Positions 1 to 64,000 of a stretch of 64,000 nucleotides of DNA are shown here, one piece after another (the stretch's first letter is position 1; each line of letters begins with the position of its first letter). Both the position numbers and the translations under genes were made by a program. Under the pieces are notes generated by a model, which was not told where the DNA came from, did not search any database, and was given only the letters and a program-made list of their open reading frames with translations. The DNA is from Methylobacterium organophilum (lineage in GTDB: Bacteria > Pseudomonadota > Alphaproteobacteria > Rhizobiales > Beijerinckiaceae): contig NZ_BPQV01000001.1 of the NCBI RefSeq assembly GCF_022179465.1, positions 434,001-498,000 on the forward strand, given 5' to 3'.

Positions 1-1
1 T

Positions 2-244
2 GTCGACGTGCCGCCGATCGAGATCGAGATCCACGATGCGAGCGGCGCGCCGCTGCATCGCTGGACCGTCGCGCCACCCCGTGCGGGGCTGGAGCCGCAG
101 GATTTCGCCCGGTTCCGCGCGACCTTGTCCGACCCGCCCGCCCAGGGTCGCCGGATCGAGGTGCGCTTCGCCGCCGCGGGCGCTTCCGCCGAGCCGGCCG
201 AGACCGCGACCCGAACGTCAGCCCAGCCCCCGGCGCATCACTGA
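2..244 (+). CDS. C-terminal fragment of a zinc-ribbon/DUF3426-like protein (partial)
   Basis: Only the last 80 or so codons lie in the window; the reading frame is open to the left edge and ends in TGA. The fragment contains a beta-rich stretch (IEIEIHDASGAPLHRWT followed by a PP-rich turn and VRFA) resembling the C-terminal domain of MJ0042/DUF3426 zinc-ribbon membrane proteins, whose N-terminus would carry the CxxC ribbon and a membrane helix. That N-terminal evidence is outside the window, so the family is a resemblance, not a demonstration. The tail is rich in Ala, Pro and Thr and probably unstructured. It lies 53 bp upstream of hpt on the same strand. Confidence 0.5.
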   Translation, partial: VDVPPIEIEIHDASGAPLHRWTVAPPRAGLEPQDFARFRATLSDPPAQGRRIEVRFAAAGASAEPAETATRTSAQPPAHH

Positions 245-297
245 TCCCCGTCCTGAACGGCGCTGGCAGAGGCCGGCCCGCATGCTATGAGAGAGGC

Positions 298-867
298 ATG
301 ACGACTGCATCCCGCCGTGTCCGTGTGCTCTTCGACGAAGCTGCGATCGCCCGCCGCAACGAGGAGATCGCCGCCGAGATCGTGAAGGCCGCCCCCGAGA
401 ACCTGCTCGTCGTGGCGGTGCTGAAGGGCAGCTTCATGTTCGCCGCCGATCTGCTGCGCTCGCTCCACCATGCCGGCCTCTCGCCGCAAGTCGAGTTCGT
501 GCACCTGTCGAGCTACCGGACCTCCACCGTATCCTCGGGACAGGTCGAGATCCTGCGCGACGTCCAGAGCGAGGTGCGCGGGCGCGACGTACTGCTCATC
601 GACGACATTCTCGAATCCGGCCGCACCCTGGTCTTCGCGAAGGACCTGCTGATGGCCCGCGGCGCCAAGCGCGTGCTGACCGCAGTGCTCCTGGAGAAGC
701 CGGGCAAGCGTGCCGTGACCATCGACGCGGATTTCGTCGGCTTCGTCTGCCCTGATGTCTTCGTGGTCGGCTACGGCATGGACGCGGCGCACGCGTTCCG
801 CCAGCTGCCCTTCGTCGGACTCGTCGATTACGAGAGCACCGATCCCGATCTGTTCGGCGGCACCTGA
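298..867 (+). CDS. hpt: Hypoxanthine phosphoribosyltransferase
   Basis: Purine salvage enzyme that joins hypoxanthine or guanine to PRPP to make IMP or GMP in the cytoplasm. At 189 aa it has the normal length for bacterial HPRT. The N-terminal VLKGSFMFAADL segment (41-52) is the phosphate/Mg loop region, and the PRPP-binding loop is at 98-110 (VLLIDDILESGRT). At the position of the usual catalytic Asp of the loop (EDIIDTG-type) there is Glu106. The late FVVGYGMD motif (155-162) is the typical HPRT lid/base-contact region. ATG298 is preceded by a GAGAGG sequence. It is monocistronic or cotranscribed with the zinc-ribbon gene upstream. Confidence 0.93.
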   Translation: MTTASRRVRVLFDEAAIARRNEEIAAEIVKAAPENLLVVAVLKGSFMFAADLLRSLHHAGLSPQVEFVHLSSYRTSTVSSGQVEILRDVQSEVRGRDVLLIDDILESGRTLVFAKDLLMARGAKRVLTAVLLEKPGKRAVTIDADFVGFVCPDVFVVGYGMDAAHAFRQLPFVGLVDYESTDPDLFGGT

Positions 868-1018
868 CCCGGTTGACCCGCAGAGCACGTGGTCCGTTCA
901 AGATCCGGACATATTTCGCGTTTTTCAGAACCCTGCGGCACGATGGAACTTGACACCGCGGCATCGCGCTTGCGTCAGTGAGTGATTGGGCAGAGCAGAG
1001 GAGCCGAAGTCCGTTCAG

Positions 1019-1384
1019 ATGGCGCGCATTCTGCTCGTCGACGACGAAGAAACGGTCCGTGGCTTCCTGAAGAGAGGCCTCGAGCTCGACGGTCACGATG
1101 TGACGATCGCGGTCGACGGCAGCGATGGCCTCGACCGTCTGATGGAGTCGGAGGGTCGCTTCGACCTGATGCTGACCGATATCCGCATGCCGCTGATGGA
1201 CGGCATCGCCCTCGCCCTCGCGGCCAAACGCGACTATCCCGATCTCACCATCCTGCTGATGACCGGCTTCGCCGACCAGCGCGAACGCGCCCGCGGTCTC
1301 GACGCCATCGTGACCGACGTGCTGACGAAACCTTTCTCCCTGTCGGACCTGCGCAACACGGTGACCCGGGCGCTGGCGGCCTGA
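1019..1384 (+). CDS. Single-domain response regulator, CpdR-like
   Basis: A stand-alone receiver domain of 121 aa: acidic pocket Asp8/Asp9, phospho-acceptor Asp54 (LTDIRMP), Thr82 and Lys104 (TKPF). It has no output domain. The opening MARILLVDDE and the whole length resemble alphaproteobacterial CpdR, the phosphorylation-controlled adaptor of ClpXP in cell-cycle proteolysis, but CpdR paralogues are hard to separate by eye. An upstream in-frame ATG at 986 would add 11 residues before the receiver fold; ATG1019 is preferred because it opens directly with beta-strand 1. A perfect TTGACA hexamer lies at 950-955 with no convincing -10 element. The gene ends in a strong hairpin shared with cheZ. 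Confidence 0.8.
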   Translation: MARILLVDDEETVRGFLKRGLELDGHDVTIAVDGSDGLDRLMESEGRFDLMLTDIRMPLMDGIALALAAKRDYPDLTILLMTGFADQRERARGLDAIVTDVLTKPFSLSDLRNTVTRALAA

Positions 1385-1401
1385 CGCCCCTCCTGCGCAC
1401 C

Positions 1402-1443
1402 ACGAACGAGCCCGCCGGCAGGACTGCCGGCGGGCTCGTTCGT
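1402..1443. terminator. Bidirectional hairpin between receiver gene and cheZ
   Basis: Perfect 19-bp inverted repeat: left arm 1402-1420, 4-nt loop GGAC, right arm 1425-1443. It sits between two convergent stop codons, so it can serve both strands. No long T-run follows on either side, as is common in GC-rich genomes. Confidence 0.8.
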
Positions 1444-1463
1444 GTTCGGATCCTGGCAAGCCG

Positions 1464-2000
1464 TTAATCGAACAAGGCGTCGATCGCGTCCTGGGCCGTG
1501 GCCGGTCCCCCGAGCTGCGGCCCGTTGAGGAGGAGGTTTTCCTGGCGCTCGCGGCGCTGCGCTTCCTCGGGCTCGATGTCGTGCGCGTCGCGCGTCCGGA
1601 CCACCGCAGCGAATCGTGCCAAGCGGCCTTCGAGAAGGCTCATCGACTCGGCGACCTTGGCGATGCGCTGACCGGTAATGTCCTGGAAGGTACAGGCTTC
1701 GAAGATCGTGAAGATCCGCGCCTCCACCTCGGCGCGGTAATCCTCGCTTTCGGGCAAGGCGAGGATTGCCTCGGCGGCTTCCATGATCGTGTTGGTCGCC
1801 CCAGCCGTCGCCGCCACCACCTCCCCGAGTTCGCCATGCACCATCGGCAAGCGGTCCCGGGTCAGTTCGTTCGTCTTCAGCAGCGCGATCGCTTCCCGGA
1901 GACTGGCGATGTAGTCGGCAATCTCGATCAGCTCCCGCACGATCGGGGCAGTGCCCTTATCGGGTCCCCGACGCGTCGATGCTTCCGCCGTCATGCCCAT
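1464..2000 (-). CDS. cheZ: CheZ-type CheY-P phosphatase
   Basis: Cytoplasmic phosphatase that dephosphorylates CheY-P in chemotaxis. The 178-aa protein is mostly helical and carries the CheZ active-site signature FQDITGQ at 105-111, with Asp107 and Gln111 aligning to the E. coli catalytic Asp143/Gln147. It ends in an acidic DAIDALFD tail matching the CheY-binding C-terminus of the family. It is shorter than E. coli CheZ (214 aa), as usual in alphaproteobacteria. It follows cheY on the same strand with a 34-bp gap, so the two are presumably one transcript. A second in-frame ATG lies two codons downstream of the chosen start. Confidence 0.88.
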   Translation of the reverse strand: MGMTAEASTRRGPDKGTAPIVRELIEIADYIASLREAIALLKTNELTRDRLPMVHGELGEVVAATAGATNTIMEAAEAILALPESEDYRAEVEARIFTIFEACTFQDITGQRIAKVAESMSLLEGRLARFAAVVRTRDAHDIEPEEAQRRERQENLLLNGPQLGGPATAQDAIDALFD

Positions 2001-2034
2001 CGCCCGGTCTCCCGGCCCTCGATCGTCCCGCTTC

Positions 2035-2418
2035 TCAGGCGCCGCAGACCGCCTCGATCTTGCTCTTCAGCGTGGCGGCGTTGAACGGCTTGACGATGTA
2101 GTTGTTCACGCCGGCCTTCTTGGCAGCGATGACGTTCTCGGTCTTCGACTCGGCGGTCACCATGATGAAGGGGGTGGTGCGCAGGCCCTCGTCGGCGCGG
2201 ACATGGCGGAGGAGCTCGTAGCCCGTCATGGGCTCCATGTTCCAATCCGAGATCACGAGACCGTACTTGCGATTCTTGAGACGGGCGAGGGCGGCCGTGC
2301 CGTCGGAGGCGTCATCGACGTCTTCGAAGCCAAGCTGCTTGAGGAGGTTGCGGATGATGCGAACCATCGTCTGATAATCGTCGACGACGAGGATCGGCAT
2401 GCCGAGGTCGAGGGCCAT
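2035..2418 (-). CDS. cheY: Chemotaxis response regulator CheY
   Basis: Single receiver domain of 127 aa that would carry the signal from chemoreceptors to the flagellar switch. Visible residues are the acidic pair Asp13/Asp14, phospho-acceptor Asp58 (ISDWNMEPM), Thr88 (MVTAES) and Lys110 (IVKPFN); the DWNMEPMTG motif is characteristic of CheY rather than of CpdR or DNA-binding regulators. ATG2418 opens the fold nine residues before the acidic pair; longer in-frame extensions are antisense to nothing recognisable. It is followed by cheZ. No kinase or receptor gene is nearby, so the rest of the chemotaxis set lies elsewhere. Confidence 0.92.
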   Translation of the reverse strand: MALDLGMPILVVDDYQTMVRIIRNLLKQLGFEDVDDASDGTAALARLKNRKYGLVISDWNMEPMTGYELLRHVRADEGLRTTPFIMVTAESKTENVIAAKKAGVNNYIVKPFNAATLKSKIEAVCGA

Positions 2419-2690
2419 GGACGTGCTGCTCCGATAAGAGCCGAGGGTGGCGGCTTCCTTTCGAGCCCCAAAATACGCAGATGCGGATTGCGAAGGGGTT
2501 AACTGCGCAGAGGCCCGAGTCGTGCCTCGCTCGCTTGACCGCCGGAACCGATTTCGACAGGGTCCGCCGGCATCCGAACCCTCGAGGGAGCCGAGACGTC
2601 CGGCGACGTGCAAGCCGCGCGGGCTCACCGCGCGCGGGTGGATCCCAGAGCGGCCTCGGTGAGGCCGCCCCAGCGGAGACGGGATATTTC

Positions 2691-3650
2691 GTGAATCGGT
2701 TCGCGATCTGTCGTGAGGACGAGGCTGTTCCCACCACGCTCCGGGGTGCCGTTGCAGCCATCGGCAATTTCGATGGTGTGCATCTCGGGCACCGGGCCCT
2801 GATCGAGGCGGTGCGCGCGGAGGCGGGGGCGCGCCCGGCCGTGGCCCTCACCTTCGAGCCGCATCCCCGCGCCTTCTTCGCTCCCGACCAGCCGATGTTC
2901 CGGCTCACCGGACCAGCCGCCAAGGAGATCGTGTTCGCCCGCCTCGGCCTCGACGGGCTGATCATGCGCCGGTTCGACGCCACCCTCGCCGGCACGGGCG
3001 CCCGCGCCTTCGTCGAGGGGCTGCTGAAGGCGGATCTGGGGCTCGCGGGCGTCGTGATCGGGCACGACTTCCATTTCGGGAAAGGACGTGAGGGCACCCC
3101 CGAGATGCTGGCGCGGCTCTGCGCGGAATCCGGCCTCGCCTGCCGCATCATCCCGCCCATCGCGCCCGCCCCGGGGCAGCCGCCGGTCTCCTCCAGCGCC
3201 ATCCGCGCGGCGCTGGGAGCAGGGGACATCGCCCGGGCCAATGCCCTGCTCGGCTACCGCTGGTTCGTGCTGGGTGAGGTCCGCCACGGCGACAAGCGCG
3301 GGCGCGTGCTGGGCTTCCCGACGGCCAACATCGCCCTCGAATCCTGCGGCCTTGCCCACGGCATCTACGCGGTACGGGCAAGGCTGGCGGATGGGAGCCT
3401 GAAAGACGGAGTCGCGAGCTATGGCCGGCGCCCGACCTTCGACGACGGCGCGCCGCTTCTCGAAGTGAACCTGTTCGCGTTCGCGGGCGACCTCTACGGC
3501 CAGCGCCTCGGCATCGAGTTCCTGGGCTTCATCCGGGGCGAGGCCCGGTTCGAGAGCGCCCAGGCTCTGATCGACCGCATGCATGTCGACGCGGCCGAGG
3601 CCCGGGCGATCATCGCCGGCGACCGATCCCTCTCGATGCTGGAAGCCTAA
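2691..3650 (+). CDS. ribF: Bifunctional riboflavin kinase / FAD synthetase
   Basis: Phosphorylates riboflavin to FMN and adenylates FMN to FAD. The N-terminal nucleotidyltransferase domain shows IGNFDGVHLGHRAL (HxGH-like signature) and later GHDFHFGKGREGT and the VSSSAIRAAL motif; the C-terminal flavokinase domain shows GDKRGRVLGFPTANI, GIYAV and VNLFAFAGDLYGQ. Total length is 319 aa, normal for RibF. There is no ATG at a sensible place; the GTG at 2691 gives a start about 20 residues before the first motif and has GGAGAC ten bases upstream. The 272-bp gap to divergent cheY shows no RFN-type riboswitch that I could recognise. Confidence 0.92.
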   Translation: MNRFAICREDEAVPTTLRGAVAAIGNFDGVHLGHRALIEAVRAEAGARPAVALTFEPHPRAFFAPDQPMFRLTGPAAKEIVFARLGLDGLIMRRFDATLAGTGARAFVEGLLKADLGLAGVVIGHDFHFGKGREGTPEMLARLCAESGLACRIIPPIAPAPGQPPVSSSAIRAALGAGDIARANALLGYRWFVLGEVRHGDKRGRVLGFPTANIALESCGLAHGIYAVRARLADGSLKDGVASYGRRPTFDDGAPLLEVNLFAFAGDLYGQRLGIEFLGFIRGEARFESAQALIDRMHVDAAEARAIIAGDRSLSMLEA

Positions 3651-3716
3651 CGGCGGTCGCCTCCGAGGCAGGCCCCGAGGCTCGATCCGTGCGGCTTCCC
3701 AAGCGGACGCGGCGGA

Positions 3717-4490
3717 TCAATGACCTGTCGGATGGGCCGCGGTCATGGCGAGCTTGCCGGCCGCCTGGCCCAGCCCGTCGCCCAGGGCGCCGCTGAGAGC
3801 GTACGACGTGCGCCCGCTGCGCCAATAGGCGGTGGCACCGTCGCCGGGGCGCGCCACCCCATCGGAGGGCGCGGCGTCCCGGCCGCTCGGCATGGCGAAC
3901 AGGGCGAGGTCGCCGAGCTGCCCGGCATGGATCGATACTTCCACGCCGGTACCGTGACGGCCGGGAAAGACCTGCACGTCCTGCACCGTCCAGTCGGCGG
4001 GCAGCTCCGGCAGATCGAGGCCCGTCGCCGCCTGGAGATCGGCCCGATCGTAGACGCCGGGACGCAGGGCCTGGGAGCGGGCCCGCACCGCAGCGGCCTC
4101 GCGCGCCTGCTGCGCCTCCTCGACGAGCACGGGATCGACCGGCGAGGCGAAGGTGTCCGGCACGCCGAAGGTGCCGATCTCGGAATGGGCAAGCCAGCCC
4201 GCGCCCACGAGGACAGCGATCGCCGCCGCACGGCGCAGACGCGCACTGACCCGCTGCCAAGCCAGGGCCCGGTCCATGCGGCGCGCACCCGACCGTAGCC
4301 GGTCCGGGCTCAGGCCGACGGTCGGCGTGAAAGCCTCGCGCAACGCGTCGCGATCCCGCAGGTCGGCCATGACCTTGGCCGCGTCCTGGGGATGGCACGC
4401 CAGATGCGCCTCCACTTCGAGGCGCCGCATCGCGTCGAGCTCTCCATCGACATAGGCGATGAGATCAGTTTCCGTGACCGGGTCGACCAT
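3717..4490 (-). CDS. Membrane-anchored anti-sigma factor
   Basis: Predicted 257-aa single-pass protein. The N-terminus (TETDLIAYVDGELD... VEAHLACHP) is a zf-HC2/anti-sigma-like helical domain, although it has only one Cys in the HxxxC region instead of the full zinc-binding HxxxCxxC. A hydrophobic segment at about 88-106 (AAAIAVLVGAGWLAH) spans the membrane and the remaining ~150 residues would be periplasmic. It follows an ECF sigma gene by 66 bp. ATG4490 has a CGGAG Shine-Dalgarno eight bases away; a TTG at 4541 would add 17 residues and is less likely. The role is inferred from pairing and domain layout: holding the sigma factor at the membrane until a signal arrives. Confidence 0.8.
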   Translation of the reverse strand: MVDPVTETDLIAYVDGELDAMRRLEVEAHLACHPQDAAKVMADLRDRDALREAFTPTVGLSPDRLRSGARRMDRALAWQRVSARLRRAAAIAVLVGAGWLAHSEIGTFGVPDTFASPVDPVLVEEAQQAREAAAVRARSQALRPGVYDRADLQAATGLDLPELPADWTVQDVQVFPGRHGTGVEVSIHAGQLGDLALFAMPSGRDAAPSDGVARPGDGATAYWRSGRTSYALSGALGDGLGQAAGKLAMTAAHPTGH

Positions 4491-4556
4491 CAGTCCACTC
4501 CGAAGTCCGTCCTTCCCGGATATTTCCGTGTCGCGTCTCAAGGAGTTCGCCTCGGC

Positions 4557-5174
4557 TCAGTTTCCGACAGCGCGGGCGAGGCCGGCCGTGTCCGCTTCAT
4601 CCGGGCGCCCGTCCCGCGCGACGAGGCGCAGCTTCGGACGCCCGCTCTCAGGGGGGGCCGCAGGACGCCGCGCACGACCCGCCTCACCCTCCTCGAAGGC
4701 GCGCAACGCCGCCCGGCCGCGGCCAAGGCGGGACATCAGCGTGCCGATCGGGATGCCGAGCACGGCCGCCGCATCCGCATAGGCCATGCCTTCGATCGTG
4801 ACGAGGTGAAGCGCGGCGCGCTGCTCTTCGGGCAATCTCTCGAAGGCCTCCCTGACCTGAGCGAGGCGCACCTGCCCTTCCTGAGCCGGCAGGGCGACCT
4901 CGTCGTGCATCTGGACGAGGGCGTCGGCGTGGCGCGCCTCGACGCGCCGGCGGCGCTGCTCGTCAATGAAGACGTTGTGCAGCACCGTCATCATCCAGGT
5001 GCGCAGGTTGGTATTGGGCCGCAGGTTGCTGCGGGATTCGAGGGCGCGGACCAACGTGTCGTGCACGAGATCGTCGGCTTTCAACGAGTCGCGCGTCAGC
5101 GAGCGCGCATAGCGCCGCAATGGCACGAGCAGGTCGACGATGTCGGGGCTTTTGCTGCGCATCTTTCCACTCAT
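4557..5174 (-). CDS. ECF-family RNA polymerase sigma factor
   Basis: Sigma-70 region 2 covers about residues 15-80 (ADDLVHDTLVRALE, then LRTWMMTVLHNVFIDEQRRRR) and region 4 about 105-158 (FERLPEEQRAALHLV, then the helix-turn-helix AAAVLGIPIGTLMSRLGRGR). There is no region 1 or 3. A ~40-residue basic, Pro-rich tail follows region 4. At 205 aa it is slightly long for the class. The start chosen is ATG5174, but it lacks an obvious Shine-Dalgarno; an ATG four codons downstream at 5162 is possible. It is transcribed together with the anti-sigma gene downstream and lies 108 bp behind the patatin gene. Confidence 0.9.
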   Translation of the reverse strand: MSGKMRSKSPDIVDLLVPLRRYARSLTRDSLKADDLVHDTLVRALESRSNLRPNTNLRTWMMTVLHNVFIDEQRRRRVEARHADALVQMHDEVALPAQEGQVRLAQVREAFERLPEEQRAALHLVTIEGMAYADAAAVLGIPIGTLMSRLGRGRAALRAFEEGEAGRARRPAAPPESGRPKLRLVARDGRPDEADTAGLARAVGN

Positions 5175-5282
5175 TGATAGGGAAGACGGGCGAGGGCGGC
5201 GGAATAATCCCGGCCATCCCCGCGGCCTCGCCACGCACGTGCGCCACCGCACATGACTGGGGATGCCGCCGAGGAGAAACAA

Positions 5283-6395
5283 CTACTGATACGTAGATTG
5301 CAGGTCTAGAGTACACCTGTGGTTGATATTTTCGTAGCGTTCGGCGAGCCAGGCCTGGGCTGCGGAGCGGCCCTTGTCGCGCAGGCGCTTGAACACCTTC
5401 CACCGCGCATCCAGCCTCGAGGACGCCTTGTAATCCTCCAGAGCGTCCGTGCCGTCGATGCGGTGGACCAGAACCGGCCGGTAGCCGCGATTGCCGAGCA
5501 CCCCCTCCTCGATCAGCCCGTCGAGGAAGTCGATCGCCCGCAATTCGCGCATCAGGTTGGCGTTGAAGGTGATCTCGTTGAGCCGGTCCTGGATCTCCTC
5601 CCGCGTCCGCGGGGTCTCGCGGCGCTCCACGGGATTGATCTGCACGAGCAGCACGTCCCGCGTCCGGGCGGCATGCAGCGGGTAGAGCGCCGGATTGCCG
5701 AGATAGCCCCCGTCCCAATAGGGCACGCCGTCGATCTCCACCGCCTGGAACACCGTCGGCAGGCAGGCCGAGGCCAGCAGATGGTCGACGGTCAGGCGCT
5801 CCCGCTCGAACACGGCGAGCTTGCCGGTCCAGACATTGGTGGCCGAGACGTAGACATTGGCGGTGTCGGCTTGGCGCAGGCGCTCGAAATCGACGCTCGC
5901 GACGAGCGCCTTCCGGAGCGGATTGATGTTGAGCGGATTGGCCACGTAGGGGCTGAAGGAGAAGGCCTTGAGCCAGAACTCGGCCACTGGGTTACCGTGC
6001 CAGAACTTGTAGAGCCCGTTGAACACGCTGCGCTGGGCCGGCCAGAGATCGGCGTCGAGGCTGGCCCGGCGCCAGAAGGCCTCGAGGGCGGCGCGCGCCC
6101 CGTCCGGCCCGCCCTCGAGCCAGCCGTCGACCAGCACGACGGCGTTCATGGCCCCGGCGCTCGCGCCGGTCACCGCCTCGAAGGCGAGGCGCCCATCCTC
6201 GATCAGGGCGTCGAGCACACCCCAGGTGAAGGCGCCATGCGCCCCGCCGCCCTGCAGGGCCAGGGAGACCGCCTTCTCGGCCCGTGGCCCGGCGAGCCCC
6301 GTGAAGCCGTCCCGCGACTCCGTGAAATCCGTGGCCGTGGACGGCACGGCGGTGGCGGGGTTGTGGAGGTCGGGAGCCGATCCTGACTGATCCAT
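5283..6395 (-). CDS. Patatin-like phospholipase with DUF3734-type C-terminus
   Basis: Predicted acyl hydrolase acting on lipid esters. The patatin fold is shown by the oxyanion loop GGGAHG (49-54), the nucleophile elbow GASAG with Ser79, and the DGG box in YWDGGYLGNP that supplies the catalytic Asp. The C-terminal ~110 residues (FNANLMRELRAIDFL... ARWKVFKRLRDKG) match the DUF3734 extension often attached to bacterial patatins. No signal peptide is visible, so it is probably cytoplasmic. Start ATG6395 gives 370 aa. It is transcribed toward the ECF sigma and anti-sigma genes, which may or may not be cotranscribed with it. Confidence 0.88.
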   Translation of the reverse strand: MDQSGSAPDLHNPATAVPSTATDFTESRDGFTGLAGPRAEKAVSLALQGGGAHGAFTWGVLDALIEDGRLAFEAVTGASAGAMNAVVLVDGWLEGGPDGARAALEAFWRRASLDADLWPAQRSVFNGLYKFWHGNPVAEFWLKAFSFSPYVANPLNINPLRKALVASVDFERLRQADTANVYVSATNVWTGKLAVFERERLTVDHLLASACLPTVFQAVEIDGVPYWDGGYLGNPALYPLHAARTRDVLLVQINPVERRETPRTREEIQDRLNEITFNANLMRELRAIDFLDGLIEEGVLGNRGYRPVLVHRIDGTDALEDYKASSRLDARWKVFKRLRDKGRSAAQAWLAERYENINHRCTLDLQSTYQ

Positions 6396-6760
6396 GGGTT
6401 CGCTCACCCTCGATGTTGCGATGCACTCGTCGTGTTGCCGCGCGGTAACGCCTGGCCGCAGCCGGCGTTTCGGCGCTTCCCGCACGCATATGGGATGCCG
6501 CGGACCGGCACCCAGGCTCGACATTCACCGCGAAGTGCGGAAAGGAACGCCGCAAAATCGCCGCCGCGGCGCGCGTCCGGTGCAGACCTGCGCTGCCCGC
6601 CGCCCGGCGGACCTCCCCGCCCGGCCGGCAGGGGCCATATGCGAAACGGTCGCGCGCGCAGCGATTATCGGGTATGTCCCGGATCCGCGGACGCTGCCGC
6701 CCGACCGGCACCGCGACCGCAAGGCCCTCGAAACCCGGGCCCTCGAAGCCAAGGTTGACC
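6396..6760. other. Divergent intergenic region patatin/ispG
   Basis: A 365-bp gap between two divergently transcribed genes. It must hold promoters for both, but I see no consensus promoter, palindromic operator, RNA gene or convincing small ORF in it. The short open frames present have no start-site signals and read as random GC-rich sequence. Confidence 0.6.
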
Positions 6761-8065
<1,305 letters not shown>

Positions 8066-8070
8066 CGGGC

Positions 8071-8128
8071 GGGCCGGTGCTCCCCACGCGTCCCTCGAAA
8101 AATCGCGGGACGCCGCCGGGACCGGCCC
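8071..8128 (+). terminator. Nested hairpin after ispG
   Basis: Outer stem GGGCCGGT (8071-8078) pairs with ACCGGCCC (8121-8128); inside it GCGTCCC (8088-8094) pairs with GGGACGC (8107-8113) around an A-rich loop. It starts 5 bp after the ispG stop, so a terminator is the simplest reading; it could also act on the leader of kup 190 bp downstream. Confidence 0.55.
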
Positions 8129-8318
8129 ACGGCCTCTCGACTCCGATCCGGGGATACGGAATCACGAAAGATGCGGGCCGCGCGCGAGTCGGAGCGACCG
8201 CCCGCCGCCGGCACCGGGATGAGCCGCGAGGCTCCGATCCGATGCCGCCGCCTCAACCTCCTCTCGACCTGCGCGGGCGGCCGCCCGCGCGCCCTCGCCC
8301 GAGCGCGACATCGACCCC

Positions 8319-10304
8319 ATGACCGAACCCGTCACGCCGAGCCTCCCGGCCGATCAGGCCGCCGCGGCCGAACGCCCGGCACCGGCCCCGTCCTCGGACA
8401 ATCCCGCCGCCAAGCCCGCCCCCGAGGCGGCCGAGGACGACCACGGCCATGCCAAGGTCGGCCTCTGGTCGCTGGCGCTCGGCTCGGTCGGGGTCGTCTA
8501 CGGCGATATCGGCACGAGCCCGCTCTACGCCTTCCGCGAGGCCCTGGTCCCCGCGCGCAGCGACGGCATCCTCCTGCCAGAGGAGGTGATCGGCACCGCC
8601 TCCCTCATCATCTGGGCGCTGCTCCTGATCGTCACGGTCAAGTACGTCGCCGTCCTCCTGCGCATGGACAACAACGGCGAGGGCGGCATCCTCTCGCTGA
8701 TGGCGCTTGCCCGGCAGGCGCTGGGCGGCTCGCGCCTCGTCTTCCTGCTCGGCCTGCTCGGCGCCTCGCTGTTCTACGGCGATTCCGTCATCACCCCGGC
8801 GATCTCGGTGCTCTCGGCGGTGGAGGGCCTGAAGCTCGTCACCCCCGCCTTCGACGATTACGTGCTGCCGATCACCGTCGCGATCATCGTGGGCCTGTTC
8901 CTGGTCCAGAGCCGCGGCACCGCCCGGGTCGCGACCTTCTTCGGGCCGATCATGGCGGTCTGGTTCGTGGCCCTGGCCCTGGCGGCGCTGCCGCATATCC
9001 TGGCCAACCCGGCGGTGCTCTGGGCCTTCAATCCCTGGTACGCGGTGCATTACCTCCTCGGCCACGGCACCGGCGCCCTGGTGGCCCTCGGCGCGGTGTT
9101 CCTGGCGGTGACGGGGGCGGAGGCGCTCTTCGCCGATCTCGGCCATTTCGGGCGCAAGCCGATCCAGCTCGCCTGGCTCGGCCTCGTCGCGCCGAGCCTG
9201 GTGATGAACTATCTCGGCCAGACCGCCCTGGTGCTCGCCAAGCCCGACACCACCGACCCGTTCTACCAGCTGGTGCCGGAATGGGGCCTGCTGCCGATGG
9301 TGCTGCTCGCCACCATCGCCACGGTGACCGCCAGCCAGGCGGTGATCACCGGGGCCTTCTCCCTGTCGCGGCAGGCGATCCAGCTCGGCATGCTGCCGCG
9401 CATGGAGATCCGCCACACCTCCGCCTCCCATTCGGGCCAGATCTACCTGCCGCGCATCAACATGCTGCTGGCGCTCGGCGTCGTGATCCTGGCCATCACC
9501 TTCCGCTCCTCCTCCGCCCTCGCCTCGGCCTACGGCATCGCGGTGACGGGCACGATGCTGCTCACCGCCAGCATGGCCTATGTAGTGCTCTGGCGGGTGT
9601 GGAAGCTCTCGCCGCTGGTGGCCGCCGCGGCGCTGATGCCCTTCATCGTGATCGAGTTCCTGTTCCTGCTCTCGAACATGCTGAAGGTGCACGAGGGCGG
9701 CTACGTGCCGCTCATGCTCGCCGCCGGCCTGATGCTGATGATGTGGACCTGGGTGCGGGGCGTGGGCATCCTCACCCACAAGGCCCGCAAGACCGACGTG
9801 CCCCTGACCGAGCTCGTCGGCATGCTGGAGAAGAGCACCTCCTACCAGCACGTGAAGGGCACCGCCGTCTTCCTGACGAGCGACCCCGACATCGCCCCGG
9901 CCGCGCTCCTGCACAACATGAAGCACAACAAGGTGGTGCACGAGAAGAACGTCGTGCTCACCGTCGAGACCGTGGACCGGCCCCGGGCGCCGGAGAGCGA
10001 GCGGGTGCGCATCGAGCCGGTCGGCCCACATTTCTACCGGGTCACCATGAAGTTCGGCTACATGGAGACGCCGAACATCCCGCGCACCCTCACCCTGCTC
10101 AAGCGCGAGGGCTTCAAGTTCGACATCATGTCGACCTCGTTCTTCCTGTCGCGCCGCTCGATCCGCCCGGCCGCCCATTCCGGCATGCCGCTCTGGCAGG
10201 ACCGGATCTTCATCACGCTCGCCAAGAACGCCAACGACGCCACGGACTTCTTCCAGATCCCGACCGGGCGCGTCGTGGAGGTGGGCACGCAGGTGACGGT
10301 GTAA
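8319..10304 (+). CDS. kup: Kup-family low-affinity potassium uptake protein
   Basis: Inner-membrane K+ importer, thought to be a K+/H+ symporter. The signature [11 protein letters not shown] occurs near residue 63 after a 50-residue polar, Ala/Pro-rich leader. About 12 hydrophobic helices follow up to roughly residue 490, with [12 protein letters not shown] in the first cytoplasmic loop and [15 protein letters not shown] in the middle. The last ~170 residues form the soluble C-terminal domain ([28 protein letters not shown]). At 661 aa the length is normal. ATG8319 is the only sensible start. The 253-bp upstream gap holds the ispG hairpin. Confidence 0.95.
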
Positions 10305-10528
10305 GACTCAGCCGGTGGCGCGCGTCACACAGGCATGGCTGAAGGCAAGCCGTCCCCGGGTCGATCGCGCCGGGATCGAGGCGACGCCGGAAGCCGACAT
10401 CCGTCGTCATGCCATCGAGGACGGGCAGGCCCCGGATGCGGATCGCATCAGCCGTCGCCGGGTACCGGCGCCCCGGCAAGGTCCAACCGCGCAAGCCCGG
10501 AGAGCCGGAACCGCCTCGCGGAGGCGCC

Positions 10529-10704
10529 TCAGTGGCGGCGCGGCTCGCTCGACGGGCTGAGACGCTCGGCGTTGCGCCGCGTCACGAGGAGGGCGACCAC
10601 CCCGCCGAGGAGGGCGCGCGCGACGCCATTGAGCAGCGTCGCCGTGAGCTTGGCGCGCTCAGTGTGGATCAGCTTCTCGCGCTCGGGAGGAACTGATCCG
10701 GCAT
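10529..10704 (-). pseudogene. Small membrane-type ORF with apparent frameshift near its start
   Basis: On the minus strand a frame ending at TGA 10529-10531 encodes about 55 residues that look protein-like: a charged N-terminal stretch (EREKLIHTERAKLTAT), one hydrophobic helix (VARALLGGVVALLV) and a basic tail (TRRNAERL). No ATG, GTG or TTG opens this frame at a useful place. The nearest ATG, at 10704, is in a frame that terminates after 11 codons; one base change of length near 10690 would join it to the protein-like frame. This is either a recently broken gene, a sequencing slip, or an accidental frame. No function is assigned. It lies just downstream of the GNAT gene. Confidence 0.35.
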
Positions 10705-10710
10705 TTGCCC

Positions 10711-11124
10711 CTATCGCTCCTTGTCGTAGCGGAAGGCGTGGGCCACGCGGGGCATGCCAATGCCGTCGTAGTAGCCCTCGACGCCCGGGGCGGCGGTGAG
10801 CAGCAGGCTCGCCTCGGGGCCGGCGGCCCGGCGCGTCGCCGCGATCAGGCCCTGGCCGATGCCGCGGCCCTGCATGTCCCGGGACACGGCGAGATCGGAG
10901 AGATAGGCGCAGAAGGCGAAATCCGTGAGCGTGCGGGCCACGCCGACGAGCCGCCCGTCGAGCCGGGCGGTGACGATCAGGTCGGCCTGGGCCAGCATGC
11001 GTCCGAGCCGCTCCAGATCGTTGGCGGGGCGGCGGGGGGCGAGGCCGGATTCGACGAGGATCGCCTGGAAGGCAGCCGCGCCGAGATCCGGCTCGACGGC
11101 GTAGACGACGTAGATGACGTCCAT
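10711..11124 (-). CDS. GNAT-family N-acetyltransferase
   Basis: A compact 137-aa acetyltransferase of the GNAT fold. The acetyl-CoA binding motif A is visible as LSDLAVSRDMQGRGIGQGLI (about 78-97), preceded by beta strands ending in GRLVGVARTLTDF. The protein ends with YDGIGMPRVAHAFRYDK, a common GNAT C-terminal motif. The substrate cannot be told from sequence. ATG11124 lies 4 bp after the secA stop codon on the same strand, so the gene is almost certainly translated from the secA transcript. Confidence 0.85.
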   Translation of the reverse strand: MDVIYVVYAVEPDLGAAAFQAILVESGLAPRRPANDLERLGRMLAQADLIVTARLDGRLVGVARTLTDFAFCAYLSDLAVSRDMQGRGIGQGLIAATRRAAGPEASLLLTAAPGVEGYYDGIGMPRVAHAFRYDKER

Positions 11125-11128
11125 CGCC

Positions 11129-14035
<2,907 letters not shown>

Positions 14036-14326
14036 CGTGAACCTGCGGTCGTGAAAGTCGTCGCGCGGCGGCACGGGAGAGCCGCCAGCCTGCATTGAGC
14101 CGGGCTTATAGAGGTAAAGTGCGGGGGGTGCATCCGAAAGAGCCGGCCCTTGCACGAAGGTTGGGCACGCCGGACACGCCACCGGGACCACCGCGGCGGC
14201 TCTGAACATCTCACGGCCGAGGAAGGGGTCCGGCGCCGGGCCGCGGTTCGGCCGCGCATGGCCGGGGCAGGCTGCCAAGCCACTGTCCCGAAAGCGCTTT
14301 CCCGCCGAGGCGGCGCCGGCCGCCGG

Positions 14327-14659
14327 TCAGTTGACGAGGCAGAAGCCCGTGCCCGACCCGGCGAGGCGCCCGGCCGCACACCACGACCCGCTATTTTTCG
14401 TCACGCGCGGCGACGGCGCGGGGGGAGAGGCGGGGACAGCCGCGGAATCCAGCAGGCTCCCGCGCAGGCTGTCCCCCGCCTCGGCCCCGGCGGTCCGGAC
14501 CCGTCTCGATCCGCCCTCGGCCCGGACGGCCTCGCCCCGGGGCGTGCCGGCCCAGCTCCGTCCGATCCCGAGGCCGAAGCGGCGGCCGCGCGCCTCGGCC
14601 TCGCCGACCGTTCCGATGAGGACGAGCGCCGCCGCAGCGGCTGCCAGAGCGCTCCGCAT
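14327..14659 (-). CDS. Small exported protein of unknown function
   Basis: Predicted 110-aa secreted protein. Residues 1-23 (MRSALAAAAAALVLIGTVGEAEA) are a clear signal peptide with an AEA-type cleavage site. The mature part is basic and Gly/Arg-rich, then Pro/Ser-rich, and ends with a short Cys-containing motif (WCAAGRLAGSGTGFCLVN) that could form a disulfide. I do not recognise a family with certainty; tails of this type occur in small secreted proteins of Methylobacterium. ATG14659 is chosen because it starts the signal peptide. It is followed on the same strand by a 291-bp gap, with no visible terminator, before secA. Confidence 0.6.
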   Translation of the reverse strand: MRSALAAAAAALVLIGTVGEAEARGRRFGLGIGRSWAGTPRGEAVRAEGGSRRVRTAGAEAGDSLRGSLLDSAAVPASPPAPSPRVTKNSGSWCAAGRLAGSGTGFCLVN

Positions 14660-14927
14660 GGTCGATTCCCTCTCTTGCCTCCGCGATGCGGCGACCATGC
14701 CGGCGGCTCGTTAAGGAGGTGTCGAAACGATCGCTCGGATTGCCCCGCGCGGCGCGATCTCCGCGACGCCCTCAGGCGATCGTGTGGGCGGCCGCGCGCT
14801 CCGAGGCTTGCCTTTGCCACGCGCCCACGCCACCTGTGGCCCGCACTGCGCGGCTTTCGAGCCGCTTCCAGAACGGCCGAGCCGGACGAAGACGCCGGAT
14901 GCGTGCCGACGATCCCGAGGACGCCCG

Positions 14928-15830
14928 ATGACGATGCACTTCCTTCCCCGGCAGGCCGGCGCGCTCGCCCTGGCTCTTGCCGTCGCCGCGACGGGCCAAG
15001 TGATGACGGGGCAGGGCGCGCGGGCGGAGACGCCGGCCGCCTCCGACACGGTGGTGGCGACCGTGAACGGCAAGCCGATCACGCAGGGCGACCTTGCCAT
15101 CGCCGGGGAAGACCCCGCCCTGTCGCTGCCGGGGGTCGACGAGGCCGGCAAGAAGAACCTGCTGGTGGATTACCTGGTCGACCTCAAGGTCGGCGCGCAG
15201 GCGGCGGACGCCGCCAAGGTCGGCGACACGCCGGAATTCAAGCGCAAGCTCGCCTATTTCCGCGACAAGCTGCTGCTCGACGAATATCTGGAGCGGGAAT
15301 CCAAGAAGGCGGTGACGCCCGAGGCGGCCAAGGCCCTCTACGACCAGACGGTCAAGGCGATGAAGCCGGAAGAGGAGGCCCATGCCCGCCACATCCTCGT
15401 CGACAACGAGGAGGAGGCCAAGAAGATCGCCGCGCGCATCAAGGGCGGCGAGGATTTCGCCAAGGTCGCCGGCGAGGTCTCGAAGGATCCGGGCTCCAAG
15501 ACCGAGGGCGGCGATCTCGGCTGGTTCACCAAGGACCGCATGGTCGCCCCCTTCGCCGAGGCCGCCTTCAAGCTCTCTCCCGGCCAGCTCTCGGACCCGG
15601 TGAAGACCCAGTTCGGCTGGCATGTGATCAAGCTCGAGGAGAAGCGCACCAAGCCGGTGCCGAGCTTCGACGAGATGAAGGAGCAGATCGACCAGTACCT
15701 CGCCCGCAAGGCCCAGCAGGACATGATCCTGAAGCTGCGGGAGCAGGCCAAGATCGAGCGCAAGGACGGCGGCGGCGCCACCGTGCCCAAGACGGACGAC
15801 AAGGTGCCGGCCGCCGGGGACAAGAAATAG
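14928..15830 (+). CDS. PpiC/parvulin-type periplasmic peptidyl-prolyl isomerase
   Basis: Periplasmic foldase of the SurA/PrsA kind. Residues 1-35 form a signal peptide ending in ARAE. The N-terminal chaperone-like helical domain (VVATVNGKPITQGDL onward) is followed by one parvulin domain at about 145-245 with the hallmark ARHILVDNEEEAKK, GGDLGWFTKDRMVAPFAEA and TQFGWHVIKLEE. The C-terminus is Lys-rich and disordered. ATG14928 gives 300 aa; a second ATG two codons on is equally possible. It faces the small secreted-protein gene divergently across 268 bp. Genes of this type often lie near secA in related bacteria. Confidence 0.9.
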   Translation: MTMHFLPRQAGALALALAVAATGQVMTGQGARAETPAASDTVVATVNGKPITQGDLAIAGEDPALSLPGVDEAGKKNLLVDYLVDLKVGAQAADAAKVGDTPEFKRKLAYFRDKLLLDEYLERESKKAVTPEAAKALYDQTVKAMKPEEEAHARHILVDNEEEAKKIAARIKGGEDFAKVAGEVSKDPGSKTEGGDLGWFTKDRMVAPFAEAAFKLSPGQLSDPVKTQFGWHVIKLEEKRTKPVPSFDEMKEQIDQYLARKAQQDMILKLREQAKIERKDGGGATVPKTDDKVPAAGDKK

Positions 15831-15872
15831 GCCGAGGCGCCCGCACCCCGACCGCCCGGACTTCCATCGGAT

Positions 15873-15934
15873 CGCTTCGGTCCTGGCGCATCCCCTCGCC
15901 CCGCGCGTCGGGAGGGGGGCGGCCGACCGAAGCG
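15873..15934 (+). terminator. Long hairpin after the PpiC gene
   Basis: CGCTTCGGTC at 15873-15882 pairs perfectly with GACCGAAGCG at 15925-15934; the 42-nt interior is itself GC-rich and partly self-complementary. It sits 43 bp after the isomerase stop codon and before the next gene, consistent with a terminator, though no T-tract follows. Confidence 0.4.
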
Positions 15935-15995
15935 GTCTTCGCGAAAGCCGCGGCAGATCCGCAAGCTCTCGGGATCTATCGAACGTTACAAAAAC

Positions 15996-16559
15996 ATGCC
16001 GCCGAGCCGCCTGCCAGGCACCTTGCTGTTCGTGACGGACATTCACGGCGAGCCTTCGGAATGCGGCTTTCCGCCGGATGACAGCATCGATCGCTGCATT
16101 TTTCTGCGCCTGGCCGATCTGTGCGGCCGTCCGACGCTGAGCGGCGAGGCGCTGCACGCGCATCTTGTCCAGGAAAACGGCCTCGGCGCCGCGATCGACA
16201 CCCTGTGCGGGTTTGGTGGGGATCGGCTCTACGGCCTGGGATTCAGCGCCGGGGGCACGGCCCTCTGGCGCGCGGTCGCGAAGGGCCTGAGGCTCCATGC
16301 CCTCGTCTGCGTCTCGTCCACGCGCCTGCGCTACGAAACCTCGCCTCTGCCCATCCCGACCCAGATGTTCTGGGGCAGCCACGACCCGCATCGACCGGAC
16401 GAAGCATGGAACGCGGCCGTTCCCACGCGGTCCAGGACCTATCCCGGCCGGGACCACGCCTTCTACCGGGAGGATTGGCCGGATGCGGATTCGGCCCTGC
16501 GCAGGGATGTCGCGGAAGCCTTTGCGTCAGGCCCGCACGGCCTCGCGGGGACGGCGTGA
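15996..16559 (+). CDS. Small alpha/beta-hydrolase-like protein
   Basis: A 187-aa protein with a plausible hydrolase triad: nucleophile elbow LGFSAGG (Ser84), acid in FWGSHDPHRP (Asp130) and histidine in GRDHAFYRED (His154). The opening LPGTLLFVTDIHG is strand-like and could supply the oxyanion hole, as in dienelactone-hydrolase-type enzymes. Five Cys in the first half are unusual. There is no signal peptide. No Shine-Dalgarno precedes ATG15996, so the start is uncertain. Substrate unknown. It is convergent with the AI-2E transporter gene. Confidence 0.65.
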   Translation: MPPSRLPGTLLFVTDIHGEPSECGFPPDDSIDRCIFLRLADLCGRPTLSGEALHAHLVQENGLGAAIDTLCGFGGDRLYGLGFSAGGTALWRAVAKGLRLHALVCVSSTRLRYETSPLPIPTQMFWGSHDPHRPDEAWNAAVPTRSRTYPGRDHAFYREDWPDADSALRRDVAEAFASGPHGLAGTA

Positions 16560-16580
16560 GGGCCGCGACCGGGTGCGGGA

Positions 16581-17732
16581 TCACCCCTCGGCCGCTTCCC
16601 CCAGCGTGTCCTCGATATAGAGCCGCTCCAGTAGCACCTTGATCACCGCCAGCATCGGCAGCGCCAGGGCGATGCCCCAGAGGCCGAACAGCACGCCGAG
16701 CAGGAGCTGGCCGGCGAAGATGGTGGCCGGGGGGATGTCGAGCGCCCGCTTCTGGATGAAGGGGGTGAGCACGTAGCTCTCGAGCGTCTGCACGGCGAGG
16801 TAGACGCCGAGCGCCCCCAGCGTCGCCGTGAAGCCCGAGGCGAGGCTCGCCAGGATGATGACGACGCCGGCCACCAACGGGCCGACGGTCGGCACGAAGG
16901 CGAGCAGGCCCGCCTGCAGACCGAGGATCAGCGCGCCGCCGACGCCGAGGAAGGCGAGGCCCGCCCAGGTGCAGAGGAAGATCACCGTCATGGTGACGAG
17001 CTGGCCGAACAGCCAGTGCCGCAGGGTCTCCCCGGCCGCGTCGAGCACCTCGCCGCCGCGCTTGCGCCGGTCCGGCGGCAGGAAATGCAGGGCGCCGTCG
17101 CGGTAGCTGGCGGGGTCCGCCGCCACCGCCGCGCCGAGGAAGGCGATCACCAGGAGGTTGCCCAGGGCGTTGAACAGCCCGAGCACCACCGCCGCGGCCG
17201 GGCCGAGGACGTTGCCCGCATCCGACAGGAAGGAGCCCGGGCTCTTGAGCACGCCGGAGGCGAGGCCGGCGAGGCCGCCCTGCTGCGGACCGCCCTTGCC
17301 GTCGTCCCCGCGGGTGCGCCCGCTGCCCTCGCCCTCGGGCGCCTGGAGCAGCTCGATGTCGATGCCGCGGTCCTTCAGCCAGTCGCGCACCGTGGTGGAT
17401 TGCTGCTGGATCGTGGTGCCGAGATCCCGTGCCTGCTGGGCCACCGTGGCCCCGCCATAGGCGGAGAGCCCGGCGAGGAAGAGGACGAGGCCGAGGCTCG
17501 CCAGCGCCAGCCGCACCGCCCGGGGCAGGGGGAGCAGCCGGCCGAGCCCGCGGGTCAGCCCATCGAGGAAGACCCCGAGCAGGATGCCGGCGAAGATCAG
17601 GAGCAGCGTCGCCGAGGCCATCCAGGCGAGGGCCAGCAGCGCGGTGAAGGCGACGACGGCGATGCCGGAAACCGTGAGCGAGCGCCGGCGCGGTTCCCCG
17701 CCCGGAGCGTGGCCTGCCGCCGGCCCGCTCAC
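16581..17732 (-). CDS. AI-2E/PerM-family membrane transporter
   Basis: Predicted 383-aa inner-membrane protein of the PerM/AI-2E (TqsA-like) family. Two hydrophobic helices at about 20-60 and one near 73-95 precede a ~90-residue soluble region (DLGTTIQQQSTTVRDWL), which here carries an insertion rich in Gly and charged residues (EGSGRTRGDDGKGG). The conserved C-terminal half has four or more helices with GLQAGLLAFVPTVGPLVAG and LESYVLTPFIQKRALDIPP, the family signature. Substrates of the family vary (autoinducer-2, sodium/proton exchange), so no substrate is given. Its ATG overlaps the moaE stop by 4 bp, indicating translational coupling. Confidence 0.9.
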   Translation of the reverse strand: MSGPAAGHAPGGEPRRRSLTVSGIAVVAFTALLALAWMASATLLLIFAGILLGVFLDGLTRGLGRLLPLPRAVRLALASLGLVLFLAGLSAYGGATVAQQARDLGTTIQQQSTTVRDWLKDRGIDIELLQAPEGEGSGRTRGDDGKGGPQQGGLAGLASGVLKSPGSFLSDAGNVLGPAAAVVLGLFNALGNLLVIAFLGAAVAADPASYRDGALHFLPPDRRKRGGEVLDAAGETLRHWLFGQLVTMTVIFLCTWAGLAFLGVGGALILGLQAGLLAFVPTVGPLVAGVVIILASLASGFTATLGALGVYLAVQTLESYVLTPFIQKRALDIPPATIFAGQLLLGVLFGLWGIALALPMLAVIKVLLERLYIEDTLGEAAEG

Positions 17733-18214
17733 GCGGGGTCTCCCGACCAGGCCTGCGCCGCCGCGTCGTCGGCCTGGGTCGCCTCGACCCAGCCGCCGGT
17801 GCTCCCGTCGACGAGATGCTCGCGCTTCCAGAACGGCGCGCGAGTCTTGAGGTAGTCCATCAGGAAGCTCGCTCCTTCGAACGCGGCGCGGCGATGGGCG
17901 GAGGCGGTGAGCACGAGCACGATGCCCTCGCCGGGGCGGACGAGGCCGTGCCGGTGGATGACCCGCGCCGCCTGCAGCGGCCAGCGCGCGACCGCCTCAT
18001 CGACGACCCGGCCGATCTCGGCCTCGGCCATGCCCGGGTAATGCTCGAGCTCGAGGGCGGCGAGCCGCCCCTCCTCGTCCCGGCACAGGCCGGTGAAGGT
18101 CACCACCGCCCCGGCGCGGCCGGACAGGGCCCGTTCCAGGGCGGCGATCTCCGCTGCGACGTCGAAGGGTTCGGCGCGGATGGCGGTGCTGACCAAAGAC
18201 TCGCGGCTCGACAT
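17729..18214 (-). CDS. moaE: Molybdopterin synthase catalytic subunit
   Basis: Large subunit of MPT synthase: transfers sulfur from thiocarboxylated MoaD to cyclic pyranopterin monophosphate in molybdenum-cofactor synthesis. The 161-aa sequence shows the MoaE features GAVVTFTGLCRDEEG, the ELEHYPGMAEAEI motif, RVIHRHGLVRPGE, and the catalytic Lys pair in DYLKTRAPFWKRE. MoaD is not in the window. The stop overlaps the start of the AI-2E transporter gene by four bases. The partner gamma-carbonic-anhydrase-like gene is divergent 99 bp away. Confidence 0.94.
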   Translation of the reverse strand: MSSRESLVSTAIRAEPFDVAAEIAALERALSGRAGAVVTFTGLCRDEEGRLAALELEHYPGMAEAEIGRVVDEAVARWPLQAARVIHRHGLVRPGEGIVLVLTASAHRRAAFEGASFLMDYLKTRAPFWKREHLVDGSTGGWVEATQADDAAAQAWSGDPA

Positions 18215-18313
18215 GACGGGACCTCGGGACTCGGCTTAGACTCGGCGCGCCTGTGCCTATATGCGTTCCCGACGCGACGGCGCTACCCGGCGCCTTCGAG
18301 AGGTTTTCGCCCC

Positions 18314-19333
18314 GTGACGCCCGACCTGATCCTGCCCCACGAGGGGGTGAGCCCCACTTTCGCCTCCCGGCCCGTCTGGTGCGGGCGGGGCAGCACCGTG
18401 ATCGGCGCCGCGACGCTCGGGATCCAGGCCTGGCTCGGCGACGACAGCGTGATCCGCGCGGACGGGGAGGCGGTGACGATCGGCGACCGCTTCTGGCTCG
18501 GCAACCGTTCCACCGTGCACATCGCCACGGACACCCACGGCACCGTGGTCGGCGACCGCGTCACGGTCGGCCGCAACGCCGTGGTCCATGCCTGCACCGT
18601 CGGTTCCGACGTGGTGATCGAGGACGACGTGGTCATCCTCGACGGCTCCACCGTCGCGGACGGCGTCCTGATCGAGGCGGGGGCCACCGTGTTTCCCCGC
18701 TCCACCCTGGAGGCGGGCTTCGTCTATGCCGGCAGCCCGGCCAAGCGGCAGCGGCCGATTTCGGCCGAGGCCCTCGCCGAGCGGGCCGAGCGCCTGCGCG
18801 AGGCCACCGCCTCGGCGCCGAGCGCGGCGGAGGGGCTGGAGGTCGAGGTCGAGGAATCGGTCTTCGTCGCCCGCACCGCGCGGCTGCGCGGGCGCATCGC
18901 CCTCGGCGCCGGCTCGACCATCCTGTTCTCCTGCGAACTCAGCGCCGAGGTCGGGCCGATCGTGATCGGCGCGGACACCAACGTGCAGGACAACACCGTC
19001 ATCCGCACCCGCGGCGAGGGCGTGGCGATCGGGCGCGACACCACGATCGGGCACAACGTGCGCATGGCCGATTGCCGGATCGGCTCGCGCAGCCTGATCG
19101 GCATCGGCTGCGTGCTCGCCCCCGGCACGGTGGTGGCCGACGACACCATGCTCGCGGGCGGCGCCACTACCGATCCCGGCCAGGTTCTGGAGAGCGGCCA
19201 TCTCTGGGGCGGCCGCCCGGCGCGCATCCTCGCCCCCCTCGACGAGGGCAAGCGCACGATGATCGCCCGGATCGTCGAGGGCTACTGCGCCCATGGGCGG
19301 GAATACCGCAAGGCGCAGGAAGACCTGGCCTGA
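18314..19333 (+). CDS. Tandem gamma-carbonic-anhydrase-like hexapeptide protein
   Basis: A 339-aa protein made of two left-handed beta-helix domains of the gamma-carbonic-anhydrase/YrdA type (about 18-150 and 178-305), joined by a helical linker (ALAERAERLREA). In domain 1 the residues equivalent to the first and third zinc His are present (His69, His92) but the second is Arg87; domain 1 also has the VIRAD motif (Arg48, Asp50). In domain 2 the second His is present (His247), the first is Arg231 and the third Ala252, and the interface pair Gln225-Asp226 (NVQDN) is kept. Each domain alone would be zinc-dead. GTG18314 is the start, with GAGAGG ten bases upstream. Enzymatic activity is not established; a structural or acyltransferase-like role is possible. 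Confidence 0.85.
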   Translation: MTPDLILPHEGVSPTFASRPVWCGRGSTVIGAATLGIQAWLGDDSVIRADGEAVTIGDRFWLGNRSTVHIATDTHGTVVGDRVTVGRNAVVHACTVGSDVVIEDDVVILDGSTVADGVLIEAGATVFPRSTLEAGFVYAGSPAKRQRPISAEALAERAERLREATASAPSAAEGLEVEVEESVFVARTARLRGRIALGAGSTILFSCELSAEVGPIVIGADTNVQDNTVIRTRGEGVAIGRDTTIGHNVRMADCRIGSRSLIGIGCVLAPGTVVADDTMLAGGATTDPGQVLESGHLWGGRPARILAPLDEGKRTMIARIVEGYCAHGREYRKAQEDLA

Positions 19334-19348
19334 CCGCGGGGCGCGGCG

Positions 19349-19915
19349 TCAGGCGCTCGGCTCCTCCTCCGGCAGGCCGGTGGGCAGCCCGTCCATGCTG
19401 CGCCGGTTCTTCTCCCGGCGATAGGCCGCGAGGCCCTCCTCGCCCTGGCTGCGCGCCCAGTTCGTCAGGCCCGGCCGCTCCCCGGCGAAGTCGAACCGCG
19501 GCACGCCGTAGCCGCAGGAGGTCTGCACGAGGTCGACGGCGAGGCGCACGATCTGCCGGGCGCCCGGCGGCTCCTGCCCGGCGAAGGCCCCGGCGAGCAG
19601 GTCGCGATAGGCGCCGCTGCCCCGGGCCAGCACCTCGCCCCGCCCGTAGAGACGCAGGATCATCGGCGCGCCCTCGAAGGCGCAGAACATCAGGGTCAGC
19701 CGCCCATCCGCCAGCAGATGGGCCGCGGTCTCGTTGCCGCTGCCGGTCAGGTCGAGATAGGCCACCGCGTTCGGCCCCAGCACCCGGAACGCCTCGGTGC
19801 CCCGCGGCGACAGGTTCACCCGCGCCCCCTCCGCCGCGGAGGCGGCGAAGAAGACGTGCTGGCGCGCGATGAAGTCGGTCAGGCGCGCATCGAGGGCGGG
19901 GAACTGCTTGGCCAT
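19349..19915 (-). CDS. Pyridoxamine-phosphate-oxidase-like flavoprotein
   Basis: A 188-aa PPOX-class split-barrel protein, likely FMN- or F420/heme-type cofactor binding. It starts FPALDARLTDFIARQHVFFAA and contains the barrel core VNLSPRGTEAFRVLGPNAVAY, GNETAAHLLADGRLTLMFCAF and PMILRLYGRGEVL. Proteins with the ARQHVFFAASA opening form a widespread uncharacterised group, so the reaction is unknown. The C-terminal half (SCGYGVPRFDFAGERPGL) is typical of that group. ATG19915 was chosen as the start of the first helix. It is convergent with the gamma-CA-like gene (15 bp between stops) and lies downstream of the TetR gene on the same strand. Confidence 0.85.
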   Translation of the reverse strand: MAKQFPALDARLTDFIARQHVFFAASAAEGARVNLSPRGTEAFRVLGPNAVAYLDLTGSGNETAAHLLADGRLTLMFCAFEGAPMILRLYGRGEVLARGSGAYRDLLAGAFAGQEPPGARQIVRLAVDLVQTSCGYGVPRFDFAGERPGLTNWARSQGEEGLAAYRREKNRRSMDGLPTGLPEEEPSA

Positions 19916-19967
19916 GGGTGTTTCCGGCGTCGCCTCCCGGAAGCTTAGGCGCCCCGGGCCCGGCACG

Positions 19968-20615
19968 CTAATCGGCGGAGCTGTCCGGCTCCTCCGGCCC
20001 GAGGAAGCGCCCCACGAGCAGGCGGGCGAGGTCGCGGGGAGGCTCGGGGGCGAGCAGGCGGAGCTTGTTCGAGGTCGAGAGGGAGGCGAGCCCGTGCAGG
20101 CCCGCCCAGAGGGTCGCCACCGCCTTGCGGCGCTCGACCGCATCGCGGACCAGGGGCGCCAGCGCCTGGTCGACGAGGCTCACCGTGTCGGCGAGGGCCT
20201 GCGCGTACCAGTCCGGGAAGGGCTGGTCCGGGGCGGCGATGTGCTCGAACAGGAGGCTCCAGACGCGGGGATCGTCGGCCACGAAGACGAGATAGGCGTC
20301 GGCCAGAGCCAGGGCGTTCGCCCGGGCCGGCCGGGCCGGATCGCGCGCGGCTTCGAGGGCGCCGCGCAGGCGGGCCAGGGTGCGGGCATTGACCCGCAGC
20401 ACCACCTGATCGAGGTCGCCCACCGCATTGTAGATCGAGTTCGGCGCGTAGCCGATCGCCGCGGCGAGCCGGCGCATGCCGAGCGCCCGGAAGCCCTCGT
20501 GGCGCACCAGGCTCTCGGCGGCCTGGGCGACGACCGCGATGAAACCCTTCCGGTCGTACTCGTTGCGGGGCCCCGCACCCCGCCGCGCCGGTGCTGCGCG
20601 CTTCGCCATGCTCAT
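19968..20615 (-). CDS. TetR/AcrR-family transcriptional regulator
   Basis: A 215-aa repressor-type protein. The helix-turn-helix is at about 27-72 (VRHEGFRALGMRRLAAAIGYAPNSIYNAVGDLD); the rest is the helical ligand-binding and dimerisation domain, including FEHIAAPDQPFPDWYAQAL, which resembles the TetR_C_33/WHG domain. A basic N-terminal arm (AKRAAPARRGAG) precedes the DNA-binding domain. Two ATGs (20615 and 20609) are possible starts. It is divergent from the LplT-Aas fusion gene, and two matching palindromes lie between them, so it probably regulates itself and that gene. The inducer is unknown; a fatty acid or acyl thioester is a guess from context. Confidence 0.88.
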   Translation of the reverse strand: MSMAKRAAPARRGAGPRNEYDRKGFIAVVAQAAESLVRHEGFRALGMRRLAAAIGYAPNSIYNAVGDLDQVVLRVNARTLARLRGALEAARDPARPARANALALADAYLVFVADDPRVWSLLFEHIAAPDQPFPDWYAQALADTVSLVDQALAPLVRDAVERRKAVATLWAGLHGLASLSTSNKLRLLAPEPPRDLARLLVGRFLGPEEPDSSAD

Positions 20616-20653
20616 CCGCTCCCGTGCGCCGCCGCACGCGCCAACGGCGTAGA

Positions 20654-20668
20654 TTGCACGCCGTGCAA
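20654..20668. promoter_or_regulatory. Probable TetR operator 1
   Basis: Perfect 15-bp palindrome TTGCACG-C-CGTGCAA, 39 bp upstream of the TetR gene start. The same half-site recurs at 20711-20717. Size, symmetry and position fit a TetR-family operator. Confidence 0.65.
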
Positions 20669-20700
20669 AATCAAGCTTGCGCAGAGGAGGGGCGCGGCTA

Positions 20701-20719
20701 ATTTGAACGTCGTGCAAAT
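20701..20719. promoter_or_regulatory. Probable TetR operator 2
   Basis: ATTTGAACG-T-CGTGCAAAT, a 19-bp palindrome with one mismatched pair, centred 49 bp from operator 1 and about 100 bp upstream of the LplT-Aas start. It shares the CGTGCAA half-site exactly with operator 1. Confidence 0.62.
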
Positions 20720-20813
20720 ACCTGGGAGGGAACCTTGGCCGTGCCCAAGGCGCTTCCGGATTTGACGCTAAACCGATCGGCGGGCAGTCATGCCCCAGCC
20801 GGGAGTGTCTGCC

Positions 20814-23800
20814 ATGTTCCGAACGCTCATGACCACGCGCCGCTTCGCGCCGCTGTTCTGGTGCCAGTTCTTCTCGGCCTTCAACGACAACTTCCTCAAG
20901 AACGCCCTCGCGCTCCTGATCCTGTTCCGGGTCGGGCAGGGCGGCGAGCCCGGCCAGGGCGGCATCCTGGTGACGCTGGCGAGCGCGGTCTTCGTCGGCC
21001 CGTTCTTCATCCTGTCGGGGCTCGGGGGCGAGCTGGCCGACCGCTACGACAAGGCGGTCCTGGCCAAGCGCCTGAAATTCGCGGAGATCTTCGCGGCCCT
21101 GCTCTCGGTGCTGGGCTTCTGGCTGCAATCCGTGCCGCTGCTCTTCGCGGCTTTGGGCCTGTTCGGAATCATCGCGGCACTGTTCGGCCCGATCAAGTAC
21201 GGCATCCTGCCCGACCACCTGAAGCGCGAGGAGCTGACCGCGGGCAACGCCCTGGTCGAGGCCGCGACCTTTCTGGCGATCCTGCTCGGCACCATCACCG
21301 CCGGCCTCGCCATGGCGGCGGGCGGGCATGCCCTCGGCCTCGGAGCTGGCCTGATGGGCATGGCGGTCCTGTGCTGGCTCGCCGCCCGGGCCATCCCGAA
21401 GACGGGGGAGGGCGCGCCCGACCTCAAGGTCGATCCCAACATCGCCCGCTCGACCGTCGCCCTGCTGCGCGACCTCCGGGCCGATACGCGGCTCTGGCGC
21501 GGCTCGGTGATCGTGAGCTGGTTCTGGCTCGTCGGCATCGTGGTGCTGTCGCTTTTGCCGGTGCTGGTGCGCTCCGCGCTGAACGGCAGCGAGATCGTGG
21601 CCACCACCCTGCTCGCGGTGTTCTCGGTCGGCATCGCCCTCGGCTCGGGGCTCGCCTCCTGGCTCGCGAGCGGGCGCATCGTGCTGCTGCCGACGCCGGT
21701 CGGTGCGGTGCTGATGGGCCTGTTCGGCCTCGACCTCGCCTGGACCATCGCCCATCTGCCCCCGCCCGCCGGCACGCCCATCGGCGCCTGGGACTTCCTC
21801 GGCAGCGCCACGGGCCTGCGCATCGCCCTCGACTTCGCGGGCCTCGCCATTTCCGGCGGCCTCTACGTGGTGCCCTCCTTCGCCGCGGTGCAGGCCTGGA
21901 CGCCGAAGGAGAAGCGCGCCCGCGTCATCGGCGCGGTCAACGTGATGACGGCGGCCTTCATGGTCGGCGGCACCCTGGCGCTGGCCGTCCTGCAGGCCCT
22001 CGGCCTCACCATGGCGCAGCTGCTCGCCCTGGTCGCCGTGCTCAACCTCGTGGCCGGCGCGATCATCCTGAAGACGCTGCCGACGAGCCCCTTCCGCGAC
22101 TTCCTCTCGATCCTGTTCCGCGCCTTCTACCGCCTGGAGGTGAAGGGCCTGGAGAACGTCGACAAGGCCGGCCCCAACGCCATCGTCGCCCTCAACCACG
22201 TCTCCTTCCTCGATGCGCCCCTGGCCCTCTCGCTCCTCGACAAGGAGCCGGTCTTCGCCATCGATCACGGCATCGCCCAGCGCTGGTGGGTGAAGCCCTT
22301 CCTGCGCGTCACCAAGGCGATGCCGCTCGACCCGACGCGGCCGCTCGCCACCCGCACCCTCATCAACGCGGTCAAGAGCGGCGAGACGCTGATCATCTTC
22401 CCCGAGGGGCGCCTCACCGTCACCGGCAGCCTGATGAAGGTCTATGACGGGGCCGGGCTCATCGCCGACAAGTCCGGCGCCATGGTGGTGCCGGTGAAGA
22501 TCGACGGGCTGGAAAAGACCGCCTTCTCGCGCCTGTCCCGTGCCCAGGTCCGCCGGCGCTGGTGGCCGAAGGTGACGGTGACCGTGCTGCCGCCGGTGGC
22601 CCTCTCGGTCGATCCGGCCCTGAAGGGCAAGACCCGCCGCCGGGCGGCCGGCGCCGCCCTCTACGACGTGATGTCGGATCTCGTCTTCCACACCGCCGCG
22701 ATCGACCGCAGCGTCTTCTCCGCGCTGATCGGGGCCGGGGCGGATCACGGCTGGCGCCGCAACGCCCTGGAGGATCCGGTCACGGGCAAGCTCAGCTATG
22801 CCCGGCTGGTGATGGGCGCCAACATCCTCGGCCGCAAGCTGATGCCGCTCGCCCCCGTGGGGCGGCCGGTGGGACTGATGCTGCCCAACGCCAACGGCGC
22901 GGCGGTCGCCTTCTTCGCGCTCTCCAGCGCGGGCCGGGTGCCAGCGATGATCAACTTCTCCGCCGGCCCCGCCAACGTGCTCTCCGCCTGCAGGGCGGCA
23001 GAGGTCGACACCGTGATCACCTCCCGCGCCTTCATCGAGAAGGGCCGCCTCGGGCCGCTCGTCGAGGCGATCGGCACGGCGGTGAAGCTCGTCTATCTGG
23101 AGGACGTGCGCGCCACCGTCGGCACCGGCGACAAGATCCGCGGGCTCCTGAGCCCGCGCCGGCCCCTGGTGAAGCGGACAGGCGAGGATCCGGCGGCGAT
23201 CCTGTTCACCTCCGGCTCCGAGGGGACACCCAAGGGCGTGGTGCTTGCCCACCGCAGCATGCTCGCCAACGTCGCCCAGGTCGCCGCCCGCATCGATTTC
23301 GGGACGACCGACAAGGTCTTCAACGTGCTGCCGGTCTTCCACGCCTTCGGGCTCACGGCGGGCCTGGTGCTGCCGCTGGTCTCCGGCGTGCCGGTCTATC
23401 TCTATCCCTCGCCGCTGCATTACCGGATCGTGCCGGAGTTGGTTTACGGCTCGAACGCCACCGTCCTGTTCGGCACCGACACCTTCCTCACCGGCTATGC
23501 CCGGATGGCCCATGCCTACGACCTGCGCTCCCTGCGCTACGTCGTGGCCGGCGCCGAGGCGGTGAAGGCCGCCACCCGCAAGACCTGGGCGGAAAAGTTC
23601 GGCCTGCGCATCCTGGAAGGCTACGGCGTGACCGAGTGCGGGCCGGTGGTGGCCCTCAACACGCCGATGTTCAACCGCTTCGGCACGGTCGGCCGGCTGC
23701 TGCCGGGCATGGAGCATCGCCTGGAGCCGGTCCCCGGCATCGAGGAGGGCGGCCGCCTCGCGGTGAAAGGGCCGAACGTGATGCTCGGCTACCTGCGGGC

Positions 23801-24230
23801 GGAGAATCCCGGCCTGCTGGAGCCGCCCAAGGACGGCTGGCACGACACCGGCGACATCGTCGCGATCGACGCGGAGGGCTTCGTGACGATCAAGGGCCGG
23901 GCCAAGCGCTTCGCCAAGATCGCGGGCGAGATGGTGTCGCTGGCCGGCGTCGAGGCGCTCGCCGCGGAGCTCTGGCCCGACGCCCCGAGCGCGGTCGCCG
24001 CCGTGCCCGATGCCCGCAAGGGCGAGCGGCTGATCCTGTTCACGGAGGCCAAGGGCGCGACCCGGGCCGGCTACCAGAGCTTCGCCAAGGGCCGCGGCGC
24101 CACCGAGATCGCGATTCCGGCGGAAGTGGTGGTGCTCGACAAGCTGCCGATGCTCGGCACCGGCAAGGTCGACCAGGTCGGCGTGACCAAGCTCGCCAAG
24201 GAACGCGCCGCGACGGCGGAGGCGGCCTGA
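20814..24230 (+). CDS. LplT-Aas fusion: lysophospholipid transporter / acyltransferase / acyl-ACP synthetase
   Basis: One 1138-aa polypeptide with three functions that E. coli encodes as lplT and aas. Residues 1-420 are an MFS-type 12-helix carrier (FWCQFFSAFNDNFLKNAL opening) for flipping lysophospholipids inward. About 435-620 is a PlsC-type acyltransferase with NHVSFLDAP (His462) and FPEGRLTVTG. About 640-1130 is an AMP-forming ligase with the P-loop LFTSGSEGTPKGV near 797, LEGYGVTECGPVV and DGWHDTGDIV. Together they would import lysophosphatidylethanolamine, activate a fatty acid on ACP and re-acylate the lipid. ATG20814 has GGGAG eight bases upstream; ATG20790 would add eight residues. 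It ends in a strong hairpin. Confidence 0.93.
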   Translation: MFRTLMTTRRFAPLFWCQFFSAFNDNFLKNALALLILFRVGQGGEPGQGGILVTLASAVFVGPFFILSGLGGELADRYDKAVLAKRLKFAEIFAALLSVLGFWLQSVPLLFAALGLFGIIAALFGPIKYGILPDHLKREELTAGNALVEAATFLAILLGTITAGLAMAAGGHALGLGAGLMGMAVLCWLAARAIPKTGEGAPDLKVDPNIARSTVALLRDLRADTRLWRGSVIVSWFWLVGIVVLSLLPVLVRSALNGSEIVATTLLAVFSVGIALGSGLASWLASGRIVLLPTPVGAVLMGLFGLDLAWTIAHLPPPAGTPIGAWDFLGSATGLRIALDFAGLAISGGLYVVPSFAAVQAWTPKEKRARVIGAVNVMTAAFMVGGTLALAVLQALGLTMAQLLALVAVLNLVAGAIILKTLPTSPFRDFLSILFRAFYRLEVKGLENVDKAGPNAIVALNHVSFLDAPLALSLLDKEPVFAIDHGIAQRWWVKPFLRVTKAMPLDPTRPLATRTLINAVKSGETLIIFPEGRLTVTGSLMKVYDGAGLIADKSGAMVVPVKIDGLEKTAFSRLSRAQVRRRWWPKVTVTVLPPVALSVDPALKGKTRRRAAGAALYDVMSDLVFHTAAIDRSVFSALIGAGADHGWRRNALEDPVTGKLSYARLVMGANILGRKLMPLAPVGRPVGLMLPNANGAAVAFFALSSAGRVPAMINFSAGPANVLSACRAAEVDTVITSRAFIEKGRLGPLVEAIGTAVKLVYLEDVRATVGTGDKIRGLLSPRRPLVKRTGEDPAAILFTSGSEGTPKGVVLAHRSMLANVAQVAARIDFGTTDKVFNVLPVFHAFGLTAGLVLPLVSGVPVYLYPSPLHYRIVPELVYGSNATVLFGTDTFLTGYARMAHAYDLRSLRYVVAGAEAVKAATRKTWAEKFGLRILEGYGVTECGPVVALNTPMFNRFGTVGRLLPGMEHRLEPVPGIEEGGRLAVKGPNVMLGYLRAENPGLLEPPKDGWHDTGDIVAIDAEGFVTIKGRAKRFAKIAGEMVSLAGVEALAAELWPDAPSAVAAVPDARKGERLILFTEAKGATRAGYQSFAKGRGATEIAIPAEVVVLDKLPMLGTGKVDQVGVTKLAKERAATAEAA

Positions 24231-24232
24231 GG

Positions 24233-24272
24233 CAGCACGGCGTCCGGGCGGGACCGCCCGGACGCCGTGCTG
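24233..24272. terminator. Hairpin between LplT-Aas gene and vapC
   Basis: Perfect 19-bp inverted repeat: left arm 24233-24251, right arm 24254-24272, with only two bases between. It lies between convergent stops 50 bp apart and probably terminates both strands. Confidence 0.8.
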
Positions 24273-24280
24273 AAGCGGCG

Positions 24281-24661
24281 CTATGCGCGCTCGAGATCGG
24301 TCTGCGTGAAATCATCGCCGACAGACAGGAGCGGACAGCCCTTCTCCCTGGCCAGGGCGTAGGCGAAGCAGTCGCCGAAGTTCAGCGCAGCCGGATGGAC
24401 GCCCTTGCCCCAGCGTTCATAGGCTTGGCCCACGCCCACCGCGGTCGCGGCGGTCACGCTGACGATCTCGAAGCCGAGGCCGTCGATCAGTCGCTTCATC
24501 TCGTCGCCGAGGTTTCGCCGCGCAGCCACGATCAGGGCTTCAGCCATCGTTCCGGACGAGAGGAAGACCCGATCCTCCGCTTCCAGAACGGCAGCGCATC
24601 GATCTGCCTCCGCGTCGCCGAGGAGGATCGCCATCAAGGCCGACGTGTCGACCACGATCAT
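24281..24661 (-). CDS. vapC: VapC-type PIN-domain ribonuclease toxin
   Basis: A 126-aa PIN-domain protein. The acidic metal-binding residues of the family are visible: Asp5 (MIVVDTSALM), Glu41 (TMAEALI), Asp97 (NFGDCFAYALA) and Asp116/Asp117 (LLSVGDDF). VapC toxins are Mg-dependent RNases, often cutting initiator or other tRNAs; the target here is unknown. All key residues are intact, so the toxin is probably functional. Its ATG overlaps the antitoxin stop codon (ATGA), the usual arrangement for a coupled toxin-antitoxin pair. Confidence 0.92.
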   Translation of the reverse strand: MIVVDTSALMAILLGDAEADRCAAVLEAEDRVFLSSGTMAEALIVAARRNLGDEMKRLIDGLGFEIVSVTAATAVGVGQAYERWGKGVHPAALNFGDCFAYALAREKGCPLLSVGDDFTQTDLERA

Positions 24662-24915
24662 GTCGGCAGGCCGTCATCGCCGTAAAGGAAGTCCTGGCTG
24701 CGGTCCGCGCTCGGTCCGTCCAGCGCTTTCCCGGCGGCGCTCTGCCTGACGGCGCTGAGAAGGGCCCGGCGCGCGTGGCGATCCGGCAGGGGGATGACCG
24801 GAGTCAGACGGACGGCAGGATGCCCATGCCGCGTCAAAATGATCTCCTCACCCGCTTCGGCGCGCCGAACGAGATCGGTCAGTTGTCCTTTCGCATCCGT
24901 CACGGAGACCTGCAT
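24658..24915 (-). CDS. vapB: Phd/YefM-like antitoxin of VapC
   Basis: An 85-aa antitoxin. Its N-terminal DNA-binding part (MQVSVTDAKGQLTDLVRRAE... EEIILTRHGHPAVRLTPV) is the Phd/YefM fold, and the C-terminal half, rich in Asp, Ser and Ala (DRSQDFLYGDDGLPT), would wrap and inhibit the PIN toxin. ATG24915 is chosen because it begins strand 1; an in-frame start at 24957 would add 14 residues that do not fit the fold and would run through the putative operator. It is the first gene of the vapBC operon and presumably autorepresses it. Confidence 0.9.
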   Translation of the reverse strand: MQVSVTDAKGQLTDLVRRAEAGEEIILTRHGHPAVRLTPVIPLPDRHARRALLSAVRQSAAGKALDGPSADRSQDFLYGDDGLPT

Positions 24916-24950
24916 CGTCCGACCCTGTGCTCCACCCCAAAGGCAGATTT

Positions 24951-24967
24951 GGACCATTGAATGGTCC
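24951..24967. promoter_or_regulatory. Palindromic operator upstream of vapBC
   Basis: Perfect 17-bp palindrome GGACCATT-G-AATGGTCC, 36 bp upstream of the antitoxin start codon. Antitoxins of this class normally repress their own operon from such a site; binding is inferred. Confidence 0.6.
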
Positions 24968-25065
24968 GCCGCAAGCGCCTCACGGGAGCGGCCCTGGAAG
25001 TCGAACTTAAACCATTCTTGTCCCTATCCTCGGCCCCGCTTCCTCGTCTTGCCGGTCCGTTGCCG

Positions 25066-25752
25066 ATGTCCCTCGACCGCCGCCGCTTCCTCGCCGCCTC
25101 CCTCGCGCTCGCCGCCGCCGGTCCGGCCGCCGCGCAGAGCTACGGCCAGTCTTTCAAGGTCGAGAACGACGAGGGCCGGCCGGTCGCCAACATGCGGCTG
25201 CCCGGGGAGATCACCGGGCAGATCGAGGAGCTGCGCGGCGTGACCTTCATCGGTCCCCGCGACGCCGAGGTCACCCTCTACGAGTTCTTCGACTACAACT
25301 GCCCCTATTGCCGGAAGGCGGCGGCCGATATCGGCGCGCTGGTCGAGAGCGACCCGGCCCTGCGCATCGGCCTCGTCAACAACCCGATCCTGTCGCCGAT
25401 GTCGGCCCAGGCCGCCAAGGTGGCGCTCGCCGTGCAGAAGAAGCTCGGCTCGGCCGCCGCCTTCAAGGTCTATGCGGAGCTGCTCGGCACGCCGGGCAAG
25501 ATCGACGGCCTGAAGGCCCTCGAAGTGGCCGCGAAATCCGGCGTGTCGCGGGCCGAGCTCGAGACGATCGGCGACAGCCCGGAGGTCGGCACGGCCCTGC
25601 GGGCGCAGATGCATGTCGCGGCCAATCTCGGGCTCTCGGCAACGCCCTCCTACGTGCTCGGCAATGTCGGCATCCTCGGCCATCCGGGCGCGAAGTCGCT
25701 GGCCCGGATGATCGCCGCCATGCGCCGCTGCGACCAGATCGCCTGCGGCTGA
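25066..25752 (+). CDS. DsbA-family thiol:disulfide protein (thioredoxin-fold)
   Basis: Exported 228-aa oxidoreductase. The N-terminus MSLDRRRFLAASLALAAAGP is a signal sequence with a twin-arginine-like RRRF motif and cleavage after AAAQ. The catalytic CPYC is at 79-82 within EFFDYNCPYCRKAA, and the cis-Pro loop is SATPSYVLG. The fold is of the DsbA/ScsC/BdbD kind with a helical insertion between. It could act as a periplasmic disulfide oxidase or isomerase; the partner DsbB or DsbD gene is not nearby. ATG25066 starts the signal peptide. A late Cys pair (RRCDQIACG) at the extreme C-terminus is an extra feature. Confidence 0.9.
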   Translation: MSLDRRRFLAASLALAAAGPAAAQSYGQSFKVENDEGRPVANMRLPGEITGQIEELRGVTFIGPRDAEVTLYEFFDYNCPYCRKAAADIGALVESDPALRIGLVNNPILSPMSAQAAKVALAVQKKLGSAAAFKVYAELLGTPGKIDGLKALEVAAKSGVSRAELETIGDSPEVGTALRAQMHVAANLGLSATPSYVLGNVGILGHPGAKSLARMIAAMRRCDQIACG

Positions 25753-25759
25753 TTTCGGG

Positions 25760-26995
25760 CTAAGCCCGCGCCAGAGCGTCCTCGATCATCCGCGCGACGG
25801 CGAGCGCCCGCCCGTCATCGCTGAAACGGGCGATCACCTGCACGCCGAGCGGGAGGCCGTCGCCGGGGACGGGGACGTTGACGCAGGGCACGCCCATCAG
25901 GGTCCAGAGCCGGTTGAAGCGCGGATCGCCGGTCGTCGCGATGGCGGGCGCCCGCCCGACCGTCGCATAGGTCAGGATCGCGTCGTAGGCGCCGAACAGC
26001 TCCTTGAGGGCGCGGCGGGCATGGTGGGCGGTGCGCCGTCCCTCGTCGTATTCCGCCGCGGTCAGAGCCTGCGCCCGGTCGAGCACCTCGCGCACCACCG
26101 GGGGCAGGGCATCGCGATGGGTCGCGTATTCCCAGGCCAGCGCCTGGCGCGCCTCGTAATCCTGAACGATCGGGTGCTTGGCCCAGGCGGCGGCGAAAGG
26201 CTCCGGCAGGACGAGGTCGGTGACGGTCGCGCCGGCCCGCTCGGCCGCCCGGGCCGCCTGGGCGAGGGCGGCCTCGGCGTCGGGATCGGCCGCGCCCGCG
26301 AAATCCTGGCGGCACAGGCCGATCCGCATTGCGCCGGGCGCGCCCGCGCAGAGATCGATCCCCGGCCGGTCGGTGATGAGGGCGAGGGCCCGGGCGATGT
26401 CGGCGATGCCGGCGCCGAACAGGCCGACCGTGTCGAGCGCCCAGGAGAAGGTCTTGACGCCCACCGTCGGCAGCAGCCGGAAGGAGGGCTTGATCGCCGC
26501 GACTCCGCAGAAGCCGGCCGGGCGGATCACCGAGCCGCCGGTCTGGGTGCCCAGCGCCAGGGGCAGCAGGCCCGCGGCCACCGCCGCCGCCGAACCGGAG
26601 GAGGAGCCCCCTGGCGTCCGCGCCGCGTCGTGCGGATTCACCGTGGCGCAGGGGTCGAGCCCGGCGAAGGCCGTGGTCGCGGTCTTGGCCAGGGGCACGG
26701 CGCCGAGCTTCTTGAGCCGGCTCACGATCGCAGCATCCGCCTTCGGGCGCCAGCCCGCATAGATCGAGGAGCCCATCTCGGTCGCCATGGAGGCGGTGTC
26801 GATGATGTCCTTCACGCCGACCGCGATGCCGGCGAGCGGCCCCGTCGACGGGATCACGGGATCGGGGTCGACCCGCAGGATCGCGCGGAGCGCCGGGTCC
26901 CGCTCGGCGATCCGCGCCCGGGCCGCAGCGATGGCCGCCTGCGGGGTCAGGGATCCATCGGCGATGCCGCGCTGCAGCTCGATCAGAGAAACCAT
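25760..26995 (-). CDS. Amidase-signature family hydrolase
   Basis: A 411-aa enzyme of the amidase signature family, which hydrolyses C-N amide bonds through a Ser-cisSer-Lys triad. The triad is visible: Lys62 in VGVKDIID, cis-Ser131 in GGSSSGSAAAVAAG and nucleophile Ser155 in GTQTGGSVIRPA. The length is somewhat short for GatA (about 480-490) and the C-terminal region differs, so this is a general amidase rather than the tRNA-dependent amidotransferase subunit. Substrate unknown. It is convergent with the DsbA-like gene (7 bp between stops) and divergent from the extensin-like lipoprotein. Confidence 0.92.
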   Translation of the reverse strand: MVSLIELQRGIADGSLTPQAAIAAARARIAERDPALRAILRVDPDPVIPSTGPLAGIAVGVKDIIDTASMATEMGSSIYAGWRPKADAAIVSRLKKLGAVPLAKTATTAFAGLDPCATVNPHDAARTPGGSSSGSAAAVAAGLLPLALGTQTGGSVIRPAGFCGVAAIKPSFRLLPTVGVKTFSWALDTVGLFGAGIADIARALALITDRPGIDLCAGAPGAMRIGLCRQDFAGAADPDAEAALAQAARAAERAGATVTDLVLPEPFAAAWAKHPIVQDYEARQALAWEYATHRDALPPVVREVLDRAQALTAAEYDEGRRTAHHARRALKELFGAYDAILTYATVGRAPAIATTGDPRFNRLWTLMGVPCVNVPVPGDGLPLGVQVIARFSDDGRALAVARMIEDALARA

Positions 26996-27180
26996 GAATT
27001 TTTCCTATGAGGAAAAAGGTGAGGGGTCCAGCGGGGTCGGCCGGCGCGGACCGGCGCCGGGAGAAAGTTTCGCTTTCCTCTGCGCGCCCATCCGAACCGT
27101 TCCCCACCCTGTGGACAAGAGGCCGGCGCCCCCGACAGCGTTAGCGGGGTGTTTACGCAACCCCGCGCATCGTCGCGGCC

Positions 27181-28173
27181 ATGTTGCGTCGCGTCCTCGT
27201 GTTCCTCGGCCTCGCGCTTTTCGGCGCCGGCCTCACCGGCTGCGCCATCAACCGGTTCGAGCAGCGCGAGCCCTGGCGCGATCAGGCCGAGCAGATGTGC
27301 CTGTCGCGCAAGCTCGTGCAGCCCACGGCCTATGTCGCCCCCGGCAAGGAGATCGACGGACCCGGCCCCTGCGGCATGCTGCAGCCCTTCCGCATCACCC
27401 GGCTCGGCGACGGCACCGTGGCGCTCAAGCAGCGCATGACCCTGGGCTGTCCCGCCGTGGCCGAGACGGAGGCCTGGCTCGCGGACACGATCCAGCCCGC
27501 CGCCAACCTCTATTTCGGCCAGCCCGTGGTCGAGATGAATGCCGGCACCTATGCCTGCCGCGGCCGCAACAACCAGGTCGGCGCCAAGCTCTCAGAGCAT
27601 TCCTTCGGCAACGCCGTCGACGTGATGTCCTTCACCCTGGCCGACGGCCACGTCATCACCGTCAAGGGCGGCTGGCGCGGCACGGAGGCCGAGCAGGCCT
27701 TCCTGCGCGAGGTCTTCGTGGGCGCCTGCGCCCGCTTCTCCACGGTGCTCGGGCCAGGCTCGAACGTGTTCCACTACGACCACATCCACGTGGACCTCGC
27801 CCGGCACGATCCCCGCGGCACCCGCCGGATCTGCAAGCCGCTCCTGAAATTCGAGCCCCAGGTCGGCCCCGATGCCGTCGCCCGCATGCCGGCGACGCCG
27901 CGGCCGATGCCCCGCGAGGCCGCCCCGCCCCAGGCCCCGGTCGACGTGGAGGAGGACGATCCCTACGGCCTCCACCCGACCTCTGCCCGCGAGAGCGGCA
28001 CCCGCACCGCCCGTGCCCCGGCGGCGCCCTCCGCCTACACCGCCGCGCCGGCGATGCGCCCGGCCCGGCCCCCGGCCCCCCGAATGGCCGCGGCCCCCTA
28101 CGACGCGGCGCCGGGCTATGCCGAGCCCCTGCCGCTCTCGGCCCCGCTGCCCGCCACCGATCCGATCTACTGA
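27181..28173 (+). CDS. Extensin-like C-terminal domain lipoprotein
   Basis: A 330-aa predicted lipoprotein: hydrophobic signal with lipobox LTGC (Cys21). Residues about 38-220 are the bacterial Extensin-like_C domain, with CGMLQPFRITRLGDG, SEHSFGNAVDVMSFTLADG and HYDHIHVDLA. The His/Asp pattern (SEHSFGNAVDV and DHIHVD) resembles LAS-type zinc peptidases (VanY/MepA), so a murein-cleaving role is plausible but unproven. The last ~100 residues are Pro/Ala-rich and low complexity. ATG27181 opens the signal peptide. A hairpin follows within 10 bp of the stop. Confidence 0.9.
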   Translation: MLRRVLVFLGLALFGAGLTGCAINRFEQREPWRDQAEQMCLSRKLVQPTAYVAPGKEIDGPGPCGMLQPFRITRLGDGTVALKQRMTLGCPAVAETEAWLADTIQPAANLYFGQPVVEMNAGTYACRGRNNQVGAKLSEHSFGNAVDVMSFTLADGHVITVKGGWRGTEAEQAFLREVFVGACARFSTVLGPGSNVFHYDHIHVDLARHDPRGTRRICKPLLKFEPQVGPDAVARMPATPRPMPREAAPPQAPVDVEEDDPYGLHPTSARESGTRTARAPAAPSAYTAAPAMRPARPPAPRMAAAPYDAAPGYAEPLPLSAPLPATDPIY

Positions 28174-28182
28174 CCTCGCGCC

Positions 28183-28234
28183 TGTGCCCGCCACGCCCCG
28201 CTCGCCCGCAAAAGCGAGGGCGGGGGCGGGCACA
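28183..28234 (+). terminator. Hairpin after the extensin-like gene
   Basis: TGTGCCCGCC (28183-28192) pairs with GGCGGGCACA (28225-28234); the interior contains a further CTCGC/GCGAG pairing around an A-rich loop. It starts 10 bp after the stop codon. Confidence 0.65.
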
Positions 28235-28302
28235 AGCTTGACTTGGGGTCCAGGCCCGGCATCGTCCGCTGTCACGGTCATGAAGCAGCGGAGCCGCATC
28301 GG

Positions 28303-28770
28303 ATGCGCCCGAATCCCACTCTCGCCGCCCTGGTGCTCGGCCTGTTCGCCGCAAGCGCGGTGCTCCCGGCCCAGGCCCGCTCGGCCCGCGAGGAGATCTC
28401 TCCCGCCGAGGAGCAGACCTTCCCCTACGACGCGAACATTCCCGGCTGCCAGGATCCCTCGGTGCTGGAGACGGTCTCGAGCCAGTTCGCCGAGAAGGAG
28501 GAGCAGTACTGGAATTCCTCGATGACGATCGTCGCCTACGATCACATCGAGCGCACCGCCTGGCGGCCCTACGGCGTCGACTTCATCCCCCGCCGCTTCT
28601 GCACCGCGGTCGCGACCACCTCGGACGGCCTGCGCCGCAAGATCGACTATTCGGTCCGCGAGAGCACCGGCCTGATCGGCGCGAGCTGGGGCATCGATTT
28701 CTGCGTGCACGGCCTCGACCGCAACCTGTCCTACGCCTACGCCACCGCCTGCCGGATGGCCCGGCCCTGA
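28303..28770 (+). CDS. Exported protein of unknown function
   Basis: A 155-aa protein with a signal peptide (RPNPTLAALVLGLFAASAVLPAQARS). The mature part has four Cys (GCQDPS, RRFCTAV, IDFCVHG, ATACRM) that could make two disulfides and a conserved-looking centre (EEQYWNSSMTIVAYDHIERTAWRPYG). I recognise it only as a type of small periplasmic protein seen in Hyphomicrobiales; no domain can be named. ATG28303 is chosen for the signal peptide. Its stop overlaps the RNase T2 start by one base (TGATG), so the two are translationally coupled and may act together. Confidence 0.72.
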   Translation: MRPNPTLAALVLGLFAASAVLPAQARSAREEISPAEEQTFPYDANIPGCQDPSVLETVSSQFAEKEEQYWNSSMTIVAYDHIERTAWRPYGVDFIPRRFCTAVATTSDGLRRKIDYSVRESTGLIGASWGIDFCVHGLDRNLSYAYATACRMARP

Positions 28771-29447
28771 TGCGCGCGGCCTGCGTCGCCCTCGCCTTCG
28801 CCGCGGTTCTGGCGCTGACGGACGGCGCCGCGCAGGCCCAGGATTACGGGGGCTTCCGCCGCGGCGGCGAGCCCGGCATCTTCGACTTCTACGTCCTCGC
28901 CCTGTCCTGGTCGCCGACCTATTGCGAGGGCGAGGGCAGCCGGCGGGACCGCGACGGGCAATGCGCCCCGGGCCGCGGCCTCGGCTTCGTGGTGCACGGG
29001 CTCTGGCCGCAATACGAGCGCGGCTACCCCTCCGAATGCTCCGCCGTGCAGCGGCCGGTCACCCGGCAGGCGATGGAGGAGGCGGGCCGGATCTATCCGA
29101 GCGAGGGCCTCGCCCGGCACGAGTGGCGCACCCACGGCACCTGCTCGGGCCTCGACCCGGCCGCCTATTTCCGCGCGGCCCGCGCCGCCCGGGAGGCGGT
29201 GACGATCCCCGACGCCTATGTGAAGCCCGCGGCCGACCGGCGGGCCGCGCCGATCGAGATCGCCCGCGACTTCGTCATGGCCAACAAGGGCCTGCGCCCG
29301 GACATGATGTCCGTCACCTGCCGCCGCGGGCAGCTGCAGGAGGTGCGCATCTGCTTCACGAAGGACCTGCGCGGCTTCACCCCCTGCCCGGAGGTGGCCC
29401 GGCAGAATTGCCGCGCGGGCGAGGTCGCGATCGAGGCGGCGCGCTGA
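28770..29447 (+). CDS. Ribonuclease T2 family protein
   Basis: Secreted or periplasmic RNase of 225 aa that would cleave single-stranded RNA through a 2',3'-cyclic phosphate. Signal peptide 1-23 ends in GAAQA. Both conserved active-site segments are intact: CAS I FVVHGLWPQ (His76) and CAS II HEWRTHGTCSG (Glu118, His122). Six or more Cys are placed as in T2 enzymes. It overlaps the preceding exported-protein gene by one base. The 61-bp gap to the cupin gene contains no clear terminator. Confidence 0.94.
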   Translation: MRAACVALAFAAVLALTDGAAQAQDYGGFRRGGEPGIFDFYVLALSWSPTYCEGEGSRRDRDGQCAPGRGLGFVVHGLWPQYERGYPSECSAVQRPVTRQAMEEAGRIYPSEGLARHEWRTHGTCSGLDPAAYFRAARAAREAVTIPDAYVKPAADRRAAPIEIARDFVMANKGLRPDMMSVTCRRGQLQEVRICFTKDLRGFTPCPEVARQNCRAGEVAIEAAR

Positions 29448-29508
29448 TCCTTTCAGCCGCCGCCGGGCACCGCTATCCTGGCGCGAGACGTCCTTCGGAG
29501 GGGCCGCC

Positions 29509-29949
29509 ATGGCGGAGAAACCGACCTGCCGCCTCGTCCAGGCCGGCGCATCCTTCACCGGCAAGCAGGGCCTCGACTACGCGGTCGGCATCTCGGCGGA
29601 GAGCGTCGGCGCCAAGGGCCTTCATCTCCAGCTCGTCACGATCCCGCCCCTCGCCAAGGCGAAGGCCCACCGGCACGAGGCCCACGAGACCGCGATCTAC
29701 GCGCTCAGCGGCGTCTCGGGCTGCTGGTACGGCGAGGGGCTCGAGGAGCACGCGGTGGTGCGCCCGGGCGACTTCTTCTACATCCCGGCCGGGGTGCCGC
29801 ACCTGCCCTACAACCCGAGCGCCGAGGCGCCCTGCATCGCGGTGATCGCCCGCACCGATCCGAACGAGCAGGAGAGCGTCGTGCTGATGCCCGAGCTGGA
29901 CGGCGTGCATGCGGACGTCTTCGCCGGCGCGAAGGCGGACATGCCCTGA
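29509..29949 (+). CDS. Single-domain cupin protein
   Basis: A 146-aa cupin. Motif 1 is seen as KAHRHEAHETAIYALSGVSG (metal-ligand His and Glu residues in HRHEAHE) and motif 2 as PGDFFYIPAGVPHLPYN (His of the second motif present). It is probably a small cytoplasmic metal-binding protein; cupins of this size include isomerases, dioxygenases and sensors, so no reaction is given. Preceded by a GGAGGGG-type ribosome site. It lies upstream of rlmJ with 25 bp between. Confidence 0.85.
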   Translation: MAEKPTCRLVQAGASFTGKQGLDYAVGISAESVGAKGLHLQLVTIPPLAKAKAHRHEAHETAIYALSGVSGCWYGEGLEEHAVVRPGDFFYIPAGVPHLPYNPSAEAPCIAVIARTDPNEQESVVLMPELDGVHADVFAGAKADMP

Positions 29950-29974
29950 GCCAGGCCCTGAAAGGTTCTCGACC

Positions 29975-30823
29975 CTGAATTACCGCCACGCCTTCCACGC
30001 CGGCAATTTCGCCGACGTGCTCAAGCACCTCGTCCTGACCCGGGTGCTCGTGCACCTCCTGGCCAAGGACAAGCCGTTCCGGGCGATCGACACCCATGCC
30101 GGGCTCGGAGTCTACGATCTCGAGGCCGAGGAGGCCGGGCGCACGGGCGAATGGCACGAGGGCTGGGGCCGGCTCGACGCGCCGTTCCCGCCGGAGGTCG
30201 AAGCCCTGCTCGCGCCCTACCGGGCGGCGGTCGCCGCCACCCGCGCCCGCCACGGCGCCACGACCTATCCCGGCTCGCCGGCCCTGATCCGGGAATTCCT
30301 GCGGGCGGGCGACAAGGGTGTCTTCGTCGAGCTGCATCCCGTCGATGCCGAGACCCTGGCGGAGCGCTTCCGCAGCGATTCCCGCACCAAGGTGATGCAT
30401 CTCGACGGCTGGACCGCCCTCAACGCCCTGATCCCGCCGCCGGAGCGGCGCGGCCTCGTGCTGATCGACCCGCCCTACGAGGTGCGCGGCGAGATCGACC
30501 GCCTCGGGGAGCAGCTGCTCAGAGCCGCACGGAAATGGCCGACCGGCACCTATCTCGGCTGGTACCCGATCAAGGAGGTCGCCGCGATCGACCGCATGGC
30601 GGCGCGGCTCGATGCAGGGCTCGCCCGCCCCGCCCTGCGCCTCGACCTGATGATCGCCCGGCCCGACGACCCGAGCCGTCTCTCCGGCACGGGCCTGATC
30701 GTGATCAATCCGCCCTGGACCCTGCGCCAGGAAGCCGAAGCCTTCCTGCCGGCCCTAGCCGGGCGGCTGGCGCAGGGGGATTACGGCGCCTTCCGCTGCG
30801 AGGGCCTCGGGCCGGAGGCGTGA
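29975..30823 (+). CDS. rlmJ: 23S rRNA (adenine2030-N6)-methyltransferase
   Basis: Methylates A2030 of 23S rRNA. The 282-aa product opens with NYRHAFHAGNFADVLKHLVL, the RlmJ hallmark (family: M-[LS]-YRHSFHAGNHADV), followed by TYPGSPALI and the N6-MTase catalytic motif DPPY (LIDPPYE); a later INPPW is also typical. E. coli RlmJ is 280 aa. The family-conserved N-terminus begins exactly at a CTG codon (29975) preceded nine bases away by AAAGG; no ATG, GTG or TTG lies nearby. The only upstream alternative, ATG29909, lies inside the cupin gene and would add 22 unrelated residues. A CTG start is therefore proposed. Confidence 0.92.
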   Translation: MNYRHAFHAGNFADVLKHLVLTRVLVHLLAKDKPFRAIDTHAGLGVYDLEAEEAGRTGEWHEGWGRLDAPFPPEVEALLAPYRAAVAATRARHGATTYPGSPALIREFLRAGDKGVFVELHPVDAETLAERFRSDSRTKVMHLDGWTALNALIPPPERRGLVLIDPPYEVRGEIDRLGEQLLRAARKWPTGTYLGWYPIKEVAAIDRMAARLDAGLARPALRLDLMIARPDDPSRLSGTGLIVINPPWTLRQEAEAFLPALAGRLAQGDYGAFRCEGLGPEA

Positions 30824-30829
30824 GGCCGC

Positions 30830-32263
30830 TCAGACCGCAATCCGCCCCTCCAGCGGGAACACCTTGGCCGGGTTGAGCAGCCAGGCGGGGTCGAACACGC
30901 TCTTCACCCGCATCTGCTGCTCCAGATCGACCTGGTCGTACTGGAAGCGCATCAGCTCGCGCTTCTCGATGCCGACCCCGTGCTCGCCGGTGAGGCAGCC
31001 GCCGACCTCGACGCAGAGCTTGAGGATCGCGTCGCCCGCGGCCTCGGCCTTCTGCAGCTCGCCCGGCGTGTTGATGTCGAACAGGATCAGCGGGTGCAGG
31101 TTGCCGTCGCCGGCATGGAACACGTTGGCGACCCGCAGGCCCTGCTCGGAGCAGATCGCGCCGATCCGCTCCAGCACCCCGCCGAGCTGGCCCGTGGGGA
31201 TGGTGCCGTCCATGCAGATGTAGTCGGAGATCCGGCCCGTGGCGCCGAAGGCCGATTTGCGGCCCTTCCAGATCGCCGCGGATTCCGCCTCCGAGGTCGA
31301 GACCCGCAGGGAGGAAACCTGGAACTGCTGGGCGATGGCGACGATGCGGGCGAGCATGTCCTCGCATTCCGCATCCGAGCCCTCGACCTCGATGATCAGC
31401 ATCGCGGCGGCATCGAGGGGGTAGCCGGCCTTGGCGAAATCGTCGGTGATGCGGATCGCCTCGTTGTCCATGTACTCGATCGCCACCGGGATGATGCCCG
31501 CCGCGATGATCGCCGCGGTGCAGGCGCCGGCATCCTCCACCGAGGAGAAGCCGACGAGCATGGGCCGGGCGCCCTCGGCCGCGCGCAGGATGCGCACCGT
31601 CGCCTCGGTGACGATGCCGAGCTGGCCCTCCGAGCCGCAGATGAGGCCGAGCAGGTCGTAGCCGGGGCTGTCGAGATGGTCGCCGCCGATCTCCATCACC
31701 GTGCCGTCATGGGCCACCAGCGTCACGCCGAGGAGGTTGTTGGTGGTCACGCCGTATTTCAGGCAATGCGCCCCGCCGGAATTCATGGCGATGTTGCCGG
31801 CGATGGTGCAGGCGAGCTGGCTCGACGGGTCGGGGGCGTAGAAGAAGCCCTCGTGGCTGACCGCGCCGGAGATCGCGAGGTTGGTGATGCCGGCCTCGAC
31901 CCGGGCCGTGCGGTTGGCGAAGTCGATGTCGATGACCCGGGTCATCTTGCCGACACCGAGGATGATCGCGTCCTCCTGGGCGATCGCCCCGCCGGCCAGG
32001 GAGGTGCCGGCGCCGCGGGCGACCACGCGCACCCCGTTCTCGTGGCAGAAGGCCATCACCGCGGAGACCTCCTGCGTGGTCGAGGGCAGGACCACCGCCA
32101 GCGGCATCTTGCGGTAGGCGGTGAGCCCGTCCGTCTCGAAGGCGCGGCGCTCGTCCTCGCTCACCACCAGCGCCTCCGGAGCGACCAGCCCCCGCAGGCC
32201 CTCGATGATGGCGTCGCGGCGGGCGACGACGGCCGCGTCGGGCAGGGGGAAGGCGATCGACAT
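30830..32263 (-). CDS. glcD: FAD-linked glycolate/lactate oxidase subunit, GlcD-like
   Basis: A 477-aa flavoprotein of the GlcD/D-lactate dehydrogenase family. The PCMH-type FAD-binding domain shows VVLPSTTQEVSAVMAFC, RGAGTSLAGGAI, GFFYAPDPSSQLACTIAGNIAMNSGG (in two parts) and GSEGQLGIVTEATV; the C-terminal domain has the substrate/FAD motifs NVFHAGDGNLHPLI and GCLTGEHGVGIEKR. It would oxidise glycolate to glyoxylate or D-lactate to pyruvate. GlcE and GlcF, which normally form the complex, are not adjacent. ATG32263 is a clear start. The 299 bp upstream show no recognisable gene. Confidence 0.9.
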   Translation of the reverse strand: MSIAFPLPDAAVVARRDAIIEGLRGLVAPEALVVSEDERRAFETDGLTAYRKMPLAVVLPSTTQEVSAVMAFCHENGVRVVARGAGTSLAGGAIAQEDAIILGVGKMTRVIDIDFANRTARVEAGITNLAISGAVSHEGFFYAPDPSSQLACTIAGNIAMNSGGAHCLKYGVTTNNLLGVTLVAHDGTVMEIGGDHLDSPGYDLLGLICGSEGQLGIVTEATVRILRAAEGARPMLVGFSSVEDAGACTAAIIAAGIIPVAIEYMDNEAIRITDDFAKAGYPLDAAAMLIIEVEGSDAECEDMLARIVAIAQQFQVSSLRVSTSEAESAAIWKGRKSAFGATGRISDYICMDGTIPTGQLGGVLERIGAICSEQGLRVANVFHAGDGNLHPLILFDINTPGELQKAEAAGDAILKLCVEVGGCLTGEHGVGIEKRELMRFQYDQVDLEQQMRVKSVFDPAWLLNPAKVFPLEGRIAV

Positions 32264-32562
32264 CGGCGTCTCCTGTGAAGCGCCTCCCGGGGCGCATCCG
32301 GTTTCTTCAGCCCCGCTTCAGCCGGCCTGGGCGATGCTCAGGAACGGGGCGGGTTCTCCCGCATCCTAAGGCAAGCGGGCCCGCCTTGCACCGGGCCCGC
32401 GGGGACGCAGGGGAGGATGAGACGGAAACGCGGCGTGAAGGCTTCCCTTCCCTCCGCGCGCCCTAAATGCCGGGGTGGCATTCACAATCTTTATCTGTTC
32501 TAAAGCGAAAAGCTCTGCCATGAGCCGGGCGGCTCCGGCCGCACCCAAGGAGGAAAATAACG

Positions 32563-32925
32563 ATGCGTCACCTGATCCTCGGCGCCGCTTTCGCGGTGCT
32601 CCTGCCCGTCGCCGCCCAGGCCGAGGGCGATGCCGCCGCCGGCGAGAAGGCCTTCGCCCCCTGCAAGGCTTGTCACAACTTCGAGAAGAACGGCGTCGGC
32701 CCGACCCTGAAGGGCGTCGTCGGCTCGAAGGCTGGCGAAGGTGCCGACGGCTACAACTTCTCCGACGCTCTGAAGAAGTCCGGCATCACCTGGGACGAGG
32801 CCAACCTCAAGGAGTGGCTCACGGACCCGAAGAAGAAGGTCCCCGGCACCAAGATGGTCTTCCCGGGCATCAAGGACGAGAAGAAGGTCCAGGACATCAT
32901 CGCCTATCTCAAGACGAAGTCCTGA
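32563..32925 (+). CDS. Soluble class I cytochrome c (c2 type)
   Basis: Periplasmic electron carrier of 120 aa. Signal peptide 1-20 ends in AAQA. Heme is bound at CKACH (34-38), with GVGPTLKGVVG after it and the axial Met in PGTKMVFPG. The C-terminal helix VQDIIAYLKTKS closes the fold. Highly Lys-rich, as expected for a protein docking with an acidic oxidase or dehydrogenase. In methylotrophs similar cytochromes shuttle electrons to the terminal oxidase, but the specific partner cannot be told. A strong AAGGAGG ribosome site precedes ATG32563; a terminator follows. Confidence 0.93.
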   Translation: MRHLILGAAFAVLLPVAAQAEGDAAAGEKAFAPCKACHNFEKNGVGPTLKGVVGSKAGEGADGYNFSDALKKSGITWDEANLKEWLTDPKKKVPGTKMVFPGIKDEKKVQDIIAYLKTKS

Positions 32926-32953
32926 TCCTTTCGATCCGCGACGCAGAACACGG

Positions 32954-32975
32954 AAGCCGCTCTTCGGAGCGGCTT
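32954..32975 (+). terminator. Rho-independent-type terminator after cytochrome c
   Basis: 9-bp perfect stem AAGCCGCTC/GAGCGGCTT around a TTCG tetraloop, followed by TCTCGTTTCG. Begins 29 bp after the stop. Confidence 0.85.
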
Positions 32976-33016
32976 TCTCGTTTCGAGGGAGCCTTTCCCG
33001 GCCCCGGAGCGCGGCG

Positions 33017-33490
33017 TCAGACCGCCTCGACGCCGACTTCGACGGTGCGGGCGTGCAGGTCGTCCCGGACATTGGCGAGGAGCGCGAGCAGGTCGCGCCG
33101 CTGGTCGACGGGAAGGCCGGTCATGCCGCCGACCGTGTCCGGCAGGCAGGTCATCTTCTCCTGCAGGCCGCGGCCCTTGGTCGTGAGGAAGATGCTCACC
33201 TGCCGCTCGTCGGCCCGGTCGCGGGCCCGGCGGACATGGCCGGACGCCTCGAGCCGCTTCAAAAGCGGCGTCAGCGTGCCGGAATCGAGGAAGAGTCGGT
33301 TGCCGATCTCCTTGACCGTCAGGCCCTCCTCTTCCCAGAGCACCAGCAGGACGAGGTATTGCGGGTAGGTCAGGCCGTGATGGGTGAGCAAGGTGCGGTA
33401 GGCGCGCCCGAAGGCATGCGCTGCGGCATAGACGGCGAAGCAGAGCTGGTTGTCCAGAAGCTGCGGGTCGTCGCGGCCCGGCTTGCTCAT
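33017..33490 (-). CDS. ohrR: Organic-peroxide-sensing MarR regulator OhrR
   Basis: A 157-aa MarR-family repressor. The N-terminal [25 protein letters not shown] is the OhrR signature, with the peroxidatic Cys17; a second Cys115 makes it a two-Cys type. The winged helix lies about 55-100 ([26 protein letters not shown], wing [10 protein letters not shown]). Oxidation by organic hydroperoxides releases DNA and induces ohr, which is divergent 384 bp away. Three ATGs lie in tandem; 33490 is chosen because GAGGAC precedes it seven bases upstream. Confidence 0.93.
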
Positions 33491-33792
33491 TCGCATTGTC
33501 CTCATGGCGCACCCGCGCTCTCGATCAAGCGGCAGGCCGGCCCGGTACGGCGTGGATGGTCACCGGGCTGGCCCGGTTTGCCCCGGCCTGTGCGGCGAGG
33601 CAGCAGGTTCCATATCAAGCGTCTCGACGTCGCGCGACCCACCGCCGGGGAAGCGGTGAAGAAACGCTGATCGGGAATCCCGAGGGCGGAGTAGTAGACC
33701 AAAATTCGCGTGTGCACAATCGAGTTAAGCCCCGGCGCTGTCGAAGGGATCCGCACCCGGCGCAGGGGTCCGCCCCGCGCCCGCAAAACCCC

Positions 33793-33802
33793 TTGCGCGC
33801 AA
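33793..33802. promoter_or_regulatory. Candidate OhrR operator copy 1
   Basis: Perfect 10-bp palindrome TTGCGCGCAA, 73 bp upstream of the ohr start codon. The same sequence recurs 39 bp downstream. Confidence 0.55.
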
Positions 33803-33831
33803 TCCAGCGTCCTGTAGAAGCGCTGCATCGG

Positions 33832-33841
33832 TTGCGCGCAA
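33832..33841. promoter_or_regulatory. Candidate OhrR operator copy 2
   Basis: Identical palindrome TTGCGCGCAA, 33 bp upstream of the ohr ATG, where it could overlap the promoter or transcription start. Repetition next to a divergent OhrR gene supports an operator role. Confidence 0.55.
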
Positions 33842-33874
33842 TCTATTTCTGCGCCCGAACGAAGGAGACGACAC

Positions 33875-34297
33875 ATGCAGGTTCTCTACACCGCCCAGGC
33901 CCATGCCACCGGCGGCCGCGAGGGCTCCGCCGCGAGCAGCGACGAGAAGCTCACGGTCGGCCTGTCGACCCCGAAGGAGCTCGGCGGCGCCGGCGGCGCC
34001 GGCACCAATCCCGAGCAGCTCTTCGCGGCCGGCTACGCTGCCTGCTTCCTCGGCGCGGTGAAGTTCGTGGCCGGCCAGGACAAGGTCCGCATCCCGGACG
34101 AGGCCCGGATCGATTCCTCGGTTGGCATCGGCAAGCGCGACGACGGGCAGGGCTTCGGCATCACCGTGGCGCTGAAGGTCAGCCTGCCGGGGATCGAGCG
34201 CGCCAAGGCCGAGGATCTCGTCCGCCGCGCCGACGTGGTCTGCCCCTATTCCCACGCCACCCGCGGCAACATCCAGGTCGACATCTCCGTCGCCTAA
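33875..34297 (+). CDS. ohr: Organic hydroperoxide resistance peroxidase Ohr
   Basis: A 140-aa Ohr/OsmC-fold thiol peroxidase reducing organic hydroperoxides. Catalytic residues are in place: Cys57 (peroxidatic, AACFLGA) and Cys123 (resolving, CPYSHAT), with the conserved Arg15 (GGREG) and Glu47 (TNPEQLF) pair. Opening MQVLYTAQAHATGGREG is typical. AAGGAG lies nine bases before ATG33875. It is controlled by the divergent OhrR. Its stop codon overlaps the stop of the convergent CorC-type gene by four bases. Confidence 0.96.
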   Translation: MQVLYTAQAHATGGREGSAASSDEKLTVGLSTPKELGGAGGAGTNPEQLFAAGYAACFLGAVKFVAGQDKVRIPDEARIDSSVGIGKRDDGQGFGITVALKVSLPGIERAKAEDLVRRADVVCPYSHATRGNIQVDISVA

Positions 34298-35595
34298 CGC
34301 TCGCTCGGGCCCTCCGGCTTGCGCTGGGGGGCGAGCGGCGTGATCCGCAGGGCGGTGATCCGGTTGCGGGCCTTGCGCAGCACCTGGAACCGGAAGCCGT
34401 GGAAGTTGAAGGCGGTCCCCGTATCGGGGATCGCCCGCGCCTCGTGGATGACGAGGCCGGCCACCGTCGTGGCCTCGTCGTCGGGCAGGTTCCAGTCCAT
34501 CGCCCGGTTGAGATCGCGGATCGGCACGCCGCCATCGGCGTTGACCGAGCCGTCGGGCAGCACGCGCACGCCGGAGACCGAGACGTCGTGCTCGTCGGCG
34601 ATGTCGCCGACGATCTCCTCCAGGATGTCCTCCAGGGTCACCAGCCCCATCACCTCGCCGTACTCGTCGACGACCAGGGCGAAATGCGTCTTGCGCGCGA
34701 GGAAGGCCTTGAGCTGGTCGCGCAGGGAGGTCGTGGCGGGCACGAACCAGGTCTCCAGGGCCAGGGCCTCCACCTTCAGGCCGGAGGCGTCCCCGCCCGC
34801 GGCGTCGAGGGCCCGCAGCAGGTCCTTCGCGTGGAGCACGCCGACGATGTTCTCCGGGCTCTCCCGCCACAGGGGCATCCGCGTATAGGGCGAGGCCAGC
34901 ACCTCGCGCACGATGTCCTGCGAGGGCAGGTCGGCGTCGATGGCCCGCATCCGGGTGCGGTGGACCATCACCTCGGAGACGGTGAGCTCCTTCAGGTCGA
35001 GCAGGCCGCCGAGCATGTCGCGATCGGCCTTCTCGACGCCGCCCTCCCGGTGCAGCAGGGCGAGCTGCCCGCGAATCTCGTCCTGCGCGGACAGGATCGA
35101 CTGATGGGCGTCGATCGAGACGCCGAAGGGCCGCAGCAGCAGCCGCACCAGCCGCTCCACGGCCAGGGCGAAGGGGGCGAGCAACCCCACGGCGAAGGCC
35201 ACGGGCCGGGCGGTGAGCAGGGCGAAGCGGTCGGCGTTGTTGATCGCCAGCGTCTTCGGCAGAACCTCGGCGAAGACGATCACCAGCACCGACATGGTCG
35301 CCGTGGCGTAGAGCACGCCGCTCTTGCCGAACAGCGCGCTGAGCACGCTCGCCATGAAGGACGAGGCGCCGATGGCGACCACGTTGTAGCCGATCAGCAT
35401 GGCGCCGATGAAGCGCTCGCGGGCCGCCAGGATACGGTTGACGATGCCCGCGCGGCGATGGCCGGCGGTCTCCAGCGCCAGCATCCGCGCCCGGGAGGCG
35501 GCGGTGAAGGCCGTCTCCGCACCGGCGAAGAAGGCCGAGAGCAGCAGGGAGATCGCGACGATGCTCGCCGCGAGCCAGATTTCGGTGTGGTCCAT
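34294..35595 (-). CDS. DUF21-CBS-CorC_HlyC membrane protein
   Basis: A 433-aa CNNM/CorC-type protein. An N-terminal DUF21 membrane domain with about three to four helices (residues 5-175, including SAFFAGAETAFTAAS and VFAEVLPKTLAI) is followed by two CBS domains (about 205-330, VMVHRTRM and THFALVVDEYGEVMGLVTLEDILEE) and a C-terminal CorC_HlyC domain (VAGLVIHEARAIPDTGTAF). The family includes Mg2+ (and Co2+) exporters; older annotations say hemolysin. ATG35595 starts the first membrane segment. A second member lacking the membrane domain lies at 56118-57254. Confidence 0.92.
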   Translation of the reverse strand: MDHTEIWLAASIVAISLLLSAFFAGAETAFTAASRARMLALETAGHRRAGIVNRILAARERFIGAMLIGYNVVAIGASSFMASVLSALFGKSGVLYATATMSVLVIVFAEVLPKTLAINNADRFALLTARPVAFAVGLLAPFALAVERLVRLLLRPFGVSIDAHQSILSAQDEIRGQLALLHREGGVEKADRDMLGGLLDLKELTVSEVMVHRTRMRAIDADLPSQDIVREVLASPYTRMPLWRESPENIVGVLHAKDLLRALDAAGGDASGLKVEALALETWFVPATTSLRDQLKAFLARKTHFALVVDEYGEVMGLVTLEDILEEIVGDIADEHDVSVSGVRVLPDGSVNADGGVPIRDLNRAMDWNLPDDEATTVAGLVIHEARAIPDTGTAFNFHGFRFQVLRKARNRITALRITPLAPQRKPEGPSER

Positions 35596-35879
35596 GGATG
35601 GATGAGACGCCAGAGGAGCCGGTTTTCTCGGGCGCAAGCTTATCAGCAGCGGCCGCCTCGCGACACGGCGCGCGCAGCGCAACCCGAGCCGGCCCGGAGC
35701 CGGGTTCCGTGCCGATCCGCACAAGAACACGGCAAGGTCAGGCGCGATCCCGTCAGGCTTGGCGAAACAGTCCCGCTCCGCGTGCCGGCCCGCACCGCGA
35801 TCGGGACAGTCCTCGGCAAGATGACGGTCAGCGGATCGGACGAAAGCCGGTCCCGGGATCGACCCGAAAGGACCTCATC

Positions 35880-36137
35880 GTGCCCCGCCTGCCGCTTGCT
35901 GCCCTCGTGCTCGCGCTCTCCGCTCCCGCCGCTTTCGCCCAGGTCACCGGTGCTCAGGTCACCAGCGCCCAGCGGGCCGCCTGCGCCCCCGACGTGCTCA
36001 GGCATTGCGCCGGGGACATCCCGAACGCCACGCGGATCACCGCCTGCCTCAAGAGCAAGCGGGCAGCGATCAGCGCCGGCTGCCGCGCCGTGCTCGACGC
36101 CGCCGAGGCGCCCGTGCGCACCGCCGCCCATCCCTGA
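35880..36137 (+). CDS. Small exported cysteine-rich-repeat protein
   Basis: An 85-aa secreted protein. GTG35880 follows AAAGGA; the first 20 residues (PRLPLAALVLALSAPAAFAQ) are a signal peptide. The mature part has the pattern ACAPDVLRHC...RITACLKSKR...SAGC, i.e. four Cys in a helical hairpin as in Cys-rich-repeat (Golgi apparatus protein 1-like) families found in many Hyphomicrobiales. The function is unknown. It is followed by a strong terminator. Confidence 0.72.
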   Translation: MPRLPLAALVLALSAPAAFAQVTGAQVTSAQRAACAPDVLRHCAGDIPNATRITACLKSKRAAISAGCRAVLDAAEAPVRTAAHP

Positions 36138-36163
36138 CAGACCCGCCCGTGCCCTCTCCACGA

Positions 36164-36197
36164 AGAAACCCGCCAGAGGGCAATCCGGCGGGTTTCT
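36164..36197 (+). terminator. Rho-independent terminator after cysteine-rich gene
   Basis: 11-bp perfect stem AGAAACCCGCC (36164-36174) / GGCGGGTTTCT (36187-36197) followed by CTTTTCTC. It can also serve the minus strand through the A-rich left flank, ahead of nothing on that side. Confidence 0.85.
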
Positions 36198-36221
36198 CTT
36201 TTCTCGTCGCGAACGCCGCGA

Positions 36222-36530
36222 TCAGTAGCGCGGGCCGTTCGTGGTGTTGCCGAGCTGCTGCTGGTAGCCGGGGCGCTCCGGGTTCCGGGCGTTGGGGTTG
36301 CCGTGCAGGTGGGTGTTGCGGCGGCGGGCCATGCGCTCGGCCTTGGTGGTGCGGTGGTGCCAGCCATGGCGATGATGGTGATGGTGCCAGGCGCGGTGAC
36401 GCACGCTCGTGGCCAGCGTCTCACCGGCGACGACGCCCGGCTGAGGCATGGCCGGCGCGGCGGAGGCCGAGAACGGGCCGACGAGGCTGCCCAGCACGAG
36501 GCCGGCGGCGAGGGTGAGGGCTTTGCGCAT
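36222..36530 (-). CDS. Small exported histidine-rich protein
   Basis: A 102-aa protein with a signal peptide (MRKALTLAAGLVLGSLVGPF... SASA). The mature part holds a dense histidine cluster (HRAWHHHHHRHGWHHR) in a strongly basic context, then an Asn/Arg-rich tail (NPNARNPERPGYQQQLG). Periplasmic metal binding (Ni, Cu or Zn) is a reasonable guess from composition, but no family function is known to me. The tail is like those of other small Methylobacterium secreted proteins. ATG36530 is chosen for the signal peptide; the frame stays open far upstream only because it is antisense to hrpB. Confidence 0.72.
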   Translation of the reverse strand: MRKALTLAAGLVLGSLVGPFSASAAPAMPQPGVVAGETLATSVRHRAWHHHHHRHGWHHRTTKAERMARRRNTHLHGNPNARNPERPGYQQQLGNTTNGPRY

Positions 36531-36746
36531 CTGTTCAGTCTCTCTCGAAGTGCCGTTCGCACGTCCTGCGCTTAAGTCGGCCGAGACAGAGTCGTTCCTC
36601 GGAAAAATCTGGATCTCATCAAGAAAAAACCTCGACCCGCGAGGGATTTCCATTCGTTTGCCGGCGTGTTCTCCCACGGCGCGTGGAGAGCCGGTGACGG
36701 GCGATTGCCGGTTGCCTGCGCCGCGCATCCGGGCCACCAGCGCCGC

Positions 36747-39242
36747 ATGATCGAGACGGCCTCCGACAGATCCGACTTGCCGATCGAAGCCGCCCTGCCG
36801 CGGTTGCGCGATGCGCTGCGCGGGGGCTCCTCCGCCGTGCTCGTCGCCCCGCCCGGCGCCGGCAAGACCACCCGCGTGCCCCTCGCCCTGCTCGACGAGC
36901 CGTGGCTCGCCGGCCGCAGGATCATCCTGCTCGAGCCCCGCCGGCTCGCCGCCCGGGGCGCGGCCGAGCGCATGGCGGCGACGCTGGGCGAGCGCGTCGG
37001 CGAGACGGTGGGCCTGCGCGTGCGCCTCGGCTCGAAGATCTCCGGCCGCACCCGGATCGAGGTGGTGACCGAAGGCGTGTTCACCCGCATGATCCTCGAC
37101 GATCCCGAGCTCACCGGGATCGGCGCCGTATTGTTCGACGAGTTCCACGAGCGCTCCCTCGACGCGGATCTCGGGCTGGCGCTGGCCCTCGACGCCCAGG
37201 GCGCTTTGCGCGACGACCTGCGCCTGCTCGTGATGTCGGCGACCCTCGACGGCGCCCGCGTGGCGGGCCTTCTCGGGCAGGCGCCGGTGGTCGAATCCGA
37301 GGGCCGCGCCTTCCCCGTCGAGACGCGCCATCTCGACCGCGACCCGAATCAGCGCATCGAGGACGCGGTGGCGGAGGCGGTTCTTCGGGCGCTGCGGGCC
37401 GAGCCGGGCTCCGTCCTCGCCTTCCTGCCGGGCCAGGGCGAGATCCGCCGCACGGTGGAGCGGCTCGCCGACAGGGTCGGGCCGGAGGTGGAGCTGGCCC
37501 CGCTCTACGGCGCCCTCGACCGGGCCGAGCAGGACCGGGCCGTCGCCCCCGCGCCCCCGGGACGGCGCAAGGTGGTGCTCGCCACCAGCGTCGCCGAGAC
37601 CTCGCTCACCATCGAGGGTGTGCGCATCGTGGTCGATTCCGGCCTCTCCCGGGTGCCGGTCTACGAGCCGGGGATCGGGATGACGCGCCTCGTCACGGCG
37701 CGGGCCTCCCGCGCCTCGGTGGACCAGCGCCGGGGCCGCGCCGGGCGCACGCAGCCGGGAATCTGCTACCGGCTCTGGGCGGAAGCGGCCACCGGCGCCC
37801 TGGAGCCCTTCGGCCGGCCCGAGATCCTGTCCGCCGACCTCTCCGGCCTGCTCCTCGACGGTGCGGCCTGGGGCGTCACCGATCCGACCACGCTCGCCTT
37901 CCTCGACCCGCCGCCCGCCCCGGCCCTGAAGGAGGCGCGGGCGATGCTGACCGATCTCGGCGCCCTCGACGCCGACGGGCGGCTCACCGCCACGGGCCGG
38001 GCCCTGCGGGCCCTGCCGCTTCCGCCCCGCCTCGCCCGGATGCTGCTCTCGGCGGCCGGCTTCGGCCGGGCGCGGGCGGCGGCGGATCTCGCCGCCGTCC
38101 TGGTCGAGCGCGGCCTCGGCGGCGATGCGGTCGACCTCGCCGAGCGGGTGGAGCGGGCCGGGCGCGAGCGCGGTCCGCGGGCCGAGGAGATGCGCCGCCT
38201 CGCCCAGCGCTGGGCGCAGGAGGCGGAGCGCCATGCGCGGGACCTCGCCCGCGGCCCGGCGCCCTCCGGCCTGCCGGAGGGGCCGGGCAGCCTGCTGGCC
38301 CTGGCCTATCCGGACCGGGTGGCCCGCGGCCGGGGCCGGGACGGCGAGTTCCTGATGGTGAACGGGCGGGCCGGGCGCCTCGACCCGGCGAGCCCGCTCG
38401 CCCGCGCCCCCTCTATCGTGGTCGCCGACATCACCGGCAGCGCCGCGGCGGCCCGCATCCTCGCCGCCGCGGCGATCGAGCCGGCGGCGATCGAGGCCCT
38501 GTTCTCCGATCGGATCGCGGAGCGCGAGAGCGTGGTCTTCGACCGCGAGGCCCGGGCTTTGCGCGCCCGCGCCGCCCGGCGCCTCGGCGCCGTGACGCTC
38601 GCCGAGCGCAGCCTGCCGGTGCCCGCCGATGCGGAGGCCGCCCGGGTGCTCGCCCGGGGCATCGCCGGGCTCGGCCTGGAGCGCCTGCCCTGGACATCGG
38701 CCTCGCGCCAATGGCGCGCCCGCATCCGCTTCCTGGCCCGGGCCGAGCCCGGGCACTGGCCGGACCTGTCCGACGATGCCCTGACCGCCTCGGTCGAGGA
38801 CTGGCTCGCCCCCGCCATCGAGGGCCGCGCCGGCCTCGACGCGGTGACGGCGGACGATCTCGTGCAGGCCCTGCACGGCCTGCTGCCCTGGGACAAGCGG
38901 GCGCAGCTCGACCGGGACGCGCCGACCCATGTCGAGGTGCCGACGGGATCGCGCATCCCGGTCGATTACGAATCCGGCGAGGAGCCGGTCCTGGCGGTGC
39001 GGGTGCAGGAGCTGTTCGGCCTCGCCCGCCATCCCGCGATCGGCGGCGGCGTGCCCCTCGTCCTGCACCTGCTCTCCCCGGCCCACCGGCCGATCCAGAT
39101 CACCCGCGACCTGCCGGGCTTCTGGCGCGGCTCCTGGGCCGCGGTGCGGACGGAGATGCGCGGGCGCTACCCGCGCCACCCCTGGCCGGAGGATCCCCTC
39201 GCCGAGCCGCCGACGCGCAGGGCCAAGCCGCGGGGGACGTGA
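36747..39242 (+). CDS. hrpB: ATP-dependent RNA helicase-like protein HrpB
   Basis: An 831-aa DEAH-family helicase. Motif I is APPGAGKTT (Lys40), motif II DEFH (131-134), motif III SAT (VMSATLDG), and motif VI QRRGRAGRTQPG. After the helicase core come the HA2-like domain and the HrpB-specific C-terminal domain (LVQALHGLLPWDKRAQLDRDAPTHVEVPTGSR in two parts, ending RYPRHPWPEDPL). Its biological substrate is unknown in most bacteria. ATG36747 begins a short polar leader; an earlier ATG at 36666 is less likely. Convergent with guaA, 10 bp between stops. Confidence 0.94.
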   Translation: MIETASDRSDLPIEAALPRLRDALRGGSSAVLVAPPGAGKTTRVPLALLDEPWLAGRRIILLEPRRLAARGAAERMAATLGERVGETVGLRVRLGSKISGRTRIEVVTEGVFTRMILDDPELTGIGAVLFDEFHERSLDADLGLALALDAQGALRDDLRLLVMSATLDGARVAGLLGQAPVVESEGRAFPVETRHLDRDPNQRIEDAVAEAVLRALRAEPGSVLAFLPGQGEIRRTVERLADRVGPEVELAPLYGALDRAEQDRAVAPAPPGRRKVVLATSVAETSLTIEGVRIVVDSGLSRVPVYEPGIGMTRLVTARASRASVDQRRGRAGRTQPGICYRLWAEAATGALEPFGRPEILSADLSGLLLDGAAWGVTDPTTLAFLDPPPAPALKEARAMLTDLGALDADGRLTATGRALRALPLPPRLARMLLSAAGFGRARAAADLAAVLVERGLGGDAVDLAERVERAGRERGPRAEEMRRLAQRWAQEAERHARDLARGPAPSGLPEGPGSLLALAYPDRVARGRGRDGEFLMVNGRAGRLDPASPLARAPSIVVADITGSAAAARILAAAAIEPAAIEALFSDRIAERESVVFDREARALRARAARRLGAVTLAERSLPVPADAEAARVLARGIAGLGLERLPWTSASRQWRARIRFLARAEPGHWPDLSDDALTASVEDWLAPAIEGRAGLDAVTADDLVQALHGLLPWDKRAQLDRDAPTHVEVPTGSRIPVDYESGEEPVLAVRVQELFGLARHPAIGGGVPLVLHLLSPAHRPIQITRDLPGFWRGSWAAVRTEMRGRYPRHPWPEDPLAEPPTRRAKPRGT

Positions 39243-39252
39243 GCGCTTCGGC

Positions 39253-40818
39253 TCACTCCCACTCGATCGTGCCGGGCGGCTTCGAGGTGATGTCGTAGGT
39301 CACCCGGTTGATGCCCTTCACCTCGTTGATGATCCGGGTCGCGACCCGGCCGAGGAAGGCCATGTCGAAGGGGTAGAAATCCGCCGTCATGCCGTCGACG
39401 GACGTGACGGCGCGCAGGGCGCAGACATGGTCGTAGGTGCGCCCGTCGCCCATCACGCCCACCGTCTTCACCGGCAGGATCACCGCGAAGGCCTGCCAGA
39501 TCGTGTCGTAGAGCCCGGCCTGGCGGATCTCGTCGAGATAGATCGCGTCGGCCTTGCGCAGGGCTTCCAGCTTCTCCCGGGTGATGACGCCGGGGCAGCG
39601 GATGGCGAGGCCGGGGCCGGGGAAGGGGTGGCGGCCGACGAAGGCGTCCGGCAGGCCGAGCTCCTTGCCGAGGAGCCGCACCTCGTCCTTGAACAATTCC
39701 CGCAGGGGCTCCACGAGCTTCATGTTCATGCGCGCGGGCAGGCCGCCGACATTGTGGTGGCTCTTGATCGTCACCGAGGGGCCGCCGGAGAACGACACGC
39801 TCTCGATCACGTCCGGATAGAGCGTGCCCTGCGCGAGGAAGGCCGCGCCGCCGATCTTCTTGGCCTCGGCCTCGAAAACGTCGATGAACAGCCGGCCGAT
39901 GGTCTTGCGCTTCACCTCCGGGTCGTCGACGCCCTCGAGCGCGCCGATGAACAGGTCCTGCGCCTGAACATGGACCAGAGGGATGTTGTAGTGGTCGCGG
40001 AACAGGCGGACCACCTCCTCGCCCTCGCCGAGGCGCAGCAGGCCGTGATCGACGAAGACGCAGGTGAGCTGGTCGCCGATCGCCTCGTGGATCAGCACCG
40101 CCGCGACGGAGGAATCGACGCCGCCCGACAGGCCGCAGATCACCTTCTCCTGGCCGACCTGCTCGCGGATCTTGGCGATGGCCTCCTCGCGATAGGTGCC
40201 CATGGTCCAGTCACCGGAGCAGCCGGCGATGTCGCGCACGAAGTTGCGGATCAGCAGGGCGCCGTGGGGGGTGTGGTGCACCTCCGGGTGGAACTGCACC
40301 GCGTAGTAGTGGCGCCCCTCGTCCGCCACCGCCGCGAAGGGGGCGTTGCGGGACATCGCGATGGTGCTGAAGCCCTCGGGCAGCTTGGTCACCCGGTCGC
40401 CGTGGCTCATCCAGACCGGGTATGTCTCGCCGACCTGCCAGACGCCCTTGAACAGGGGCGAGTCCGACAGGATCTCGACCTCGGCCCGGCCGAACTCGGC
40501 ATGATGGCCGCCCTCGACCTGGCCGCCGAGCTGGGCCGCCATGGTCTGCTGGCCGTAGCAGATGCCGAAGACCGGCACCCCCGCCTCGAAGATCTTCTGC
40601 GGCGCCCGCGGCGACAGGTCCGTCGTCACCGATTCGGGGCCGCCCGACAGGATCACGCCCTTGGGCCGGTGCTCGTCGAAGGCGGCCTCGGCCTTGGTGA
40701 AGGGCACGATCTCGCAATAGACGCCCTCTTCGCGCACCCGCCGCGCGATGAGCTGGGTCACCTGGGAGCCGAAATCGACGATCAGGATCTTGTCGTGGTG
40801 CGAGGTGTCGATGGTCAT
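39253..40818 (-). CDS. guaA: GMP synthase (glutamine-hydrolysing)
   Basis: Converts XMP to GMP using glutamine and ATP. The 521-aa protein has the class I glutamine amidotransferase triad Cys87 (GICYGQQ), His177 and Glu179 (VQFHPEV), then the ATP-pyrophosphatase P-loop SGGVDSS (231-237) and the C-terminal dimerisation domain ending KPPGTIEWE, the invariant GuaA terminus. ATG40818 begins a short leader before [10 protein letters not shown]. The 205-bp upstream region, divergent from a small secreted protein, shows no recognised riboswitch. Confidence 0.97.
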
Positions 40819-41023
40819 GCTGTCACGCGGGCCTTCCAAAGGCCCGGGTTAGACGAGGGGCCGGGGCGGCGCAACGCGTCTGCGCGCGGAGCCGGGCCGA
40901 GGCGAGCTCGGGGGTCGCACGCCCCGCGGATCGCCCGGCGCGGGTCTGCAACCCATTAACTCTTCATTCAACCTATGGATGCGAGACCGCCCGTCCCTCG
41001 AAACGGACAGGAGTCATCCGACC

Positions 41024-41251
41024 ATGAGAGCTGCCATCATCGGTGCCGTCGTCGCCCTCGCAGGCCTCGGCGCGGCCGCGCCGGCCGCCGCCCTTCCGTT
41101 CGCCGGCCCGTCCCTCCAGGACGGCCTCGTGAGCCAGGCCCGGATCGTCGAGCGCCGGGTCGTGCGCGGCCCGCGCTGCAAGACCGTGATCGTCAAGCGC
41201 CGCGGCCCCTTCGGCCGCACCGTCATCGAACGCCGGCGCCGCTGCTTCTGA
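41024..41251 (+). CDS. Small exported basic protein
   Basis: A 75-aa protein: signal peptide (MRAAIIGAVVALAGLGAAAP, cleavage near AAA) followed by a short arginine-rich mature part with two Cys (PRCKTVIVKRRGPFGRTVIE and a final RRRRCF). A disulfide between the two Cys is likely. ACAGGAG lies ten bases before ATG41024. No family function is known to me; very basic secreted peptides of this kind recur in Methylobacterium. It ends in a hairpin. Confidence 0.7.
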   Translation: MRAAIIGAVVALAGLGAAAPAAALPFAGPSLQDGLVSQARIVERRVVRGPRCKTVIVKRRGPFGRTVIERRRRCF

Positions 41252-41263
41252 GACCGGACGACG

Positions 41264-41291
41264 GACGGGGCGGCCCCGACGCCGCCCCGTC
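41264..41291 (+). terminator. Hairpin after the small basic protein gene
   Basis: 11-bp perfect stem GACGGGGCGGC (41264-41274) / GCCGCCCCGTC (41281-41291) with a 6-nt loop, 13 bp after the stop codon. Confidence 0.75.
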
Positions 41292-41394
41292 GCTTGAGAC
41301 GCCTCAGGCCGCCAGTAATGCGAGGGCAATGACGGCAGCCGGGCTCGGTTCCGCATTGCACAATCCTGCAATGGTGCGCAGCATCGGGGACGAT

Positions 41395-41811
41395 TCAGGC
41401 AGCCTCGGAGCTTCCCTCCGCCCGGTCGTAGCGCGTCCGCGCCTGCGCGATCTCGCCGTGCCGCGCCTCGGCCCAGTCGATCAGGGCGGCGAGCGGCCCC
41501 AGCAGCGAATGCCCCAGGGGCGCGAGCCGGTAGCTGACGCTCGGCGGCTTCGTCGGGAAGACGTGCCGGGTGACGAAGCCGTCCCGCTCCAGGTTGCGCA
41601 GGGTCTGGGTCAGCATGCGCTTCGAGATGTCCGGGATCAGCCGGTCGATCTCGTTGAAGCGGCGCGGGCCGGCGGCGAGCGCGATCACGATCAGCGTCGT
41701 CCACTTGTCCCCGAGATGGTCGAGCACGTCGCGGACCGGGCAGCGGGTCGCGTCGAAGCCGGCGCCCTGCCATTGCGTGAACTTGTCCGCGATGCGGTCG
41801 CTCTCGGACAT
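41395..41811 (-). CDS. HxlR-family transcriptional regulator
   Basis: A 138-aa winged-helix regulator. Typical features are [22 protein letters not shown] (with the redox-type Cys24 common in the family), the recognition region [22 protein letters not shown] and the wing [21 protein letters not shown]. It is divergent, 108 bp away, from a QorB/YtfG-like oxidoreductase gene, the same arrangement as ytfH-ytfG in E. coli, so it probably controls that gene in response to electrophile or redox stress. ATG41811 is unambiguous. Confidence 0.92.
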
Positions 41812-41870
41812 GGCGCGGTTCCTCCGGGGTAACCTTGGGCGAAAAAGCTGCCTCCTTACGGGGGCAGAAG

Positions 41871-41903
41871 GTCTCATATAAATACCATGCTCCACTTTGA
41901 GAC
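41871..41903. promoter_or_regulatory. Possible HxlR operator (spaced inverted repeat)
   Basis: GTCTCA (41871-41876) and TGAGAC (41898-41903) form an inverted repeat separated by 21 bp in the HxlR/QorB intergenic region, ending 16 bp before the QorB-like start. The short AT-rich stretch CATATAAATA between them could be a -10 region. Confidence 0.35.
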
Positions 41904-41919
41904 TGAAACGGAGCATCCG

Positions 41920-42804
41920 ATGTCCGACGCGTCTTCCCCCCGCCTCTTCGTCACCGGCGCCAGCGGCCAGCTCGGTCGGCTCGTGGTCGACGCGCTCCTG
42001 ACGCGCGTGCCCGCCGAGCGCATCGTGGCCGGCCTGCGCGATCCCGCCGGCGCGGCGGCAGCGAGCTTCCGCGACCGCGGCATCGCGGTGCGCGTGGCGG
42101 ATTACGCCCGGCCGGACACCCTGACGGCGGCCTTCGCCGGCATCGACCGACTGCTGCTGATCTCCTCCAGCGAGATCGGTCAGCGGGTGGCCCAGCATCG
42201 CAACGTGGTCGAGGCGGCCAAGGCCGCGGGGGTCGGCTTCCTCGCCTATACGAGCGTGCTGCGCGCCGACACCTCGCCCCTCGGGCTCGCCGAGGAGCAT
42301 CGCCGGAGCGAGGCCCTGGTGACGGGTTCGGGCCTGCCCTACGCCCTCCTGCGAAACGGCTGGTACACGGAGAACTACACGGCCTCGATTCCCCCCGCCC
42401 TGGCCCATGGCGTCTTTCTCGGCAGCGCCGGCGAGGGCCGCATCGCCTCCGCGGCACGGATCGACTACGCCGAGGCCGCCGCCGCGGTGCTGACGGCGCC
42501 GGAGGTCCAAGCCGGCCGCACCTACGAGCTTGCGGGCGACGCGGCCTATACCCTGGCCCAGTTCGCGGAGACGGTGGCGGCCCTCTCGGGCAAGCCGGTC
42601 GCCTATCGCGACCTGCCGGAGGCGGAGTTCAAGGCGGCCCTGCTCGGCGCCGGCCTGCCGGACTTCGTGGCGAGCCTGCTCGCCGACTCGGACGCCGCGG
42701 CGGCCAAGGGCGCCCTCGATGACGACGGCCACGCCCTCAGCACCCTGATCGGCCGCCCGACCACGCCCTTCGCGGACACCATCGCCGCCGCCCTGAAGGG
42801 GTGA
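41920..42804 (+). CDS. NmrA/QorB-like NAD(P)-binding oxidoreductase
   Basis: A 294-aa Rossmann-fold protein of the NmrA/SDR atypical group, close to E. coli QorB (YtfG) in length and motifs: dinucleotide loop VTGASGQLG (11-19), [28 protein letters not shown] and [11 protein letters not shown]. QorB is an NADPH quinone reductase; the same role is likely but not proven. ATG41920 has GGAG seven bases upstream; an ATG at 41887 would add 11 residues and overlap the putative operator. Regulated probably by the divergent HxlR gene. Confidence 0.88.
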
Positions 42805-42812
42805 CCGGCGCG

Positions 42813-43826
42813 TCAGGCCCGCAGCAATCCCCGGCCCCGCATCCAGGCCAGGAACAGGCCGGGCCAGGCGGCCACCGGGCTGCCCGGCACGCCGAGGCCG
42901 AAGCCGTGGCCGCCGCGCTCGAACACATGCAGCTCCGCCGGCACCTTGGCGTTGCGGAGCGCGGCGAACATCAGGAGCGGATGGTCGGTCACCGCGATCG
43001 GATCGTCGGAAGCCTGGACGAGGAAGACCGGCGGCGTCTTCTCCGTCACCTGAAGGTCGACGGAATAGGCCCGCCGCTGCGCCTCGGTCGGGTCCTCGCC
43101 GATCAGCATGCGCCGGCTGGAGATGGTGCGGTCGAAGGGCGTGCGCAGGGTGATCACGGGATAGATCAGGCCGGCCAGGGCCACATGGGCGGATTGGGTG
43201 TCGTCCTCGTCGACCGGCTCGTAGAGATCCGCCGCGGCGCCGACCGCGGCCTCGCCCATCAGGTGGCCGCCGGCGGAGAAGCCGAGCAGGCCGATCCGCT
43301 CCGGGTCGAGGCCGTAATCGGCCGCGCTCCCGCGCACCAGCCGGATTGCCCGCTGGGCGTCCTGGCGGGGGGCATCCGGCCCCGCGTTCCAGCCCTCGCC
43401 CGGCAGCCGGTAGACCAGGATGAAGGCGGTGATGCCGGCCTTGTTGAGCCACGCCCCGACCGGCAGGCCCTCATGGCCGATATCGATGCGGCGATAGCCG
43501 CCCCCCGCCGTCACGACGACGGAGGCGCCGTTGGGCCGCTCCGGGCGCATCACCAGCAGGCAGGGCCGGCTCACGGCGGTGATGATGCCCTTCAGGGTCT
43601 CGTCGAAGCGGTATTCGGTGACGGGCGGGCCGCCGCCTCCGGGCGGCGGGCCCGGCCAGAGATCGATGACCTCGAGATCGGAGCCGGGGGCCGCCTGCGG
43701 CAGCGGCTGCACCCGTTCCGGCTCGGACCGCGCGGGAATCGTCTGCGCCATGGTGGTCCCGCCAGCCTCCCGCCCCGACAGGCTGGCCGCCGCGGCGGCC
43801 AGAAGCGCCCTGCGATCGAGTTTCAT
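42813..43826 (-). CDS. Exported alpha/beta-hydrolase (BD-FAE/esterase type)
   Basis: A 337-aa hydrolase. The N-terminus [17 protein letters not shown] is a short signal sequence with a twin-arginine-like RR. The triad is visible: Ser184 in GFSAGGHL, Asp in [14 protein letters not shown] and His in [10 protein letters not shown]. The [18 protein letters not shown] segment is the oxyanion region of the HSL/BD-FAE group, which includes acetyl-xylan and feruloyl esterases and kynurenine formamidase-like enzymes. The actual substrate is unknown. Convergent with the QorB-like gene, 8 bp between stops. Confidence 0.88.
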
Positions 43827-43943
43827 CCGCGCCCTTCCCCGCCACGCGCCCCGGGCCGCCTGCAGCGCAGCCACCCTCAGAACGAAGCAGGGCCGTGGTC
43901 GATCCCTGAGCGGGGCTCGGTGCGAGGCCGCGACGCGACGCCC

Positions 43944-45242
43944 TCAAGCCTGCCGGGTGATCTCGGCGAAATAGAATCCGTCCGTGCCGGTGCGGGCCGG
44001 GCTCATCTGCAGGCCGTGCTCCGTGAGGCGCAGGGCCGGGGCGAGGCCGGGACGGCGCTGCGCCAGCGCCTCCGGCGGCTCGGCGGCGAAGCGGCCGCCG
44101 CTGCGGGCGAGGAGGCCGGCGACGGCCCCGTCATTCTCCTCCGGCAGGAGGGAGCAGGTGACATAGGCGATGCGCCCGCCCGGCCGCACGAGCTGCGCGG
44201 CCCGGTCGAGCACCGCGGCCTGCTCGGCGAGGCGGGTGGCGAGGCTGCCCGGGCGCAGGCGCCATTTCGCGTCCGGATTGCGCCGCCAGGTGCCCGTGCC
44301 GGTGCAGGGGGCATCGACCAGCACCCGGTCGACCTGCCCGTCGAGATCCGTCAGCACGTCGGCCCGGGCGCGGCCGCCGCGGGGCGTGCGGATCTCGGCC
44401 TGGGCGCCGGCCCGGCGCAGGCGCTCGTGGATCGGCGCGAGGCGGCGGGGATCGGAATCGGTGGCGATCAGGCGCGCGCCGTTGCCGGTGGCCGCGGCGA
44501 GCGCCAGGGTCTTGCCGCCGCCGCCCGCGCAGAGATCGACGAGGGTCTCCCCCGGCTTCGCGTCGGCGAGCAGGCTCGCGAGCTGCGAGCCCTCGTCCTG
44601 GATCTCGTAGAGCCCGTCGAGGAATTCCGGCTCGACATGCAGGGCCGGGCCGCGCCCGTCCTCGCCGAGCGGCACCCGCAGGCCCCAGGGGGAATGCGGG
44701 GTCGGCTCCGCCTCCAGATGCGCGACCTGCACGCGGGCCGCCTCGCGGTCGATCTTCAGGGCGTTGATGCGGATGTCGAGGGGCGCCCGGCGGGCGAGCG
44801 CGCGCAATTCCGGCAGCAGGTCCGCGCCGAACAGCCGCTCCAGGGCGGGCAGCACGAAGGCCGGCGCGTCGCCCGCGACCTCCGGCGGCGCATCGTCGAG
44901 GGTGCCCTCGTTCAGGCGCCGGGTCTCGGCCTCGCTCAGGGGCGCGGGGGCGAAGCGGGCGCCGTCGAACAGGCCGGCGATGGTGGGGGCGGCGAGGCCC
45001 CGCTGCAGGCGCAGCATGCCGATGAGCACGGCCCGCGGCGTCTCCTCGCCCATGATCCAGGCGGCGGAGGCCTTCCGGCGCAGGCCGTCATAGACCAGGC
45101 TCGCGATGGCCGCGCGGTCGCCCGAGCCGGCGAAGCGGTGGGAGAGGCCCCAATCCTTGAGGGCGTCGGCGGCGGGCCGGCGCCGCTCGCCGATCTCGGC
45201 GAGGACCTCGATGGCGGCGGAGAGGCGGGCGGAGGGAGTCAG
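43944..45242 (-). CDS. RsmB/NOP2-family rRNA cytosine-C5 methyltransferase
   Basis: A 432-aa SAM-dependent methyltransferase acting on RNA cytosine C5. The N-terminal NusB-like/RsmB region is followed by the Rossmann domain with VDLCAGGGGKTLALAA (SAM motif I), the motif IV DAPCTGTGTWRRNP (Cys of PCTGTG) and motif VI VTCSLLPEEN (catalytic Cys). Relatives usually begin MTPxARLxAAIEVL; here the matching sequence LTPSARLSAAIEVL begins at a CTG codon (45242) with CGGAG six bases upstream. No ATG lies nearby; a TTG at 45305 would add 21 low-complexity residues. The CTG start is preferred. Exact rRNA target not assigned. Confidence 0.88.
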   Translation of the reverse strand: MTPSARLSAAIEVLAEIGERRRPAADALKDWGLSHRFAGSGDRAAIASLVYDGLRRKASAAWIMGEETPRAVLIGMLRLQRGLAAPTIAGLFDGARFAPAPLSEAETRRLNEGTLDDAPPEVAGDAPAFVLPALERLFGADLLPELRALARRAPLDIRINALKIDREAARVQVAHLEAEPTPHSPWGLRVPLGEDGRGPALHVEPEFLDGLYEIQDEGSQLASLLADAKPGETLVDLCAGGGGKTLALAAATGNGARLIATDSDPRRLAPIHERLRRAGAQAEIRTPRGGRARADVLTDLDGQVDRVLVDAPCTGTGTWRRNPDAKWRLRPGSLATRLAEQAAVLDRAAQLVRPGGRIAYVTCSLLPEENDGAVAGLLARSGGRFAAEPPEALAQRRPGLAPALRLTEHGLQMSPARTGTDGFYFAEITRQA

Positions 45243-45317
45243 GGCAAGCTCCGAGGGGGCTCTGAGAGTCGGCGAGGGGCCGCTTTGGCGGCGTTGCCGC
45301 CCCAAGGCAAGCCCCGC

Positions 45318-45661
45318 TCACGCGTCGGAGGCCGGCGGCACCTCCTCCGGATCCCGGCCCCGAGACAGGGCCTCGAAGTCCCGGCCGCCATAGAACACGT
45401 TGGCGATGCAAACGCGGTTGGTCGCGATCCGATCGGCGATCACGGCCGAAGGTTCGAAGGGGACAGGCGCAAACCAGGCTCGAGGTCGTCCCGGAGACGG
45501 CCGCCCCGCGGAGCATCGCCGCTGCGATCGCAGCGGGCCGGAAGGCGGTCGAGGAAACGCCTGGCGACGTTCGGGTCGCGGCTGGCTTCGTAGACCCAGC
45601 GATAGATATTCAGGAGATCGGCACTCGCCTCTTCGAGGAGCACGACCTCAAGAGGCGTCAC
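45318..45661 (-). pseudogene. parE: ParE/RelE-type toxin, disrupted by a 1-nt frameshift
   Basis: The first frame from ATG45661 encodes a ParE N-terminus (LLNIYRWVYEASRDPNVARRFLDRL, then GDAPRGGRLRDDLEPGLR) but terminates at 45440-45442 after an unrelated tail. The expected ParE C-terminus (PFEPSAVIADRIATNRV, then VFYGGRDFEALSRG) is intact in another frame down to TGA 45318-45320. The two match end to end if one base is missing near 45461-45466. The product would be truncated before the last two strands, so the toxin is probably inactive. It overlaps the antitoxin gene by 14 bp. Confidence 0.82.
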
Positions 45662-45866
45662 GGTGCGCCTTCACGGTCTCGGCATGCAGCCCCTCGATGC
45701 GCGCCTCGACCTCTTTCAGGCTCAAGGGAGGCCGCGGATCGTCCAGGGAGCGGCGGATGCGGGCGCCGGAGGGCGGCGAGGCGTATTCGCCCGCCTCGAC
45801 GCTCTCGCGCACGGCCTGGAGCATCTCCGGCGCCAGGGTGACGTTGATCGTGTCGGCCGGCCGCAT
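45648..45866 (-). pseudogene. parD: ParD-type antitoxin with apparent internal deletion
   Basis: A 72-aa open frame. It starts like a ribbon-helix-helix ParD antitoxin (TINVTLAPEMLQAVRESVEAGEYAS) and ends like a ParD C-terminus (RIRRSLDDPRPPLSLKEVEARIEGLH), but the intervening second RHH helix, usually SEVIRDALR plus a charged stretch, is replaced by PPSGA. DNA binding should be lost or altered. The overlap with the frameshifted parE supports decay of the whole module. An alternative is a genuinely short variant still able to bind ParE. Confidence 0.6.
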
Positions 45867-45946
45867 GATCCCGCCTCGCCTTGCCCGGGGCCGATCGTGC
45901 CACGGAATCCGGGAGCGTGCATCGCGCGCCGGGGCCGGCCTGCCGC

Positions 45947-47287
45947 CTAACGGTAGTCGTTCGGCGTCAGGCCGTAGCGCGCGATCTTGTCGTAGAGGGT
46001 CTTGCGGGGGACCGCGAGGGCTTCGGCGGCGAGCTTCACGTCGCCGCCGGCCATGATCAGCTCCTCGCGGATCAGGCCGCGCTCGAAGCGCTCGACCTGC
46101 TCGGGCAGGCTCGGCGCCGGCCCGGCCTCCGGAACCGCCGCCTGCGGCACCAGGCCCAGGGCGCAGCGCTCGGCGAAATGGTCGAGCTCGCGCACGTTGC
46201 CCGGCCAGGCATGGCGCAGGAGGTGGTCGCGGATCGCCCCCGACATTGGCGGCGGCTCGCGCCCGAAGCGGGCGGCGGCGCGGCCGAGGAAGTGCTGGAA
46301 CAGGAGCAGCACGTCCTCCCGCCGCGCCCGCAGGGGCGGGATCGCGATCGTGACCACGTTGAGCCGGTGGTAGAGGTCGTCGCGGAAGCTGCCGGCGGCG
46401 GCCTCCTGACCGAGATCGACCTTGGTGGCGGAGACCACCCGCATGTCGACGGGCCGGCGCTCGTTGGTGCCGAGCGGCTCCACCACCCGCTCCTGCAGCA
46501 CGCGCAGGAGCTTCACCTGCAGGCCGAGGGGCATGCTCTCGATCTCGTCGAGGAAGAGCGTGCCCCCCTGCGCGTGCTCGATGCGCCCGACCCGGCGCTT
46601 CAGGGCGCCGGTGAAGGCGCCGGCCTCGTGGCCGAACAGCTCGCTCTCGACCACGCTGTCGGGCAGCGCCCCGCAATTCATGGCGACGAAGTTCTTCTGC
46701 GCGCGCCGGCTCCAGCGGTGCAGGGCGCTCGCCACCACCTCCTTGCCGGATCCGGTCTCGCCCAGCACCAGCACGTCGACATCCGCCGAGGCGATGTCGC
46801 GCACGAGGCGGCGCAGGCCCACGATCTCCGGGGAGACGCCGAGGAAGGCGGGGTCCTCCTCCACCGCCGCGTCGAGGCGGGCATTGAGGCGCCGGTTCTC
46901 CAGGACGAGGCGGCGATGCTCCAGGGCGCGGCGCACGGAGCCCATCAGCGCCTCGGCCGGGTAGGGCTTGGCCAGGAAGTCGTAGGCGCCCTCCCGCATG
47001 GCCGCGACCGCCATGGTGATGTCGCCGTGGCCGGTGATGAGGATCACCGGCAGGTCCGGGTCGAGGGCGCGCAGGCGCTCGAACAGGGCGCGCCCGTCCA
47101 TCCCCGGCAGGCGCACGTCGCTGACGACGACGCCCGGCGGCTGCGCCTGGATGCCGGCCAGCGCCGCCTCCGCCGTCTCGAAGGTCTCCACGGAGAAGCC
47201 GTCGAGCTCCAGGCTCTGGCGGTTGGCGCGGCGCATGTCCTCCTCGTCGTCGACGAAGACGATGCGCTCGGCGGGGTCGAAGCTCAT
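45947..47287 (-). CDS. dctD: C4-dicarboxylate response regulator DctD (sigma-54 activator)
   Basis: A 446-aa NtrC-family activator. Receiver domain 8-125 with phospho-site Asp57 (VVSDVRLPGMDG) and Lys107; central AAA+ domain with Walker A GETGSGKE (176-183), the sigma-54-contacting GAFTGA (223-228) and Walker B GGTLFLDEIES; C-terminal Fis-type helix-turn-helix (VKLAAEALAVPRKTLYDKIARYGL). It is coupled to dctB by a 4-bp overlap and should activate dctA, which has a consensus sigma-54 promoter. ATG47287 is unambiguous. Confidence 0.95.
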   Translation of the reverse strand: MSFDPAERIVFVDDEEDMRRANRQSLELDGFSVETFETAEAALAGIQAQPPGVVVSDVRLPGMDGRALFERLRALDPDLPVILITGHGDITMAVAAMREGAYDFLAKPYPAEALMGSVRRALEHRRLVLENRRLNARLDAAVEEDPAFLGVSPEIVGLRRLVRDIASADVDVLVLGETGSGKEVVASALHRWSRRAQKNFVAMNCGALPDSVVESELFGHEAGAFTGALKRRVGRIEHAQGGTLFLDEIESMPLGLQVKLLRVLQERVVEPLGTNERRPVDMRVVSATKVDLGQEAAAGSFRDDLYHRLNVVTIAIPPLRARREDVLLLFQHFLGRAAARFGREPPPMSGAIRDHLLRHAWPGNVRELDHFAERCALGLVPQAAVPEAGPAPSLPEQVERFERGLIREELIMAGGDVKLAAEALAVPRKTLYDKIARYGLTPNDYR

Positions 47288-49143
47288 CGGGTCGGCTCCA
47301 GGCTGGCCTCGCCGCGGGCGGCCTGCGGAGCCGGGGCGCGGGGGAGTTCCATGCGGAAGACGGTGGCCTCCGGGCTCGAGCGCACGGAGAGGGTGCCGCC
47401 GCTTTCCTCCACGATCCCGCGGGCGATGGCGAGCCCGAGGCCCAGACCTTCCGCCTTGGTGGTGAAGAACGGGTCGAAGACCTGGGCCAGGGTGTCCGGC
47501 GGGATGCCGGGGCCGTTATCGGCCACCGCCACGGCGACGCGCTCGGCCCCTTCCTCCACCGTCAGCGTCACCTGCGGCGCCGGCCGCCCGGCGACCGCGT
47601 CCAGCGCGTTCTGGAGCAGGTTGACCAGAACCTGCTCCAGCCGCGGCCCGTCGCCGAGCACGGCGAGGTCGGGGGCGGGCGCCGCCACGGAGAGGGCGAT
47701 GCCCGCCTGCGCCGCCCGGGCGCCGACCACCTCCAGGCTGCCGCGCAGGGTCTCGGCGAGGCGCACCGGCTCGCGCCGGCCCGAGGCGCGCCGGGCGAAG
47801 CCCTTCAATTGCCGGGTCAGCGCCCCGATCCGCTCCGTGAGCCGGCCGATCGCCGAGACGTTCTCGGCGGCGTCCTCCACCCGGCCCCGGCGCACCAGGA
47901 TCGCGGTGTTGTCGGCATAGGTGCGGATCGCGGCGAGCGGCTGGTTGATCTCGTGGGCCATGCTGGCGGCGAACTGGCCCAGCGCCGCGAGCCGCCCGGC
48001 CTGGGCGAGTTCCCGGCCCAGGCGCTCCCGCTCGGCCTCGGCCCGGCGGCGCTCCTCGATCTCGCCGCGCAATTGCCGGTTGGCCTCGCTCAGGGCCTGG
48101 GTGCGCTCGGCGACGCGGGCTTCCAGCTCTTCGCGCCCGGCCGCGGCCGCGGCGAGGCGCGCCCGCATCCGCCGCCGCCGGCCGATCAGGGTGGCGAGGC
48201 CGAGCCAGGACAGGCCGGTGGCGAGCAGGGCGATGACGCGGCCCTGCGCCCGCTCGCGCTCCACCGCGGCGGCGATGGGGGTGAGGGTATGGAGCCGCCA
48301 GTCGGTGCCGGGGATCGGCGCGTCGAGCATCAGGGCGGGGCGGGCCAGCTCCGCGCCCTTGCCGACGCGCACCCGGTCGGGGCCGTCCCGGGTCGGGAAG
48401 ACGGGCAGAGGCGCCAGCGGCGCCTCGCCGAATTCCAGCGCCTCGCGGATGCGCCGCCGCTCCGCCTCGTCGATGCCGCGCAGGGCCATGAAGCGCCAGG
48501 CGGGATCGCTCGCCACCAGCACGATGCCGCGGGGATCGGCCGCGAAGACCGTCTCGCCCCCCTTCCGCCAGGCGGCCTCGACGGCGTCGAACTCGATCTT
48601 GACCACCACCACGCCCACGGCCTCGGGCAGGCGCCGGGCGAGATAGAAGCCCGGCCGCCCGCTCACGGTGCCGAGGGCGAACTGGGAGCCCGCGCCCCCC
48701 GCCATGGCCTGCTTGTAATAGGGCCGGAAGGCGTAGGTGCGCCCGACGAAGCTGCGCTCGGTCGCGGCGTTGCTCGCGGCCACCGTCATGCCGTCGGCCC
48801 GGGTCACGTAGATCACCGCCGCGCCCGTCGCCTCGGCGATCTGGGCGAGCCGCCCGTTGACCCGGGCGACGAGGGCCGGATCCGAGGCGTCCCGCGCCAC
48901 CCGGGCGATCTCCGGATCGGCGGCGAGCGCCAGGGGCAGGGCGCTCTGCGTCTGCATCTCCGCCCGCAGGGCGGCGACCTGGAGGCTCAGGGCGGAGCGC
49001 GCGCCGCGGCGCAGATCGGCCAGGGCCCGATGCTCCGCCACCCGCCCCCCGGCCCAGGCCGCGAGCGCCATCGCGGCGAGGCCGAGGAGCAGGGCGAGTC
49101 CCCGACGGTGCCGGGCGAGCCCGTGGTGCGCGGCCTCCCTCAT
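47284..49143 (-). CDS. dctB: C4-dicarboxylate sensor histidine kinase DctB
   Basis: A 619-aa inner-membrane kinase. One helix at about 16-35 and another near 295-315 (VIALLATGLSWLGLATLIG) flank a ~260-residue periplasmic sensor of the double-PAS dCache type, with RSFVGRTYAFRPYYKQAMAG, a motif known from DctB dicarboxylate-binding domains. A coiled coil (ELEARVAERTQALSEANRQL) leads to the H-box ASMAHEINQPLAAIRTY and the ATPase domain (NLLQNALDA, ADNGPGIP, GLGLGLAIARGIV). It phosphorylates DctD, with which it overlaps. Divergent from dctA across 307 bp. Confidence 0.95.
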   Translation of the reverse strand: MREAAHHGLARHRRGLALLLGLAAMALAAWAGGRVAEHRALADLRRGARSALSLQVAALRAEMQTQSALPLALAADPEIARVARDASDPALVARVNGRLAQIAEATGAAVIYVTRADGMTVAASNAATERSFVGRTYAFRPYYKQAMAGGAGSQFALGTVSGRPGFYLARRLPEAVGVVVVKIEFDAVEAAWRKGGETVFAADPRGIVLVASDPAWRFMALRGIDEAERRRIREALEFGEAPLAPLPVFPTRDGPDRVRVGKGAELARPALMLDAPIPGTDWRLHTLTPIAAAVERERAQGRVIALLATGLSWLGLATLIGRRRRMRARLAAAAAGREELEARVAERTQALSEANRQLRGEIEERRRAEAERERLGRELAQAGRLAALGQFAASMAHEINQPLAAIRTYADNTAILVRRGRVEDAAENVSAIGRLTERIGALTRQLKGFARRASGRREPVRLAETLRGSLEVVGARAAQAGIALSVAAPAPDLAVLGDGPRLEQVLVNLLQNALDAVAGRPAPQVTLTVEEGAERVAVAVADNGPGIPPDTLAQVFDPFFTTKAEGLGLGLAIARGIVEESGGTLSVRSSPEATVFRMELPRAPAPQAARGEASLEPTR

Positions 49144-49155
49144 GCCGGCGCCCGC

Positions 49156-49173
49156 GTTCCGGATTTCCGGAAC
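49156..49173. promoter_or_regulatory. Candidate DctD upstream activator site
   Basis: Perfect palindrome GTTCCGGA-TT-TCCGGAAC, 116 bp upstream of the -24 element of dctA, with another copy of the half-site GTTCCGGA at 49210-49217. Position and tandem arrangement fit an enhancer for an NtrC-type activator; it could also act on dctBD, whose start is 13 bp away. Confidence 0.55.
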
Positions 49174-49288
49174 GATTCAGGCCGTCTCGTGCGGATCCCC
49201 GCAAAGGCCGTTCCGGACGCCGGGCGGGGATGAGGAAAAATAGTACGCATTTCAGCCGGTTAGCAAAAACTTAATGGCCCTCCGGCGC

Positions 49289-49303
49289 TGGCATGCCGGT
49301 TGC
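49289..49303 (+). promoter_or_regulatory. Sigma-54 (RpoN) promoter of dctA
   Basis: TGGCATGCCGGTTGC matches the consensus TGGCACGN4TTGC with the invariant GG (-24) and GC (-12) at exact spacing. It lies 148 bp upstream of the dctA start codon. Confidence 0.82.
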
Positions 49304-49450
49304 CATTCGGCCGGCGAAGCACAGTCATGCCGCAACCGCAGAGCTGTGCGCCGACAGGCCAAAAGCAAGAGCGGACAGCGGCGCGGCCCCGAAAAGGGCC
49401 CGCCGACCGAGCCGCGGACCGATCCACCGCCTGACAGGGAGAGAGACCCC

Positions 49451-50794
49451 ATGGCTGCCGTCCCCTCGCCGCTGACCGCGCCGCACGCCCCGCCCGCGCC
49501 GAAGCCCCTCTACCGCACGCTCTATTTCCAGGTGCTCGTCGCCGTCGCGATCGGTGTCCTGCTCGGCCATTTCTACCCGCAGCTCGGCGCCGAGATGAAG
49601 CCGCTCGGCGACGCCTTCATCAAGCTCGTGAAGATGATCATCGCCCCGGTGATCTTCCTCACCGTGGTCTCCGGCATCGCCGGCATGACCAATCTCGAGA
49701 AGGTCGGCCGCGTCGGCGGCAAGGCGCTGCTCTACTTCCTCACCTTCTCGACGCTCGCCCTCATCGTCGGCCTGATCGTGGCCAACGTGCTCCAGCCCGG
49801 CCACGGCCTGCACATCGATCCGAAGTCCCTCGATCCCAAGGCGGTCGCGACCTATGCCGGCAAGGCCAAGGAGCAGAGCATCGTCGACTTCCTGATGAAC
49901 ATCATCCCGACCACCGCGGTCGGCGCCTTCGCGGGCGGGGAGATCCTTCAGGTCCTGTTCTTCTCGGTGCTGTTCGGCTTCGGCCTCGCCTTCATGGGCG
50001 ACCGCGGCAAGCCGGTGCTGGACATCATCAAGGTGCTGTCGGAGGCGATCTTCGGCGTCGTCGCCATCATCATGAAGGTCGCTCCCATCGGTGCCTTCGG
50101 CGCGATGGCCTTCACCATCGGTAAGTACGGGATCTCGTCGCTCGCCAACCTCGCCTACCTGGTCGGCGCCTTCTACCTGACCTCGGCGATCTTCGTGCTC
50201 GGCGTGCTCGGCCTGGTCGCCCGCTACAACGGCTTCTCGATCCTCAAGCTCATCCGCTACATCAAGGAGGAGCTGCTGCTGGTGCTCGGCACCTCGTCGT
50301 CGGAATCGGCGCTGCCCTCCCTCATCGACAAGATGGAGCGCGCGGGCTGCTCGCGCCCCGTCGTCGGCCTCGTGGTGCCGACCGGCTACTCGTTCAACCT
50401 CGACGGCACCAACATCTACATGACGATGGCGGCGCTCTTCATCGCCCAGGCCACCGACACGCCCCTGTCCCTGGGCGAGCAGGCCCTGCTGCTCCTCGTC
50501 GCCATGCTCTCCTCGAAGGGCGCGGCCGGCGTCACCGGCTCAGGCTTCATCACGCTCGCCGCGACGCTCGCGGTGGTGCCCTCGGTGCCGGTCGTCGGCA
50601 TGGCGCTGATCCTCGGCATCGACCGCTTCATGTCGGAATGCCGGGCGCTCACCAACTTCATCGGCAACGCGGTGGCCTGCATCGTGGTCGCCCGCTGGGA
50701 GGGCGAGGTCGACGAGGCCAAGCTCCACGCGGCGCTCGGCGGCAAGCCGGCGGAGATTGCCGCCCCGGTCCCGGCCCTGCAACCGGCGGAGTGA
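49451..50794 (+). CDS. dctA: C4-dicarboxylate/proton symporter DctA
   Basis: Inner-membrane uptake carrier for succinate, malate and fumarate, 447 aa. Family motifs include [20 protein letters not shown], the SSS-containing re-entrant loop [40 protein letters not shown] and [22 protein letters not shown]. About eight hydrophobic helices plus two hairpins, as in glutamate/aspartate transporter homologues. ATG49451 follows GGGAGAGAG. It is expected to be transcribed by sigma-54 with DctD. A strong hairpin follows the gene. Confidence 0.97.
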
Positions 50795-50850
50795 TCCCCG
50801 GCGATCCGCTTCCCGGCGGGGTTTCGTCTCCTCCGCCCTGCCGGTGAGGG

Positions 50851-50886
50851 AAAACCGCGGCAGCCGGAACCGGCCGCCGCGGTTTT
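50851..50886 (+). terminator. Rho-independent terminator after dctA
   Basis: 11-bp perfect stem AAAACCGCGGC (50851-50861) / GCCGCGGTTTT (50876-50886), followed by CTTGTT; the loop itself contains CCGG repeats. It begins 57 bp after the stop. Confidence 0.85.
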
Positions 50887-50952
50887 CTTGTTCCCGGGCC
50901 GCGCGGCCCGGTACCCTCGCCGCCACGCGAATCCGAATCGAGGGGAAGCCGG

Positions 50953-51345
50953 ATGCTCAAGGGCCGCTGCCATTGCGGGTCGATCGCCTACGCGATGTCC
51001 TCGGAGGTGGTGCATAACGCCCTGTGCCATTGCTCGGATTGCCGGCGCCATGCCGGCGCGCCGATGGTCGGCTGGGCCATGGTCCCGGCCGAGCGGGTCA
51101 CGATCTCCGGCGAGCCCGTGGTCTACGCCTCCTCCGAGCACGGGCGGCGCCATTTCTGCGGCCGCTGCGGCACCGGGCTGTTCTACGTGAACGAGCAGAC
51201 CCTGCCGGGGATGATCGACGTGCAGACGGCCACCCTCGACACCCCGGAGGCCCTGCCGCCGGCCGCCCAGATCCAGGTGGCGGAGCGCATCGCCTGGATG
51301 GAGGAGGCCCACCGCCTGCCGACCTTCGACCGGTTTCCCGGCTGA
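50953..51345 (+). CDS. GFA/CENP-V-family zinc-binding protein
   Basis: A 130-aa protein of the glutathione-dependent formaldehyde-activating enzyme (GFA) fold. Zinc ligands are visible as CHCG (7-10), CHCSDCRR (25-32) and CGRCG, the standard three-cluster pattern. Most family members have no proven activity, and the original Gfa accelerates formation of S-hydroxymethylglutathione; a link to formaldehyde handling would be attractive in a methylotroph but is not shown. Follows dctA after a terminator, so it has its own promoter. Confidence 0.88.
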   Translation: MLKGRCHCGSIAYAMSSEVVHNALCHCSDCRRHAGAPMVGWAMVPAERVTISGEPVVYASSEHGRRHFCGRCGTGLFYVNEQTLPGMIDVQTATLDTPEALPPAAQIQVAERIAWMEEAHRLPTFDRFPG

Positions 51346-51351
51346 GCCGTT

Positions 51352-51936
51352 TCAGAGCGCCGAGAGCCGCCGGTCCACCTTCGCCAGGAAGCGGGCGCGG
51401 GCCGTCGGCGTCGCCTTGTCCATGCCGGTGAGGCTCAGCCAGTCGAGCCGGCAGCCCGGGGCACAGAGGCTGCGGATGCCGAAGCGGAACAGCCGCCAGT
51501 CCGGCCAGCCGACGAGCCAGAGCAGCCAGCGCGGCGAGCCGTAGGTCGTCACCACCACGATCCGGCGGAGATGGGTGAGCCGCGGCTGCAGCACCCGGGC
51601 GCCCCCGAGGGAGAAGGCGATGCCCGGCAGCCAGACCCGGTCGATCCAGCCCTTCAGCATGGCCGGCAGGCCGAACCACCAGGTCGGGTAGACGAGGACC
51701 AGCATCTCGGCCCGGCGCAGGGCGGCGATATGGAGAGCGAGGTCGGGGCGCTCCCGGTCCTCGTCGAAATAGGTGCCGCGCTCCGGCGCGCTCAGCCGCG
51801 GATCGAAGTTGTCCGCGTAGAGGTCGATCGTCTCGACGGCGTGGCCCGCCCGGGCGAGGGCGGCGGTCGCGGCCGCGCGCAGGGCGCCGCAGTAGCTGTC
51901 GGGCCGCGGGTGGCAATAGACGAGGAGGACGCGCAT
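51352..51936 (-). CDS. Flavodoxin-fold NAD(P)H oxidoreductase
   Basis: A 194-aa protein of the NQO1/KefF/MdaB-type flavodoxin-like fold. It opens MRVLLVYCHPRPDSYCGAL (FMN/FAD phosphate site), followed by RAEMLVLVYPTWWFGLPAMLKGWIDRVW, the signature of the family, and IVVVTTYGSPRWLLWL. Such enzymes carry out two-electron reduction of quinones or partner with K+ efflux systems; neither is indicated here. ATG51936 is clear. It is separated by 9 bp from the lytic transglycosylase gene upstream on the same strand. Confidence 0.9.
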   Translation of the reverse strand: MRVLLVYCHPRPDSYCGALRAAATAALARAGHAVETIDLYADNFDPRLSAPERGTYFDEDRERPDLALHIAALRRAEMLVLVYPTWWFGLPAMLKGWIDRVWLPGIAFSLGGARVLQPRLTHLRRIVVVTTYGSPRWLLWLVGWPDWRLFRFGIRSLCAPGCRLDWLSLTGMDKATPTARARFLAKVDRRLSAL

Positions 51937-51945
51937 GGGGCCGTC

Positions 51946-53202
51946 CTACGGGGAAGCCGGGCGTTCCGCCCGGATCTTTTCGAGGAGCCCCGGCTCGGCA
52001 TAGCCGTCCGGGGTGAGGCCGGCCTTCTCCTGATAGGCGCGGATCGCCGCCCGGGTCTTCGGGCCGACCTTGCCGTCGGCGGCGCCGACCGCGTAGCCGA
52101 GGACGGCCAGCGTCGTCTGGAGTTCGCGCCGCTCCGGCGTCGTCAGCATCCGGTCCCCCCGCGGCCAGGGCGCCGCGAAGCCCGGCGCGCCGGCGAGCCG
52201 GTCCGCGAGATGGGCCACGGTGAGGGCGTAGGCCAGCGCCGTGTTGTAGCGCAGGATGACCTTGAAGTTCGGCTGCAGCAGGAAGGCCGGCCCCCTGGCC
52301 CCGGCGGGCAGCAGCAGCACCGCCCTCGCGCCCTCGGGGAAGGGGAGGGGACCGGCCGGCTTCACGCCGAGGGCGGCCCATTCCGAAAAGCCGCGCTCCG
52401 TCGTCTCGTCGGCGAGGCGGTGGTCGAAGCCCTCCGGCAGCGACACCTCCCGGCCCCAGCCTTCGTGGGCCCGCCAGCCCGCCGCCTTGAGGAAGTTGGC
52501 GGTGGAGGCCAGGGCGTCGGGCACCGCGTGCCAGATATCGCGCCGGCCGTCGCCGTCGAAATCCACGGCGTGGCGGAGATAGGCGGTCGGCATGAACTGG
52601 GTGTAGCCCATCGCCCCGGCCCAGGAGCCGAACAGCCCCTCCGCCGGCGCCTCGCCCCGGTCGAGGATGGTGAGCGCCGCGATCAGCTCGTCGCGCCAGG
52701 TGGCGGCGCGGGCGGGCTCGCCGCAGGCCAGGGTGGCGAGGGCCGGCACCACCGGGCGCAGGCCCTTCGGATCCGCGATCGCCCGGCCGAAATTCGATTC
52801 CACGCCCCAGAAGGCCACGAGGACGTGGCGGTCGACGCCGTAGGCGGCCTCGATCCGCGCCAGCGCTTCGGCCCATTCGGCGAGCTTGGCCTGGCCGGTG
52901 GCGATGCGTTCCGGCGTGACGCTGGCGTCGAGATAGTCCCAGAGCGGACGGACGAACTCCGCCTGCGCCCCCGTGGCCGGCAGCACCACGGGATCGGGCG
53001 CCAAGGCGCCGAACTGCGCGGAGACGGTCGCCTCGGAGATTCCCCGCGCCTGGGCCAGGGCCGCGAGCGCGCCGAAACAGGCCGGGAAGGAGGCCGCGGG
53101 GAGCGCGGGATCGGACGGGGCGGATTCGGCGGCGGCGCAACCCGGAGCGAGCCCGAGCAGCAGGGCCGCCCCCGCGATGCCCCGTCGAAACCCACGCCCC
53201 AT
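51946..53202 (-). CDS. Lytic murein transglycosylase with peptidoglycan-binding domain
   Basis: A 418-aa exported muramidase of the MltB/SLT_2 family. Signal peptide at 1-24 (RGIAGAALLLGLAPGCAAAE; a lipobox-like APGC is weak). The catalytic domain (about 38-335) has VAFWGVESNFGRA, with Glu of VESNFG as the catalytic acid, and GSWAGAMGYTQFMPTAYLRHAVDFD. The C-terminal 65 residues form a PG_binding_1 domain (LQTTLAVLGYAVGAADGKVGPKTRAAIRAYQ in two parts). It cleaves glycan strands making 1,6-anhydro ends. ATG53202 opens the signal. Confidence 0.93.
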   Translation of the reverse strand: MGRGFRRGIAGAALLLGLAPGCAAAESAPSDPALPAASFPACFGALAALAQARGISEATVSAQFGALAPDPVVLPATGAQAEFVRPLWDYLDASVTPERIATGQAKLAEWAEALARIEAAYGVDRHVLVAFWGVESNFGRAIADPKGLRPVVPALATLACGEPARAATWRDELIAALTILDRGEAPAEGLFGSWAGAMGYTQFMPTAYLRHAVDFDGDGRRDIWHAVPDALASTANFLKAAGWRAHEGWGREVSLPEGFDHRLADETTERGFSEWAALGVKPAGPLPFPEGARAVLLLPAGARGPAFLLQPNFKVILRYNTALAYALTVAHLADRLAGAPGFAAPWPRGDRMLTTPERRELQTTLAVLGYAVGAADGKVGPKTRAAIRAYQEKAGLTPDGYAEPGLLEKIRAERPASP

Positions 53203-53254
53203 CCACCACCCCGCCTTGCTCGCCCCCGAGCCTAGCACCGGCCTCTTGCCCGTG

Positions 53255-54436
53255 TCAGGCCGGCTTGCCGACGAAGCGGTCGCGCCCGGCGGGCAGGCCG
53301 CAGGCCAGGGCGGCGAGGGCGAGGCCGGCATAGAGCGCGCAGGGCCAGCCCCAGCCGCCGCTCGCCTGGTGGGCGAGGCCGAAGCTCAAGGGCCCTAGGG
53401 AGGCGAGGGCGTAGCCGATGCCCTGGGCCATGGCCGAGAGCGCCCCGGCCCCGGCGGCGTCGCGGGCGCGCAGGACGATCAGGGTCAGGCCGAGGCCGAA
53501 GCAGCCGCCGACCCCGAAGCCGGAGACGATGCCCGCCGGGACGAGCAGGAACGACGGCCCGAAGGCGAGCACGAGGAAGGGCAGCATCGTGGCGAGGATG
53601 ATGCCGAGCACCCAGGCCCGCTGGTCGCGCCCGCGCCCGGCCAGGGAGGCCACGATCAGGGCGCCGGGGGCCTGGCCGAGGGTGGTGACGGAGGCGAGGT
53701 AGCCCGCCTCCAGGGCCGAGAGGCCGCGCCCTTCGAGGAGCGCCGGCAGCCAGCCGAACTGCACATAGGCCAGGGCGGATTGCAGGCCCATGAAGCCGGT
53801 GACCTGCCAGGCGAGGGGATCGCGCAGCAGCGCCAGGGGCCGGCGCGCCGGGAGCGGCGGCTCGGGCCGCAGGCGGGTCAGGGGCGCCCAGGCCAGCAGG
53901 GCCGCCAGGGCGGGCAGGCTCCAGACGGCGAGCGAGGGCGCCCAGCCGCCGAGGATCCCGCTCAGGGGCACGCTGAACCCCGCCCCGAAGGCGGCGCCCA
54001 GACAGAGCGTCATGGTGAACAGGCCCATCATCCGCCCGGTGGCGTGGGAGAAGTCGCGCTTGACGATGGCCGGCACCAGCACCCCGGCGAGGCCGATGCC
54101 GAGGCCCGCGAGGATCACGCCGAGGAACAGGGCGGGCAGGGTGCCGAGGGCGCGCAGAGCCAGCCCCGCGGCGATGGCGAGAAGCCCCGCCAGCACCCCG
54201 GCCTCCGTGCCGAGCCGGCGGATCGCCAGGGGACCGAGGGCTCCGGCGAGGCCGAGGCAGAGCACCGGCAGGGTGGTGAGCAGGGCGGCCCCGCCCGCGC
54301 TCAGGCCCGTCTGCCCGATGATGCTCGTCAGCAGCGGCCCGACGCTCGACAGGGCCGGGCGCAGGTTGAAGGCGACGAGCATCACCCCGGCGCCGACGAC
54401 GAGGCGGCGGCCTTTGGAAGCGGCGGGTCGGGTCAT
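53255..54436 (-). CDS. MFS transporter, CynX/NimT-like
   Basis: A 393-aa 12-helix MFS carrier. The opening VGAGVMLVAFNLRPALSSVGPLL is the CynX/NimT (cyanate/nitroimidazole) family signature (LRPxLxSVxPLL), and the cytoplasmic loop LAIRRLGTEAGVL follows. The true substrate is unknown. Its ATG overlaps the lnt stop by four bases, so it is cotranscribed with lnt, an unusual neighbour: in most alphaproteobacteria an XRE regulator and metK follow lnt. Confidence 0.88.
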   Translation of the reverse strand: MTRPAASKGRRLVVGAGVMLVAFNLRPALSSVGPLLTSIIGQTGLSAGGAALLTTLPVLCLGLAGALGPLAIRRLGTEAGVLAGLLAIAAGLALRALGTLPALFLGVILAGLGIGLAGVLVPAIVKRDFSHATGRMMGLFTMTLCLGAAFGAGFSVPLSGILGGWAPSLAVWSLPALAALLAWAPLTRLRPEPPLPARRPLALLRDPLAWQVTGFMGLQSALAYVQFGWLPALLEGRGLSALEAGYLASVTTLGQAPGALIVASLAGRGRDQRAWVLGIILATMLPFLVLAFGPSFLLVPAGIVSGFGVGGCFGLGLTLIVLRARDAAGAGALSAMAQGIGYALASLGPLSFGLAHQASGGWGWPCALYAGLALAALACGLPAGRDRFVGKPA

Positions 54437-56109
54437 GGGCGGCGGCGGCCGGCGAGCGCTCCGCCGAGGCAGGCGGCCAGCATCAGGGCGAAGGGAAGGT
54501 CGCCCGCCCGGGCATAGAGGGTGGCGCCGGGCAGGGGGGCGGGCAGGTCGGAATCGAGGGCGTCCTCGGCGCCGAGGGGCAGGCGGGCGACGATGCGGCC
54601 ATGGGCATCGACCACGGCGGAGATGCCGCTATTGGCGTCGCGCACCAGGGGCAGGCCCTCCTCCACCGCCCGCAGCCGCGCCTGGGCGAAATGCTGGCGG
54701 GGGCCGGGGGTGTCGCCGAACCAGGCGTCGTTGGTGAGGTTGAGGATCAGCCCCAGCGGCCTCTGCACGCCGCCCAGGGGGACGGGCGGCCGGATCGCGC
54801 CGGGGAAGATCGCCTCGTAGCAGATCGTGGCGGCGACCGGCGGCAGGCCCGGCACGTCGAGGATGCGCTGGCCCTCCCGGGCGCCCGGGGTGAAGCCGCC
54901 CGGCACGGAGACGAACTGGCGCAGCCCCACCGCGCGCAGGAGCGCGTCGAACGGCCCCGGCAGGTACTCGCCGAAGGGCACGAGATGCACCTTGTCGTAG
55001 GAATCGCCGAAGGTGCCGCCATGGGCGATCGTCAGGATCGCGTTGAAGAACACCGCGTGCTCGCGGGTCAGGGGCTCCTGCGCCCGGGCCGCGCCGGTGA
55101 TGAGCTGGGTGCCGCGGGGGATCACGGCGCCGATGCGCCCGAGCGTCTCGGGATCGCGCTGGATCAGGAAGGGGAAGGCCGATTCCGGCCAGATCACATG
55201 GGTCGCCCGGGACAGGCCGCCGCGCCCTTCCGCATCGGCCCGGTCGGAGAGCTCCAGATACTTGTCGACGATGCCCTCGCGGTTCTCCGGCCGGAACTTG
55301 GCGTCCTGCGGGATGCTCGGCTGGATCAGCCGCAGCCGCACCCCGGGCACGGTCGGGTCGGGCGCGGCGGGCACGCGCCAGGCGCCGTAGAGGGTCAGCG
55401 CCGCGAGCGCCGCCAGCGCCGCGGCGGAAGGGCCGAAGCGGGCGAGCCGGCCCGGGCCGGTGGCGAGCGTGGCCGGCGCGGCGGCGATCAGCACGGCGAG
55501 CACCGTGAGCCCGTAGAGGCCGACGAGGGAGGCCGCCTGCATCGGCCAGAGATGGCTCCCCAGGGCCATGCCGAGGGTGTTCCAGGGAAAGCCGGTGAAG
55601 AGGTGGCCGCGCAGCCACTCGGTGCCGGCGAGCCCGAAGGCCAGGGCGGCGAGGCGCGCCGCGCCCCGCGACCAGAGCAGGCGGGCGGCGGCGAAGCCGA
55701 GGGCCGTGAACAGGCCGAGCACCGCCGGCAGGCCGAGCACGCCGAGCGGCATCGCCCAGGCGAATTCCTCCGCCTCCACCAGGAAGGCGGCGCCGAGCCA
55801 CCACAGCCCGGCGGTGAAGAAACCGAAGCCCCAGGCCCAGCCGATCAACGCCGCCAGCCGGAGGGGGCGCCGCCCGTCGAGTCCGTCGAGCAGCCAGATC
55901 GCGGGGGCCAGGGCGAGGACGAGGGCCGGGAGGAACCCGAAGGGCGGCATCGCCAGGGCGCCGGAGGCCCCGGCCACAAAGGCGAGGGCGAGCCGCCGCC
56001 AGCCCCGCAGCGCCCCGACCCAACGGGCGGGCGCGGCGAGGAGACGGCCGAGCGTCGGCACATCCGGGCGCGGAGCGGCGCCGGATGCGCCGACGGTCAC
56101 GGGCGTCAT
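54433..56109 (-). CDS. lnt: Apolipoprotein N-acyltransferase
   Basis: Inner-membrane enzyme transferring an acyl chain to the N-terminal Cys of lipoproteins. The N-terminal half has about seven hydrophobic helices; the C-terminal half is a nitrilase-like domain with the triad Glu309 (WPESAFPF), Lys373 (SYDKVHLVPFGEYLPG) and Cys430 (ATICYEAIFPG). A final hydrophobic helix (FALMLAACLGGALAG) closes the protein. 558 aa is normal. Preceded by the CorC-like gene by 8 bp. ATG56109 adds a ~40-residue polar leader before the first helix. Confidence 0.95.
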   Translation of the reverse strand: MTPVTVGASGAAPRPDVPTLGRLLAAPARWVGALRGWRRLALAFVAGASGALAMPPFGFLPALVLALAPAIWLLDGLDGRRPLRLAALIGWAWGFGFFTAGLWWLGAAFLVEAEEFAWAMPLGVLGLPAVLGLFTALGFAAARLLWSRGAARLAALAFGLAGTEWLRGHLFTGFPWNTLGMALGSHLWPMQAASLVGLYGLTVLAVLIAAAPATLATGPGRLARFGPSAAALAALAALTLYGAWRVPAAPDPTVPGVRLRLIQPSIPQDAKFRPENREGIVDKYLELSDRADAEGRGGLSRATHVIWPESAFPFLIQRDPETLGRIGAVIPRGTQLITGAARAQEPLTREHAVFFNAILTIAHGGTFGDSYDKVHLVPFGEYLPGPFDALLRAVGLRQFVSVPGGFTPGAREGQRILDVPGLPPVAATICYEAIFPGAIRPPVPLGGVQRPLGLILNLTNDAWFGDTPGPRQHFAQARLRAVEEGLPLVRDANSGISAVVDAHGRIVARLPLGAEDALDSDLPAPLPGATLYARAGDLPFALMLAACLGGALAGRRRP

Positions 56110-56117
56110 GCCAGCGG

Positions 56118-57254
56118 TCAGCGTCCCGATTCGGCAGCCTGCTGCGGCGCGGGAGCCGGCGACGCGGGCGCCGGCAGCGCCAGGGGCACCACGTTGTCGA
56201 TCTTCAGCGGGCCCTTCTGCAGGCGCACGCGCTTCACCCGGCGCGGATCGGCGTCGAGCACCTCGAATTCGAGATCGCCCGGCCCAGCGATCAGCTCGCC
56301 CCGGGAGGGGACGCGGCCGGCCAGCGTCACGATCAGGCCGCCGATCGTGTCGATCTCCTCGGCCATCTCGCCCGCGGCGGCGACGAGGTCGACGCCGGTC
56401 GCCTCGGAGACCTCGGCGAGGTCGGCGCGGGCATCGGCCACATAGGCCTCCTCGTCGCCCTCGAGGCGGTTGACGAGGCGGCCCTCGGCCACGTCGTGCT
56501 CGTCCTCGATGTCGCCGACCACGACCTCGATCAGGTCCTCGATGGAGATCAGGCCGTCGGTGCCGCCATACTCGTCGATGACGAGGGCCATGTGGGTGCG
56601 GGTCGCCTGCATGCGCACGAGCAGGTCGATCGCCGGCATGGAGGGCGGCACGAACAGCACCGGGCGCTGGATGCGGGTGGAGGCCAGGGTGACCGAGAGG
56701 TCGACCTTGCCGAGATCGAGGCTGCGGGGCACGCGGCTGCTCGCCCGGCGGGGGCGGGGGGCCGGCTTCTCCTCCGCGAGGGCGCCCTCGGCCGGGACGG
56801 CCTTCGCCGCCGGCACGCGGCGGGGCGCGGCCTCCGCCTTGGCGGCCATGTACTCGACGAGGTCGCGGATATGGACCATGCCCCGGGGGTCGTCGAGCGT
56901 CTCGCCATAGACCGGCAGGCGCGAATGGCCGGCGCTGCGGAACAGCTTCAGGAGGTCGCCCAGGCTGGTATCGACGGCCACCGCGGTGATGTCCGCACGG
57001 GGGATCATGACGTCGTCGACCCGCACCTTGTGCAGGCCGAGGACGTTCTTGAGCATCGCCCGCTCCAGCGGCGAGAACGACTCGGCCCCGCCATCCGGCT
57101 CGGCCAGCGCATCCTCGATATCCGTGCGCAGGGTGTCGCGCGGGCGCAGATGGAAGACGTTCAGAAGGCGGTCATACCACGCCTCGCGTGGCTGGCCCTC
57201 GCCTTCGGCAACCGGCGCGGCCAGGGCCGCGCCACGACTTCGGTCGTTGGTCAT
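56118..57254 (-). CDS. corC: CorC/HlyC-type CBS-domain protein (soluble)
   Basis: A 378-aa protein of CBS-CBS-CorC_HlyC architecture without a membrane domain. [30 protein letters not shown] is the classical entry to the first CBS domain; the second follows an insertion rich in Ala, Pro and Lys (about 140-180). [35 protein letters not shown] ends the CBS pair, and [20 protein letters not shown] is the CorC_HlyC domain. In E. coli the YbeX/CorC product links to Mg/Co efflux and ribosome maturation, consistent with its place after ybeY. 54 bp separates it from ybeY. Confidence 0.92.
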   Translation of the reverse strand: [378 protein letters not shown]

Positions 57255-57308
57255 ATCTCTCGTTCAACAGTGAGGCGGGATTGCCCGTGTCGAAGCACGC
57301 GGCCCGAA

Positions 57309-57794
57309 TCACTCCTCGTAGGGGTTCGGAATGCCGAGGGTGGAGAGCGCCGCGATTTCGAGCGCCTCCATGGCGTCGGCCTCGGCCTCACCGGTCTCAT
57401 GGTCCTGTCCGAGAAGGTGAAGGGTGCCATGAACGAGGAGATGGGCGAGGTGGTGTTCGAGCGGCTTCGACTGCTCCGTACTCTCGCGCAGCATCGTGTC
57501 ATAAGCAAGAACGACGTCGCCGAGGGGGCGGGCCATGCCCGGCTGCAGGGGCTGCTCCGCGGCGGGGAAGGAGAGCACGTTGGTCGGCTTGTCCTTGCCG
57601 CGCCAGGTGCGGTTGAGCCCCTGCACGGTGGCGTCGTCGGCCAGCAGCACGCTCACCTCGACCGGGCCGCCCCCGGCCTCCGGCAGACTCGCGAGCCCGG
57701 CCTCCACGGCCCGGATCACGAAGGCTTCGAGGTCGGGCACGGCCTCGTCCCAGCGCGCGTCCTCGACGGCGATGTCGATCTCGTGGTCGGTCAT
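57309..57794 (-). CDS. ybeY: Endoribonuclease YbeY (rRNA maturation factor)
   Basis: A 161-aa zinc endoribonuclease for 16S rRNA 3'-end processing and ribosome quality control. The metal site HGTLHLLGQDH has His122, His126 and His132; the conserved Arg65 (TWRGKDKPTNVLSFP) precedes it. The start overlaps nothing; 5 bp separate it from phoH upstream. It belongs to the conserved phoH-ybeY-corC-lnt order. Confidence 0.95.
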   Translation of the reverse strand: MTDHEIDIAVEDARWDEAVPDLEAFVIRAVEAGLASLPEAGGGPVEVSVLLADDATVQGLNRTWRGKDKPTNVLSFPAAEQPLQPGMARPLGDVVLAYDTMLRESTEQSKPLEHHLAHLLVHGTLHLLGQDHETGEAEADAMEALEIAALSTLGIPNPYEE

Positions 57795-57799
57795 CGTCG

Positions 57800-58906
57800 T
57801 CAGGCGAGGGGTCGGCGGCGGGGATTCGGGTTGCGGTCGGCCTCCGCCTCGCCATGGGCGGCGGCCTCGTAGGCCGAGACGATGCGGCGCACGAGGTCGT
57901 GGCGCACCACGTCCACGTCGCGGAAGCGCACGCGGCCGATGCCCTCGACGCCGTCGAGCACGCCCACCGCCTCGACGAGGCCGGATTTCTGGCCCGGCGG
58001 CAGGTCGATCTGGCTCGGATCGCCGGTGACGATCATCCGCGAGTTCTCGCCGAGCCGGGTGAGGAACATCTTCATCTGCATGGAGGTCGTGTTCTGCGCC
58101 TCGTCGAGCAGGATCACGGCGTTGGTGAGGGTGCGCCCGCGCATGAAGGCCAGGGGCGCGATCTCGATCGTGCCGGTCTCGAGCCCGCGATCGACGTGGC
58201 GGGCCTCCATGAAATCGTAGAGGGCGTCGTAGATCGGGCGCAGATAGGGATCGACCTTCTCGCGCATGTCGCCGGGCAGGAAGCCCAGGCGCTCGCCCGC
58301 CTCCACCGCCGGGCGGGACAGGATCAGCCGCTCGGCATGACCCTGCTCCAGCAGGGAGACCGCATGGCCGACCGCCAGCCAGGTCTTGCCGGTGCCGGCC
58401 GGGCCTTCCGCGAAGACGAGCTCGTTGGCGCGCAGGGCCTTGATGTAGTCGCTCTGGGCCGCGTTGCGGGCGCGCACGGCGCCGCGCTTGCGGGTGGCGA
58501 TCTGCTCGAAGAGCGGCCGGTCGGGCTCGGCGGCGATCTCGGCGGAGGGGAACAGGTTGCCCTGGACGGTGACCTCCTGGATCACCCCGTCCACGTCGCC
58601 GAGGGTCAGCACGGTGCCGGAGCGCTTCACCCGGGCATAGAGCCGCTCGAAGACCCGGCGCGCCTTCTCGGCGGCGTCGGGCTGGCCCTTCACCACGAGG
58701 TGATTGCCCAGCGCCGTCGCCGTCACGTCGAGGCGGCGCTCGATATGGGCGACGTTCTGGTCGTACTGGCCGAAGACGAGACTCGCCAGCCGGTTGTCGT
58801 CGAAGGTCAGGGAGACCTCGACCGTCTCGGCGAGCCCGCTGGGCCGCGCGGACGCGGTCCGGGTTCTCTGCTGCACGGCGCGGCCGGGAAGGTCAGCGGG
58901 CGGCAA
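57800..58906 (-). CDS. phoH: PhoH-like ATPase (YbeZ)
   Basis: A 368-aa PhoH-family ATPase, partner of YbeY. Walker A GPAGTGKT is in ANELVFAEGPAGTGKTWLAVG; Walker B LDEAQN is in AVILLDEAQNTTSMQMKMFLTR; GDPSQIDLP follows. The N-terminal domain (about 30-130) includes NHLVVKGQPDAAEKA, a KH-like part. The frame has no good ATG: a TTG at 58906 has AGGA eight bases upstream, and a GTG at 58876 lacks a ribosome site, so TTG is preferred with moderate confidence. The miaB stop is 37 bp upstream. Confidence 0.93.
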   Translation of the reverse strand: MPPADLPGRAVQQRTRTASARPSGLAETVEVSLTFDDNRLASLVFGQYDQNVAHIERRLDVTATALGNHLVVKGQPDAAEKARRVFERLYARVKRSGTVLTLGDVDGVIQEVTVQGNLFPSAEIAAEPDRPLFEQIATRKRGAVRARNAAQSDYIKALRANELVFAEGPAGTGKTWLAVGHAVSLLEQGHAERLILSRPAVEAGERLGFLPGDMREKVDPYLRPIYDALYDFMEARHVDRGLETGTIEIAPLAFMRGRTLTNAVILLDEAQNTTSMQMKMFLTRLGENSRMIVTGDPSQIDLPPGQKSGLVEAVGVLDGVEGIGRVRFRDVDVVRHDLVRRIVSAYEAAAHGEAEADRNPNPRRRPLA

Positions 58907-58943
58907 GCGGGCATTCCTGCAAGGTCATCGGCCTCATATGGGG

Positions 58944-60317
58944 TCAGGCGGCCCGCGCCGCATCGGCGACGCGCTCGCCGAACAGCGAATTCGAGCCCGA
59001 CTGGACGATGCGCACCGGCACCAGCGTGCCGATGGCGGCGAGCGGTGCGTCGAACTGCACCGCCTGGAGATGGGGCGTCTTGCCGGCGACCTGGCCGGGA
59101 TGGCGCCCGGCCTTCTCGACCAGCACCTCCACGACCTTGCCCACGGTCGCCGCGTTGAAGGCGTGGCGCTGGGCGTCGAGGAGGCCCTGCAGGCGGGCGA
59201 GGCGCTCGCTCTTGACCGCCTCGGGCACCGCGTCCTCCCGCTCGGCGGCGGGGGTGCCGGGGCGGGGGCTGTACTTGAAGGAGAAGGCGGAGGCGAAGCC
59301 GATATCGGCGACGAGCCGCATCGTCTCCTCGAACTCGGCCTCGGTCTCCCCGGGGAAGCCGACGATGAAGTCCGAGGACAGGGCGATGTCCGGCCGGGCC
59401 GCCCGGATGCGGGCGATCAGGGCGCGGTAATGGTCGCCGGTATGCTTGCGGTTCATCGCCTTCAGCACCCGGTCCGAGCCCGACTGCACGGGCAGGTGCA
59501 GATAGGGCATCAGCAGCGGGTCGCTTCCATGGGCGGCGATCAGGTCCTCGGCCATGTCGTTGGGATGGCTCGTGGTGTAGCGCAGGCGCAGGAGATCGGG
59601 GATCCGCCCGAGCTCCGCCATCAGGCCGGCGAGGCTCGCCGGCGCCCCGTCCGCGCCCGCGCCGTGATAGGCGTTCACGTTCTGCCCGATCAGCGTGATC
59701 TCGCGCACGCCGGCGGCGACCATCGCCTCGGCCTCGGCCCGGATCGCGGCCACGGAGCGGGAGACCTCGGCGCCGCGGGTATAGGGCACCACGCAGAAGG
59801 CGCAGAACTTGTCGCAGCCCTCCTGCACCGTGAGGAAGCCGGTGACGCCGCGGTTGCGGCGGGCGGGCAGGTGGTCGAACTTGTCCTCGACGGGGAAATC
59901 CGTGTCGACGACCCGCTTCTCGCGGGAGGCGGCGAGCAGGGCCGGCAGGCGGTGGTAGCTCTGCGGGCCGACCACCACGTCGACGCCCTGCGCCCGCGAC
60001 AGGATCTCGGCGCCCTCGGCCTGGGCGACGCAGCCCGCCACGACGATGCGGGTGTCCCGCCCGGCCTCGGCCCGCTCACCCTTGAGCACGCGCAGGCGGC
60101 CGAGCTCCGAATAGACCTTCTCGGCGGCCTTCTCGCGGATGTGGCAGGTGTTGAGGACGACCACGTCGGCCTCCTCCACCTGGTCCGTGGCGGCGTAGCC
60201 CTCGGCGCCGAGCACGTCCGCCATGCGGGCGGCGTCGTAGGCGTTCATCTGGCAGCCGTAGGATTTGACGAAGGCCTTCTTCAACGGATCGATACCCTGC
60301 CGCCGGCGCCCCGCCAT
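58944..60317 (-). CDS. miaB: tRNA-2-methylthio-N6-isopentenyladenosine synthase
   Basis: Radical-SAM methylthiotransferase modifying A37 of tRNAs reading UNN codons. The 457-aa protein has the three auxiliary-cluster Cys (Cys22 in [11 protein letters not shown], Cys58 in NTCHIRE, Cys96 in VAGCVAQ), the radical SAM CxxxCxxC (Cys168, Cys172, Cys175 in GCDKFCAFC), and the C-terminal TRAM domain ([18 protein letters not shown]... [13 protein letters not shown]). It is the usual upstream neighbour of phoH. Confidence 0.97.
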
Positions 60318-60427
60318 CGCCGGCCTGTCTCAAGTGGCTTGCAGGCCCGCGGGAGATCTGACAGGCGCCCATAGCACGCTTTGGCGCGCCCGTCGCCGCG
60401 GGGCGCATCCTCACCCCAGGAAGGCCG

Positions 60428-60871
60428 ATGGACCTTTCGACCGATCCGGATTTCTTCGCGCTGCTCACCGGCAGCCATCGCCGCCTCGTGGGCGTCCCCC
60501 TCGCGCCGGAGGGGGCGGACGCGGCCTGGCTCTATGCGGACGCGCCCTTCGCGGTGCTCGCCCATGACGGGGGCGCCGATCCCCGCTTCGTCTACGCCAA
60601 CCGGGCGGCGCAGGCGGCCTTCGGCTATGCGCGGGAGGAGATCGTCGGGCTGCCCTCGCGCCTCTCGGCGGAGGCGCCGGACCGGGCCGAGCGCCAGCGC
60701 CTGCTCGACGCGGTCGCCCGCGACGGCTTCGTCACCGGCTATGCCGGGATCCGGGTGCGCAAGGACGGCCGCCGCTTCGCCCTGAACGGGGGCACGGTCT
60801 GGCAGCTGATCGACGAGGAGGGCCGCATCCAGGGCCAGGCCGCGACCTTCCCGCTGCCGGCCCCGGTCTGA
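60428..60871 (+). CDS. PAS-fold MEKHLA-domain protein
   Basis: A 147-aa single-domain protein of the MEKHLA type, a PAS-like fold first noted at the ends of plant HD-ZIP III proteins and in bacteria. DPRFVYANRAAQAAFGYAREEIVGLPSRLSAE is the PAS entry, and VTGYAGIRVRKDGRRFALNGGTVWQLIDEEG is the PAS core. No output domain is present, so it may be a stand-alone sensor. It sits on the opposite strand between miaB and plsC and stops one base before the plsC stop codon. Confidence 0.85.
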   Translation: MDLSTDPDFFALLTGSHRRLVGVPLAPEGADAAWLYADAPFAVLAHDGGADPRFVYANRAAQAAFGYAREEIVGLPSRLSAEAPDRAERQRLLDAVARDGFVTGYAGIRVRKDGRRFALNGGTVWQLIDEEGRIQGQAATFPLPAPV

Positions 60872-61747
60872 TCACACCGCGGCGATGCCCGGCGCCGAGA
60901 CGTCGGCCTCCTCGTACGGGGCGCGGCCGGGCGTCGCGAGGGGCGGCAGGGGCCGGCCGGCGAGCGCTTCCTTCAGGGCGCGCCGCACGGAGGCCTCGGC
61001 CAGGGCGGTGGCGACCTTGCGGTCGGTGCCCGCCTCGAAGGCGATCGGCTCGCCCCAGATTACCTGCACGTCGATCGGCCCGCGGGTGGCGAACAGGCCG
61101 AGATGGGGCGCGAGCTCCATGTCGCCGTACCAGGCGATCTCCGGCCGCTCCAGGCGCGTGAGGGGGATGCCGTTGCGCCGGGTATAGGCGAGCGCCAGGG
61201 GCTGCAGGCGGATCCGCTCCAGGCCACCCTCTTCCGCGGCCAGCGCCGCCCGGGCCGCGCCGACCAGGGAGGAGCGGAAGGGCAGGAGGCGCAGCCCGTC
61301 CCCGGTGGTGCCCTCCGCGAACAGCACGATCAGGTCGCCGTCGGCGAGGCGCTGCCCCACGGTGGCGTTGACGCTCGCGGTGGCGGCACGCTTGGCCCGC
61401 TCGATGAAGACCGTGCGCTGGAGCCGGGCGCAGGTGCCGATCAGCGGCCAGCCGGCGATCTCGGATTTCGCCACGAAGGAGAGCGGGCGCAGGGCGCCGA
61501 GCACCACGATGTCGAGCCAGGAGACGTGGTTCGACAGCACCAGGGCCGGCTCGCCCGCCCCCGGGGGCAGGCCGCTCTGCTCCACGCGCACGGCGAAGAG
61601 CCGCAGGAACAGCCGGTGGAAATGCACCGGGATATGCGCCGCCAGGCGCCCGCGCCCGAAGCGCAGGCTCAGCAGGTGCGGGCCGACGACCAGGGCGAAG
61701 AACAGGGCACAGAGCGCGAGCCGCGCGGCGAGGCCGAGGCGGGACAT
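60872..61747 (-). CDS. plsC: PlsC-type lysophospholipid acyltransferase
   Basis: A 291-aa membrane-associated 1-acylglycerol-3-phosphate acyltransferase-like protein. One hydrophobic helix at the N-terminus (LALCALFFALVVGPHLL), the catalytic HX4D as NHVSWLD (His74, Asp79), and the substrate-binding FAEGTTGDGLRLLPFRSS. The family covers both phosphatidic-acid synthesis and ornithine-lipid acylation (OlsA), which cannot be told apart here. The stop abuts the MEKHLA gene stop with no gap. 20 bp upstream lies rimI. Confidence 0.9.
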   Translation of the reverse strand: MSRLGLAARLALCALFFALVVGPHLLSLRFGRGRLAAHIPVHFHRLFLRLFAVRVEQSGLPPGAGEPALVLSNHVSWLDIVVLGALRPLSFVAKSEIAGWPLIGTCARLQRTVFIERAKRAATASVNATVGQRLADGDLIVLFAEGTTGDGLRLLPFRSSLVGAARAALAAEEGGLERIRLQPLALAYTRRNGIPLTRLERPEIAWYGDMELAPHLGLFATRGPIDVQVIWGEPIAFEAGTDRKVATALAEASVRRALKEALAGRPLPPLATPGRAPYEEADVSAPGIAAV

Positions 61748-61767
61748 GACGCGTCAGCCGTCCAGGG

Positions 61768-62289
61768 TCACGACAGGGACGCGCTCATGGTCAGCGCCGT
61801 GGCCCGGCTGCCGTCGGGCCGGGCGTAGTAGCCGGTGCGCTCGCCGACCTTGGCGAAGCCGTGGCGGGCATAGAGCCTCAGGGCGGGGGCGTTGCCCTCG
61901 TCCACCTCGAGATGCACCGTGCGGATCCCGGCGAAGGTCAGGGCGGTCAGGTGCTCGCGCAGCAGCCGGCGGCTGTGCCCCCCGCCGCGCAGGGCCGGGC
62001 TGAGCACGATCGTCAGGATCTCGGCCTCGTCCGCCGCCTTGCGGGAGAGGGCGAAGCCCAGCAGGGTCCCGGCCCGCCACAGGCCATGGGCCTCGGTGGA
62101 GCGCTCGCACAGCATCCGCTCGAATTCGTGCGGGTCCCAGGGCCGGGCGAAGGCGGTGGCGTGGATCCGGGCCATGGCGCCGGCCTGGGCGGAGTCGCGC
62201 AGCGGCGCCACGTAGGGGGTCGAGCCCCAGGAATCCCAGAGGGCGGTCCAGTATTCGAGGGCCCAGAACGGGGAGAGCGGGCGGGTCAT
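61768..62289 (-). CDS. rimI: Ribosomal-protein alanine N-acetyltransferase RimI-like
   Basis: A 173-aa GNAT protein. After a ~30-residue N-terminal extension (PLSPFWALEYWTALWDSWGS) the domain shows HATAFARPWDPHEFERML, LTIVLSPALRGGGHSRRLL (acetyl-CoA loop, with GGGHSR instead of the common RGxGxG) and HLEVDEGNAPALRLYARHGFAKVGERTGYY, the RimI/RimJ signature. Acetylates the N-terminus of S18 in E. coli. The ATG overlaps the tsaB stop (4 bp). Confidence 0.9.
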   Translation of the reverse strand: MTRPLSPFWALEYWTALWDSWGSTPYVAPLRDSAQAGAMARIHATAFARPWDPHEFERMLCERSTEAHGLWRAGTLLGFALSRKAADEAEILTIVLSPALRGGGHSRRLLREHLTALTFAGIRTVHLEVDEGNAPALRLYARHGFAKVGERTGYYARPDGSRATALTMSASLS

Positions 62290-62966
62290 TGCCGGGCGAG
62301 CCTCGCATGGTCCTGGGGCTGCGCGTCCGGCCCGCGCAGGTAGAGGGGCCGGGGCAGGGCGTGGGCGGGGTCGGCGACGAGCCCGAGGGAGGCGACCCAG
62401 GCGATCGGCGGCGGCCCGGTCTCGCCGAGGGTGGCCGCGCCGCCCGCCGCCTCGATCGCCGCGGCGAGGGCCGGGGCGCCGGAGCCGACCACGGTGACCG
62501 GCCGCCCTTCGAGCAGGCGCACCGCCTCCTCGACCCGGACGTGGCGCGGCGAGACCGTGACGCCGCCGGCGATGCTCATCGCCTGGAGGTAGATCGCCCC
62601 GTGCCGGGCATCGATGGCGGCGGCCACCAGGCCGTCGCCGTTGAGGGCGAGCTGGGGGGCGAGCAGCGCCGAGAGGGTGGTCACGCCGACCACCGGGAGC
62701 CCGGTGGCGAGCCCGATCGCCCGGGCGGCGGAGAGGCCGACGCGCAGGCCGGTATAGCTGCCGGGCCCCACGGTCACGGCGACGCGGGCGAGGCCGTCGA
62801 AGCCCCCCTCGATCCGGGCCATCACCCGCTCGACCATCGGCAGCAGCGCCTCCGCATGGCCGCGGGCGAGGGTCATCGTCTCCTCGGCATCGAGGTCGTC
62901 GCTGTCGTCGCGGGCGACGCAGACGGAGCAGGCGTCGAGCGCCGTATCGATGGCGAGGATGCGCAA
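62286..62966 (-). CDS. tsaB: tRNA threonylcarbamoyladenosine biosynthesis protein TsaB
   Basis: A 226-aa ASKHA-fold protein that partners with TsaD and TsaE in making t6A37 of tRNA. Motifs are ILAIDTALDACSVCVA, HAEALLPMVERVM and the diagnostic VTVGPGSYTGLRVGLSAARAIG. It has no catalytic Zn site of its own. 150 bp separates it from the sugar-transferase gene upstream on the same strand. It begins the conserved tsaB-rimI-plsC group. Confidence 0.95.
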   Translation of the reverse strand: MRILAIDTALDACSVCVARDDSDDLDAEETMTLARGHAEALLPMVERVMARIEGGFDGLARVAVTVGPGSYTGLRVGLSAARAIGLATGLPVVGVTTLSALLAPQLALNGDGLVAAAIDARHGAIYLQAMSIAGGVTVSPRHVRVEEAVRLLEGRPVTVVGSGAPALAAAIEAAGGAATLGETGPPPIAWVASLGLVADPAHALPRPLYLRGPDAQPQDHARLARQ

Positions 62967-63116
62967 GGTCGCTCCGGTTCGCGGTGGGGCGCCGGGAAAG
63001 GTGCCCGATCCGCGCCTTTCTAAGCCGAAAAAGGCCGTCCCGTCAGCGCGGCGCGGCCATTCCCGTCCGCAATTGCCGGGGAAGTGTTGCGGAGCTGCGT
63101 CCTTCCCCGGCCGAGG

Positions 63117-64000
63117 TCAGAAGGCGTTCCGGTAGGCCCGGGGCGAGATCACCGTCTGGAGGATGATCTTGAGGTCGAGCCAGATCGACCAGTTGTCGAT
63201 GTAGTGCAGGTCGGCCTGGACGCGCTTCTCCATGTCGGCGTCGGTCAGGGTCTCGCCGCGGAAGCCGTTCACCTGGGCCCAGCCGGTGATGCCGGGCTTC
63301 ACGTTGTGACGCCGGGCGTAGAGGGCGATGCGCCGCTCGAAGCTGCGGTCGTGGGCGAGGGCGTGGGGGCGCGGCCCGACCAGGGACATGTCGCCGATGA
63401 GCACGTTCAGGAGCTGGGGCAGCTCGTCGAGATTCGTCCGGCGCAGCATGGCGCCGATGCGGGTGATGCGGTCGTCGTTGCGGGTCGCCTGCCGGAATCC
63501 CGCCTCCGCATGCACCTTCATGCTGCGGAACTTGAAGACGCCGAAGGCCTGCTGGTTGAAGCCGTAGCGGCGCTGCCGGAAGAAGACCGGGCCGGGGCTG
63601 TCGATCTTGATCAGCACGGCGATGGCGATGAGCATCGGGGCGAGCAGGACGAGGGCGGTCGTCGCCAGGACGAGGTCGAAGGCCCGCTTCAGCAGGATCT
63701 CGCCGAGATTGAGCGGGCGCCGGCCGATATTGATGCCGGAGAGCCGGCCGACGCGGGCGACCTGGAGGTCGGGGAAGCGGTCGAGCATGGTGCCCGGGCG
63801 CAGGTGCAGGGCGGCGGGCACCCGCAGGAAGGCGTCGATGCAGCGCTCCACATCCGCCGTCTCGGTCCAGGGCACCAGCACGAAGACGTCGTCCGGCCGC
63901 AGGAAGCGCACCACCGAGACGGCGAGGTCGAGATCCTCCGAGAGGAGCGCCTCGCGGCTCGGCCGGTCGCTGCCCGGCTCGGGGCGGCGCAGGTAGCTCG
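63117..64000 (-). CDS. Polyprenyl glycosylphosphotransferase (WcaJ/ExoY type), 5' end outside window
   Basis: The reading frame is open to the right window edge, so the protein extends beyond what is seen (at least 294 codons here). It has the sugar-transferase signature: a hydrophobic helix ([22 protein letters not shown]), [54 protein letters not shown] and the C-terminal [19 protein letters not shown]. It would load the first sugar-phosphate (Glc-1-P or Gal-1-P) onto undecaprenyl phosphate to start exopolysaccharide repeats. The upstream SYLRRPEPG segment belongs to the N-terminal region of the larger WcaJ-like form. Confidence 0.93.

Follow-up and report, generated by a model that had tools for sequence, protein, structure and literature searches.

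The gene at positions 18314..19333 (+ strand) encodes a two-domain protein resembling gamma-class carbonic anhydrases (gamma-CAs). It is predicted to be a left-handed beta-helix zinc hydrolase in which both domains very probably form one composite active site, the other trimer interfaces having been abandoned. Domain 1 would provide the zinc ligands His69 and His92 along with an Arg48-Asp50 pair on its third face, and domain 2 the third zinc ligand, His247, along with Asn223, Gln225, Asp226 and a zinc-facing Tyr324. Arg48 is predicted to pair with Asp226 across the interface, in the manner of Arg59 and Asp76 between the subunits of canonical gamma-CAs. The two other interface types of the ancestral homotrimer would have been given up, and the working unit would be a two-domain pseudo-dimer with one site, built most likely from one chain and possibly from two. 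Catalysis would most likely proceed by attack of a zinc-bound hydroxide, with CO2 as its target or, as in PaaY, an acyl-CoA thioester.

Gene and domain layout

The window analysed is the whole stretch of 64,000 nucleotides (contig positions 434001-498000), and the host genome of the gene is 5.06 Mb in size. The gene has a GTG start and encodes 339 amino acids. Its start position is shared by 60 of 60 loci of the genus (GTG at 58 and ATG at two), and its closest named homologues are those of Methylobacterium and Methylorubrum (69-82% identity). Judged from its sequence, the protein is a member of the gamma-class superfamily: it is composed of tandem left-handed beta-helices, with Hexapep and LbH matches and a hexapeptide register running through both domains, and shows kinship to solved gamma-CAs (phmmer; E 1.7e-26 for PDB entry 3ixc and 5.9e-26 for 3r1w). 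A sequence-only reading of the window had already proposed tandem left-handed beta-helix domains at this location, and the open reading frame, its coordinates and both domains agree with that proposal.

Domain 1 (amino acids 1-150; 18314..18763), the putative donor of the A-side of the site, possesses Pfam Hexapep/LbH matches and was aligned by phmmer with 3r1w over amino acids 8-151. It is followed by a short C-terminal helix (amino acids 151-166; 18764..18811), placed by DSSP on low-confidence AlphaFold2 models and without the active-site Tyr, and by a linker (amino acids 167-178; 18812..18847). Arg162 and Val183 are separated by a spacing of 21 residues in most homologous sequences (70 of 97), within an overall range of 18-25. 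Domain 2 (amino acids 179-310; 18848..19243), the putative B-side donor, was aligned by phmmer with 3ixc over amino acids 174-331, and NCBIfam model NF050158 matches at amino acids 177-336, under its cut-off (162 of 250 bits). The helix at the C-terminus of this domain (amino acids 311-339; 19244..19330) includes Tyr324 (codon 19283-19285). All of these features are on the + strand. AlphaFold2 models were used for rough secondary structure only: that built with 50 two-domain sequences of the genus (A1) was of low confidence (mean pLDDT 58, pTM 0.42), as was that built with 17 two-domain and 13 single-domain rows (A4; mean pLDDT 53, pTM 0.48), where domain 1 gained no alignment depth because every single-domain row aligned to domain 2.

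Among the NCBIfam models listed, none was matched at its own cut-off; for the PaaY/CaiE models the scores were 101 of 319.6 bits (TIGR02287) and 73 of 305 bits (NF010150). PADLOC assigned the protein to no family. Another open reading frame of the window (positions 20790-24230, +) encodes 1146 amino acids and combines MFS transporter, acyltransferase and AMP-binding domains in a single polypeptide.

Division of the active-site residues

A total of 146 loci with a two-domain match yielded 97 distinct sequences, namely that of the window, 79 others of at least 60% identity to it (giving 80 genus-like sequences) and 17 of 44-55% identity from other genera and plasmids. As 80 of the 97 represent one genus, independent evidence comes mostly from the other 17. 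In the phmmer alignments, the three zinc His positions fall on His69, Arg87 and His92 of domain 1 (with 3r1w) and on Arg231, His247 and Ala252 of domain 2 (with 3ixc); alignment with YrdA of E. coli K-12 (from NC_000913) gives the same positions. Arg48-Asp50 is found at the RGD position and Gln225-Asp226 at the QD position.

On the domain 1 side, Arg48 and Asp50 (18455..18463; equivalents of Cam Arg59 and Asp61), His69 (18518..18520; Cam His81) and His92 (18587..18589; Cam His122), all on the + strand, are invariant in 97 of 97 sequences, and the position of Arg87 (18572..18574, +), equivalent to Cam His117, is occupied by His in none. On the domain 2 side, Asn223, Gln225 and Asp226 (18980..18991, +; Cam Asn73, Gln75 and Asp76) are each invariant in 97 of 97, as is His247 (19052..19054, +; Cam His117), the sole zinc ligand that this domain would give. 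The position of Arg231 (19004..19006, +; Cam His81) holds His in seven of 97 and that of Ala252 (19067..19069, +; Cam His122) in one, locus L159. At the remaining counterpart positions, domain 1 carries the equivalents of Asn73 and Gln75 in no sequence and that of Asp76 in three, and domain 2 that of Arg59 in none and that of Asp61 in two. Residue 63 (18500-18502), at the Gln75 position of domain 1, is Gly in 97 of 97.

The 38 single-domain relatives used as a control all possess the three His and the equivalents of Arg59, Asp61 and Gln75, while Asn73 is matched in 37 and Asp76 in 32, the other six having Glu. Measured against the canonical pattern of three zinc His per repeat unit, domain 1 retains two in all 97 sequences, and domain 2 a single one in 90, two in six and all three in one. 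The split is not a chance pattern, as the eight retained residues are invariant in all 97. Two residues beyond those named in the sequence-only reading, Asn223 and Tyr324, also follow it. Tyr324 is present in all 96 sequences that reach this position and aligns with Tyr207 of 7aqq_y; the corresponding column of domain 1 contains Tyr in none of 31 representatives, and Tyr occurs anywhere within amino acids 151-178 in only two of 97 sequences.

By hexapeptide register, one prism face (PBz) carries the equivalents of Arg59, Asp61, His81 and His122 and another (PBy) those of Gln75, Asp76 and His117, with that of Asn73 at the turn before PBy. In trimers of gamma-CAs described in PMC8000050, whose interface list (Table 2) derives from homology models of two enzymes, one chain contributes Arg45, Asp47, His66, His89 and its N-terminus to the interface, and the next chain contributes Gln60, Asp61, His84, Met101 and a C-terminal helix with Tyr161; Arg45 and Asp61 form an inter-chain ion pair and Tyr161 is directed at the zinc. 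At seven shared landmarks, the numbering of PMC8000050 is converted to that of the window by adding 3 in domain 1 and 165, later 163, in domain 2, an offset that makes Tyr324 the equivalent of Tyr161. Zinc ligation by His64 and His87 of one chain and His82 of its neighbour is reported in PMC12648627, and PMC7199487 has the same two-to-one division of the His between neighbouring chains. By register and the published interface table, the two retained residue sets are, as aligned, the two sides of a normal subunit interface.

The zinc positions of the sequence-only reading were recovered by both alignments, and its division of the interface residues (Arg48-Asp50 in domain 1, Gln225-Asp226 in domain 2) held at the RGD and QD positions in 97 of 97 sequences. 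It had further assigned to domain 1 the set of one subunit and to domain 2 that of the neighbour, with which the register, the published interface residues and the conservation among the 97 sequences all agree. Its expectation that homologues would keep the complementary pattern stood across the 97 sequences, with one partial exception, L159 (genome G389), where His231, His247 and His252 occur together in domain 2. L159 is the only member with all three His in a single domain, which the reading had named as refuting, and the exception is partial in that Glu and Asn take the place of the Arg/Asp pair in its domain 2. This member might make domain2:domain2 sites too. The other carriers of His231 are six genus-like sequences of 63-64% identity; some members thus still have part of domain 2's own side.

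Conservation by face and predicted assembly

Entropy was compared at outward sites only, after removal of 16 defining sites, in 19 rows comprising the window, 15 of the 17 non-genus sequences and three of the 79 genus-like ones (the truncated L144 and the near-duplicate L161 were left out). In domain 1, the mean was 0.51 bits for the retained face PBz, against 1.37 for PBy and 1.29 for the free face PBx; in domain 2, it was 0.58 bits for the retained PBy, against 1.58 for PBz and 1.63 for PBx. For live versus dead sites (29 versus 29), a permutation test that ignores phylogeny gave p=0.0001. The order of the faces was kept under all choices of outward sites tried. Two other choices gave 0.33 versus 1.74 and 1.44, and 0.79 versus 1.63 and 1.58, for domain 2; for domain 1 they gave 0.34 versus 1.23 and 1.14 and, as the least clear case, 0.77 versus 1.19 and 1.07. 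Among single-domain relatives, the interface faces had means of 0.75 and 0.54 versus 1.55 for the free face in the 23 of rhizobial type, and of 1.22 and 1.02 versus 1.77 in all 38.

A comparison using 35 sites of the published interface list (residue 1, loop 68-70 and residues on both sides in PMC8000050 being left out) gave an A-side mean of 1.09 in domain 1 versus 2.22 in domain 2, and a B-side mean of 2.18 versus 1.62. With phylogeny ignored, this contrast was reached in 248 of 20000 permutations for the 21 beta-helix sites and in 0 of 20000 for the 35 sites with termini; the latter figure overstates the case, as in that version the linker is in part set against genuine termini. Several sites run against the trend: Ser66 and Ser141 of domain 1 vary more than their domain 2 counterparts, and Val249, on the lost side of domain 2, is invariant. 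The N-terminal residues of domain 1 are fairly conserved, as would be expected if they pack on the helix of domain 2, while the segment ahead of domain 2 is not.

At the aligned positions, constraint in each domain falls mainly on the side it has kept, and variation on the remaining faces of the former interfaces resembles that of free surface. In place of the two constrained interface faces of a canonical homotrimer, the conservation analysis finds one per domain. The earlier idea that the other interfaces are dead is supported with the defining residues excluded, and the puzzle raised with it, that a trimer cannot alternate two domain types evenly, is answered in that no trimer is required once the two remaining trimer-type faces have ceased to be conserved. 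The reading's central proposal of one rebuilt site gains support from the split and the face analysis alike. One site at the domain1:domain2 interface is well supported by these comparisons, unlike a classical trimer, and the loss of constraint on the two faces needed by a third subunit makes it unlikely that such a trimer has been conserved. We infer domain packing, zinc binding and catalysis from conservation and its division by face.

Our preference is for a composite site within a single chain. All the conservation evidence would fit equally well with a site between two chains, the first giving domain 1 and the second domain 2 in a domain-swapped dimer or chain, and the 18-25 residue stretch from Arg162 to Val183 does not decide between the two; but a fused gene with a linker of so narrow a range is most simply read as pairing in cis, and the two-chain arrangement is considered unlikely. 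A heterotrimer like that of plant mitochondria, in which a separate single-domain gamma-CA would join domains 1 and 2 as third subunit, has a precedent in the gammaCA/gammaCAL heterotrimer of plant complex I with its one conserved site (PMC7567890), and a separate single-domain gamma-CA was identified in 35 of 60 genomes of the genus. However, the other 25, including the window's own, had no gamma-CA match (E 1e-15) assignable to anything beyond the two-domain protein (for two of them the weaker match lay outside the matches listed and was assumed to be domain 1), and the faces that would touch a third subunit are as variable as free surface, making this arrangement highly improbable.

Least credible of all is a structural or regulatory protein, its zinc sites lost, in which domains 1 and 2 form separate homotrimers within a stacked trimer of chains. 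Tandem beta-helix domains could stack, and plant gammaCAL proteins lacking two of the three zinc ligands exist (PMC7567890), but neither the complementary and invariant retained ligands nor the single constrained face of each domain would be explained. The two-domain gene is present, at least in part, in 59 of 60 genus genomes (matches at E 1e-15); one genome (G201) possesses two single-domain gamma-CA genes.

The protein is in common with canonical gamma-CAs (Cam, YrdA and the CamH type) in its fold, the positions of its zinc His triad, the Arg-Asp and Asn-x-Gln-Asp motifs and the zinc-facing C-terminal Tyr. Unlike these single-domain homotrimers, which have three sites and all residues in every subunit, it keeps one interface side per domain, predicting one site per chain. 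An analogy, although of different fold and chemistry, is the C1/C2 pair of mammalian adenylyl cyclase, where complementary loss in tandem homologous domains has left one interface site active and the other dead. The plant complex I heterotrimer likewise has one working zinc site after ligand loss, but its site lies between two complete gammaCA subunits with a separate degenerate third subunit (PMC7567890), whereas in the present protein the two partners are fused and each lacks what the other retains. The descriptions of functional gamma-CAs in PMC12648627 and PMC7470111 are of homotrimers whose sites form where identical subunits meet. No description of a two-domain gamma-CA was found in the open-licence literature among the matches listed, by title or start of abstract, which is weak evidence of absence. 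If the proposal is true, it shows a route from a symmetric to an asymmetric enzyme in which each side of the active site is mutable on its own, unlike in a homotrimer, and which could offer a simpler scaffold for engineering.

Possible function, origin and distribution

A real composite site need not make the protein a carbonic anhydrase. The architecture of gamma-CAs is also that of PaaY, a zinc-dependent thioesterase (PMC11110157), which makes an acyl-CoA hydrolase a serious alternative, one that we regard as falling a little short of an even chance. PaaY and CaiE are gamma-CA-like proteins encoded with acyl-CoA catabolic enzymes, and operons for a B12-dependent 2-hydroxyisobutyryl-CoA mutase and its ligase were identified in or near seven of the 17 non-genus loci, mostly along with a MeaB/MeaH chaperone, a GntR regulator and an ATP:cobalamin adenosyltransferase. 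The operon is immediate or close in five (Agrobacterium deltaense pEL101-243, Methylibium petroleiphilum PM1, Xanthobacter autotrophicus Py2 pXAUT01, L166 and L174); in the remaining two, a mutase cluster lies within about 12 kb, one being diverged or broken. Furthermore, all 60 genus genomes sampled gave matches over the cut-off for the beta-CA family, so CO2 hydration need not explain the retention of the gene in 59 of them.

Weighing against a thioesterase, no mutase operon was seen in the flanks examined of the other 10 non-genus loci, nor beside L179, the single genus genome checked. The mutase was rejected as a universal partner, since of 16 genomes with the two-domain protein 12 gave no mutase match exceeding 46% identity. 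The two readings overlap, as CO2 hydration is also known for some proteins of the PaaY type (PMC11110157). PaaY and CaiE also differ from the two-domain protein in being single-domain, PaaY orthologues being reported as homotrimers. The 2-hydroxyisobutyryl-CoA pathway is described in PMC7176365, the main text of which does not contain the term "carbonic anhydrase". The operon link makes the role of many gamma-CA-like proteins testable in one defined pathway. At L159/L166 (genome G389) the gene sits directly in the mutase operon, while at L167 (genome G537), which has a diverged mutase cluster (HcmA 62%), a short MeaH-like piece adjoins the two-domain gene in what looks like a rearranged region.

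The proton-shuttle pair of gamma-CAs, at residues 72 (18527-18529) and 327 (19292-19294) of the window's protein, spans the interface. Outside the genus it is His72/Tyr327 in 15 of 17 sequences, with one Gln72/Tyr327 and one truncated sequence with His72. Among the 80 genus-like sequences it is Thr/His in 69, Ala/Tyr in six, Thr/Leu in four and His/Tyr in one, and the occurrence of Thr or Ala at the shuttle position in 79 of 80 is in keeping with a thioesterase. As the split follows phylogeny, the change is weak evidence for contact between the two residues; it suggests altered chemistry in the genus. A more far-reaching account, that fusion and complementary loss turned a homotrimer into a free-standing two-domain unit whose single composite zinc site serves an acyl-CoA hydrolase in coenzyme-A pathways and not CO2 hydration, is offered tentatively and is rather doubtful as a whole. 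Within the genus, the gene has moaE as its constant neighbour, located upstream in divergent orientation at 60 of 60 loci; this neighbourhood suggests no mechanism for the two-domain protein.

A domain tree was built from 31 of the 97 two-domain sequences and 38 single-domain rows (L144 being left out). Domain 1 and domain 2 each formed a single group with 100/100 support, so the fusion and the split predate the divergence of known members. PaaY and CaiE of E. coli grouped together, apart from both domains. The best tree did not group domain 1 with domain 2, and forcing them together lowered the log-likelihood by 7.43 (AU p 0.378); on this tree, a sister origin by tandem duplication, as opposed to fusion of two paralogues, would be neither shown nor rejected.

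Outside the genus, the two-domain protein was identified in seven genomes of a family draw of 298 (E 1e-25; one further match was a single-domain gene) and in seven of an order draw of 397 (E 1e-50), and in no non-genus genome of a phylum draw of 398 (E 1e-50). Among the best 10 of 207 records of a plasmid search, at least three from outside the genus had a two-domain match in one piece, and the viral contigs scanned contained no relatives of the protein. Its scattered occurrence outside the genus is consistent with transfer. One locus (L148) is carried by NZ_LR743510.1 of Methylobacterium bullatum, a linear record of 2.83 Mb labelled "plasmid 1" that has no annotated feature in the stretch; the plasmid label may be an assembly matter.
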